Shown: positions 1-35,848 of the stretch, piece by piece
Layout of the letters: each line of letters opens with the position of its first letter
Position numbering within the stretch: position 1 is the first letter of the stretch
NCBI GenBank assembly: GCA_902802105.1
Contig: CADCKR010000035.1
Coordinates: 1 to 35,848 of the forward strand
Source of the DNA: an uncultured Ruminococcus sp.
Lineage (GTDB): Bacteria; Bacillota; Clostridia; Oscillospirales; Acutalibacteraceae
Direction of reading: 5' to 3'
Length of the DNA: 35,848 bases
Notes under the pieces: model-generated
The model's input: only the letters and a program-made list of their open reading frames with translations
Told to the model about the DNA's origin: nothing
Databases searched by the model: none
Translations under genes and position numbers: made by a program

Positions 1-26
1 TTTTTTCCTGAATCTTAGCGGCCTGT
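1..26. repeat. Left arm of a 26-bp perfect inverted repeat
   Basis: Bases 1-26 are the exact reverse complement of 668-693. This arm lies inside the coding sequence of the gene fragment; its partner lies just upstream of that gene's start codon. It could be an invertible-segment end, a duplicated and inverted fragment, or a fold-back at a contig end. Confidence 0.9.
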
Positions 27-649
27 TCTGTATTTCCCGCCGCCTTCTGATTCTCCAGCTGTCTGGATAATTTGTCTATTTCTGTATTTGCCTCCTGAAT
101 GATCTTATCATATTGATCTTTGGGCACATCTATATCTACATCATTATCCAGATACTTTTCAAACTTTTTTGATTGAAGCTTTCTGAGCGCGCGCGCCGCT
201 GACCCTTCACCGGTGGGATCATTTTCCGAAGCGCCCAAAAACTTCATCTGAGCTCCCGAACCATCGATTATATTTCCGTTCTCATCTATCATAACAGTAT
301 CGTATAAAGGATCATTTACTCTTCCGATATCGTCTGTTCTTGTCTTCCTTGCGGGATCACCGTTTATGATGTTCTCGGCATTTGTGCGCGCTACATCCTT
401 GATTTCAGCGGCATATCCGGCCTGCTGATGTGTGTTCTGGAACTTGTAGTCTGGATTTACTTTCTCTTGGGATATTTGTTTTAGTCCCTTTGCAAGAGTT
501 TTACCCGTTTCATTATCTTGTCCTGAATACGCAACATAATGTTGCTTTACAGCTGACCCGTATCTCTGAACTGTTTCGTAAGAAGCACCTGCAACACCTG
601 CGTTCAGAAGATCTTCACTTTGTTGTTTTTTCTTTTCTTTTTCGTCCAT
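1..649 (-). CDS. 5' fragment of an uncharacterised protein, cut by the window edge
   Basis: An uninterrupted frame runs on the minus strand from ATG at 649 to the window edge, giving about 216 codons with no stop. It begins MDEKEKKKQQSEDLL and is hydrophilic, with no signal peptide or membrane segment. A segment at about residues 105-140 (TDDIGRVNDPLYDTVMIDE, then GSGAQMKFLG) looks strongly conserved; I recall similar segments in uncharacterised bacterial proteins but cannot name the family. The visible C-terminal part (KLSRQLENQKAAGNTEQAA) looks like a coiled coil. The start is preceded by AAAGGCGGTG. It lies 134 bp downstream of the WYL regulator on the same strand, so it may be under that regulator's control. 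The last visible codons are part of a perfect inverted repeat with 668-693. Function unknown. Confidence 0.75.
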   Translation of the reverse strand, partial: MDEKEKKKQQSEDLLNAGVAGASYETVQRYGSAVKQHYVAYSGQDNETGKTLAKGLKQISQEKVNPDYKFQNTHQQAGYAAEIKDVARTNAENIINGDPARKTRTDDIGRVNDPLYDTVMIDENGNIIDGSGAQMKFLGASENDPTGEGSAARALRKLQSKKFEKYLDNDVDIDVPKDQYDKIIQEANTEIDKLSRQLENQKAAGNTEQAAKIQEK

Positions 650-667
650 ATCTTAACACCGCCTTTG

Positions 668-693
668 ACAGGCCGCTAAGATTCAGGAAAAAA
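668..693. repeat. Right arm of the 26-bp inverted repeat
   Basis: Perfect reverse complement of bases 1-26, beginning 19 bp upstream of the ATG at 649. Read on the plus strand it would encode the same QAAKIQEK peptide that ends the visible fragment, so a piece of coding sequence appears here in inverted orientation in a non-coding place. Confidence 0.9.
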
Positions 694-731
694 CATATTT
701 TTATCATCGCTATGATTTCAATACAGTTAAA

Positions 732-746
732 TATGATAATATCATA
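732..746. promoter_or_regulatory. Perfect 15-bp dyad between the WYL gene and the gene fragment
   Basis: TATGATA-A-TATCATA is a perfect dyad in the AT-rich 134-bp gap upstream of the gene fragment. It could be an operator for the neighbouring WYL regulator; its AT composition makes chance occurrence possible. Confidence 0.35.
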
Positions 747-783
747 CCACAATTTTTATAGTATGTCGATATATTATACCGAA

Positions 784-1752
784 TTATTGATAATTTTTTG
801 TGATATTATCAGCCTCCTTCTTTATATCATCAATAAGCACCTGCGGCGAAAGCACCCGCACCCAACTTCCCTGGCTGAGCAGGTACATAATGATCCCCCT
901 GCCGTAATTGACTTCTGCTGTGATAATACTCTTACCACCGTCCTTTTCAATCACCTTTGCTGTCGGCAGTCGGTCAAGTATAGCCTGCACAGACAGGCCG
1001 GTAAACTCAAAGGTTATCTTCATCATATTGCCGGGAAACATAAATTGATTTTTCTCGCGAAGCTCTCCTTCGTCAAAATAGTATTTTTTGTCAATCCGTG
1101 TTCTTTCACGGTGTTCAGTAATGCTTTTAATCCTGTCAACACGAAAGTATTTCGCAATTTGATTTTCAGTATCCGTATCATAAGCCACAAGATAGAAATA
1201 ATACTCACTGAACATTATCGCCGATGGAATCAGCTTTCGTATAACCTCGCTCCTGTCCATTTTGATATAGCTTACTGATATGCTGCTTTTGTTTTCTATA
1301 CACTGGATAAGCCGCCACAGATTAGAGATAACGCTTTCGCAATCCGACCGCACCGGATGATAATGATATACTTCCTTACGGATAATGCTTTCAAGGCTTT
1401 GCCTGTCCTCCGTCGTGGTAAACTTTTTCAGCTTGCCCAGTATTATCAGAAGTTCCTCTTTGTTAAGGCACCTTGAGCCTAAAACAATTTTAGCTAATGC
1501 AAAAAGCTCCTGATTTTTAAGAAATTCATCACTTTTCAGAATATAGGCTTTTTCCTTGTGTGAATAAACGACCTCAGCGTTCTGCATCAACTCACGATTA
1601 TCTGCCAGAAAATCCTGTATTCTGCCTATGTCACGGCTTACGGTGCGTGAAGATATTCCATATTTTTCGGCTATTGCCTTATTGCTGACCGCTTCACCCC
1701 TGAGCAGACGATAGAATACTTCCAGTGTTCTGTCGGATATTTCATTTTCCAT
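784..1752 (-). CDS. WYL-domain transcriptional regulator (HTH_11 + WYL)
   Basis: The N-terminal 60 residues form a DeoR/HTH_11 winged helix (VSNKAIAEKYGISSRTVSRD). The middle and C-terminal parts match the WYL-domain layout of ligand-sensing regulators: a strand-rich block around ISVSYIKMDRSEVIRKL, then the FRVDRIKSI segment and a C-terminal WCX-like region ending VRVLSPQVLIDDI. Length of about 322 aa is normal for the family. I chose ATG 1752 because AGGGTG sits 6 bases upstream; an in-frame GTG at 1761 overlaps that site. WYL regulators often sit next to mobile or anti-phage genes, and the gene downstream is an unknown fragment on the same strand. Its own effector and targets cannot be read from sequence. 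Confidence 0.9.
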   Translation of the reverse strand: MENEISDRTLEVFYRLLRGEAVSNKAIAEKYGISSRTVSRDIGRIQDFLADNRELMQNAEVVYSHKEKAYILKSDEFLKNQELFALAKIVLGSRCLNKEELLIILGKLKKFTTTEDRQSLESIIRKEVYHYHPVRSDCESVISNLWRLIQCIENKSSISVSYIKMDRSEVIRKLIPSAIMFSEYYFYLVAYDTDTENQIAKYFRVDRIKSITEHRERTRIDKKYYFDEGELREKNQFMFPGNMMKITFEFTGLSVQAILDRLPTAKVIEKDGGKSIITAEVNYGRGIIMYLLSQGSWVRVLSPQVLIDDIKKEADNITKNYQ

Positions 1753-1827
1753 TGTTATCACCCTGATTCTGTTCTTTTATAACATTATACATTATCAAGC
1801 GGACATATAGCTGTCTGTTCAAAAAAT

Positions 1828-1870
1828 GTTTACAAACAAAACAGGACTCCCATTCACTATGGAAGTCCTG
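1828..1870 (-). terminator. Hairpin with T-rich tail downstream of lysS
   Basis: AGGACTCCCAT pairs with ATGGAAGTCCT (one wobble, loop TCACT-like), and on the minus strand the stem is followed by a T-rich run (TGTTTTGTTTG). It lies about 90 bp past the lysS stop and upstream of the WYL gene, so it could end lysS transcription. A second, weaker hairpin (AAACCC/GGGTTT, 1936-1958) overlaps the lysS stop codon. Confidence 0.45.
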
Positions 1871-1893
1871 AATTTCTTTGCTTGTTCTCTTTA

Positions 1894-1915
1894 TTTGGTC
1901 GCAATTTGGTCGCAA
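1894..1915. repeat. Exact tandem duplication TTTGGTCGCAA x2 beside lysS
   Basis: Two abutting copies of the 11-mer TTTGGTCGCAA lie 41-63 bp beyond the lysS stop codon. I associate this motif with sequence next to tyrosine-integrase genes and att sites in Clostridia, from memory only. No integrase is present in the window. Confidence 0.6.
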
Positions 1916-1956
1916 ATTTTATAGTCAATACCTTAAAACCCGCATAAACACTGGGT

Positions 1957-3456
1957 TTATTTGTCCAAACTCTTCATTGTCGGGAAAAGAAGAACGTCAC
2001 GGATAGCGGGAGAGTTTGTCAGCAGCATACACATACGGTCTATGCCGAAGCCGATGCCTCCTGTAGGCGGCATACCGATCTCAAGTGCGTTAAGGAAGTC
2101 TTCATCGGTGTGGTTTGCTTCCTCATCTCCAAGAGCAAGCAGTTCTTCCTGAGCCTTGAAGCGCTCACGCTGATCTATAGGATCGTTAAGCTCGCTGTAT
2201 GCGTTAGCCATTTCCCAACCATTCATAAAGAACTCAAAACGCTCTACGTAGTCCGGTGCATCAGGCTTTCTTTTGGTGAGGGGAGAGATCTCTACAGGGT
2301 GATCCATAAGGAAGGTCGGCTGTATCAGATGCTCCTCAACAAATGTCTCGAAGAAGAGGTTGAGTATATCACCCTTCTTGTGGTGCGGCTCGTACTCAAC
2401 GCCCTTTTCATCGGCGATCTTCCTTGCCTGCTCGATGGTCGTTATTTCATTGAAGTCAACGCCGGAATACTTCCTGACAGCATCGACCATTGTGATACGC
2501 TCAAACGGCTTGCCAAGATCCATCTCTATACCATTGTATACTATAGTAGTGGTACCAAGCACCTCCTTGGCAACATAGCGGTACAGGTTCTCGGTCAGAT
2601 CCATCATGCCGTGATAGTCTGTGTATGCCTGATAAAGCTCCATGAGTGTAAATTCCGGATTGTGACGTGTATCAAGTCCTTCGTTCCTGAAAACACGGCC
2701 GATCTCGTAAACTCTTTCAAGACCGCCCACGATAAGACGCTTCAGGTAAAGCTCAAGAGAGATCCTGAGCCTGAGATCCTCGTCAAGTGCGTTGAAGTGT
2801 GTTTCAAAGGGTCTTGCAGTTGCACCGCCGGCATTTGATACAAGCATCGGCGTTTCTACTTCCATGAAGCCCTGTCCGTCAAGATAGCGGCGGATAGCAC
2901 TGATTATTTTTGAGCGTTTTACAAAAGTATCTTTTACTTCCTCGTTCATAATGAGGTCAACATATCTCTGACGATAGCGTGTATCAGTATTGGTAAGTCC
3001 GTGATACTTCTCGGGGAGGATCTGCAGGCTCTTGCAAAGGAGAGTTATCTCCGAAGCGTGTATTGATATCTCGCCTGTCTTTGTTTTAAAGACCTCGCCT
3101 TTAAGACCAACGATATCACCGATATCCATTTTCTTAAAGAGCTTGTATTCCTCTTCGCCTATGCTGTCTCTTGCAACATAGCATTGGATCGTACCTTTAA
3201 GATCCTGAATATGGCAGAATGAAGCCTTGCCCATTACACGCTTTGACATGATACGTCCTGCAACAGATACGGCACTGCCTTCAAGCTCGTCAAAGTTATC
3301 CTTGACATCTGAGCTGTGATGTGTTACGTCATACTTCATTATCCGGAAAGGATCCCTTCCGGAATCCTGAAGCTCCCTGAGCTTTTCTCTTCTGACCCTG
3401 AGCAGGCTGTTTATGTCCTGCTCAGGCTTTATATTGTTGTTCTTTCTTTCTGACAT
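1957..3456 (-). CDS. lysS: Lysyl-tRNA synthetase, class II
   Basis: Charges tRNA-Lys with lysine in the cytoplasm. The N-terminal OB-fold anticodon-binding domain covers roughly residues 60-150 ([20 protein letters not shown]), and the class II core follows. Motif 2 is visible as [20 protein letters not shown] and motif 3 as [13 protein letters not shown] near the C terminus. At 499 aa it has the usual bacterial length. The start has AAAGGAAG 6-7 bases upstream. It lies 45 bp downstream of greA on the same strand with no promoter apparent between them, so the two are probably cotranscribed. Confidence 0.98.
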
Positions 3457-3501
3457 TTATATCTTCCTTTCGATACATTGCGCCGGTGATATGAGCCTGT
3501 G

Positions 3502-3975
3502 TTATCTTGATATTTCAAGCACTATGAACTTTATGATACCGTCCGGTGTTTCGACCTCAACGGTATCGCCCGCCTTGTGGCCTAACAAAGCCGCACCGAC
3601 AGGTGATTCATCGGAAAGCTTGCCTTCAAACGGATCAGCTTCGTTAGAGCCGATTATCTGATACTCCTCGTCCGAATCAAATTCGCAGTCGTGTACCTTT
3701 ACCTTTGATCCGATATGGATATGCTCATTGGTAAGCTCGCTGTCATCAATTATCTTTGCGTTTTTAAGGATAGCTTCTATCTGAGATATCCTTGCTTCAA
3801 GCATAGCCTGATCGTTCTTTGCTTCGTCATACTCGCTGTTCTCGGAAAGGTCACCGAAAGAACGTGCGACCTTGATCTTTTCTGCTATTTCCTTACGTTT
3901 GACATCCTTAAGATATTCAAGTTCTTTTTCGTAGCTTTTAAGTCCTTCATCGGTAAGAAGAGTTTGCTTTGCCAT
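3502..3975 (-). CDS. greA: Transcription elongation factor GreA
   Basis: Stimulates RNA cleavage by backtracked RNA polymerase. The N-terminal coiled coil (residues 1-75) carries the acidic tip [13 protein letters not shown], whose Asp and Glu are the catalytic-tip residues in the family. The C-terminal FKBP-like domain follows ([29 protein letters not shown]). Length 157 aa is typical. It is the first gene of a greA-lysS unit and has a strong promoter 40-70 bp upstream. Confidence 0.98.
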
Positions 3976-4015
3976 AACAACCCCGTCCTTTGTCTATATT
4001 TTTTCAATACATTAT

Positions 4016-4044
4016 ATTATATTAAATTTCTATTCCCATGTCAA
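4016..4044 (-). promoter_or_regulatory. Sigma-A promoter of greA-lysS
   Basis: TTGACA (4044-4039), 17-bp spacer, TATAAT (4021-4016) on the minus strand. Both hexamers match consensus. The start point would lie about 35 bp upstream of the greA ATG. Confidence 0.9.
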
Positions 4045-4097
4045 CCCTGAGATGTGCTCAATACACGGGTTTTTCATGTTATTATCTTATGCTGTAC

Positions 4098-4126
4098 TTG
4101 ATTTATTCTGCAATGTCTGTTACAAT
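4098..4126 (+). promoter_or_regulatory. Sigma-A promoter of the HTH/lipoprotein cluster
   Basis: TTGATT (4098-4103), 17-bp spacer, TACAAT (4121-4126). It is divergent from the greA promoter and about 105 bp upstream of the HTH gene. Confidence 0.75.
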
Positions 4127-4239
4127 AAGGATGTATATTATTCTGAAGCTGTCTGCTCATATATGAACAGCGGCGCTATTGTCCGCATTTCCGGAGATAA
4201 ACACGGCCTGTGATGCGGTTCAGAAACGGAGGCACGATA

Positions 4240-4698
4240 ATGGACGAAAATATATACAGAAAAGCCCGCAAAAAAGCAGCCAAGCAAAAACCGCTGCTCA
4301 ATAACTGCGAGAGCGCTCAGGATCTGGTATACATTGAAAGAACCAAGCTGCTGGCTATTGAAAGCGGCGACAAAAATCCGAGTCCGGACGATGTTGTATC
4401 CATGTCAAAGGCGTATGATGCGCCTGAACTTTGCAATTACTACTGCACAAACCAATGCCCTATAGGAGCAGGCAAGCCTACACTTATGTATGAAGACCTG
4501 AGCGAGATAGCTGTAAGGCTGATGTCTGCTATGCACTTTCTTACAGAGTCCCGCGACACGATATACAGGGTGTTTGAGGACGGCAAAATAAACGATTATG
4601 AGACCGAGGATTTCAAGAAGATCATCGAGACACTTAAAAAGCTTTCATACAGCGCGGATTCACTTGAACTCTGGGCTAAGAAAAACGGCTATATATAA
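4240..4698 (+). CDS. Small HTH (XRE-like) protein with a CX3CX3C motif
   Basis: 152 aa. Residues 1-60 resemble a divergent XRE helix-turn-helix (DLVYIERTKLLAIESGDKNP, then SPDDVVSMSKAYDAPEL). This is followed by three cysteines, C65, C69 and C73, in CNYYCTNQCPIG. The C-terminal 80 residues are predicted helical without a known domain (LSEIAVRLMSAMHFL, DFKKIIETLKKLSYSADSLE). I recall a family of Clostridia HTH proteins with this Cys cluster, but its role is not known to me. The cluster could hold a metal or Fe-S centre. Start 4240 is set by GGAGG 7 bases upstream; an in-frame ATG at 4210 has no such site. It precedes a lipoprotein gene by 28 bp and probably shares its transcript. Confidence 0.85.
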   Translation: MDENIYRKARKKAAKQKPLLNNCESAQDLVYIERTKLLAIESGDKNPSPDDVVSMSKAYDAPELCNYYCTNQCPIGAGKPTLMYEDLSEIAVRLMSAMHFLTESRDTIYRVFEDGKINDYETEDFKKIIETLKKLSYSADSLELWAKKNGYI

Positions 4699-4726
4699 GA
4701 TAAGCTTTAGAAAAGGAGAACAGAAA

Positions 4727-5218
4727 ATGAAATTCAAAAGATTTTTCGTATTGCTTACGGCAGCAACGATCACATTATCAGCAGGAGCACTGACAGGCTG
4801 TGATAAGGTCAAGGAGGCTGCCGGCAACGTAAAGGATGCTGTTACGTCTATGGCAGATCAGGTAAACAATTTTGACTCAAACGTAGATGCAGGCAAGCTT
4901 GATGATGTGCTGAGAAACTTCTATGCGGGCATCAAGTCGGGTACTGTAAACGAGACTACCAGAGGTCAGTATGTGACTGCCGAGCTGCCTGCCCATAACG
5001 CGACCACTGCCCAAAAAGCAGATGCGGCTTCAAAGGCTACAGTATTTTCGGCTCTTGAAGACCAGGGCATGACAAGCCACTTCACCGAAGAGTATATACA
5101 GGAATTTGTATCTGTTAACGGCGAGATAAAACCAAAGAACGCTGCTGTTTCAGAGGCAGGCGCAGCTGTTCCTCTTACCTACAATACGACCATTGCCACA
5201 GCTCTGGGCTTATCATAA
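4727..5218 (+). CDS. Secreted lipoprotein with one copy of the YAGI/YEGV domain
   Basis: 163 aa. Basic start, hydrophobic core and lipobox LTGC at about residue 23 indicate a lipoprotein anchored outside the membrane. After a linker (VKEAAGNVKDAVTSMADQV) comes a domain of about 100 residues: DDVLRNFYAGIKSGTVN, then ELPAHNATTAQKADAASKA, then PLTYNTTIATAL at the end. The same order of motifs occurs twice in the next protein and once in the lipoprotein after it. I do not recognise the domain. AAAAGGAG lies 8 bases before the ATG. The gene is 28 bp downstream of the HTH gene. Confidence 0.85.
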   Translation: MKFKRFFVLLTAATITLSAGALTGCDKVKEAAGNVKDAVTSMADQVNNFDSNVDAGKLDDVLRNFYAGIKSGTVNETTRGQYVTAELPAHNATTAQKADAASKATVFSALEDQGMTSHFTEEYIQEFVSVNGEIKPKNAAVSEAGAAVPLTYNTTIATALGLS

Positions 5219-5422
5219 ACGAATTTCAGAACTGAAAACCTTTCTCAAAGATAAATTTATGATGTATCTGTTTATTATGCCCTGAGACAATGCGCAGGGT
5301 ATGAATGGAAGATAAACGGATATAGTGGTTAAAAATAAAAAATATGTGGTCATCATTTTTGGGAACGATACATAATTATTGCTGAAAATGGTGCTTCAAG
5401 CCACAAAAAGGAGAAAAAGTAT

Positions 5423-8017
5423 ATGGTTCTATGTAAAATATGCGGTACCGTCTATGATGAATTTTACGGACTTTGCCCGAAATGCGGAACTCCCTGCGAA
5501 ACAGAGGATGATTCACAGGAAGCTTTGCCGCCAATAAGCAAGCTCACACCGCCGAAAGCAAGCGTGCCCGGCGCACTGCCTTCTATCGAGGATGCGCTCC
5601 GCAGCTCAGGAGATGCAGACAGCAATTCGGCTTTTTCAGGCGGGTCACCTCCGATCGACCCGGACGCAACTCTTCCGCTGACAAGACCGGCAGCTGACCC
5701 GGACGCGACACTTCCGCTTACAAGACCGGCTATTGACCCGGACGCGACACTTCCGCTTACAAGACCGGCAGCTGACCCGGACGCGACAGTTCCGCTTACA
5801 AGACCGGCGTTTGACCCTGATGCAACAGTTCCGTTCAGGCAGCAAACAACTTCATTCTATAAAGAACCGGATGCGACCATACCAATGAGGCAGCCGGTAT
5901 CGCCCGTAACAAATGCCGGCCCAAAGATGCAGACACAGGAGGTCTATGTTCCGGATGCCGCAAAACAGACCCAGTACGGGGATAATTACGATGCTCCGGC
6001 GGCGCCCTCAGCCGGCAGGCAGCCCCAAAAGAAGAAATCATCCACAGGAAAGATAGCTGCCATAATACTGATAGTGATAGCTGTTCTTGCAGGCTGCGGA
6101 GTCGGTTCGTATTTCCTGTTCATAAAGCCGAACCTTGAATCACAGGTAAATATTGAGGAGCTTGAATCACAGGGCGACAGATATCTCTCCGAGGGAAAAA
6201 CAGACGATGCAATTTCAAGCTACAAGAAGGCTATTGAAGCAAAGCCGGATTCACCGCAGCTTTACATAAAGCTTGCGGATGCTTATGCAGCCAAAAACGA
6301 CACCGAAAATGCAATAAAAACGCTTGAAGAAGGCTATGCAAAGACCGGCGACAGCAGCATTAAGACAAAGCTTGACGATCTTAAAGCAGCATCGGGTACA
6401 GCTGTGGCCGACGACCCGGATTCACTGCGCAGCTATGCACGTTCAATGAATATGGCAATAATCAACGTCTATGCGGGCATTAACTCCGGTGACCTGAATT
6501 CCTCAGTATCATCAGATAAGCTGAACGGTCTTGCGCCCTCAAAGCTTCCTGCGCCGGGCGCTGCTGCAGCCGACAGAGAAAATGCTGCAAACGCCCTTAC
6601 TATAAGTGATGTTGTGACATATTCAAGCCTGACGGACAAGATAACCGCGGCAACGATAACGACCCTGGTATATGACGGCGCACAGGTATATTACGGCGCT
6701 GACCACACCGGAAAGCCGCTCACGTTTGATACAACGATAGGGGAGATAAGAGGATTTGGTCCGGAAGAATCAAGCGAGCCTGAACCATCTGAGGAAAGCT
6801 CAGAGGAAAGCTCAGAGGAAAGCTCAGAGGAAAGCTCCGAGCCGCAGGCGTCTGTAATAACCGACCCGGCAGTGATCGGCTCTGAGCTTGAGGATGCCTG
6901 CAGGCAGCTTTATGAAGGTGTTATCAGCGGAGCAATAAATCAGGACACACCCGCAGAGAGCCTCAACAGTCTGCCTGCATCCAAGCTGCCCAAGCCGACA
7001 GCTTCCGCAAAATCCAGAAAGAAATACGCAGAAACTCTCACCGTTGCCGATGCCATCGCATACGCTGATCTTGGCGCAAGCATAAACGGTCTGAACATTA
7101 TCGACTATAACTATGAGAATGCCGAAATAAACTACAGAGGCAGCGGAACACCGCTCACGTTGGACACTAAGCTTGTTGACATAATGACAGAGACTGTTGA
7201 ACCGAGCACAGTATCGAAGCCCGAAGAAAGCTCTGCTGTTGAAGCCCAGCAGGATGCAAGATTTGTAGGTCAGTGGAAGAGCGTGTTTGATACAAAGAAA
7301 TACAAGCCGCAGGAAATCGAGGTATTCAAGTCTACTCTTGGCTGGGATGAATTTGATATCCTCCTTGGCTTTGACGGCACAGCCTCAGCTTATTCTATAA
7401 CTGATAATGTGACAAACATAGTTGGCACCGGAAAATGGATGTCAGCGGGGGACGATGTTTCTGTAACGATAGACGGTGACACGATAGTTTTCAACTACAG
7501 GAACAGCGTTCTCACAACATCAAATTTAGGAGATGTTGTATGGTTTGAAAAGAGTGACAGTCCCATCAGTGATCCTCAGAACTCTGAAAACTCAGAACCG
7601 TCAGAGCCGTCCGGAAATTCCGAGGTCTCCGGCAGCTCTCAGACGTCAGAGCCGTCTGATACACCCGAAAGCTCTTATGATCTTCCGTTTGTACCATCAG
7701 ATGCGATAGGTGTTATCTGCTTTAAAGTGCCTGATGACTGGGATGCAGACAGCCTTTTGATAAGGGTATACGACTATGACGGAAACAAAAACGAGAGCGA
7801 TGCAAAAATGGTGCCTGACGAAAACGGGATATACACCTACACTGTAAACAAATATTCCGCAACGAATTATCTTTTCAACAATCCGAGATTTGTTATAATC
7901 TCAACTGTAAAGGGTTCCGGAAAGGTAGTGCAGACCGAGGAGATTTACGTTCCCAGAAGCAGCAAGCTCTACACTGCCGAAAAGCAGGGACGCAAATATG
8001 TATTGATAGAAAAGTAA
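5423..8017 (+). CDS. Zinc-ribbon/PDAT-repeat/TM/TPR/multidomain envelope protein
   Basis: 864 aa. Domain order: a zinc ribbon at 1-35 with two CxxC pairs (CKIC, CPKC); an acidic, Pro-rich cytoplasmic region with five tandem 13-residue repeats DPDAT[LV]PLTRPA (79-141) and a sixth copy EPDATIPM (148-155); one membrane helix (about 209-232); TPR-like repeats (about 240-310, YLSEGKTDDAISSYKKAIEA); two copies of the domain shared with the flanking lipoproteins (about 333-440 and 488-595), separated by an EESS repeat; a lipocalin-like domain starting ARFVGQWKSVFD at 612; a Ser/Pro/Glu linker; and a beta-rich C-terminal domain (about 758-864) reminiscent of carbohydrate-binding modules. The layout predicts an N-in/C-out membrane protein. 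GGAG lies 8-9 bases upstream of the start. Function unknown; a signalling or cell-surface scaffold is my inference. Confidence 0.85.
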   Translation: MVLCKICGTVYDEFYGLCPKCGTPCETEDDSQEALPPISKLTPPKASVPGALPSIEDALRSSGDADSNSAFSGGSPPIDPDATLPLTRPAADPDATLPLTRPAIDPDATLPLTRPAADPDATVPLTRPAFDPDATVPFRQQTTSFYKEPDATIPMRQPVSPVTNAGPKMQTQEVYVPDAAKQTQYGDNYDAPAAPSAGRQPQKKKSSTGKIAAIILIVIAVLAGCGVGSYFLFIKPNLESQVNIEELESQGDRYLSEGKTDDAISSYKKAIEAKPDSPQLYIKLADAYAAKNDTENAIKTLEEGYAKTGDSSIKTKLDDLKAASGTAVADDPDSLRSYARSMNMAIINVYAGINSGDLNSSVSSDKLNGLAPSKLPAPGAAAADRENAANALTISDVVTYSSLTDKITAATITTLVYDGAQVYYGADHTGKPLTFDTTIGEIRGFGPEESSEPEPSEESSEESSEESSEESSEPQASVITDPAVIGSELEDACRQLYEGVISGAINQDTPAESLNSLPASKLPKPTASAKSRKKYAETLTVADAIAYADLGASINGLNIIDYNYENAEINYRGSGTPLTLDTKLVDIMTETVEPSTVSKPEESSAVEAQQDARFVGQWKSVFDTKKYKPQEIEVFKSTLGWDEFDILLGFDGTASAYSITDNVTNIVGTGKWMSAGDDVSVTIDGDTIVFNYRNSVLTTSNLGDVVWFEKSDSPISDPQNSENSEPSEPSGNSEVSGSSQTSEPSDTPESSYDLPFVPSDAIGVICFKVPDDWDADSLLIRVYDYDGNKNESDAKMVPDENGIYTYTVNKYSATNYLFNNPRFVIISTVKGSGKVVQTEEIYVPRSSKLYTAEKQGRKYVLIEK
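5657..5845 (+). repeat. Tandem 39-bp repeats encoding DPDAT[LV]PLTRPA
   Basis: Four full 39-bp units (starting 5657, 5696, 5735, 5774) and a degenerate fifth (5813) lie in frame in the 864-aa gene. Third-position differences between units show the array has been kept at the protein level and is not a recent slippage product throughout. A sixth, isolated copy is at 5864. Confidence 0.95.
6788..6843 (+). repeat. In-frame 12-bp tandem repeats encoding EESS
   Basis: Four to five copies of GAGGAAAGCTCA encode a Ser/Glu linker between the two copies of the shared domain. The copies are nearly identical at DNA level, so length variation between strains would be expected. Confidence 0.9.
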
Positions 8018-8032
8018 CTGGAGGAAAACACG

Positions 8033-8521
8033 ATGAAAAGAAAAATTATGTCAGTTTGCCTGCTGTCAGTTCTTGCGGTGTCGTTATGTGCGGCGGCAGG
8101 CTGCTCATCGGGTTCAGGAAACAATTTCAGCAGTGATGTAAGCAATATAGTGGGCAATGTCTCAACGGCAGATGTTTCTGTACAGAAGGCGAACGCTGCT
8201 TCTTTGTCAAATAACTGCAAAAAATATTATGCAGAAGTAGTTGCGGGAACTGTCAGCGCTGAGAATCCCGGTGCGGTAACTGCAGATACTCTGCCGTCAG
8301 CAGGCGATAGTATTTCAAAAAAGAAAAGCGCATCATTGATGCTTACAGTTGGCGGTGCATTACAATACAGCGGTCTGAACTATCTAAAAGATACGCTTAA
8401 TTCGTTTGTGGCCGACCCGAGCACAGGCATAATATATGCGATCTCGGATGAAAACAGGCCATCAGGCGCTACAACTCCGATAACATATACGACGACTCTT
8501 CATCAATTAGGATACCGCTGA
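8033..8521 (+). CDS. Secreted lipoprotein with one copy of the YAGI/YEGV domain
   Basis: 162 aa. Signal peptide with lipobox AAGC (MKRKIMSVCLLSVLAVSLCA, then AAGCSSGSG). The mature part repeats the domain found in its neighbours: NNCKKYYAEVVAGTVSAENP, a central ADTLPSAGD segment, SASLMLTVGGALQYSGLN and PITYTTTLHQLG at the end. It starts 15 bp after the stop of the 864-aa gene with CTGGAGG upstream, so the two are one operon. A strong hairpin follows its stop. Function unknown; it is probably an external partner of the membrane-anchored protein. Confidence 0.85.
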   Translation: MKRKIMSVCLLSVLAVSLCAAAGCSSGSGNNFSSDVSNIVGNVSTADVSVQKANAASLSNNCKKYYAEVVAGTVSAENPGAVTADTLPSAGDSISKKKSASLMLTVGGALQYSGLNYLKDTLNSFVADPSTGIIYAISDENRPSGATTPITYTTTLHQLGYR

Positions 8522-8534
8522 ACAAAGTGTTACC

Positions 8535-8577
8535 AAAAGTCACGCATTGGCTTTATTAAGTCTGTGCGTGACTTTTT
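8535..8577 (+). terminator. Terminator of the zinc-ribbon/lipoprotein cluster
   Basis: AAAAGTCACGCA pairs with TGCGTGACTTTT across an 18-base loop, followed by further T. It lies 14 bp past the lipoprotein stop. Confidence 0.85.
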
Positions 8578-8625
8578 GCACCGGCGCCGAATTGGCACCG
8601 GCAGATCAGATTCAGCGGTTTCAGG

Positions 8626-8671
8626 AAGGGTTTCCCCCGTGTAACTCGCCGGCGCGGAATTGATTTCCGTG
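8626..8671. repeat. Dispersed intergenic repeat, copy 1
   Basis: 46 bp that match 22230-22275 at 38 positions, including AAGGGTTTCC, CCGTGTAACT, AATTGA and TCCGTG blocks in the same order. Both copies sit just upstream of a promoter (hflX here, the V-ATPase operon there). Confidence 0.75.
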
Positions 8672-8689
8672 ACAAAAGGCTCAGACACA

Positions 8690-8718
8690 TTGTATAAAGC
8701 GTTTTTTTGTGGTATTAT
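8690..8718 (+). promoter_or_regulatory. Probable hflX promoter
   Basis: TTGTAT (8690-8695), 17-bp spacer, TATTAT (8713-8718), with the start point about 25 bp ahead of the hflX ATG. Confidence 0.6.
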
Positions 8719-8750
8719 TTAAGTGACTAATAAAAAGAGAGGCGAAGACA

Positions 8751-10004
8751 ATGCCATTATTATATGAAAATTCGGAAAAAATACAGAAGGCTCTGCTCGT
8801 TGGCATCGACACGGGAGATTTTGACTGCGAAAGCTCAATGAAGGAGCTGTACGAGCTTGTGAAAAGCGCAGGCGCCGAACCGGCGGCGTCTATGGTGCAA
8901 AAGCGCGACAAGCCGGATTCGGCTACCTGCATCGGTTCGGGCAGACTTGAAGAGATAACCGGCTTCTGCGCTCAGAATGAAATTGATTTCATCGTTTTTG
9001 ACACTGAATTGTCACCTACTCAGATACGCAACATTGAAGCGGCAACAGACGTGCGTACAATAGACCGCACTATGCTCATACTTGATATTTTTGCCATCCG
9101 CGCAAGGTCAAACGAAGGTAAGCTTCAGGTGGAGCTTGCACAGCTTCGCTACCTGCTGCCGAGACTTTCGGGCAAGGGCAGGGAAATGTCGCGTCTTGGC
9201 GGCGGTGTGGGCACAAGAGGCCCCGGTGAAACCAAGCTTGAAACAGATAAGCGCCATATCCGCAGGAGGATAGAATATCTCAAGGAGCAGCTCAGCGAAA
9301 TGACGGATCGCCGCGAGCGTCACCGTGAGCGCAGACGCAAGGACGGCATTATCACAGTAGCTATAGTAGGCTACACCAATGCGGGCAAGTCTACGCTTAT
9401 GAATACCCTGACACAGGCGGGAGTGCTCTCGGAGGACAAGCTTTTTGCAACGCTTGACCCGACCTCACGTGCGCTGAAGCTGCCAAGCGGAGTTTCTGTT
9501 ATGATGATAGACACGGTAGGGCTTGTGCGCAGACTTCCGCATCATCTTGTCGAGGCGTTCAAATCCACCCTTGAAGAAGCTGCCGATGCCGATATCATTC
9601 TTAATGTATGCGATGCATCGAGCGAGGAATACAAGCTGCATCTTGATGTTACCTGTTCGCTTTTGCGTGAGCTTGGCTGTACCGACAGACCGATAATATC
9701 CGTATTCAACAAGTGCGATCTTGTACAGGATCCGGATGATCTTCCGCGTGAGAGCGACTGCGTTCACATTTGCGCAAAGTACGGAAAAGGAATTGACGAG
9801 CTGCTGACGGCTGTAGAAAACGCCCTGCCGGTCAAGCTGAAAAAATTCCGTCTGCTTATACCCTTTGACAAAGCGTCACTGCTTGCAGTCCTGCGTTCGG
9901 CAGGAGCCCTGCAAAGCGAGGAATATACAGCGGAGGGTATACTTGTGCAGGCTATTGTAGAAGAGCCGCTCTGGCATAAGGTGGAGCCGTACTCAGAAAT
10001 GTGA
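8751..10004 (+). CDS. hflX: Ribosome-associated GTPase HflX
   Basis: Binds and splits stalled 50S-containing ribosomes in the family. The N-terminal HflX domain includes the glycine-rich nucleotide-binding block GGGVGTRGPGETKLETDKR, followed by a coiled-coil helix pair (RIEYLKEQLSEMTDRRERHR). The G domain starts at about 200: G1 GYTNAGKST (207-215), G3 DTVGL and G4 NKCD. At 417 aa the length is typical. AGAGAGGCG precedes the ATG. It appears to be a single-gene unit with its own promoter. Confidence 0.97.
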   Translation: MPLLYENSEKIQKALLVGIDTGDFDCESSMKELYELVKSAGAEPAASMVQKRDKPDSATCIGSGRLEEITGFCAQNEIDFIVFDTELSPTQIRNIEAATDVRTIDRTMLILDIFAIRARSNEGKLQVELAQLRYLLPRLSGKGREMSRLGGGVGTRGPGETKLETDKRHIRRRIEYLKEQLSEMTDRRERHRERRRKDGIITVAIVGYTNAGKSTLMNTLTQAGVLSEDKLFATLDPTSRALKLPSGVSVMMIDTVGLVRRLPHHLVEAFKSTLEEAADADIILNVCDASSEEYKLHLDVTCSLLRELGCTDRPIISVFNKCDLVQDPDDLPRESDCVHICAKYGKGIDELLTAVENALPVKLKKFRLLIPFDKASLLAVLRSAGALQSEEYTAEGILVQAIVEEPLWHKVEPYSEM

Positions 10005-10037
10005 GATCGGCGGCGCGCAGCATACGGAACGATAATG

Positions 10038-10066
10038 TTGACATGATATGTCACGTAATGTATAAT
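10038..10066 (+). promoter_or_regulatory. Sigma-A promoter of the DUF1700-DUF4097 pair
   Basis: TTGACA (10038-10043), 17-bp spacer, TATAAT (10061-10066), both consensus. The leader to the start codon is about 100 nt. Confidence 0.9.
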
Positions 10067-10172
10067 ACAGAAAATGATAAAAATCGGACAGCTTTAGGAA
10101 TCGGTGCTTTTTGCTTTTGCTTGCTGCAGTCAGTAAAAAATAAAGCATTGAATATGATCCGGAGGGTTGAAA

Positions 10173-10892
10173 ATGGATAAGAGAGCGTTTGAAAGAGAAC
10201 TCAGATCGCAGCTTTACGGCATTCCTTATGATAAAAAAGAAATGTATATCGGCGGATATAACAACATCATAGACGGTATGATAAGCAGAGGCATGACAGA
10301 GGAGCAGGCGGTCGCTTCGATGGGCGATCCGGCTGTGCTGGCCGCAAAAATACGCAGGGCAAACGGCAGCAACATGAGCGATGATAATTATTCACAAAGC
10401 AGCCGTGGCAATGATGCGTCATCAGACGGTTATGCGGACGATAGGGCAGGTCAGGGCGGAAGCTATAATAATACGGCGTCGGACGGTTATACCTACAGCC
10501 CGGCAAACTATGGCGATGGTTTCGACAGCAATAACAGCAGTACACAGCCGGAATCAGTTACAGGTACGGTGAGAGATCCGAACGGAGGCTACCGCTATAG
10601 CGCTTCGTCAGGCTCATCATCGGATGTAAAAATGCTGAGAATCATAATCATCATTATTCTTTGCTTTATGTTTATGCCGGCGCTAATAGGAATTTATATT
10701 GCGGCGGTGTGCGTTTTTATAGGCGGTGCGGCGGCAGTGTGCATAGGGGTGCCTGTTTCCTTGGGATTTGGTCCCAAGGGAGTGTTCATCTTGGGTGTGG
10801 GTCTGCTGCTTATGGGGATATCCATTCTTATGATGATGGGACTTAACAGGCTGATAAAGCTTATAACAGGTCATTACAGGCTGATAAAATAA
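10173..10892 (+). CDS. DUF1700-family membrane protein
   Basis: 239 aa. The N-terminal 65 residues match the DUF1700/HAAS layout (MDKRAFERELRSQL, then EMYIGGYNNIIDGM, then MTEEQAVASMGDPAVLAAKI). A Ser/Asn/Gly/Tyr-rich linker spans about 70-150. Three hydrophobic helices follow (IIIIIILCFMFMPALIGIYI, the AAVCVFIGGAAAV segment and FILGVGLLLMGISILMMMG). Start 10173 has GGAGG 8 bases upstream; the in-frame TTG at 10167 overlaps that site. DUF1700 proteins usually pair with DUF4097 proteins, as here. The PadR regulator that often begins such operons is not present. Confidence 0.85.
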   Translation: MDKRAFERELRSQLYGIPYDKKEMYIGGYNNIIDGMISRGMTEEQAVASMGDPAVLAAKIRRANGSNMSDDNYSQSSRGNDASSDGYADDRAGQGGSYNNTASDGYTYSPANYGDGFDSNNSSTQPESVTGTVRDPNGGYRYSASSGSSSDVKMLRIIIIIILCFMFMPALIGIYIAAVCVFIGGAAAVCIGVPVSLGFGPKGVFILGVGLLLMGISILMMMGLNRLIKLITGHYRLIK

Positions 10893-10916
10893 AAATACTC
10901 ACAGGGAGGAAGTAAA

Positions 10917-11591
10917 ATGAAAACCGTTACTAAAGTCGGTCTGATAGTGTCGTTATCTATGATAGTGGCAGGAATAAGCCTGTGCGTGATCCCGGTGGCG
11001 ATGTCGGGCGGAAATATGGTGGATTTTTTTAATGACAAAAGAGAAAAGCGTGATGTAAGCGTTGATAAGCCCTACAAATACGTTACGGTAAATGCACCGA
11101 TGGACAACGTAGAGCTTGATTTTTCGGTTAATAACAATGAATCTTATGTTGAGCTTTATGACAGCGACAGATACAAATTTGATGTTTATGTTGACGATGA
11201 AACACTGTACATAGGTATGGAAGAACAGAATATGTCCATAACCGGCTTTATAAACGGCGGTATATCGCCAAGGAAGATAACTGTCCATCTTGTGGGCGGC
11301 GAATATAAATTAGTAAACGTAAATACCGGCATCGGCAGTTTGGATATAAAAGGCAATATGTATATAGAAGAGCTTCATGTAAATACCGGCATCGGCGATG
11401 TTGACATATCCAAGGATACGCTTTTAGGCAAGGTGTATATCAAAACCGGCATAGGCAGCGTAACCCTTCCGAAAGCAAGCGATGCAGTACAGATAAATAC
11501 AGGGATAGGCAATGTACACACTCCTGCAATAAAGGACAAAAGCGGAAGTGTAAATATTGATACGGGTATCGGCAGCGTAAACGTACACTGA
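10917..11591 (+). CDS. DUF4097-type adhesin-like beta-repeat protein
   Basis: 224 aa. One N-terminal membrane helix (VGLIVSLSMIVAGISLCVIP) anchors an extracytoplasmic domain. From about residue 130 it carries five short repeats, each centred on TGIG (NVNTGIGSLDI, HVNTGIGDVDI, YIKTGIGSVTL, QINTGIGNVHT, NIDTGIGSVNV), which should stack as a beta-solenoid. This is the DUF4097 pattern. It lies 24 bp after the DUF1700 gene, with GGGAGG upstream, and is followed by a terminator. Envelope role inferred from the family; no specific function known. Confidence 0.88.
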   Translation: MKTVTKVGLIVSLSMIVAGISLCVIPVAMSGGNMVDFFNDKREKRDVSVDKPYKYVTVNAPMDNVELDFSVNNNESYVELYDSDRYKFDVYVDDETLYIGMEEQNMSITGFINGGISPRKITVHLVGGEYKLVNVNTGIGSLDIKGNMYIEELHVNTGIGDVDISKDTLLGKVYIKTGIGSVTLPKASDAVQINTGIGNVHTPAIKDKSGSVNIDTGIGSVNVH

Positions 11592-11601
11592 CAAACAAAA
11601 G

Positions 11602-11637
11602 AGCACGACAGACAATTAAGGCCTGCCGTGCTTTTTT
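11602..11637. terminator. Terminator between DUF4097 gene and nadC
   Basis: AGCACGACAG pairs with CTGCCGTGCT (one mismatch), loop of 11, followed by TTTTTT on the plus strand and preceded by AAAA, so it may serve both convergent units. Confidence 0.85.
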
Positions 11638-11664
11638 ATGTTCATGCCAATGCTGACTAATACT

Positions 11665-12501
11665 TTATTTGATATACATTGAAATGTCAAACGCCTTGAC
11701 CGAATGTGTGAGCGCACCTACCGAAATGATGTCAACGCCGCTTTCGGCGACTGCGCGCAGAGTTTCGTCTGTAATGCCGCCCGATGCTTCAAGCACAGCG
11801 CGTCCGGCGGTTATCTCAACAGCCTGCTTCATAAGCTCCGGGCTCATGTTGTCAAGCATGATTATGTCTGCCTTTGCGTCAAGCGCTTCACGAAGCTCAT
11901 CAAGATCGCGTGTTTCTACCTCTATCTTTGTCATGTGGCCAAGCTTTTTGCGCAGCTCGGTTATTGCCTTGGTTATGCCGCCTGCTGCATCTATGTGGTT
12001 ATCCTTCAACATTGCCGCATCAGAAAGATTGAAGCGGTGGTTCTTGGCGCCGCCTGTCGTAACAGCGTATTTTTGCAGGGCGCGAAGTCCGGGAAGTGTC
12101 TTGCGTGTGTCGGCAATAGAGGCTTTTGTGCCTTCAACTATCTTTACATAACGGTTAGCGGCAGTAGCGATGCCGCTCATGTGCTGTATCAGGTTAAGGG
12201 CGGTGCGCTCGCCTTTGAGGAGCGCCCGTGTCTTTCCGCTGAGGGTAAGTATGATATCGCCCTTTTTCACAGTGTCGCCGTCCTTTTTGAGTATCTCGTA
12301 TTTCAGGGTGTCGTCAAGAAGCTCGAACACTCTGAGGGCGGCCTCAACACCGCACACAATGCCGTCGGCCTTTGAGGTAAAGTTGCCGTCACTCTGCTGG
12401 CTTTCCGGAATGAGGTAGTCAGTGGTAACGTCACAGTAATTTATATCTTCAAGCAGAGCCGTTTTGATAAGCTCGTCAAGATAGAATTTATTCAGTATCA
12501 T
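11665..12501 (-). CDS. nadC: Nicotinate-nucleotide pyrophosphorylase (carboxylating)
   Basis: Converts quinolinate and PRPP to nicotinate mononucleotide, CO2 and PPi. The QPRTase signature is clear: ADTRKTLPGLRALQKYAV, then GGAKNHRFNLSDAAMLKDNH, the barrel segment KIEVETRDLDELREAL and the C-terminal LEASGGI and VDIISVGALTHS phosphate-binding loops. 278 aa is the normal length. AAGGAGG lies 10-11 bases before ATG. It follows nadB by 80 bp on the same strand. Confidence 0.97.
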   Translation of the reverse strand: MILNKFYLDELIKTALLEDINYCDVTTDYLIPESQQSDGNFTSKADGIVCGVEAALRVFELLDDTLKYEILKKDGDTVKKGDIILTLSGKTRALLKGERTALNLIQHMSGIATAANRYVKIVEGTKASIADTRKTLPGLRALQKYAVTTGGAKNHRFNLSDAAMLKDNHIDAAGGITKAITELRKKLGHMTKIEVETRDLDELREALDAKADIIMLDNMSPELMKQAVEITAGRAVLEASGGITDETLRAVAESGVDIISVGALTHSVKAFDISMYIK

Positions 12502-12581
12502 TTATATATGTTCCTCCTTAAATCATACAAAACGGATTCAGGACGCATTGTCCCGGCCGCCGCAGGCTGAATGACAGACCG

Positions 12582-14057
12582 TTATTTCTCGTCATCTTTT
12601 CTCAGCACTTCTTCGAGAACGATGCAGGCGACAGTGGCAAGACTGCGGGCTTCAACAAAATTGTGGTCTGTTTCATACTCGCCGCCGGTGAGGTCTGTAA
12701 GTATTTCCTTGGCGCGTTTAAGGCTTTCGGGTATCAGCTCAGGCTTGGGAATGACGAAGTATGTTTCCTGCATAAGCCTGCGTATCTCTGTACGGAAGCC
12801 GTGAGGCATCGTTTTGCCGCTGAGATCCTCGTGCTCGGCAAAGTTGCCGAAGGATGATCTTTCCTCATTCTGAAGTCTTGCGGTTATATCGTTTGCGGCT
12901 CTGCGCGAGAATACGAGAGCTTCAAGCAGTGAGTTGCTTGCAAGACGGTTTGCGCCGTGTACGCCCGTGTGTGAGCATTCACCGGCCGCATACAGTCTGT
13001 CAACAGTCGTGCGGGCATAAAGGTCAACGTCTATGCCGCCCATGAGGTAATGCTGACAGGGGAATACGGGTATCCACTGCTTGGTTATGTCTATATTTTC
13101 TTCAAGGCACTTTTCGTATATCATCGGGAAACGCTTCCTGACAAATTCCGGATCCTTGTGGGTTATGTCGAGATAAAACTTCTCGTTGCCCTTTGCCATT
13201 GATTCAAGCATTATCGCATTGGAAACAACGTCACGCGGAGCAAGCTCTCCTCTTTCGTCATACTTGAATGCGAAGCGTTCACCGTCACAGTTAAGCAATA
13301 CTGCGCCTTCTCCGCGCACAGCCTCACTTATAAGGAACCTTTCACGGTCGTTTTCGGCGGCGAATGCTGTCGGGTGGAACTGTATCCAGCTGAGGTGCTT
13401 TATTCGTGCGCCGAGCATGAATGCAAGGGTTATGCCGTCACCGGTAGCGATAGCAGAGTTGGTAGTATACTGATACACTCTGCCGATGCCGCCTGACGCA
13501 AGAATACAGTAACGGGCAGCTATCACACGTGAGGTACCGTCTGAGAGCAGAAGTCCTGCATAAAAGCCCTTTTCGTTCCTGTCAAGCTTGTATAGCATTG
13601 TGTTGTCCAGAATTTCGATATTCTTATGTGTGCGCACCTTGTCAATGAGCACATCGACGATAGCGCGTCCTGTTGAATCCTTGTGATGGACTATGCGGTG
13701 GCGTGAATGACCTGCTTCAAGCGTCATCTGGAGCTTGCCGCTTTCGTCAAGGTCGAAAGCGACGCCCATTTCTTTAAGTCTGAGCACGTCCGAAGGTCCC
13801 TCAGAGACAAGCACCTCTATAGCTTCCAATTTGTTTTTATATTTGCCTGCTATAAGTGTATCTGCGATGTGCAGCTTGAAGTTATCGTTGCTCTTGTCGA
13901 GTACAGCAGCCACGCCGCCCTGAGCAAGTGATGAATTTGAAAGGGTGAGCTCTCTTTTGGAGATGAGCAGCACGCTGACATTTTCAGGAAACTGCAGTGC
14001 GGCATAAAGCCCTGCCGCTCCCGAACCGACAATAAGAACGTCATATTCTTTTTTCAT
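12582..14057 (-). CDS. nadB: L-aspartate oxidase
   Basis: FAD enzyme that oxidises L-aspartate to iminoaspartate, the first step of de novo NAD synthesis. The FAD dinucleotide fold is at the N terminus (VLIVGSGAAGLYAAL), followed by SNSSLAQGGVAAV and the active-site stretch GHSRHRIVHHKDSTGRAI. The C-terminal FAD contact LYAAGECSHTGVHGANRLAS and SLLEALVFSRRAA are also present. 491 aa is somewhat short at the helical C terminus but complete. It is first in a nadB-nadC unit. No nadA (quinolinate synthase) lies in the window, so that gene must be elsewhere. Confidence 0.97.
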   Translation of the reverse strand: MKKEYDVLIVGSGAAGLYAALQFPENVSVLLISKRELTLSNSSLAQGGVAAVLDKSNDNFKLHIADTLIAGKYKNKLEAIEVLVSEGPSDVLRLKEMGVAFDLDESGKLQMTLEAGHSRHRIVHHKDSTGRAIVDVLIDKVRTHKNIEILDNTMLYKLDRNEKGFYAGLLLSDGTSRVIAARYCILASGGIGRVYQYTTNSAIATGDGITLAFMLGARIKHLSWIQFHPTAFAAENDRERFLISEAVRGEGAVLLNCDGERFAFKYDERGELAPRDVVSNAIMLESMAKGNEKFYLDITHKDPEFVRKRFPMIYEKCLEENIDITKQWIPVFPCQHYLMGGIDVDLYARTTVDRLYAAGECSHTGVHGANRLASNSLLEALVFSRRAANDITARLQNEERSSFGNFAEHEDLSGKTMPHGFRTEIRRLMQETYFVIPKPELIPESLKRAKEILTDLTGGEYETDHNFVEARSLATVACIVLEEVLRKDDEK

Positions 14058-14109
14058 AAGGCAGTACCTCTTTTACTGTGAAATCAGGCATTTTTGCAAT
14101 ACCATGAAT

Positions 14110-14118
14110 ATTATATCA
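14110..14118 (-). promoter_or_regulatory. Extended -10 promoter element of nadBC
   Basis: TGATATAAT on the minus strand (14118-14110) is an extended -10. There is no good -35 at the right distance. It lies about 55 bp upstream of the nadB ATG. Confidence 0.55.
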
Positions 14119-14246
14119 CATCTTGTCGCAGAAAGGAATACTTTACAGATAAATTACCTTGCTTTTTGAATATTCGTTTGGCACCTGCGCAGATTTACTT
14201 TATGCGACGGCACTAACTGCAGTATGTGTTGAACAAGAAGCGGATC

Positions 14247-14268
14247 GGGAGCGCAGGCTCTGCGCCGG
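14247..14268. repeat. Dispersed palindromic repeat unit (GCGCAGGCTCTGCGC)
   Basis: A 22-bp identity with 19727-19748, containing the hairpin GCGCAG-GCT-CTGCGC. It looks like a REP-type intergenic element. Confidence 0.8.
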
Positions 14269-14370
14269 CGGCGCTTATGATAAGCTTCATGCGGACGGTC
14301 AGCAGAGGGGATATCGGCTTTGTACACATCAAGTTGCAATATAAATTTTCAAAAAAGTTAATAAAAACTA

Positions 14371-14399
14371 TTGACAAAATACAAATGAAGTGGTATAAT
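14371..14399 (+). promoter_or_regulatory. Strong sigma-A promoter of a largely non-coding transcript
   Basis: TTGACA (14371-14376), 17-bp spacer, TATAAT (14394-14399), both perfect, in an AT-rich setting. No gene longer than 45 codons follows for 1.1 kb. Confidence 0.92.
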
Positions 14400-14405
14400 C
14401 TTATC

Positions 14406-14536
14406 AAGATAAAGAAAGAGCAAAGCAAAGTACCTTAGAGTATAGCTCGACAAACCGGATCGTGTGGTGCTTGTGCGAAACGCTGAAAGGCTTCTCTGAG
14501 TATTGCACATCAGTAAACGGTTGGCTCTTTTTTTGC
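14406..14536 (+). ncRNA. Candidate structured RNA at the start of the transcript
   Basis: The first bases of the predicted transcript, AAAGAAAGAGC (14411-14421), pair with GCTCTTTTTTT (14524-14534), closing a domain of about 120 nt. Inside it AACCG (14453-14457) pairs with CGGTT (14518-14522) and GTGC (14467-14470) with GCAC (14505-14508), giving a rod-like fold. The U-tract at its 3' side could end a short RNA. It could be a small RNA with 6S-like topology, or a leader acting on the 45-codon ORF behind it. I cannot match it to a known family. Confidence 0.35.
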
Positions 14537-14564
14537 TCTAATCCACGAAGGGAGGTATGCTCCG

Positions 14565-14702
14565 ATGGGCGAATCAGAACCAGTTAGTCAGACTTTAGTT
14601 ACACCTGTTGGTGTGACCTCTTCAACAAAGATGGGACAGACAAAGAACAGATTGTTTTTGCAGGTTTTGTGCTTATTCATCTTCACATTGATGGAGCTCT
14701 GA
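14565..14702 (+). CDS. 45-residue small protein with hydrophobic C terminus
   Basis: ATG at 14565 has GGGAGG 9 bases upstream and opens a 45-codon frame. The first 28 residues are polar (MGESEPVSQTLVTPVGVTSS, then TKMGQTKNR) and the last 16 are hydrophobic (LFLQVLCLFIFTLMEL), as in a tail-anchored peptide. It lies 28 nt after the candidate RNA domain. The good ribosome binding site supports translation; there is no family I recognise. A membrane-active small protein or a regulatory leader peptide are both possible. Confidence 0.45.
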   Translation: MGESEPVSQTLVTPVGVTSSTKMGQTKNRLFLQVLCLFIFTLMEL

Positions 14703-15151
14703 TTTTGCACTGCTTCAATAATAGCTATTTATGCTGTGAGTTCGTATAGCTCCCGGAATTGTATGGAGAGTCCGGAAATGAAGGCCGCGCTGCCGATCTC
14801 ATTACAACATCCTCCTGGGTAGGCAGAGTGCCTGACATTAAAACTCACAATTTAATATAGGGCATCTTTCCGGTGCCGGAACCGCTGACACACGGGGTTT
14901 GTTTCGCAGAAGAGCGGAAAATGGTGTCTGAGAGGCTGAACTAAATAGTTTCCTCCGTTGCATTACGAAAGCTTCACAATATATTGATGATCGTTTGGTA
15001 TATTGTGGTTCGGCATTGCGGCCGATCTTATAAGCGGAGCATTAAGGGCTTTTGGCCCGAGGCAGTCTGGTGAAAATATCTCCTGCCGTATGCGTTTTGT
15101 ATTGTGATAGGATTATAACTGAAAGCAGTTTTCTATATAAAATTCAAGATA

Positions 15152-15296
15152 AGGACTGAGTCCCATGTAATATTCCGTTGTGTATGGTTCGTTTCTATGA
15201 GCCGATCGGTTATTGAATTTATTATCAGGAATGAGTCCCATGAGAATTTAGAATTTATCTTATTTTGATATTTTGTTTATAGGAATGAATCCAATG
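15152..15296 (+). repeat. Three copies of AGGAnTGARTCCnATG
   Basis: Copies at 15152-15167, 15227-15242 and 15281-15296 match at 13 of 16 or more positions. Starts are spaced 75 and 54 bp, and the sequence between is AT-rich and unrelated. Each can fold into a very short GGA/TCC hairpin. They sit in the 3' part of the non-coding transcript. Confidence 0.85.
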
Positions 15297-15434
15297 AGAG
15301 TTTGATGTTATTTCATTACCATTAAACAAATGGGTATCAGCCTGCCGCAGCTGTACTAAAGCGGGATTCCGCATTTGAGTTTCGGTGCGGGCAGATATAT
15401 AAAAATGCTTATATCAGTTTCTTTCTCAAGAAGT

Positions 15435-15467
15435 AAAAGCTCCGACAGCGTTTGTCGGAGCTTTTTT
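15435..15467 (+). terminator. Strong intrinsic terminator of the non-coding transcript
   Basis: AAGCTCCGACA-GCGTT-TGTCGGAGCTT followed by TTTT; an 11-bp perfect stem. Confidence 0.95.
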
Positions 15468-15557
15468 AAGTGTGTCGGGTATGATATGATACTAATACCT
15501 AACAAAAAGCAGACAATTTTTGCGGTCTGATTTCCGCAATACTTTGTTGTCGTTCTC

Positions 15558-15625
15558 GGAATCCGTCAGGATTCCTGCGTCCTCCGCTGGAAACAGGGGA
15601 GAAAGCGGAGCAGCAAAAATATGGT
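15558..15625. other. Palindrome-rich intergenic stretch
   Basis: Between the two facing terminators lie GGAATCC-GTCA-GGATTCC (15558-15575) and a CTCCGCT/AGCGGAG stem-loop starting near 15581. It looks like a dispersed intergenic repeat, but no second copy is in this window. Confidence 0.4.
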
Positions 15626-15635
15626 AAGGCTATTA

Positions 15636-15667
15636 AAAAAGCGGATACGCTGTCGTACCCGCTTTTT
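15636..15667 (-). terminator. Terminator of the tandem lipoprotein unit
   Basis: AAAAAGCGG.TACG-CTGT-CGTA.CCGCTTTTT; on the minus strand the stem is followed by TTTTTT. It lies about 20 bp past the lipoprotein stop. Confidence 0.9.
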
Positions 15668-15685
15668 GTGTGTGTAAAAATATTA

Positions 15686-16102
15686 TTATTTTCTTACAAG
15701 ACCGATTATGCCTGTTTCAGGTACGAATCTGCCGTCCTTATATGTATATTTGATAACGCTTCCTGCACCGACTGTTGCAGCACCTGTCGGGTCAGTGAGT
15801 GTCAGAACGCCGTCCGCAAGCTTCCATGAGCCCTCTTCCTTAGATTCCTTTTCTCCGATCTTGGCGGTGATGATAACCTTGCCGCCTTCCTTGAATTCAA
15901 GGACTGCATTCATTGATTCAACTATCGGCTTATACATTTCTGCCTGCTGATAGTTATATTTTTCTCCGGAGGTCTCTACTGCAAATGTCCATGTTCCGAC
16001 AACATTTACATTATCCTTGTTTTCACCGCTGCATCCTGCTGTAGAGAAAAGCATTAACGCTGCCATCACAAACAACAGGACAGTTGTTACGAGCTTCTTC
16101 AT
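15686..16102 (-). CDS. Small lipoprotein with lipocalin-like (DUF5640-type) domain, second of a tandem pair
   Basis: 138 aa. Signal peptide MKKLVTTVLLFVMAALMLF with lipobox STAGC. The mature part has the pattern VVGTWTF, LEFKEGGKVIITAKIGEKE, GSWKLADGVLTLTDPTG and ends in a short strand, typical of small lipocalin-like DUF5640 domains of Clostridia lipoproteins. It is paralogous to the gene just upstream and shares the VGTW start with a domain in the 864-aa protein. AAGGAG lies 9 bases before the ATG. Ligand unknown. Confidence 0.85.
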   Translation of the reverse strand: MKKLVTTVLLFVMAALMLFSTAGCSGENKDNVNVVGTWTFAVETSGEKYNYQQAEMYKPIVESMNAVLEFKEGGKVIITAKIGEKESKEEGSWKLADGVLTLTDPTGAATVGAGSVIKYTYKDGRFVPETGIIGLVRK

Positions 16103-16159
16103 TCCGACACACTCCTTACCTGTTGATACCGGTCATCTGTTATGATGGCCGTCCGGTCA

Positions 16160-16597
16160 TTACTGCTTTACAAAGGACATATACTCAGCGCCTACGATAA
16201 CGAGCTTGCCGTCTACTAACTTCAACTCGCTGGGTGAAGAATCTCCTGATGAAGAAGCGGTCTGGTCAAGTGAGCCGCTGGGATCTGTGAGCTTTACGGT
16301 AGTACCGTCGAATGTGTATGTGCCTTCAGCACTGCTGCTCTGACCCATAGCTGATGCGTTGATAGAAACTTTGCCGTTGTCTGAGAAAGTGAGTGACATA
16401 TCCATAGCGCCCATGAGAGCTTCATACATTGAAGCCTGAGCCTTCTGCTCTTCCGGAAGCTTGCTTGAATCAAACTGCATCTTCCATGTACCAACGATAG
16501 AAGGCGCACCTGATCCGCTGCCTCCGCAGGCTGTTACTGCGAGTACCATAAACACTGCCATGAATACTACGAGCATTGACTTACATACTTTTTTCAT
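16160..16597 (-). CDS. Small lipoprotein with lipocalin-like (DUF5640-type) domain, first of a tandem pair
   Basis: 145 aa. Signal peptide with lipobox VTAC at about residue 24. The mature part reads SIVGTWKMQFD, LTFSDNGKVSINASAMGQ, GTYTFDGTTVKLTDPSG and ends LVIVGAEYMSFVKQ, the same order of strands as the downstream paralogue. A Ser-rich insert (LDQTASSSGDSSPS) sits before the last strands. AGAGGAG precedes the ATG, and a promoter lies 142-171 bp upstream. The two genes are 57 bp apart and form an operon ended by a terminator. Confidence 0.85.
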   Translation of the reverse strand: MKKVCKSMLVVFMAVFMVLAVTACGGSGSGAPSIVGTWKMQFDSSKLPEEQKAQASMYEALMGAMDMSLTFSDNGKVSINASAMGQSSSAEGTYTFDGTTVKLTDPSGSLDQTASSSGDSSPSELKLVDGKLVIVGAEYMSFVKQ

Positions 16598-16738
16598 TTT
16601 GATTTCTCCTCTTTAAAAAAATATTACATAAACCGGAAAGTTCCGGTCGATGCCATAAAAACCGCAAGCATTTATAAGGAAATTACTCGCGGCGGCGGCA
16701 ATAAAGCATATTGCTTAAAGCTGCCAAACCATACTTTT

Positions 16739-16768
16739 ATAATACAATATTCCGGTATGTTATGTCAA
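16739..16768 (-). promoter_or_regulatory. Promoter of the tandem lipoproteins
   Basis: TTGACA (16768-16763), 18-bp spacer, TATTAT (16744-16739) on the minus strand. The 5' leader of about 130 nt contains the palindrome CCGGAAAGTTCCGG (16633-16646 region), whose role is unclear. Confidence 0.75.
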
Positions 16769-16838
16769 CAACAAGGATTCCGATTTTTCGTAAAATTAAG
16801 TAACAATATTGTAGCTTTTAATGGCAAAAGATACAAAT

Positions 16839-17324
16839 CTATCCGGAAAGGACGGCCGATTCTCCCGCAGCGGCAATATACATATCCGCGCAGACCGCAA
16901 CGGAAAGCGCAAGGTGCTCATCCTCCGGAACATAGATATTCAGTTCGGAAGCATCACCGTATTTTGACCAGCACCTTTCCTGCGTCATTACCGGACTGTT
17001 GTCAACGTCAAAAAGAGAGAACCTGCCAGCTGCGATATCTCCGGCAAAACGGTAGCTGCTGCCGTATATCTTGAAGGAGAAGCAGTCACGCATAAAAGGC
17101 AGCAGAACAAAGAATCCCGCCTGACAGCGCACGGTGAAGTATCTCATAATGATATGCTTGTGATATATCTCGGATACCGGAACGCCGGAAGTGTTGTTTA
17201 TCAGTATTTTCTGCTTGCTGTTATCGGTCTCAACAGTCACCAGATAGCGGCACTCTCCCTGCTCGTTATATACCTGAAAGCCGGGGCCGTCTTCCGAAAA
17301 TACTCTTTTTAAAAACAGCTTCAT
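16839..17324 (-). CDS. Tubby C-terminal/LURP-one-like protein
   Basis: 161 aa, no signal peptide. The pattern of an N-terminal KLFLKRVFS, QVYNEQGECRYLVTVE, an internal repeat of short strands (FVLLPFMRDCFSFKIYGSSY) and a C-terminal hydrophobic helix (LALSVAVCADMYIAAA) matches the LURP-one-related, tubby-like fold found in small bacterial proteins. Function in bacteria is unclear. It starts 32 bp after the ImmA-type gene, with GAAGGAG upstream, and is the last gene of the XRE-ImmA operon. Assigned from fold pattern only. Confidence 0.6.
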   Translation of the reverse strand: MKLFLKRVFSEDGPGFQVYNEQGECRYLVTVETDNSKQKILINNTSGVPVSEIYHKHIIMRYFTVRCQAGFFVLLPFMRDCFSFKIYGSSYRFAGDIAAGRFSLFDVDNSPVMTQERCWSKYGDASELNIYVPEDEHLALSVAVCADMYIAAAGESAVLSG

Positions 17325-17356
17325 TCTCCTTCACCTCATTTTTATGCCAAAAGCAT

Positions 17357-17794
17357 TCAGGAATTAAAGGTCTTGTCTGCAACTGCCATAGGGATATGTG
17401 CTATTTTTGAGATATCCTCAGCCGTAACTGCGCCAAGTGCGGTAAGCTCGGATATCTCGCACTCCATCAGCAGCCATGCGGCAAAGGAATCCGCCTCACG
17501 TTCATATTTTGAAACACAGAAGTATGTGTTCATGCTGAGTTCAAGCGAATTTGTACCTTTGTGCATGATTATGTGCCCTAACTCATGCGCCATAGTAAAG
17601 CGCTTGCGATAATAATCAAGCAGGCTGTTCAGCACAATAAACAGCATACTGTTCATCTTGACGGTAAAGCCGTTTACACAGGAGGGAAGCTCCTGTTCGA
17701 TTACGGTTATACCCATCATATCGCAGAGTGCCGCAGGGTCGGCGCTGTGATATCGTCCGGTCAGTTCCCTGACGCATTGTTTTATCTTGTCCAT
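17357..17794 (-). CDS. immA: ImmA/IrrE-family metallo-endopeptidase
   Basis: 145 aa. The zinc motif HELGH is at residues 70-74 (RFTMAHELGHIIMHK), with the downstream acidic ligand region YEREADSFAAWLL (97-109). In ICEBs1 the family member ImmA cleaves the XRE repressor ImmR to induce the element. Here too it lies directly behind an XRE gene (29 bp gap), so cleavage of that regulator is the likely role. Start 17794 is set by TTGGAGG 6 bases upstream; an in-frame upstream start at 17827 would overlap the XRE stop and lacks a site. Confidence 0.88.
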   Translation of the reverse strand: MDKIKQCVRELTGRYHSADPAALCDMMGITVIEQELPSCVNGFTVKMNSMLFIVLNSLLDYYRKRFTMAHELGHIIMHKGTNSLELSMNTYFCVSKYEREADSFAAWLLMECEISELTALGAVTAEDISKIAHIPMAVADKTFNS

Positions 17795-17823
17795 ATTTCC
17801 TCCAATACTATATCCGCAGGGAG

Positions 17824-18216
17824 TCAAGTATTATTTTCAGAGAGCTTTTTGTGCTGCTGCTTTGCAATGGCAGCAACTACCTTTATGGCGTCTATTATTT
17901 TCATTCTGTCCTCATTGTTGAGCGGCACTCCGTCAAACATAAGGCCTTCTTCTGTTGTAAGACGTTTTGTGAACTCGTCGAAGACCTCGGATACCTCGAT
18001 GCTGCCGTCCGGAGATGCTTTGTCCGACATGATAAAATGATCTCCTCTTACGCCGAAAATACCGCAGAGCTTTGAAAGTATCCTGCTGTCAGGTTCGCGT
18101 CTGTCCTGCTCATACATTCCCACTGCCGACGGAGATATCCCAAGCTTTGCTGCAAGCTCCGACTGTGTAAGTCCGGCCTGCTTTCTCAGCTGTCTTATTT
18201 TACTTCCCAATGACAT
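17824..18216 (-). CDS. XRE-family repressor, ImmR-like
   Basis: 130 aa. The HTH_3 domain fills residues 1-60 (KIRQLRKQAGLTQSELAAKL, then GISPSAVGMYEQDRREPD). The C-terminal half is helical and acidic, without a peptidase domain, consistent with a repressor controlled by a separate protease. The start at 18216 has CCGGAGGGATCATT upstream. The dyad ACAC-ATTTA-GTGT lies between the -35 and -10 of its own promoter, which suggests autoregulation, and a near-identical dyad precedes the divergent unit. Confidence 0.9.
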   Translation of the reverse strand: MSLGSKIRQLRKQAGLTQSELAAKLGISPSAVGMYEQDRREPDSRILSKLCGIFGVRGDHFIMSDKASPDGSIEVSEVFDEFTKRLTTEEGLMFDGVPLNNEDRMKIIDAIKVVAAIAKQQHKKLSENNT

Positions 18217-18273
18217 AATGATCCCTCCGGATGCCGTTTCTGTCTGCATTGCACATTAATTATATCTGCCTGC

Positions 18274-18302
18274 ATTATACCACACATTTAGTGTAATTTC
18301 AA
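18274..18302 (-). promoter_or_regulatory. Promoter of the XRE-ImmA operon
   Basis: TTGAAA (18302-18297), 17-bp spacer, TATAAT (18279-18274) on the minus strand. Confidence 0.88.
18282..18294. promoter_or_regulatory. Candidate operator 1 of the XRE repressor
   Basis: ACAC-ATTTA-GTGT dyad inside the promoter spacer. Read on the minus strand as TTACACTAAATGTGTGG it matches the dyad at 18508-18524 at 14 of 17 positions. Confidence 0.6.
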
Positions 18303-18331
18303 GTGGCTTTTTGCAGCTTTTTATAAAAATA

Positions 18332-18373
18332 GAATATTTGTTCGTTTTATTGGACTATCGAATATTTGTTTGT
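18332..18373. repeat. Direct repeat GAATATTTGTTYGT between divergent promoters
   Basis: Copies at 18332-18345 and 18360-18373 differ at one base and are 28 bp apart. Each resembles a Firmicutes LexA box (GAAC-N4-GTTC) with one or two mismatches. They lie between the -35 boxes of the divergent promoters, so they may be activator or SOS repressor sites. Confidence 0.55.
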
Positions 18374-18381
18374 ATTTTCTG

Positions 18382-18409
18382 TTGATTTTTTCTGAAACTG
18401 CGTTATAAT
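18382..18409 (+). promoter_or_regulatory. Promoter of the sigma-like gene pair
   Basis: TTGATT (18382-18387), 16-bp spacer, TATAAT (18404-18409), divergent from the XRE promoter. Leader of about 125 nt. Confidence 0.75.
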
Positions 18410-18507
18410 AAGACTTAAAGAGGTCACATTCCGGCTGATCGCAGGTGAAATTTCCCCGGAGCCTGACATGATCCGCCGGAAACAGACTGAATTTTTTTAA
18501 CAATTGA

Positions 18508-18524
18508 TTACACGAACTGTGTAG
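18508..18524. promoter_or_regulatory. Candidate operator 2 of the XRE repressor
   Basis: TTACACGAACTGTGTAG contains the dyad ACAC-GAACT-GTGT just ahead of the ribosome binding site of the divergent gene. Matches operator 1 at 14 of 17 positions. Confidence 0.55.
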
Positions 18525-18539
18525 AAAGAGAGGCAGAAT

Positions 18540-18743
18540 ATGACGTTTTCAGAGTGGGCAGATCAGTATATGGACAGTGCGCGGATATTGAAAGAAAAAA
18601 TAAAAGCGCTGAAAAGTCAGCTTGGCAGTGTGCCGCCGCATGAGCTGCCGGAGCTTGATTTTCGCATAAACACCATGCATTCAATGTACGCGGAATGTGT
18701 AAGGGTGGCAAATATTCTCCGCAAAAGAAAGGGTGAGATATAA
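18540..18743 (+). CDS. Small helical protein upstream of the sigma-like gene
   Basis: 67 aa: MTFSEWADQYMDSARILKEK, then a helix-rich acidic/basic mix ending ANILRKRKGEI. It looks like a coiled coil with no known domain. AGAGAGG precedes its ATG. The stop codon overlaps the next start (TAATG), so the two products are translationally coupled. Similar small genes precede sigma-like genes in Firmicutes mobile elements, by my recollection. Role unknown. Confidence 0.75.
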   Translation: MTFSEWADQYMDSARILKEKIKALKSQLGSVPPHELPELDFRINTMHSMYAECVRVANILRKRKGEI

Positions 18744-19060
18744 TGAAAGATATTATAAAAAGCCGCAGAAAGAAACTTTCGCTGACCGACAGCCTGTGTG
18801 AATACGGATCGTTCCTTAAATACAGCAGCGGAAGTGAAAATACGAGCAAAAGTGAAAAGCGCAAAAGAATGGAAGCGTTTTTGCGCATAGCCATAAAAAA
18901 TGAACTGACAGAGCGTCAGAGAACGTGCATTTACCGCTATTACTTTGACAGGATGCACGTTGAGGATATTGCAGCTATGATGGGGCTGAAACCCACAACG
19001 GTTTACAAGCATATTCGTCTTGCCAGAAAAGCACTTAAAAAATGTTCGGTGTATCTATGA
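18743..19060 (+). CDS. Sigma-70 region 4-like DNA-binding protein
   Basis: 105 aa. The C-terminal half is a sigma region 4 helix-turn-helix (ELTERQRTCIYRYYFDRMHV, then EDIAAMMGLKPTTVYKHIRL and ARKALKK). The N-terminal half is basic and lacks a region 2, so it cannot be a full sigma factor. Such proteins occur in prophages and conjugative elements as late-gene or element-specific activators. The gene overlaps the preceding one by one base and is divergent from an ImmR/ImmA-type pair, which fits a mobile-element switch. Confidence 0.82.
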   Translation: MKDIIKSRRKKLSLTDSLCEYGSFLKYSSGSENTSKSEKRKRMEAFLRIAIKNELTERQRTCIYRYYFDRMHVEDIAAMMGLKPTTVYKHIRLARKALKKCSVYL

Positions 19061-19236
19061 ATAAAATTCCCTCAAAAGCTCAAACTATACATATCCGATG
19101 GTTCATGTGAGCGTATCTGCAATACATTATCGCCGCAGGCCAAGGAGCATCTGCGCAGGAGGACGAAGCCGCAGGATAAGCGTATACGGCCTTCTGTACG
19201 GGTGAAAAGGTAAACATCAGATGGAGGTCGAAAGTT

Positions 19237-19452
19237 ATGCTCGACAGAATAGCCCTTATCCTGCTGATCATAGGCGGACTCAACTGGGGTTCGATAGGAA
19301 TTTTCCAGTTCGATTTAGTTGCATGGATATGCGGCGGTCAGACAGGAGTAGTAAGCAGGATCATCTACACTCTTGTCGCACTGTCTGCGATCTGGTGCAT
19401 TTCTCTGCTTTTCCGTGACAGGAAAGAGGTCCACGCGCTCTCAGAAGCATAA
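19237..19452 (+). CDS. DUF378 family small membrane protein
   Basis: 71 aa with two membrane helices. The first is LDRIALILLIIGGLNWGSIG followed by IFQFDLVAWICGG, the second RIIYTLVALSAIWCISLLF. The GGLNWG and FDLVAW motifs are characteristic of DUF378. GGAGG lies 9-10 bases before ATG. A strong terminator follows. Role unknown in the family. Confidence 0.92.
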   Translation: MLDRIALILLIIGGLNWGSIGIFQFDLVAWICGGQTGVVSRIIYTLVALSAIWCISLLFRDRKEVHALSEA

Positions 19453-19468
19453 ACCCATACAAAACCGC

Positions 19469-19514
19469 AAAACCCCGCTGACCTTTTCGTTTATAAAAGG
19501 TCGGTGGGGTTTTG
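19469..19514 (+). terminator. Terminator after the DUF378 gene
   Basis: AAAACCCCGC.GACCTTTT pairs with AAAAGGTC.GTGGGGTTTT across a short loop, a stem of about 18 bp ending in TTTTG. Confidence 0.92.
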
Positions 19515-19654
19515 TTAAACAAACGCTTTTCGGAAGACCGGCGAGCCGCCGGAAAATTAGTTAGGAGTGTGGAGTGTGGAGTAAACCAGCGTCAGTCAAA
19601 AAAGTTTTTGCAAAGCACCGCGAATGCACCAGCTTCTACGGGACTATCTGCAGA

Positions 19655-19679
19655 ATGAGCAGAACAAAGCGAGTGTAAA
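19655..19679 (+). repeat. 25-bp direct repeat, copy 1
   Basis: Identical to 30856-30880 in the V-ATPase operon. Both copies begin ATGAGCAGAACAAAGCGAGT and would encode MSRTKRV then a stop. It abuts the REP-like units that follow. Confidence 0.85.
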
Positions 19680-19683
19680 CGAG

Positions 19684-19748
19684 CGGAGCGGACAGGGGTG
19701 CGGCAGCTTGCCGCCGGAGCGGACAGGGGAGCGCAGGCTCTGCGCCGG
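19684..19748. repeat. REP-like tandem palindromic units
   Basis: Two 31-bp units, each CGGAGCGGACAGGGG followed by a 6-bp hairpin (GCGGCA-GCT-TGCCGC, then GCGCAG-GCT-CTGCGC). The second hairpin recurs at 14247-14268. They end 13 bp before the amylase stop codon in the convergent arrangement. Confidence 0.8.
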
Positions 19749-19760
19749 AGCCGGTGCAGA

Positions 19761-21821
19761 TCAATCGGTGACGATGATGTCTTGGAATTCGGGGTCGGGG
19801 TCGATCTCGGCGCCGGGAGGAACAACGCTTTCTTCTGACTGCGCGGTAAGCTCTGCGTTATCTGCTTCTTCGCCTTCTTTGCCTTCTTCGCCTTCTTCGC
19901 CTTCTTCTTCCTCGTCCGGAATGACCTCGTCCGTGATCTTCAAAAAGTCCTCCGGCACTCGGTCTGTCAGTACAAATCCGCATGAGAACGGCGCTAAGGT
20001 CATTTCACGGCCTTCAAGCACTGTGCCCATGAAGGTCTTTCCGCCTTCAAATTCCTCGGGAACATAAAACTTTATCTCATGATCCGCTGCATTGAATACG
20101 CAAAGAAGCTGCTCCTCCTTGCAGCGGCGGATATAACCCATCGTTCTGCCTGTTGAACCAAAATTAAAGAAGTCGCCGTCATAAAGACATTTGCACTCGT
20201 GACGCATCTTTCCGAGCGCCTTGTACCAGGCAAGAAGCTCCTTGTCCTCTTTGCCCCAGGGGAAGGTGGCTCTGTTGAACGGGTCTTTGTAGCCCTCAAC
20301 GCCTGCCTCGTCACCGTAGTATATGCAGGGTACTCCGGGCAGGGTATAAAGTATGCCGCTTGCTACTCTCATCTTCATAAGGCCGTATTTTCTTTGTTCA
20401 GGGCTGAGCTTTGTGTTTGCCTGCCATTCTCTGCCGCGTCCGTGCTGTCTTTCGCCTGCAAGCAGTGTTATGACACGCTCGGTATCGTGCGTTCCGAGCA
20501 GATTCATCAGCGACCTGAGAACAGGACGGGGATAATTCTCAACGACATTGAGTATGATCTCGATCATATCGCGGCCGTCACCGCAGTCAAGAAAGCCCAG
20601 TATTGCATCCCTGAACGGATAATTCATTACGCTGTCAAGCTCCTTTCCGTAAAGGAAGCGTCTGCGCGAACCGTAGCTTTCCTTGTTGGAGGCGTCCTCC
20701 CAGACCTCACCGAGAAGGAGCGCATCGGGGTCTTCACTCTTGACGGCTTCACGGATATACTCAATAAATTCATCCGGCAGCTCGTCAGCTACATCAAGAC
20801 GCCAGCCGCTGTTGCCGTTGCGTATCCATTTGCGGATAATTCCGTTTTCGCCGTTGATATACTCATTGAATGAATTGGAAAGCTCCTCGACCTCGGGCAG
20901 AGTGTCAAAGCCCCACCACGAGTTATATATGTTAGGCCATTCTATAAATTTATACCATGTATAATATGGGGATTCCTTTGAATTATATGCACCGTCGCCG
21001 CTGTATCTGTGTTCACGGTTAAAATACTTGCTGTCGCTTCCCGTGTGGCTGAAAACGCCGTCATTTATTATGCGGATGCCTAACTTTTTGGCTTCACTGC
21101 ACATTTCACGAAAATCATCCTCGGTACCGAGTATCGGGTCGATCTTCTCATAGTCGCCGGTATCGTAGCGGTGGTTTGAATAGGCCTCAAATATCGGGTT
21201 CAGGTAAATGCAGGTAACACCGAGCTCTGCAAGATACGGCAGCTTCATTGTAATGCCTTTAAGGTCGCCCTGAAAGAAATCGGAGTTGGTTATCATGCCG
21301 AACTTGTTCGGGCGCCAGTCGGGTATCCTGTTCCAATCGGTCTGTATTTTCTTATCGGGATACACGCCCTTTTTCTTTTCTCCCGAAAAACAGAACCTGT
21401 CGGGAAATATCTGATACATAATGCCGCCGGGCAGCCAGTCGGGAGTTTTGAAGTCCTTCTCATAGCAGGTTAGCTGAAAGCGAGGTTCGTTTTCGCTCAG
21501 CGCGAGATATCCTTCGCCGCCGAAGCCTTTCATTATAAAGCGGCGGCCATACCTTGTGTCCATACCGAAATGGTACCAATAAAGTCCCACTCTGTCGAGT
21601 TTAAGGTCGCATTCCCATACCTCGTGGTCATCGCCGACCATACCCGCCCAGAACATACCGTTTACGAGGGTATCGCCGTATCTGTCATCCTTCACGGCCA
21701 GCACTGCACCGGAGCATCCGAGGTCTCTCGGCAGGATTATCCTGAAATGCACGTTTGTGCCAAGCTTTATGGCGCCTGTGGGATATCGGTATCCGATCTC
21801 ACGAGAATTAAAAAGCATCAT
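19761..21821 (-). CDS. Cytoplasmic GH13 alpha-amylase/neopullulanase-type enzyme
   Basis: 686 aa, no signal peptide, so it acts inside the cell, probably on maltodextrins or glycogen. An N-terminal beta domain (about 1-125) resembles the CBM34-type module of neopullulanases. The GH13 barrel follows: GGIMYQIFPDRF, LGIRIINDGVFSH, nucleophile D343 in GWRLDVADE, acid/base E372 in LLGEVWED and D446 in LLGTHDTERV. A C-terminal beta domain (CVFNAADHEIKFYVP) is followed by an unusual tail of about 70 residues, rich in Glu, Gly and Asp (DEEEEGEEGEEGKEGEE), ending EFQDIIVTD. AAGGGG lies about 9 bases before the first ATG. Exact specificity (GH13_20-like) is inferred. Confidence 0.92.
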   Translation of the reverse strand: MMLFNSREIGYRYPTGAIKLGTNVHFRIILPRDLGCSGAVLAVKDDRYGDTLVNGMFWAGMVGDDHEVWECDLKLDRVGLYWYHFGMDTRYGRRFIMKGFGGEGYLALSENEPRFQLTCYEKDFKTPDWLPGGIMYQIFPDRFCFSGEKKKGVYPDKKIQTDWNRIPDWRPNKFGMITNSDFFQGDLKGITMKLPYLAELGVTCIYLNPIFEAYSNHRYDTGDYEKIDPILGTEDDFREMCSEAKKLGIRIINDGVFSHTGSDSKYFNREHRYSGDGAYNSKESPYYTWYKFIEWPNIYNSWWGFDTLPEVEELSNSFNEYINGENGIIRKWIRNGNSGWRLDVADELPDEFIEYIREAVKSEDPDALLLGEVWEDASNKESYGSRRRFLYGKELDSVMNYPFRDAILGFLDCGDGRDMIEIILNVVENYPRPVLRSLMNLLGTHDTERVITLLAGERQHGRGREWQANTKLSPEQRKYGLMKMRVASGILYTLPGVPCIYYGDEAGVEGYKDPFNRATFPWGKEDKELLAWYKALGKMRHECKCLYDGDFFNFGSTGRTMGYIRRCKEEQLLCVFNAADHEIKFYVPEEFEGGKTFMGTVLEGREMTLAPFSCGFVLTDRVPEDFLKITDEVIPDEEEEGEEGEEGKEGEEADNAELTAQSEESVVPPGAEIDPDPEFQDIIVTD

Positions 21822-21867
21822 AGTATCTAACCCCTTCTGTCAGCTCATTTATTATGTCGTTTTCCCT

Positions 21868-21892
21868 ACAGCACTTTTGGGGTCGGTGCTGT
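21868..21892 (-). other. Hairpin in the amylase 5' leader
   Basis: ACAGCAC pairs with GTGCTGT around an 11-base loop, 47 bp upstream of the ATG, in the transcribed leader. No U-tract follows; it may affect stability or translation. Confidence 0.5.
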
Positions 21893-21947
21893 TTCCGCAT
21901 AGGGGATCCGGCATCATTACTATACTAACTATTGATATTCGGATAAT

Positions 21948-21976
21948 ATTATAATTCCTTAAAATCTCGATGTCAA
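21948..21976 (-). promoter_or_regulatory. Sigma-A promoter of the amylase gene
   Basis: TTGACA (21976-21971), 17-bp spacer, TATAAT (21953-21948) on the minus strand, both perfect. Leader of about 120 nt. I see no clear cre or LacI-type operator. Confidence 0.92.
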
Positions 21977-22327
21977 GGGCATTTTTCACGGAAATCAACT
22001 TTCTTTAAAAGAAAATTAAAAGTGTGCCGTTCTGAACACAGATGATCAACTTTAGTCACATAATTTGCATTATTGAAATGATTAAAAAAACCGCTGATGC
22101 ACCTTCTTCTGCTTTTAAAATCTTGCATCAGGCAGCATCACAAAGCTCTGTCAGAGAATGGATTTTCTGCGGCACTCTGTTCACAAATGCATCGAGATCC
22201 GGAGGTCTTGGGAAAGCGCTCCGCCGGAAAAGGGTTTCCGCCGTGTAACTTGACTGCGCAAAATTGAGCTCCGTGGGATAGGGCAGTGCGGGTACTGCGT
22301 GTTTTGTCAAATTTTTGCTTTTGTCTC
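21977..22327. other. Intergenic region between amylase and V-ATPase operon
   Basis: No frame here looks coding. It holds the second copy of the dispersed repeat (22230-22275) and otherwise nothing I can assign. Confidence 0.6.
22230..22275. repeat. Dispersed intergenic repeat, copy 2
   Basis: Matches 8626-8671 at 38 of 46 positions in the same orientation; here it lies 53 bp upstream of the V-ATPase promoter. Confidence 0.75.
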
Positions 22328-22356
22328 TTGTAAATGTAAACGTCAGGGAGTATAAT
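22328..22356 (+). promoter_or_regulatory. Promoter of the V-ATPase operon
   Basis: TTGTAA (22328-22333), 17-bp spacer, TATAAT (22351-22356). Leader of about 80 nt to the TTG start of the first gene. Confidence 0.8.
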
Positions 22357-22439
22357 AAGATACGGAAAGCAGGTATAGAAAAGAACAGGTCTGCCTTTTC
22401 TTCTCTATGCCTTTGTGTTTATAAGGGGGTGTTTTATCC

Positions 22440-22751
22440 TTGGAAGATATGATAGCTAAAATTGTCGAAATGGACAAAAAAGCCCGCGATATGACGGCTC
22501 AGGCTCAGCAGAAAAAGCTTGATTTTGAGAATGAGGTAATAGCCAAGCGTGAAAATATGAAAAATGATTACCTCGAAAGAGCTAAAAAAAGAGTCGCAAT
22601 GAACCGCCAGACCGCTCAGAAAAAAGCTGACGCAGCTCTCAGACAAATCGAGGAGCGTGACAGCGCAGTTATCCAAAGACTTGAAAGCGTATATGCCCGC
22701 GACGGCGATAAATGGGTAGATGAAATAGTTGCCCGTGTGGTCGGGGAATAA
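22440..22751 (+). CDS. V-type ATPase subunit H/G-like coiled-coil protein
   Basis: 103 aa, almost wholly helical and charged (KKARDMTAQAQQKKLDFENE, then a KRVAMNRQTAQKKADAAL stretch). This is the pattern of the V/A-ATPase peripheral-stalk subunit H/G that pairs with subunit E. It is the first gene of the operon. TTG at 22440 is the likely start because AAGGGGGTG lies about 9 bases upstream; the next ATG (22449) is too far from it. A TTG start may keep its synthesis low relative to others. Confidence 0.8.
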   Translation: MEDMIAKIVEMDKKARDMTAQAQQKKLDFENEVIAKRENMKNDYLERAKKRVAMNRQTAQKKADAALRQIEERDSAVIQRLESVYARDGDKWVDEIVARVVGE

Positions 22752-22870
22752 CGCTGTTTAGCCGTTTGCGAAGGCAGCAGGCGGAACTTGTGCACCGTCA
22801 CATCATAAAAAAGCGGTCATCACGCTTTGCTGCATAATTATACGGCGCATGAAAGGAGCTGTGAAAGAAT

Positions 22871-23905
22871 ATGTCTTCAAAATCCTGTAATGCCGTCCTT
22901 GCCAAATCCCGCGCAATGTACGGGAAATGCCTGAAGGAACAGGATTACAGACAGCTTGTGGATTGCAGGAGCGTTTCAGAGGTGGCATCATACCTCAAAG
23001 CCCATACCTGCTATTCAAGGGCACTGACCGGACTGAACGAAACAGAAACTCACCGAGGTCAGCTCGAGCCTCTGCTGCGTCAGGAGGTCTATCTTGATAT
23101 TTTCGCTCTTTCAAGATATACATCGGACAACGCTTTGGCTGTGACTGATTTTGTGACGTCAAAGCTTGATATCGAACAGATAGTCAGGTTCCTTATGATG
23201 CTGAATATCGGCAAACCCGAGGAGTACGCACTGTCAATGCCGCTTTCCCTTGACAAGTTCACTCCCATCAGCTTCAGAAGCCTCGCTGCTGTAAGATCCT
23301 ATGATGATCTGCTCAGTGTGGTCCAGCGCACAAAATACTATCAGGTGCTGCTGCCGTTCAGACCAAAAGAAGGCGAAGCACTAAAGATAGCAGAGATCGA
23401 GATCGCGCTCAACAACAAAAACTACAGCATGGCTATGGAGGCGATCCCGAAAATGAAAAACAAAGCCGAACAAAAAGAACTGAAAGACCTTTTCAACTCT
23501 GTGTTTGACTTTGAAAACCTTGAGCGTATACTCAGGCTCAAAAAATATCACGCTCTCGACAGCGAATCGGTCAAATCAATGCTGATCCCCTATGGCAAGC
23601 TTTCACGCAAGGTCATAGAAGAGCTTTGCAATGCCGATGACTTCCGCGACGTGTATGAGCTTGCGCGCTCTACCTACCTCGGAGGGCCGCTCTCCAAGCT
23701 GCAATACTACGATAACACGCAGATATCCTACGCGCTTATCAATTCGTACTGCAGGCATCATCTGAGACTGTCCCCGAACCCTACGATCGTTATGATCTCA
23801 TACATCTATCTCAAACAGATAGAGGTGCGCAACATTATCAACCTTATCGAGGCGACCCGCTACGGATTGTCTCCTGATGAGAAGCAAAAGCTTCCCGTAA
23901 GATAA
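22871..23905 (+). CDS. ntpC: V-type ATPase subunit C (socket for the central stalk)
   Basis: 344 aa, all-helical, matching the V/A-ATPase C/d family: the N-terminal SKSCNAVLAKSRAMYGKCLK, a middle RSLAAVRSYDDLLSVVQRTK and the C-terminal ISYIYLKQIEVRNIINLIEA, which is the family's most recognisable segment. It joins the rotating D/F stalk to the K ring. AAAGGAG lies 11 bases before the ATG. It precedes subunit I, which differs from the common order with I and K first. Confidence 0.93.
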   Translation: MSSKSCNAVLAKSRAMYGKCLKEQDYRQLVDCRSVSEVASYLKAHTCYSRALTGLNETETHRGQLEPLLRQEVYLDIFALSRYTSDNALAVTDFVTSKLDIEQIVRFLMMLNIGKPEEYALSMPLSLDKFTPISFRSLAAVRSYDDLLSVVQRTKYYQVLLPFRPKEGEALKIAEIEIALNNKNYSMAMEAIPKMKNKAEQKELKDLFNSVFDFENLERILRLKKYHALDSESVKSMLIPYGKLSRKVIEELCNADDFRDVYELARSTYLGGPLSKLQYYDNTQISYALINSYCRHHLRLSPNPTIVMISYIYLKQIEVRNIINLIEATRYGLSPDEKQKLPVR

Positions 23906-23924
23906 AAACAAAGGAGGTGATACT

Positions 23925-25865
23925 TTGTCTGTAAAACCGGTCAAGGCAATCAGTATCATCGGCTTGATGCCTGAGCTTGACGAGGTCGTAAGGATATGCG
24001 GCGATTCCTGTGCGTTTCAGCCGGACGATGCAATGTCCTTCTACTCCGACACAAAGAATTTTGTGCCGCTGAATGACAAGAACCCTTACACCCAGCCGAT
24101 ACAGCAGCTCAGAAACGCCTGTGAGCTTGCGGGCTTTACACTTGATTATGCGGATAACGCAGGCTCCGCCCTCACAGAAAGCGATGTACTTGATTATGTA
24201 AAGACATTCGTTAACAAAACGGAGGATATGATAAGCAAAAAGCTGTTTATCGAACAGGAGCTTGATGAATGCAGGCGTTCCATTGAACAGGTGGAGCACT
24301 TTACAGGCTGCGATATCGACTTTTCGGAGATATCAGGCTGCAAATATATCACGCCTAACTTCGGCAGACTGCCAAAGGAAAGCTATGAAAAGCTTTCGGA
24401 GTATTCATCGAACCACTATGCGATATTCTTCCCCTTTACAAATGACGATACGCATTACTGGGGCGCATACTTCACTATCCCCGAACAGAAGGACGAGATT
24501 GACAGGATATTTTCATCCCTGTTCTTTGAGTCGCTGGAGGTTCCTGCGATCGCAGGAAAGCCTGACGACTACCTCAGAACATTACAGGCAAAGCAGAGCG
24601 AGCTTCAGGAAAAGCTCAATGAGACAAAAAGCGTAAACGATTCTTTCTGGAAGGATGAAAAGCAGAAATGTCAGGAATGCTACACCAAGCTTGAAGAGCT
24701 TGATTCCTACAACGAGATAAAGCGCTTTGCCTACAGATATCACAAAAGCTTTATACTTGCAGGCTGGATACCCGCCGAAAAGGAAAAGGAGCTTACCGAA
24801 AAGCTTGACAGCATTAAAAGCGTGGAATATTCAGTGACAGATTCAAAGGATATCCGCAGTGTCAAGCCTCCTGTCATAATGAAAAACCCGCCTTTTATAA
24901 GACGGTATGAATTCTATGTAAAAATGTACGGTCTGCCGTGTAACAATGAGGTAGACCCCACAGCATTTGTAGCCTTTACCTACACACTGTTTTTCGGCAT
25001 CATGTTCGGTGATGTCGGACAGGGATTTATAGTCGCTCTTGTGGGCGCGCTTATGTATAAGTTCAAAAAAATGGAGATCGGGCGCATACTTGTTCCCTGC
25101 GGGATAATGGGTATGGTCTTTGGCTTCCTCTACGGCTCGGTCTTTGGATTTGAGGAGCTTCTCACGCCGGTACACCAGAAGCTTTTCGGCACACCGGGCA
25201 AGCTTATCGAGGTGATGAAGCCCGAAAGCATAAACCTGATAATCTACGGTTCTGTCGCCATAGGCATTGTTACAATAGCCTTAGCAATGATAGTGAATAT
25301 CGTTTCCTCGCTGAAGCGGCGCGACTATGAGAGCGCCTTCTTCGGAGCAAACGGAGTCGCGGGCTTTGTGTTCTATATTTCGCTTGTGGCAGGTCTTGTA
25401 TGTCAGATGCTTTTAGGCATTGAAGTCATGAACATCGCCTATATAATCTGCCTTATCGTTATCCCGCTGATACTCATGTTTCTCAGGGAGCCGCTCGGCA
25501 AGCTGTGCAAGAAAAAAAAGAACTGGCAGCCCGGCAGCTGGGGCGAATACTGCACACAGAGCTTCTTTGAGCTGTTTGAAATGTGCCTGAGCTATGTTAC
25601 CAACACCATGTCTTTCCTGCGTGTCGGCGCATACATTCTTGTTCATGCAGGTATGATGCTCGTGGTGTTTACCCTTGCAGAGATGGTCGGCGGCGTTGTC
25701 GGATATACGATTATACTCATAATCGGCAACGGTATCGTAATGGCGCTTGAAGCGCTGCTTGTAGCGATCCAGGTGCTCAGACTTGATTACTATGAGATAT
25801 TCAGCCGCTTCTACATCGGTGAAGGCCGTCCATTCGTGCCTGTTGTGGCAAGAAGATCAAAGTAA
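23925..25865 (+). CDS. ntpI: V-type ATPase subunit I (membrane stator)
   Basis: 646 aa. The cytoplasmic N-terminal half (1-330) has two coiled-coil arms (ISKKLFIEQELDECRRSIEQ) with a globular FFP/WGAYFTIP domain. The C-terminal half has seven or eight membrane helices starting at TAFVAFTYTLFFGIMFGDVG. The ion-path arginine is R566 in TMSFLRVGAY. The start is TTG at 23925 with AAAGGAGGTGATACT directly upstream; no in-frame ATG lies near. It forms the ion half-channels next to subunit K. Confidence 0.96.
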   Translation: MSVKPVKAISIIGLMPELDEVVRICGDSCAFQPDDAMSFYSDTKNFVPLNDKNPYTQPIQQLRNACELAGFTLDYADNAGSALTESDVLDYVKTFVNKTEDMISKKLFIEQELDECRRSIEQVEHFTGCDIDFSEISGCKYITPNFGRLPKESYEKLSEYSSNHYAIFFPFTNDDTHYWGAYFTIPEQKDEIDRIFSSLFFESLEVPAIAGKPDDYLRTLQAKQSELQEKLNETKSVNDSFWKDEKQKCQECYTKLEELDSYNEIKRFAYRYHKSFILAGWIPAEKEKELTEKLDSIKSVEYSVTDSKDIRSVKPPVIMKNPPFIRRYEFYVKMYGLPCNNEVDPTAFVAFTYTLFFGIMFGDVGQGFIVALVGALMYKFKKMEIGRILVPCGIMGMVFGFLYGSVFGFEELLTPVHQKLFGTPGKLIEVMKPESINLIIYGSVAIGIVTIALAMIVNIVSSLKRRDYESAFFGANGVAGFVFYISLVAGLVCQMLLGIEVMNIAYIICLIVIPLILMFLREPLGKLCKKKKNWQPGSWGEYCTQSFFELFEMCLSYVTNTMSFLRVGAYILVHAGMMLVVFTLAEMVGGVVGYTIILIIGNGIVMALEALLVAIQVLRLDYYEIFSRFYIGEGRPFVPVVARRSK

Positions 25866-25897
25866 GATCAAGATTGATTTATCGGAGGTTCAATACT

Positions 25898-26356
25898 ATG
25901 GTTATTTTGGATTATATTTTGTTGGCAGTACCCGTTTTATTCCTTGTCGGCTCTGTTGCTTATGCGTATAAAACCGTTACAACAGGCAGACATACAAGAA
26001 AAAGAGCAGTCCTTTCCCAGATAGCCTCATTTGCGGCAGTCGGCGCATTTTGCCTGACAGCCGCAGCTGTCACAGCATTTGCAGCCGGCGGTGATGCGGC
26101 CGCAGCAGCAGAAGCAGCCGCAGCTGCTCCCAAGGACGGTATGGCCTTTGGTATGGCAATGCTCGGCGCAGCCCTGGCAACAGGCATTTCGGGCATCGGC
26201 GGCGGCATCGCTGTAGGCAACGCAGCGCCTGCGGCTATCGGCGCAACAAGCGAGGATCCCAAGGCTTTTGGTAAAGCGCTTATCTTCGTTGCGCTCGGTG
26301 AAGGTGTTGCCCTTTACGGACTTCTCGTTTCCATACTCATCATCAGCAAAGTCTGA
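25898..26356 (+). CDS. ntpK: V-type ATPase subunit K (ion-carrying ring subunit)
   Basis: 152 aa with four membrane helices. The first hairpin (LDYILLAVPVLFLVGSVAYA and SFAAVGAFCLTAAAVTAFAA) is plain, while the second is the conserved glycine-rich one (LATGISGIGGGIAVG, then FVALGEGVALYGLLVSILII). The ion-binding carboxylate is E135. An Ala-rich loop (AAAAAEAAAAAP) joins the hairpins. In E. hirae NtpK, a known Na+ type, E is followed by Thr; here it is followed by Gly. Start 25898 has TCGGAGG upstream. Confidence 0.95.
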   Translation: MVILDYILLAVPVLFLVGSVAYAYKTVTTGRHTRKRAVLSQIASFAAVGAFCLTAAAVTAFAAGGDAAAAAEAAAAAPKDGMAFGMAMLGAALATGISGIGGGIAVGNAAPAAIGATSEDPKAFGKALIFVALGEGVALYGLLVSILIISKV

Positions 26357-26411
26357 TCTATGACCTCTCTTTGCAATTATTCAGCCAATACACATTTATT
26401 AACTTTATTTG

Positions 26412-26450
26412 TTCTGCTTTCCTGACAGTTCCGCTGCCGGAATAGCAGAA
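26412..26450 (+). other. Intercistronic hairpin between subunits K and F
   Basis: TTCTGCT pairs with AGCAGAA and encloses an inner TTCCG/CGGAA stem. No U-tract follows. Likely an mRNA processing or stability element separating the high-copy K cistron from the rest. Confidence 0.6.
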
Positions 26451-26489
26451 AGCGGCGATACCGACCGACTGACAATGAGGGGATAATCA

Positions 26490-26798
26490 ATGAAGTTTTA
26501 TCTTATAAGCGATAACGTGGATACGCTGATGGGAATGCATCTTGCCGGCATAGACGGCGTTGTCGTGCATGAGGACAGCGAGGTAAGAGAAGCTCTTGAA
26601 AAGGCTATGGATATGGAGGACGTTGCGGTTATCCTTATGACAGAAAGACTTGTAAGCCTTTGTCCTGAGCTTGTGTATGACCTTAAGCTCAAAAGAAAAC
26701 AGCCGCTGATAGTTGAGATCCCCGACAGACACGGCAGCGGCCGTGCCAAGGATTCGATCACACGCTATGTAAGAGAAGCTATCGGCGTTAAAATTTGA
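26490..26798 (+). CDS. ntpG: V-type ATPase subunit F (central stalk)
   Basis: 102 aa, Rossmann-like: MKFYLISDNVDTLMGMHLAG, the VAVILMTERLVSLCPELV segment and a C-terminal helix (SGRAKDSITRYVREAIGVKI). This matches the V/A-ATPase F subunit, which binds D in the rotor. GAGGGG lies 6-7 bases before ATG. Spacing of over 120 bp on both sides is wide for this operon. The symbol follows the E. hirae naming. Confidence 0.93.
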   Translation: MKFYLISDNVDTLMGMHLAGIDGVVVHEDSEVREALEKAMDMEDVAVILMTERLVSLCPELVYDLKLKRKQPLIVEIPDRHGSGRAKDSITRYVREAIGVKI

Positions 26799-26803
26799 TC
26801 ATA

Positions 26804-26855
26804 CCTGTTCGCCGGCAGGAAAAAGACCGCTAAGAGGTCTTGCCCGGCGGACAGG
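26804..26855 (+). other. Long intercistronic hairpin between subunits F and E
   Basis: CCTGT.CGCCGG pairs with CCGGCG.ACAGG, and inside it AAGACC-N7-GGTCTT forms a second stem; about 52 nt in all. No U-tract, so a processing or stability structure is more likely than a terminator. Confidence 0.75.
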
Positions 26856-26920
26856 ATATTCTGATGCGCGGAGATGATCCGCATAAAGCATAACATACTA
26901 TACTGTACGGAGGTGATATC

Positions 26921-27523
26921 ATGCCCGATACGGTCAGCAAAACAGATAATTTTCTTAAAGCAATAGAAAAATATGCAGAAGAACAGCGCGGAAAGCTCAG
27001 GACTGAGGCCGAGGAATTTCAGGAAAGAGAGCTGAACAATGCCGAGGAAGAAGGCTTGAAGGAAGCTTATGACCTTGTGCAGAAGGAAATGGCGGATATC
27101 AACAATGAGATATCCGGCAATCTCTCGAAGGCTGAGGCCGACAGCCGCAAAAGAATATTTGAGCGGCGCAAAGAGATCGAAAACGAGGTTTTTGAAAAAG
27201 CAAGAAAAAAGCTCGTTGAATTCACCGATACAGACAAATACAGCGCAATGCTCTCTGAGAGCGCAAAAAATATCAGCAGCGTGCTGAAAAATGAGGATGT
27301 TGTCCTCTATGTCAGGGAGCGTGACCTCAGATTTACAGATTCCCTGAAGGCTTCTTTCGGAAGAAAATGCGAGGTCGCTGCGTCTGACAGCATAAAAATA
27401 GGCGGTATCACGGGATTGAGCCGGAGCATGGGACTTGTTGCTGATGAAACGCTTGACACAAAGCTTGCTTATCAGCGTGAATGGTTCTATGAGCATTCGG
27501 GTCTGACCGTTGTTGAAAAATGA
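26921..27523 (+). CDS. ntpE: V-type ATPase subunit E (peripheral stalk)
   Basis: 200 aa. The N-terminal 110 residues are a charged helix (EKYAEEQRGKLRTEAEEFQE), and the C-terminal globular part has the family's IKIGGITGLSRSMGLVADET and LDTKLAYQREW. It pairs with the H/G subunit to hold the A3B3 head. GGAGGTGATATC directly precedes the ATG. Confidence 0.94.
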   Translation: MPDTVSKTDNFLKAIEKYAEEQRGKLRTEAEEFQERELNNAEEEGLKEAYDLVQKEMADINNEISGNLSKAEADSRKRIFERRKEIENEVFEKARKKLVEFTDTDKYSAMLSESAKNISSVLKNEDVVLYVRERDLRFTDSLKASFGRKCEVAASDSIKIGGITGLSRSMGLVADETLDTKLAYQREWFYEHSGLTVVEK

Positions 27524-27547
27524 TCGGAGCCGTCATCCCGCACTGTT

Positions 27548-27570
27548 CATCAGGGGCGTGCCCTCTGATG
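27548..27570 (+). other. Intercistronic hairpin between subunits E and A
   Basis: CATCAGGGGC pairs with GCCC.CTGATG with one bulged base; no U-tract. Confidence 0.55.
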
Positions 27571-27617
27571 CAGGTGCGCTGAGGACTGAGGCTCTCATAA
27601 GAGGAATGATTTGATAA

Positions 27618-29375
27618 ATGGCAGCTAAAGACGTTATTTATGGAATAAACGGTCCTGTTGTTACCGTCAGGAATACCCGGAGCTTTTCCATGATGGAAAT
27701 GGTCTATGTCGGCGAGGAGCGTCTTGTGGGCGAGATCATCGGCATAAACGACAAATTCACTACGGTCCAGGTTTATGAAGAAACAACGGGACTTAGACCC
27801 GGCGACCCGATAACCGGTACAGGCGCTCCGATGAACGTCCTTCTCGGTCCGGGCATAATCGACAATATATTCGACGGCATCGAGCGTCCGCTCAAAGCAA
27901 TCGAGCAGACAAGCGGCTCCTTTATTTCAAGGGGCGCGGCTGTGTCGTCTCTCGATACCGATAAGGAATGGGATGTTACTCTCAGGGTAAAGAAGGGCGA
28001 CAAGCTCAAGGGCGGTATGATATACGCTGTCTGCCCTGAAACGGCAATAATCGAGCACCGTTTTCTTGTGCCGCCGGATATCAGCGGCACAGTGATAAAG
28101 ACTGCTCCCAACGGCAAATACAAGCTTATGGATACTGTCGTTACCGTAAAGGATGACAGCGGCAATGAACACGAGCTTACTCTCTGCCAGAAATGGCCCA
28201 TCAGAAGCGCACGTCCGTGTGAAAGCAGACTGCCGGCGACTGTCCCGCTCATTACCGGACAGCGTGTCATAGATACGATGTTCCCGATATCAAAGGGCGG
28301 CACTGCGGCAATACCCGGCGGCTTCGGCACAGGCAAGACAATGACTCAGCACCAGCTTGCAAAGTGGTGCGATGCCGATATAATCGTTTACGTAGGCTGC
28401 GGCGAACGCGGCAACGAGATGAGCCAGGTGCTTGATGAGTTCTCCGAGCTTATCGACCCGAAATCGGGCAGACCGATGACCGACAGGACAGTGCTTATCG
28501 CAAATACCTCAAATATGCCTGTTGCGGCGCGTGAAGCGTCTATCTATACAGGCCTTACCCTTGCGGAATATTACCGCGACATGGGCTATCATGTGGCTAT
28601 CATGGCGGATTCGACCTCACGATGGGCAGAGGCTCTGCGTGAGATATCCGGACGTCTTGAGGAGATGCCGGCCGAAGAAGGCTTTCCGGCATATCTTCCC
28701 TCACGTCTTTCAGAGTTCTATGAGAGAGCAGGACGTGTAAACACTCTTTGCGGTACAGAAGGATCTGTTACGATAATCGGCGCAGTATCTCCGCAGGGTT
28801 CGGATTTCTCCGAGCCTGTTACGCAGAACACCAAGCGCTTTACACGCTGCTTCTGGGCTCTTGACAAATCGCTTGCATACGCCCGTCACTATCCCGCTAT
28901 CAACTGGATGAACAGCTACAGCGAGTATTTTACCGATCTTGACCCTTGGTTCCGCAAGAACCTTGGCTCTGATTTCATCAAATACAGAAACAAGATAACG
29001 GCTATCCTTCACGAGGAAAGCTCACTTATGGAGATAGTCAAGCTCATCGGTTCGGATGTTCTTCCTGACGATCAGAAGCTCGTCATAGAAACAGCCAAGG
29101 CGATCCGTGTAGGTTTCCTGCAGCAGAACGCTTTCCACGCAGACGACACCTTCGTTCCGCTTGAAAAGCAGAAGCTTATGATGAAGGCTATACTTCATAT
29201 GTATTCACGCTCACGCAAGATAATCGCAGCAGCCATTCCTATCTCACGCATTATGGAGCTTGGACTGTTTGAGCGTCTTGCAAAAATGAAGTACGACATA
29301 CCCAACTCAAAGCCTGAGCTATTCGATACCCTTATCTCAGACATAGACTCCGCTCTGGCTTCACTTGCTCCCTGA
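27618..29375 (+). CDS. ntpA: V-type ATPase catalytic subunit A
   Basis: 585 aa. The N-terminal beta barrel starts [17 protein letters not shown]; the non-homologous insert typical of A subunits is at about 115-185. The P-loop GGFGTGKT covers 234-241 with K240 for ATP phosphates. Also visible are [19 protein letters not shown] and [18 protein letters not shown]. It hydrolyses or makes ATP in the A3B3 head. It lies 94 bp after subunit E with AGAGGA upstream. Confidence 0.98.
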
Positions 29376-29407
29376 GCGGTAAATTGTATGAATTGGAAGT
29401 GAAATGT

Positions 29408-30856
29408 ATGATTCTTGATTATGTCGGTGTAAAAGAGATAAACGGTTCCCTTATCGTGCTTGACGGCGTTGAGAATGCCTCCTTTGAGGAAATGGTCGAT
29501 ATCCGGCTTGAAAACGGCTCTTACCGTCACGGCAGGATAGTTCAGATAGACGGCAAAAGGATAGTCGTGCAGGTATTCGAGGGCACAAAGTCCATCTCAC
29601 TTGACAACACCCGCACACGTCTTATGGCAAGACCTATGGAGCTTGCACTTTCGCCGGAGATCATGGGACGTGTTTTCAGCGGCGCCGGCAGACCTATTGA
29701 CGGTCTGGGAGAAATTTACCCTGTAAAAAGGGCAAACGTAAACGGTACCCCTATGAATCCGGTCTCACGTGTTTATCCGAGAAACTATATAAACACCGGT
29801 ATCTCTACCATTGACACGCTTATGACACTTATCCGCGGTCAGAAGCTGCCCATCTTTTCGGGCTCCGGCATGAAGCACAACGAGCTTGCCGTTCAGATCG
29901 TAAGGCAGGCAAAGATCGCAGATGCTGACGGCGAAAACAAGTTCGGCATCGTCTTTGCGGCTATGGGCGTTAAAAACGATGTTGCCGATTACTTCCGCAG
30001 AAGCTTTGACGAAAGCGGAGTTCTTTCACGAGTGGTAATGTTCCTCAACCTTGCAAACGATCCTATCATCGAGAGGACACTTACCCCGAGATGCGCCCTG
30101 ACGGCCGCAGAGTATCTTGCGTTTGAATGCAATATGCACGTTCTTGTTATTATGACGGATATGACCTCTTACGCCGAGGCTCTGCGTGAGTTCTCGTCCT
30201 CAAAGGGTGAGATACCGGGCAGAAAGGGCTTCCCCGGCTATCTTTATTCAGACCTTGCATCACTTTATGAACGTGCGGGAATGATAAAGGGCAGCAGCGG
30301 CTCAGTAACGCAGATACCGATACTGACAATGCCCAATGATGACATTACTCACCCTGTGCCCGACCTGACAGGCTACATCACCGAAGGTCAGATAGTTCTT
30401 GACAGGCAGCTTGAGGGTGCCGGAATTTATCCTCCTGTATCTGTACTGCCTTCGCTTTCACGTCTTATGAAGGACGGCATCGGTGCAGGCTACACAAGGG
30501 CTGACCATCAGCCTCTTGCAAATCAGCTTTTTGCATCCTATGCAAGAGTGCAGGACGCAAGATCACTTGCATCGGTAATCGGTGAGGAGGAGCTTTCTCC
30601 TGTAGACAAAAAGTATATGGAATTCGGCAAGCTGTTTGAGCAGTATTTTGTAAATCAGGGCTTCCACGATAACAGGACAGTTGAGCAGAGCCTTGATCTT
30701 GGCTGGAAGCTGCTTTCAACTCTGCCGCGTACAGAGCTTGACCGTGTTGACGATGCACTGCTTGACAAGTATTACATTGAGGACAAGGACAGCCTGAATT
30801 TCCGTACCTTTGCATCCGATAACAGCGCAGACAGCGGCGATGACGATGACGCCTGA
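29408..30856 (+). CDS. ntpB: V-type ATPase subunit B (non-catalytic)
   Basis: 482 aa. Family motifs: [20 protein letters not shown], the site lacking a true P-loop ([16 protein letters not shown]), [20 protein letters not shown] and [20 protein letters not shown]. The start at ATG 29408 is set by GGAAGTG 6 bases upstream; an in-frame TTG at 29384 has no site. The tail is acidic ([10 protein letters not shown]). The stop overlaps the start of a 25-bp repeat. Confidence 0.97.
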
Positions 30857-30880
30857 TGAGCAGAACAAAGCGAGTGTAAA
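30856..30880 (+). repeat. 25-bp direct repeat, copy 2
   Basis: Identical to 19655-19679. It fills half of the gap between subunits B and D and overlaps the last base of the B stop codon. Confidence 0.85.
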
Positions 30881-30912
30881 AAGGACAAGTATTACAGCAA
30901 GGAGTGATATAA

Positions 30913-31545
30913 ATGGCTGTTCAGGCAGTGCCGACCAAAGGAAACCTTATCGCCTCGAAGAAGTCGCTTTCGCTTGCGAGGACGGGCTATGAACTGCTTG
31001 ACAAAAAGCGCAATATTCTCGTAAGAGAGATGATGACACTTATCGACAAAGCCACTGAGATACAGTCCAGAATAGACCTTACCTACAGCAAGGCTTATCT
31101 TGCACTGCAAAGAGCCAACATCACTATGGGCTATATAGACGCGATAGCGAAGTCGGTGCCGGAGGATAATTCATTGCAGCTCAGCTACCGCAGTGTCATG
31201 GGCGTTGAGATACCCATTGTGACGATCGACGAAAGCGAAAACGAAAGATCTCTGTTCTATGGTCTTGGCGTGACAAACTCCGCCTTTGACGAAGCATACG
31301 TATGCTTCAGAGAGGTAAAGCGGCTCACCGCACACCTGGCGGAGATCGAAAACAGTGTTTACCGTCTTGCCGATTCTATAAAAAAGACTCAGAAGAGGGC
31401 AAACGCACTCAAAAATATTATGATACCAAAATTTGAAGAAACGGTGAAGTTTATTTCCGATGCCCTCGAAGAAAAGGAGAGGGAGGAATTTTCCCGCCTG
31501 AAGGTCATAAAAGCCCAGAAGTCGGGTGCTGATACTGATCTGTAG
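30913..31545 (+). CDS. ntpD: V-type ATPase subunit D (central shaft)
   Basis: 210 aa, two long helices with a central loop, matching the V/A-ATPase D family: the N-terminal PTKGNLIASKKSLSLARTGY ELLDKKRNILVRE helix and the C-terminal KKTQKRANALKNIMIPKFEE helix. The segment KRANAL.NIMIP is the family signature. It rotates within A3B3. AAGGAG lies 8 bases before ATG. Last gene of the operon; no clear terminator is visible after it. Confidence 0.96.
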   Translation: MAVQAVPTKGNLIASKKSLSLARTGYELLDKKRNILVREMMTLIDKATEIQSRIDLTYSKAYLALQRANITMGYIDAIAKSVPEDNSLQLSYRSVMGVEIPIVTIDESENERSLFYGLGVTNSAFDEAYVCFREVKRLTAHLAEIENSVYRLADSIKKTQKRANALKNIMIPKFEETVKFISDALEEKEREEFSRLKVIKAQKSGADTDL

Positions 31546-31639
31546 TCTGCGGTGCAGGCTTTGCGGCTGCAAAAGCAGCGGCGGAGTGTATTGGAGCCTG
31601 ACAAAATAAGGAAGTTTCAGTTTAAACGGCGTGTCGAGG

Positions 31640-31668
31640 TTGCAATGTGATGTAAAATGTGTTACAAT
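31640..31668 (+). promoter_or_regulatory. Promoter of the galactofuranose module
   Basis: TTGCAA (31640-31645), 17-bp spacer, TACAAT (31663-31668). The palindromic element follows in the leader. Confidence 0.6.
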
Positions 31669-31700
31669 TAAAAGCGGCAGGAATAAAACAGCGGAAATAA

Positions 31701-31773
31701 AGGCAATACCGCACAAAGATAGTGCCGCAGATGTGGTGCTAAGCCGTTAGGCGGTCTTTGTGCGGTGTTGCCT
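31701..31773. mobile_element. 73-bp palindromic MITE-like element
   Basis: Terminal inverted repeats of 19 bp (AGGCAATACCGCACAAAGA and its near-perfect complement) bound a 35-bp middle. 47 bp of it (31727-31773) recur, inverted and identical, at 35756-35802. It lies between the promoter and start codon of the DUF4422 gene, so it would fold in that mRNA leader. Confidence 0.8.
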
Positions 31774-31787
31774 GAAGTGATAGGAAT

Positions 31788-32675
31788 ATGAATAAGATAA
31801 AGCTTTTTATCAGCGTTTTTAAAAGTGATACTGACATCGGCGGCGATATACTTGCTCCTGTTTCGGCAGGCGCGGCACTCTATGATAATGACGATCCGAA
31901 GCTTGAATTATGTGATGATGCGGGAGATAATATCTCCAGGCTGAATCCGCAGTACTGCGAGCTTACTGTACAGTATTGGGCCTGGAAAAACTGCTCCTTC
32001 GACTTTGGCGGCATTATGCACCAGAGAAGATATTTTGACTTCTCGGATGCCTCACCCTATGCATACGATAATAACCGGCGCTCAAAAAAAACCTACCGTA
32101 TCTTTGACGAGCCGGACGCGGAAACTCTCAGGCGGCTGAAAACAGATCATAAAACTGTCAGCTCACTGATGAAAAAATATCGCGTTATTGCGCCGCTGAG
32201 CGAGAATATCTATCAGCCGGTGTCGAGGTATTACGACAAAAACGACCGCAGGAACTATGACGATCTTGCGCTGCTTTGCAGTGTTACAGACGATCTTTAT
32301 CCGGAGTTTTCAGAAAGCATAAGGCAGTATCTTTCACAAAGCTATTCCTATTTCTGCAATATGTTCGTTATGGAAAGAGAGCTTTTCTGCTCATACAGCG
32401 AGTGGCTCTTCAATATTCTCTTTGAATACGACAAGCGTAAGCCCGAAAAATTCTTCTATCCCAGAGAACAGGGCAAGCTTGCGGAAAGGCTTTTCGGGGT
32501 GTATATGACCTACCTGAAAAGCAAAACGGAAATTCCCTGGGCTGAACTGCCGAGAGCACATTTTGCATCGGTGGGCGGCGTTACGGCGAAAAACCTTTCG
32601 TTCAGCAAGAGCCTTTACAGGCTTTGTCCTCCGGGCTCACGCAGGAGAGGCGTGCTCAGGCGCATAAAACGGTGA
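31788..32675 (+). CDS. DUF4422 domain protein (glycosyltransferase-like)
   Basis: 295 aa, no signal peptide. The DUF4422 core is clear in NISRLNPQYCELTVQYWAWK and FGGIMHQRRYFDF, a pattern found in capsule and cell-wall sugar transferases. The middle holds YRVIAPLSENIYQPV and FCNMFVMERELFCSYSEWLF, typical of the same domain. It probably transfers a sugar to the polymer that the next genes extend. Only a weak ribosome binding site (AGTGATAGG) is present, just after the palindromic element. Confidence 0.85.
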   Translation: MNKIKLFISVFKSDTDIGGDILAPVSAGAALYDNDDPKLELCDDAGDNISRLNPQYCELTVQYWAWKNCSFDFGGIMHQRRYFDFSDASPYAYDNNRRSKKTYRIFDEPDAETLRRLKTDHKTVSSLMKKYRVIAPLSENIYQPVSRYYDKNDRRNYDDLALLCSVTDDLYPEFSESIRQYLSQSYSYFCNMFVMERELFCSYSEWLFNILFEYDKRKPEKFFYPREQGKLAERLFGVYMTYLKSKTEIPWAELPRAHFASVGGVTAKNLSFSKSLYRLCPPGSRRRGVLRRIKR

Positions 32676-32753
32676 ATGCATCGTTATTGATCAGAAAGCA
32701 GTGCATCCGGCGCTGACCGGAGCTTTGCAAATAAATTAAGGAGTGTAAAAAAT

Positions 32754-33854
32754 ATGTACGATTATCTTGTAGTTGGCGCAGGTCTTTTCGGTTCGATCTT
32801 TGCCTATGAGGCAAACAAAAGAGGCAAGAAGGTGCTTGTTATCGACAAGAGAGACCACATCGCAGGCAACATCTACTGTGAAAAGGTAGAGGGCATCAAT
32901 GTCCACAAGTACGGCGCACACATCTTCCATACAAACGACAAGAAGGTATGGGATTACATTAATCAGTTTGCTGAATTCAACAACTATATCAACTCACCTA
33001 TCGCTGTATACAAGGATGAGCTTTATAATCTCCCGTTCAATATGAACACTTTCAGCCGTATGTGGAATATCAAGACTCCCGCTGAGGCAAAGAAGATAAT
33101 TGCAGACCAGATAGCTGACCTGAACATAAAAGACCCGCAGAACCTTGAGGAGCAGGCTCTCAGCCTTGCAGGCCGTGACGTTTACGAAAAGCTTGTAAAG
33201 GGATACACCGAAAAGCAGTGGGGACGTTCATGCACAGAGCTTCCTGCATTCATCATCAAGAGACTTCCTCTGCGCTTTACATACGACAACAACTACTTCA
33301 ATGCAAGATATCAGGGCATTCCGATCGGCGGCTATACAGCTATTGTCGAGAAAATGCTCGAGGGCATCGAGGTGCTGACAAATACAGACTATTTCGACTG
33401 GATAAAGGACAATGCCGACAAGGTGAAGAAAACCGTATTCACAGGTCAGATAGACCGTTTCTTCGATTACAAGCTTGGTGTGCTTGAATACCGTTCAGTC
33501 CGCTTTGAAACAGAGGTGCTTGACACCGACAACTATCAGGGCAACGCTGTAGTCAACTACACCGAGAGAGAGGTCCCCTATACAAGAATAATCGAGCACA
33601 AGCACTTTGAATTCGGCACACAGCCCAAGACGGTTATTTCAAGAGAGTATTCCTCTGAGTGGAAGCCCGGCGTAGAGCCGTACTATCCTGTCAACAACGA
33701 GAAGAACAACAATCTGTATGAGGAGTACAAGAAGCTTGCCGATGCAACTCCTGATGTTATTTTCGGCGGCCGTCTTGGTCACTATAAGTATTACGACATG
33801 GATAAGGTTATCGACGTTGCCCTTGCTGCTGTCGATGAGGAATTCGGCGCATGA
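32754..33854 (+). CDS. glf: UDP-galactopyranose mutase
   Basis: Flavoenzyme that interconverts UDP-Galp and UDP-Galf, supplying galactofuranose. FAD-binding GAGLFG is at residues 8-13. Family motifs follow: KYGAHIFHTNDKKVWDYI, the GYTEKQWGRSCTELPAFIIK segment, and the C-terminal GGRLGHYKYYDMDKVID. 366 aa is normal. TTAAGGAG precedes the ATG. With the galactofuranosyltransferase behind it, it defines a galactofuranan pathway. Confidence 0.98.
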   Translation: MYDYLVVGAGLFGSIFAYEANKRGKKVLVIDKRDHIAGNIYCEKVEGINVHKYGAHIFHTNDKKVWDYINQFAEFNNYINSPIAVYKDELYNLPFNMNTFSRMWNIKTPAEAKKIIADQIADLNIKDPQNLEEQALSLAGRDVYEKLVKGYTEKQWGRSCTELPAFIIKRLPLRFTYDNNYFNARYQGIPIGGYTAIVEKMLEGIEVLTNTDYFDWIKDNADKVKKTVFTGQIDRFFDYKLGVLEYRSVRFETEVLDTDNYQGNAVVNYTEREVPYTRIIEHKHFEFGTQPKTVISREYSSEWKPGVEPYYPVNNEKNNNLYEEYKKLADATPDVIFGGRLGHYKYYDMDKVIDVALAAVDEEFGA

Positions 33855-33877
33855 AATAATCAGCGCCTATGACACAG

Positions 33878-33893
33878 GGAGCCTGTCGGCTCC
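33878..33893 (+). other. Small intercistronic hairpin
   Basis: GGAGCC-TGTC-GGCTCC between glf and the transferase gene; no U-tract. Confidence 0.5.
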
Positions 33894-33937
33894 GTACAAT
33901 AGGCAGTTTGCCATTGATTGGTTTCGGAGGACGTTCA

Positions 33938-35746
33938 ATGAATAATTCCCTGACCGTTCTTCGCAGTATCATCTTTCCGCGCAGGGAAATATGTGAGAAA
34001 ACGGAGCTGTATTTCCGTACAGGATACGGCTCCGTTGATTACTGCGATGAGCTTCAAAAGCTGAATATCAGCGGCACAGCTTCGTTTGATACTTATTTCA
34101 ATTCACTTCCGCTTGACCGCCTGAACAAATACTGCAAGCTTTCGTCACTTTGTCTGAGATTGAAGGTCTGCGGTTTATTTGTTATGCGTATTTATGGCGT
34201 GAAACAGACCGATGGCAGCATAAGAGAAGAGCTTATTGCCGAAAAGAACATCGGCAGCGCAGACATTACTGCTGAGTATATCACCGACCTGACAGACGTT
34301 ATCGGCAGCAGCTTTTCGCACGTTTATTTTACGCTCACCTCAGAAAAGGGCGTTTTGTACGGGGGAGAGTTTCTTGCCGGAAACGATGATTTGAATAGGG
34401 TAAGTATCGCGGCCGTTATATGTACATTCCGGCGCGAAAAATTCCTTTTGCATAACCATAGAGAAATAAGCTCTTACCTTGAAAAAAGCACTGTCTTTAG
34501 TGAAAACAGCATTCACATTTATATTGTTGACAACGGAAGAACGCTTGATAAGGCGGCTGTGGAGAACCGCTTTGCTTCACTGATACCAAACGACAATACG
34601 GGCGGCAGCGGCGGATTTACACGGGGCTATCGTGAAGCCGTGAACAGCGGCAGGGGATATACGCATATTTTGTTTATGGATGACGATATTGTGCTTGACT
34701 GTGAAATGCTGCTGCGCGTATATTCTTTGCTGCGGCTGAGAAGACCGGAATATGCCGGCCTTTCTGTAGGCGGCACGATGCTCATGCTCAGCGACAGGGT
34801 AACGTGCCATGAAGCCGGAGCATTATGGAACGGAAAATATCTCTGCTCTATCGGTAACGGCGATGATATGACGCTGCGTGAGAATGTGTTTTTGCCTGCG
34901 GCTGTTCCGGGTACAGTGAAAAAGGAATATATAAGGCCGGACTATAATGCGTGGTGGTTCTATTGTTTTCCTGCATCGTGGCAGAAGGAACACGGCTATC
35001 CTCTGCAGTTTTTCATCAAGGAGGACGACATTGAGTATTCGCTCAGGTGTGCAGAGGAAATTGCAGTTCCTGAAGGCATAGCAGTATGGCATGACGATTT
35101 CGAGGGTAAATATGACGGATTTCAGGAGTATTACATAAAGCGGAACGAGCTTATTCTCACTTCGGTGAATGACCAGAAGCCTTACGCTTTGTTTCAGGTG
35201 CGCAAGCTTATCCTCAGCGTTATGAAGCAGACTGTATTCCAGCGCTACTTCCTTGCGGATATCATCTTCCGCGCCTATGACGATTATCTGAAGGGCTGGA
35301 AGCATTTCAGGGACACCGATACCGCAGCCCTTAATAAAGAGCTGATGGATTCATGCAGACCGCTGCTTTCTGATGACGAGCTGTTTTCGCAGGAGGGAGT
35401 GCGCTTTGACCGTGAAAAGTATGACACTGCCGTATCTGAGCCTGAAAACCTGAAAAAACAGGCTCTTTCAATGAACGGCTATCTTATTCCTGCTGCGTTT
35501 TACCGCAGGGACAAGGACAGCTATTCAATGGCTGACCTTGCCGGCTGCCGTATCGTGAATTTCTATAAGCACCGCCGTGTGCTGCATTATGATACAGCAA
35601 AACATAAGGGTTTTGTTACTGTACAGAAAAGATCTCAGCTCTGGAAGAATATTTTCAGGCTTATATATAAGTCTGTCAGGTTCCTGATAATGTATCCGTC
35701 TGTGCGCCGCGGCTATAAAAAGCACCTTGACGAACTGACGAGGTAG
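33938..35746 (+). CDS. GT2 galactofuranosyltransferase, GlfT2-like
   Basis: 602 aa. An N-terminal beta-rich domain (1-150) precedes a GT-A domain (about 155-400) with VSIAAVICTFRREKFLL, the DDD metal site 248-250 in FMDDDIVL, the catalytic-region EDD at 362-364 in FFIKEDDIEYS, and H385 in WHDDF. The order matches mycobacterial GlfT2. A helical C-terminal domain ends in a basic, hydrophobic stretch (RLIYKSVRFLIMYPSVRRGY). Start 33938 has CGGAGG 8 bases upstream; an in-frame ATG at 33869 has none. It directly follows glf, whose product it uses. Confidence 0.93.
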   Translation: MNNSLTVLRSIIFPRREICEKTELYFRTGYGSVDYCDELQKLNISGTASFDTYFNSLPLDRLNKYCKLSSLCLRLKVCGLFVMRIYGVKQTDGSIREELIAEKNIGSADITAEYITDLTDVIGSSFSHVYFTLTSEKGVLYGGEFLAGNDDLNRVSIAAVICTFRREKFLLHNHREISSYLEKSTVFSENSIHIYIVDNGRTLDKAAVENRFASLIPNDNTGGSGGFTRGYREAVNSGRGYTHILFMDDDIVLDCEMLLRVYSLLRLRRPEYAGLSVGGTMLMLSDRVTCHEAGALWNGKYLCSIGNGDDMTLRENVFLPAAVPGTVKKEYIRPDYNAWWFYCFPASWQKEHGYPLQFFIKEDDIEYSLRCAEEIAVPEGIAVWHDDFEGKYDGFQEYYIKRNELILTSVNDQKPYALFQVRKLILSVMKQTVFQRYFLADIIFRAYDDYLKGWKHFRDTDTAALNKELMDSCRPLLSDDELFSQEGVRFDREKYDTAVSEPENLKKQALSMNGYLIPAAFYRRDKDSYSMADLAGCRIVNFYKHRRVLHYDTAKHKGFVTVQKRSQLWKNIFRLIYKSVRFLIMYPSVRRGYKKHLDELTR

Positions 35747-35755
35747 ATATATTTA

Positions 35756-35848
35756 AGGCAACACCGCACAAAGACCGCCTAACGGCTTAGCACCACATCT
35801 GCTGCGCCCGAAGGAAGTGCCCTTGGGGTACACTTTTTCCGTCATCTT
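35756..35848. mobile_element. Second copy of the palindromic element, cut by the window edge
   Basis: 35756-35802 equals the reverse complement of 31727-31773 over 47 bp; the following 46 bp differ from the first copy. Read on the minus strand it holds a short frame from about 35845 (MTEKVYPKGTSFGRSRCG) to a stop at the repeat end, which may be a remnant. It lies 9 bp past the transferase stop. Confidence 0.75.

Follow-up and report, generated by a model that had tools for sequence, protein, structure and literature searches.

A large structured RNA with a small open reading frame and start-stop mini-ORFs in a genus of uncultured Ruminococcus: a candidate for action through ribosomes

We have analyzed a DNA sequence of 35,848 nucleotides (the window) from an uncultured Ruminococcus sp. 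(contig CADCKR010000035.1 of NCBI assembly GCA_902802105.1), corresponding to contig C35 of a 2.0 Mb metagenome-assembled genome that is 89.5% complete. The comparisons below support the presence of a large structured RNA, single-copy in this genome, that would be independently transcribed. Judged by its sequence the RNA is not simply noncoding, in that it carries a small ORF with a coding signature together with start-stop mini-ORFs. We think it rather probable that this is a stand-alone, lineage-restricted RNA acting through ribosomes and not an ordinary mRNA. The promoter, the terminator, the structure, the conservation, the module statistics and the coding signature of the small ORF are shown below; ribosome binding, the level of expression and the physiological role are what we infer from these data.

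A first-pass annotation of the window had described a perfect promoter and a terminator enclosing ~1,060 nt with almost no coding sequence, and had raised the idea of a large structured RNA. The first description was borne out, with ~1,060 nt lying between the two elements and ORFs that are short throughout. The second is supported by the conserved promoter, by the terminators, and by helices that covary well above both controls. The features are summarized in Table 1.

Table 1. Features of the RNA and its promoter, in window coordinates.
Feature	Position	Strand	Basis
Promoter, TTGACA-N17-TGG-TATAAT type, extended -10	14371..14399	+	12/12 match; 51/51 distinct loci
Large structured RNA	14405..15467	+	Model match in 58/64 genomes of the genus
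5′ leader, probable hairpin, length most variable between species	14405..14541	+	Fold of the window copy; alignment by eye
5′ copy of the Shine-Dalgarno module, GGAGG...CTCC then R-ATG	14551..14563	+	GGAG/CTCC pairable in nearly every row
5′ ORF, 45 codons in the window	14565..14702	+	Longest ORF with a Shine-Dalgarno start between promoter and terminator
Long-range helix closing the 5′ domain, 14620-14628 + 14633-14637 with 14750-14754 + 14759-14768	14620..14768	+	14 pairs, 10 changed on both sides
7-bp pairing 14736-14742/14842-14848, pseudoknot with the 14620-14768 helix	14736..14848	+	5/7 pairs with both-side changes; 85.5% of cells paired
Hairpin domain 14770-14773/14826-14829 + 14789-14794/14819-14824	14770..14829	+	9/10 pairs with both-side changes
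Conserved single-stranded segment ACAATTTAATAT	14847..14858	+	8 invariant columns, 47 sequences
Central multibranched domain	14952..15112	+	31 pairs, 26 changed on both sides
3′ module 1, AGGACTGAGTCC-C-ATG-TAA, start directly followed by stop	15152..15170	+	AUG-stop in 45/48 loci
3′ module 2, AGGAATGAGTCC-C-ATG-AGA-ATT-TAG	15227..15251	+	Module repeat
3′ module 3, AGGAATGAATCC-A-ATG-AGA-GTT-TGA	15281..15305	+	Module repeat
Intrinsic terminator, 13-bp stem and T run	15435..15467	+	Inverted repeat; stem covaries in relatives

A conserved transcription unit

The promoter is exact in the window, as first annotated, and TG precedes its -10 element. Promoter-like sites are not enriched in the window, with three found against 5.8 expected from shuffles. 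A chance promoter is ruled out by conservation rather than by enrichment: TTGAC(A/T) and TGN-TATAAT occur at the same place in all 51 distinct loci, separated by a spacer of 16 nt (46 loci) or 17 nt (five loci). These loci, which pool those found with a degenerate box pattern with earlier ones, were chosen via a box downstream, independently of the promoter. The sequence CA(A/G)G(A/T)T follows 5 nt past the -10 element in 49 of the 51, and the 5′ end of the RNA is likely to coincide with the conserved CAAGATAA (14405) or to lie directly behind it.

At the other end, a perfect inverted repeat (15435-15447/15453-15465) leads into T. The terminator is thus present as first described, and its stem is 13 bp rather than 11 bp. 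A generic terminator scan omitted the 15435-15465 hairpin and reported another at 15520-15539. By the criteria of a strict script, 32 of 48 related transcripts, which are 817-1066 nt long, have a terminator hairpin, and 10 of 12 pairs in the terminator stem have changed on both sides.

Distribution and Rfam searches

A DNA-only search, in which short matches were also counted, gave a match in 35 of 60 related genomes, all in one genus. The degenerate box pattern found 49 loci in named genomes, whose titles are uncultured Ruminococcus, Ruminococcaceae, Clostridia, Clostridiales and in one case just "bacterium"; many are from rumen or rabbit-gut genomes. A covariance model of the 5′ core of the RNA (R1) matched 58 of the 64 genomes of the genus, including 25 of the 26 of high quality, 10/300 genomes of the family (in four genera) and 3/394 genomes of the order. 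L005 and L045 were dropped from the counts, the element or ORF being cut by a contig end.

The first-pass annotation could match the sequence to none of OLE, ROOL and GOLLD, and the Rfam search agrees: no family was found in the window at the gathering threshold. At E ≤ 5 over 14300-15700 there were seven weak matches, none of them ROOL, GOLLD or OLE and all below their own gathering scores. In 20 further loci no family overlapped the element at gathering, and 18 loci searched at E ≤ 1 gave none over it either. Across these gathering and looser searches, all that fell on the element were matches of chance level at the terminator. We also considered whether the element might be a hidden RNase P RNA, and rejected this given a normal class A RNA elsewhere in the genome (E = 2.1e-88).

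Covariation of the structure

Base-pair covariation in homologues, suggested as a check when the element was first noted, proved to be far above controls. Scanning for pairs without folding recovered the terminator, a central hairpin of 13 bp and a number of long-range helices in which both sides have changed. In the central domain (47 sequences) 89.9% of cells are paired compared with 72.6% in shuffles, and the pairs with both-side changes number 26 against 18.8. The covariation score is 0.548, compared with 0.245 (sd 0.011) for shuffled alignments and no more than 0.179 when the partner is slid, and none of 500 shuffles reached any of these measures. The 5′ half (40 pairs, 47 sequences) has 92.6% of cells paired versus 85.8%, 26 pairs with both-side changes versus 13.7, and a score of 0.336 against 0.211 shuffled and at most 0.116 slid. 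The structures were derived from the sequences on which they were scored, which favours them over the slid versions, and the shuffles ignore relatedness; given the size of the effect a chance origin is unlikely.

Transcripts cut short (L058 and L063) were left out of the alignments, as were L057 from the central-domain alignment (A2), its domain being deleted, and L055 from A3, where it has a long insert. Five gappy rows were excluded in deriving the A2 structure and included in the A2 covariation counts. The fold of the whole window RNA alone was kept out of the structural evidence, there being no shuffle values above 1,000 nt.

The 5′ ORF

A box GGAGG...CC-N-ATG opens the ORF in all 50 usable loci. 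Its GGAG/CTCC stem hardly varies, so that covariation is neutral on the hairpin. In 42 of the 50 loci the ORF is a single frame of 24-31 codons starting MG(E/D)xEPV, and in 26 loci it has exactly 26 codons. It is frame-shifted in the other eight, which fall into three clades (45, 45, 45, 29, 29, 28, 23 and 23 codons). The window belongs to the 45-codon clade, and in its copy as in those of L053 and L054 the shift comes after about codon 13. With small hydrophobic type I toxins in mind the peptides were inspected by eye: the 45-codon window form has a hydrophobic end, and the form found in the 42 loci has none.

Several properties point to coding. Over 20 aligned codons the amino-acid similarity in frame 0 lies above all 500 column shuffles (z = 4.3), while frames 1 and 2 give no excess (z = 0.5 and -0.9); the codons were read in the frame of each block, and column shuffles lose the clustering of conserved sites. 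Variability peaks at the third codon position. The aligned stop position is shared by 41 of the 50 loci, as TAA (30), TGA (8) or TAG (3). A tree of 48 copies, built with the ORF columns excluded, requires at least 10 length changes, three of which shift the frame. At least seven of the 10 are multiples of three (chance 0.02 if one third is expected, a value that is not exact since the rows are related). Against coding, some third positions (in GGC and TTC) are invariant or nearly so, as RNA constraint would make them look, and the tree has three losses of the frame. The 5′ strand of the 14620-14768 helix overlaps the ORF, and because this stretch also pairs in a covarying helix it is under both coding and RNA constraint. 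Four peptides tested gave no match in Pfam.

The 3′ start-stop modules

The 45-codon ORF had been thought the only plausible one. It is indeed present, and there are three further AUGs at 15165, 15240 and 15294, each within a repeated start-and-stop module in which the AUG comes just after a Shine-Dalgarno sequence that may sit in a small hairpin. The hairpin-like RGGANTGANTCC-N-ATG occurs at least once in the 3′ half of all 48 copies that reach there, mostly twice and up to four times; the remaining three of the 51 copies are cut by contig ends before the 3′ modules. When RGGANTGANTCC was searched for with no requirement for ATG, ATG followed one base later in 80 of 81 cases, the 81st being cut by a contig end.

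The first 3′ AUG is followed immediately by a stop in 45/48 loci (44 UAA, 1 UGA). Of the 50 later AUGs, 40 meet a stop within three sense codons, compared with 12 and 4 in the other two frames and with a mean of 13.2 (sd 3.0, highest 24) when the downstream bases were shuffled 2,000 times. After clustering at 70% identity the figure is 28 of 37, against 9.7 (sd 2.6, highest 19) in shuffles and 9 and 3 in the other frames; rows and repeat copies are related, and the module probabilities are therefore not exact. Stops in the clustered set are TAA (22), TGA (9) and TAG (6). Within the same transcripts a stop within three sense codons follows 85 of 98 module AUGs and 123 of 742 other AUGs. The peptides themselves differ (MRI, MVV, MPN, MGK and others), and all three stop codons are in use.

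The module does not serve the window genome as a ribosome site in general: there are three exact matches, all inside the RNA, and one match with a single mismatch elsewhere, equal to what the reversed control gives. As a pattern across the order, the exact start-stop spelling was found in one of 394 genomes, that of the window; it missed G315 of the same genus, so this probe is insensitive. The start-stop design appears to be narrow or divergent outside the genus.

Related RNAs in other lineages

Two further genera of the family have related RNAs. In the other genera the 5′ ORF keeps MG(D/E)xEPV, with 26, 26, 26 and 22 codons, and the 3′ modules of genera g241 and g194 read MA*, M*, MR*, MV* and MI*, the MI* copy having a weaker Shine-Dalgarno sequence.

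A related RNA in one genus of another family is more weakly supported. One genome there was matched by R1 at E = 0.001 only, and its homology to the window RNA is not certain. This genome and two relatives nevertheless share the architecture of the window RNA, with the promoter followed by three to five modules of the form GAGGnnnnnnCC-R-ATGG, in which the stem of the Shine-Dalgarno hairpin is often not kept. All 12 modules in the three genomes have two to five sense codons after the AUG (MGDYK*, MGVIK*, MAS*, MDT* and others), two loose non-module matches (one each in L118 and L120) being excluded from the 12. Three more genomes of this same genus, g21 (L121, L122 and L123), share the promoter region. 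Behind Shine-Dalgarno-like sequences they carry GUG-UAC-UAA, in which GUG takes the place of AUG after a GGUGAGUCC-like element, and AUG-AUC-AUC-CAG-UUU-UAG. In L121 (1709, 1943), L122 and L123 GUG-UAC-UAA and the five-codon ORF lie directly before a hairpin, and the likeness to the window RNA is in the promoter. Runs of three to five putative mini-ORFs recur elsewhere in the order.

Genomic surroundings

The flanks of the element are housekeeping genes, for example gpmI, tpiA, ssb and rpsF (names read off the sequences). A 6S RNA lies divergent to the RNA within roughly 1.2 kb in 16 of 20 and 15 of 18 loci (overlapping genome sets, with L044, L074 and L063 among them). As a separate 6S RNA stands beside the element in these loci, we rejected the idea that the element is itself a hidden 6S RNA. 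In many congeners a small DUF1292-like gene lies between the RNA and the 6S RNA, with gpmI/tpiA beyond. The window copy instead has nadB as its neighbour, and the genome it comes from, 89.5% complete, yielded no 6S RNA. Because the window copy adjoins nadB and most congeners have the 6S RNA and DUF1292-like gene, no single neighbour explains the RNA, and we rejected neighbouring genes as a guide to its function. A phage origin was likewise rejected, as the flanks are housekeeping genes and the box pattern was found in no viral contigs.

The nadC/nadB block lies upstream of the RNA in the window (10167-14057) and downstream in a near relative (L053); from these opposite sides it follows that either the RNA or the block has moved. 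Elsewhere in the window two similar lipoprotein-like small genes stand in tandem on the minus strand (15686-16102 and 16160-16597), put together on the strength of their sequence similarity, and translations examined by eye indicate a V-type ATPase gene cluster at 22440-31545.

Discussion

How might such an RNA work? A strong promoter would produce a folded RNA of 820-1,070 nt, to which ribosomes would be attracted by an initiation module present several times over, each time as a Shine-Dalgarno sequence within a weak hairpin, a single base and AUG. At the 5′ copy a peptide of ~26 codons would be made, and translating this ORF would open the 5′ domain, since its 3′ half lies in the long-range helix. 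Ribosomes at the 3′ copies would terminate after zero to three sense codons and then leave. Initiating ribosomes, with initiation and termination factors, might thereby be held away from mRNAs, or occupancy of the modules by ribosomes might switch the fold of the structured core. Acting on or reading out translation initiation is the most likely role, and among roles we prefer a decoy or sensor to stability because no gene follows the modules. The short ORFs could instead have been selected to prevent unwanted translation. More tentatively, and with rather more doubt than conviction, we suggest a new class of regulatory RNA: a highly expressed structured decoy or sensor that titrates or gauges initiation via an array of start-stop minigenes, found in several genera of one order, with independent arrays of 3-5 mini-ORFs in another family.

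Bacterial minigenes, or mini-ORFs, are exemplified by lambda bar. The 3′ modules share with them a good Shine-Dalgarno sequence and an AUG that is followed within very few codons by a stop, the 5′ ORF being longer. Minigenes of one to six codons, among them those of the LEE1, LEE4, ycbK and axe-txe leaders, are described as cis elements (PMC8708949) and are reported to act through ribosome occupancy. Known examples stand alone or in pairs ahead of a gene on an mRNA, or occur in a phage, whereas the window RNA has several identical modules in a stand-alone structured RNA. Action in cis on a downstream gene does not fit these modules, which occupy the final stretch ahead of the terminator with no gene between. 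Among the open-access papers listed in full-text searches we found no structured RNA with several start-stop ORFs, none with the same architecture, and none that brings minigenes and large ornate RNAs together.

CsrB and RsmZ are sponge RNAs in which a motif similar to a ribosome-binding site is repeated many times. By analogy with CsrB and CsrA, the repeated hairpins might bind a protein that recognizes ribosome-binding sites, with the AUG as part of the motif and the quick stops as mere insulation. In favour of this, an identical short motif is repeated within a structured RNA; the AUG at RGGANTGANTCC is never GUG or UUG in the genus (80/80), and early stops are what insulation predicts. CsrA itself is rejected as the partner, however, with PF02599 in none of the 64 genomes of the genus and a control that was positive in 3 of 14 named genomes. 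The motifs of the window RNA also differ from those of CsrB/RsmZ in carrying AUG and in-frame stops. Insulation leaves the ~26-codon 5′ ORF and its coding signature unexplained, and L121, L122 and L123 of g21 have GUG where the motif would have AUG. On balance we regard a protein sponge as unlikely.

RNAIII and SgrS are dual-function structured RNAs with one small ORF, and the window RNA might similarly have the 5′ peptide as its main product, the rest being a stabilizing 3′ region on which mini-ORF ribosomes block ribonucleases. The 5′ ORF has a coding signature and a conserved stop and is kept in other genera, which agrees with this, yet its frame is lost in 8 of 50 loci that have kept the RNA, the bulk of the conserved structure is downstream of the ORF, and the four peptides have no Pfam match. 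In contrast to RNAIII and SgrS, the window RNA has extra start-stop modules and no known base-pairing target. Protection of mRNAs in cis by ribosomes on minigenes has been reported (PMC8708949). Taken together, a dual-function RNA of this kind seems to us improbable.

ROOL, GOLLD and OLE are over 600 nt long, with complex covarying structure and a strong promoter, and ROOL and GOLLD have no known function (PMC12286853). The window RNA resembles them in all three features, and it could be an ornate scaffold or oligomer of this kind, homo-oligomers being a mark of these families, in which the invariant AUG modules are purely structural. It differs in giving no covariance-model match in Rfam and in carrying a small ORF and mini-ORFs, and enrichment of in-frame stops using all three stop codons is unexpected of a structural motif. 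The same paper describes ROOL and GOLLD from phages and prophages, often near tRNA islands, whereas the window RNA is not in phages: it has housekeeping flanks and no viral contig with the box pattern, and the window has no tRNA or tmRNA (L047 has two tRNAs near the element). We consider this reading very improbable. A decayed protein gene, misread intergenic sequence or other artefact might be suspected where ORFs are all short and the genomes metagenome-assembled, and can be practically discounted given covarying structure in 47-48 sequences, the element in 58/64 genomes, and relatives that carry the same RNA and no intact protein gene of which it would be a decayed copy.

A stand-alone RNA acting through ribosomes is thus the reading we prefer. 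If it is correct, the working parts of this large bacterial RNA would be sites at which ribosomes initiate without getting anywhere. Such an RNA would unite ornate RNAs of unknown function with minigenes, and would offer a direct test of whether cells buffer or sense their initiation capacity by RNA. Even without the part played by ribosomes, nearly all genomes of a gut and rumen genus contain a large structured RNA that Rfam 15 lacks.
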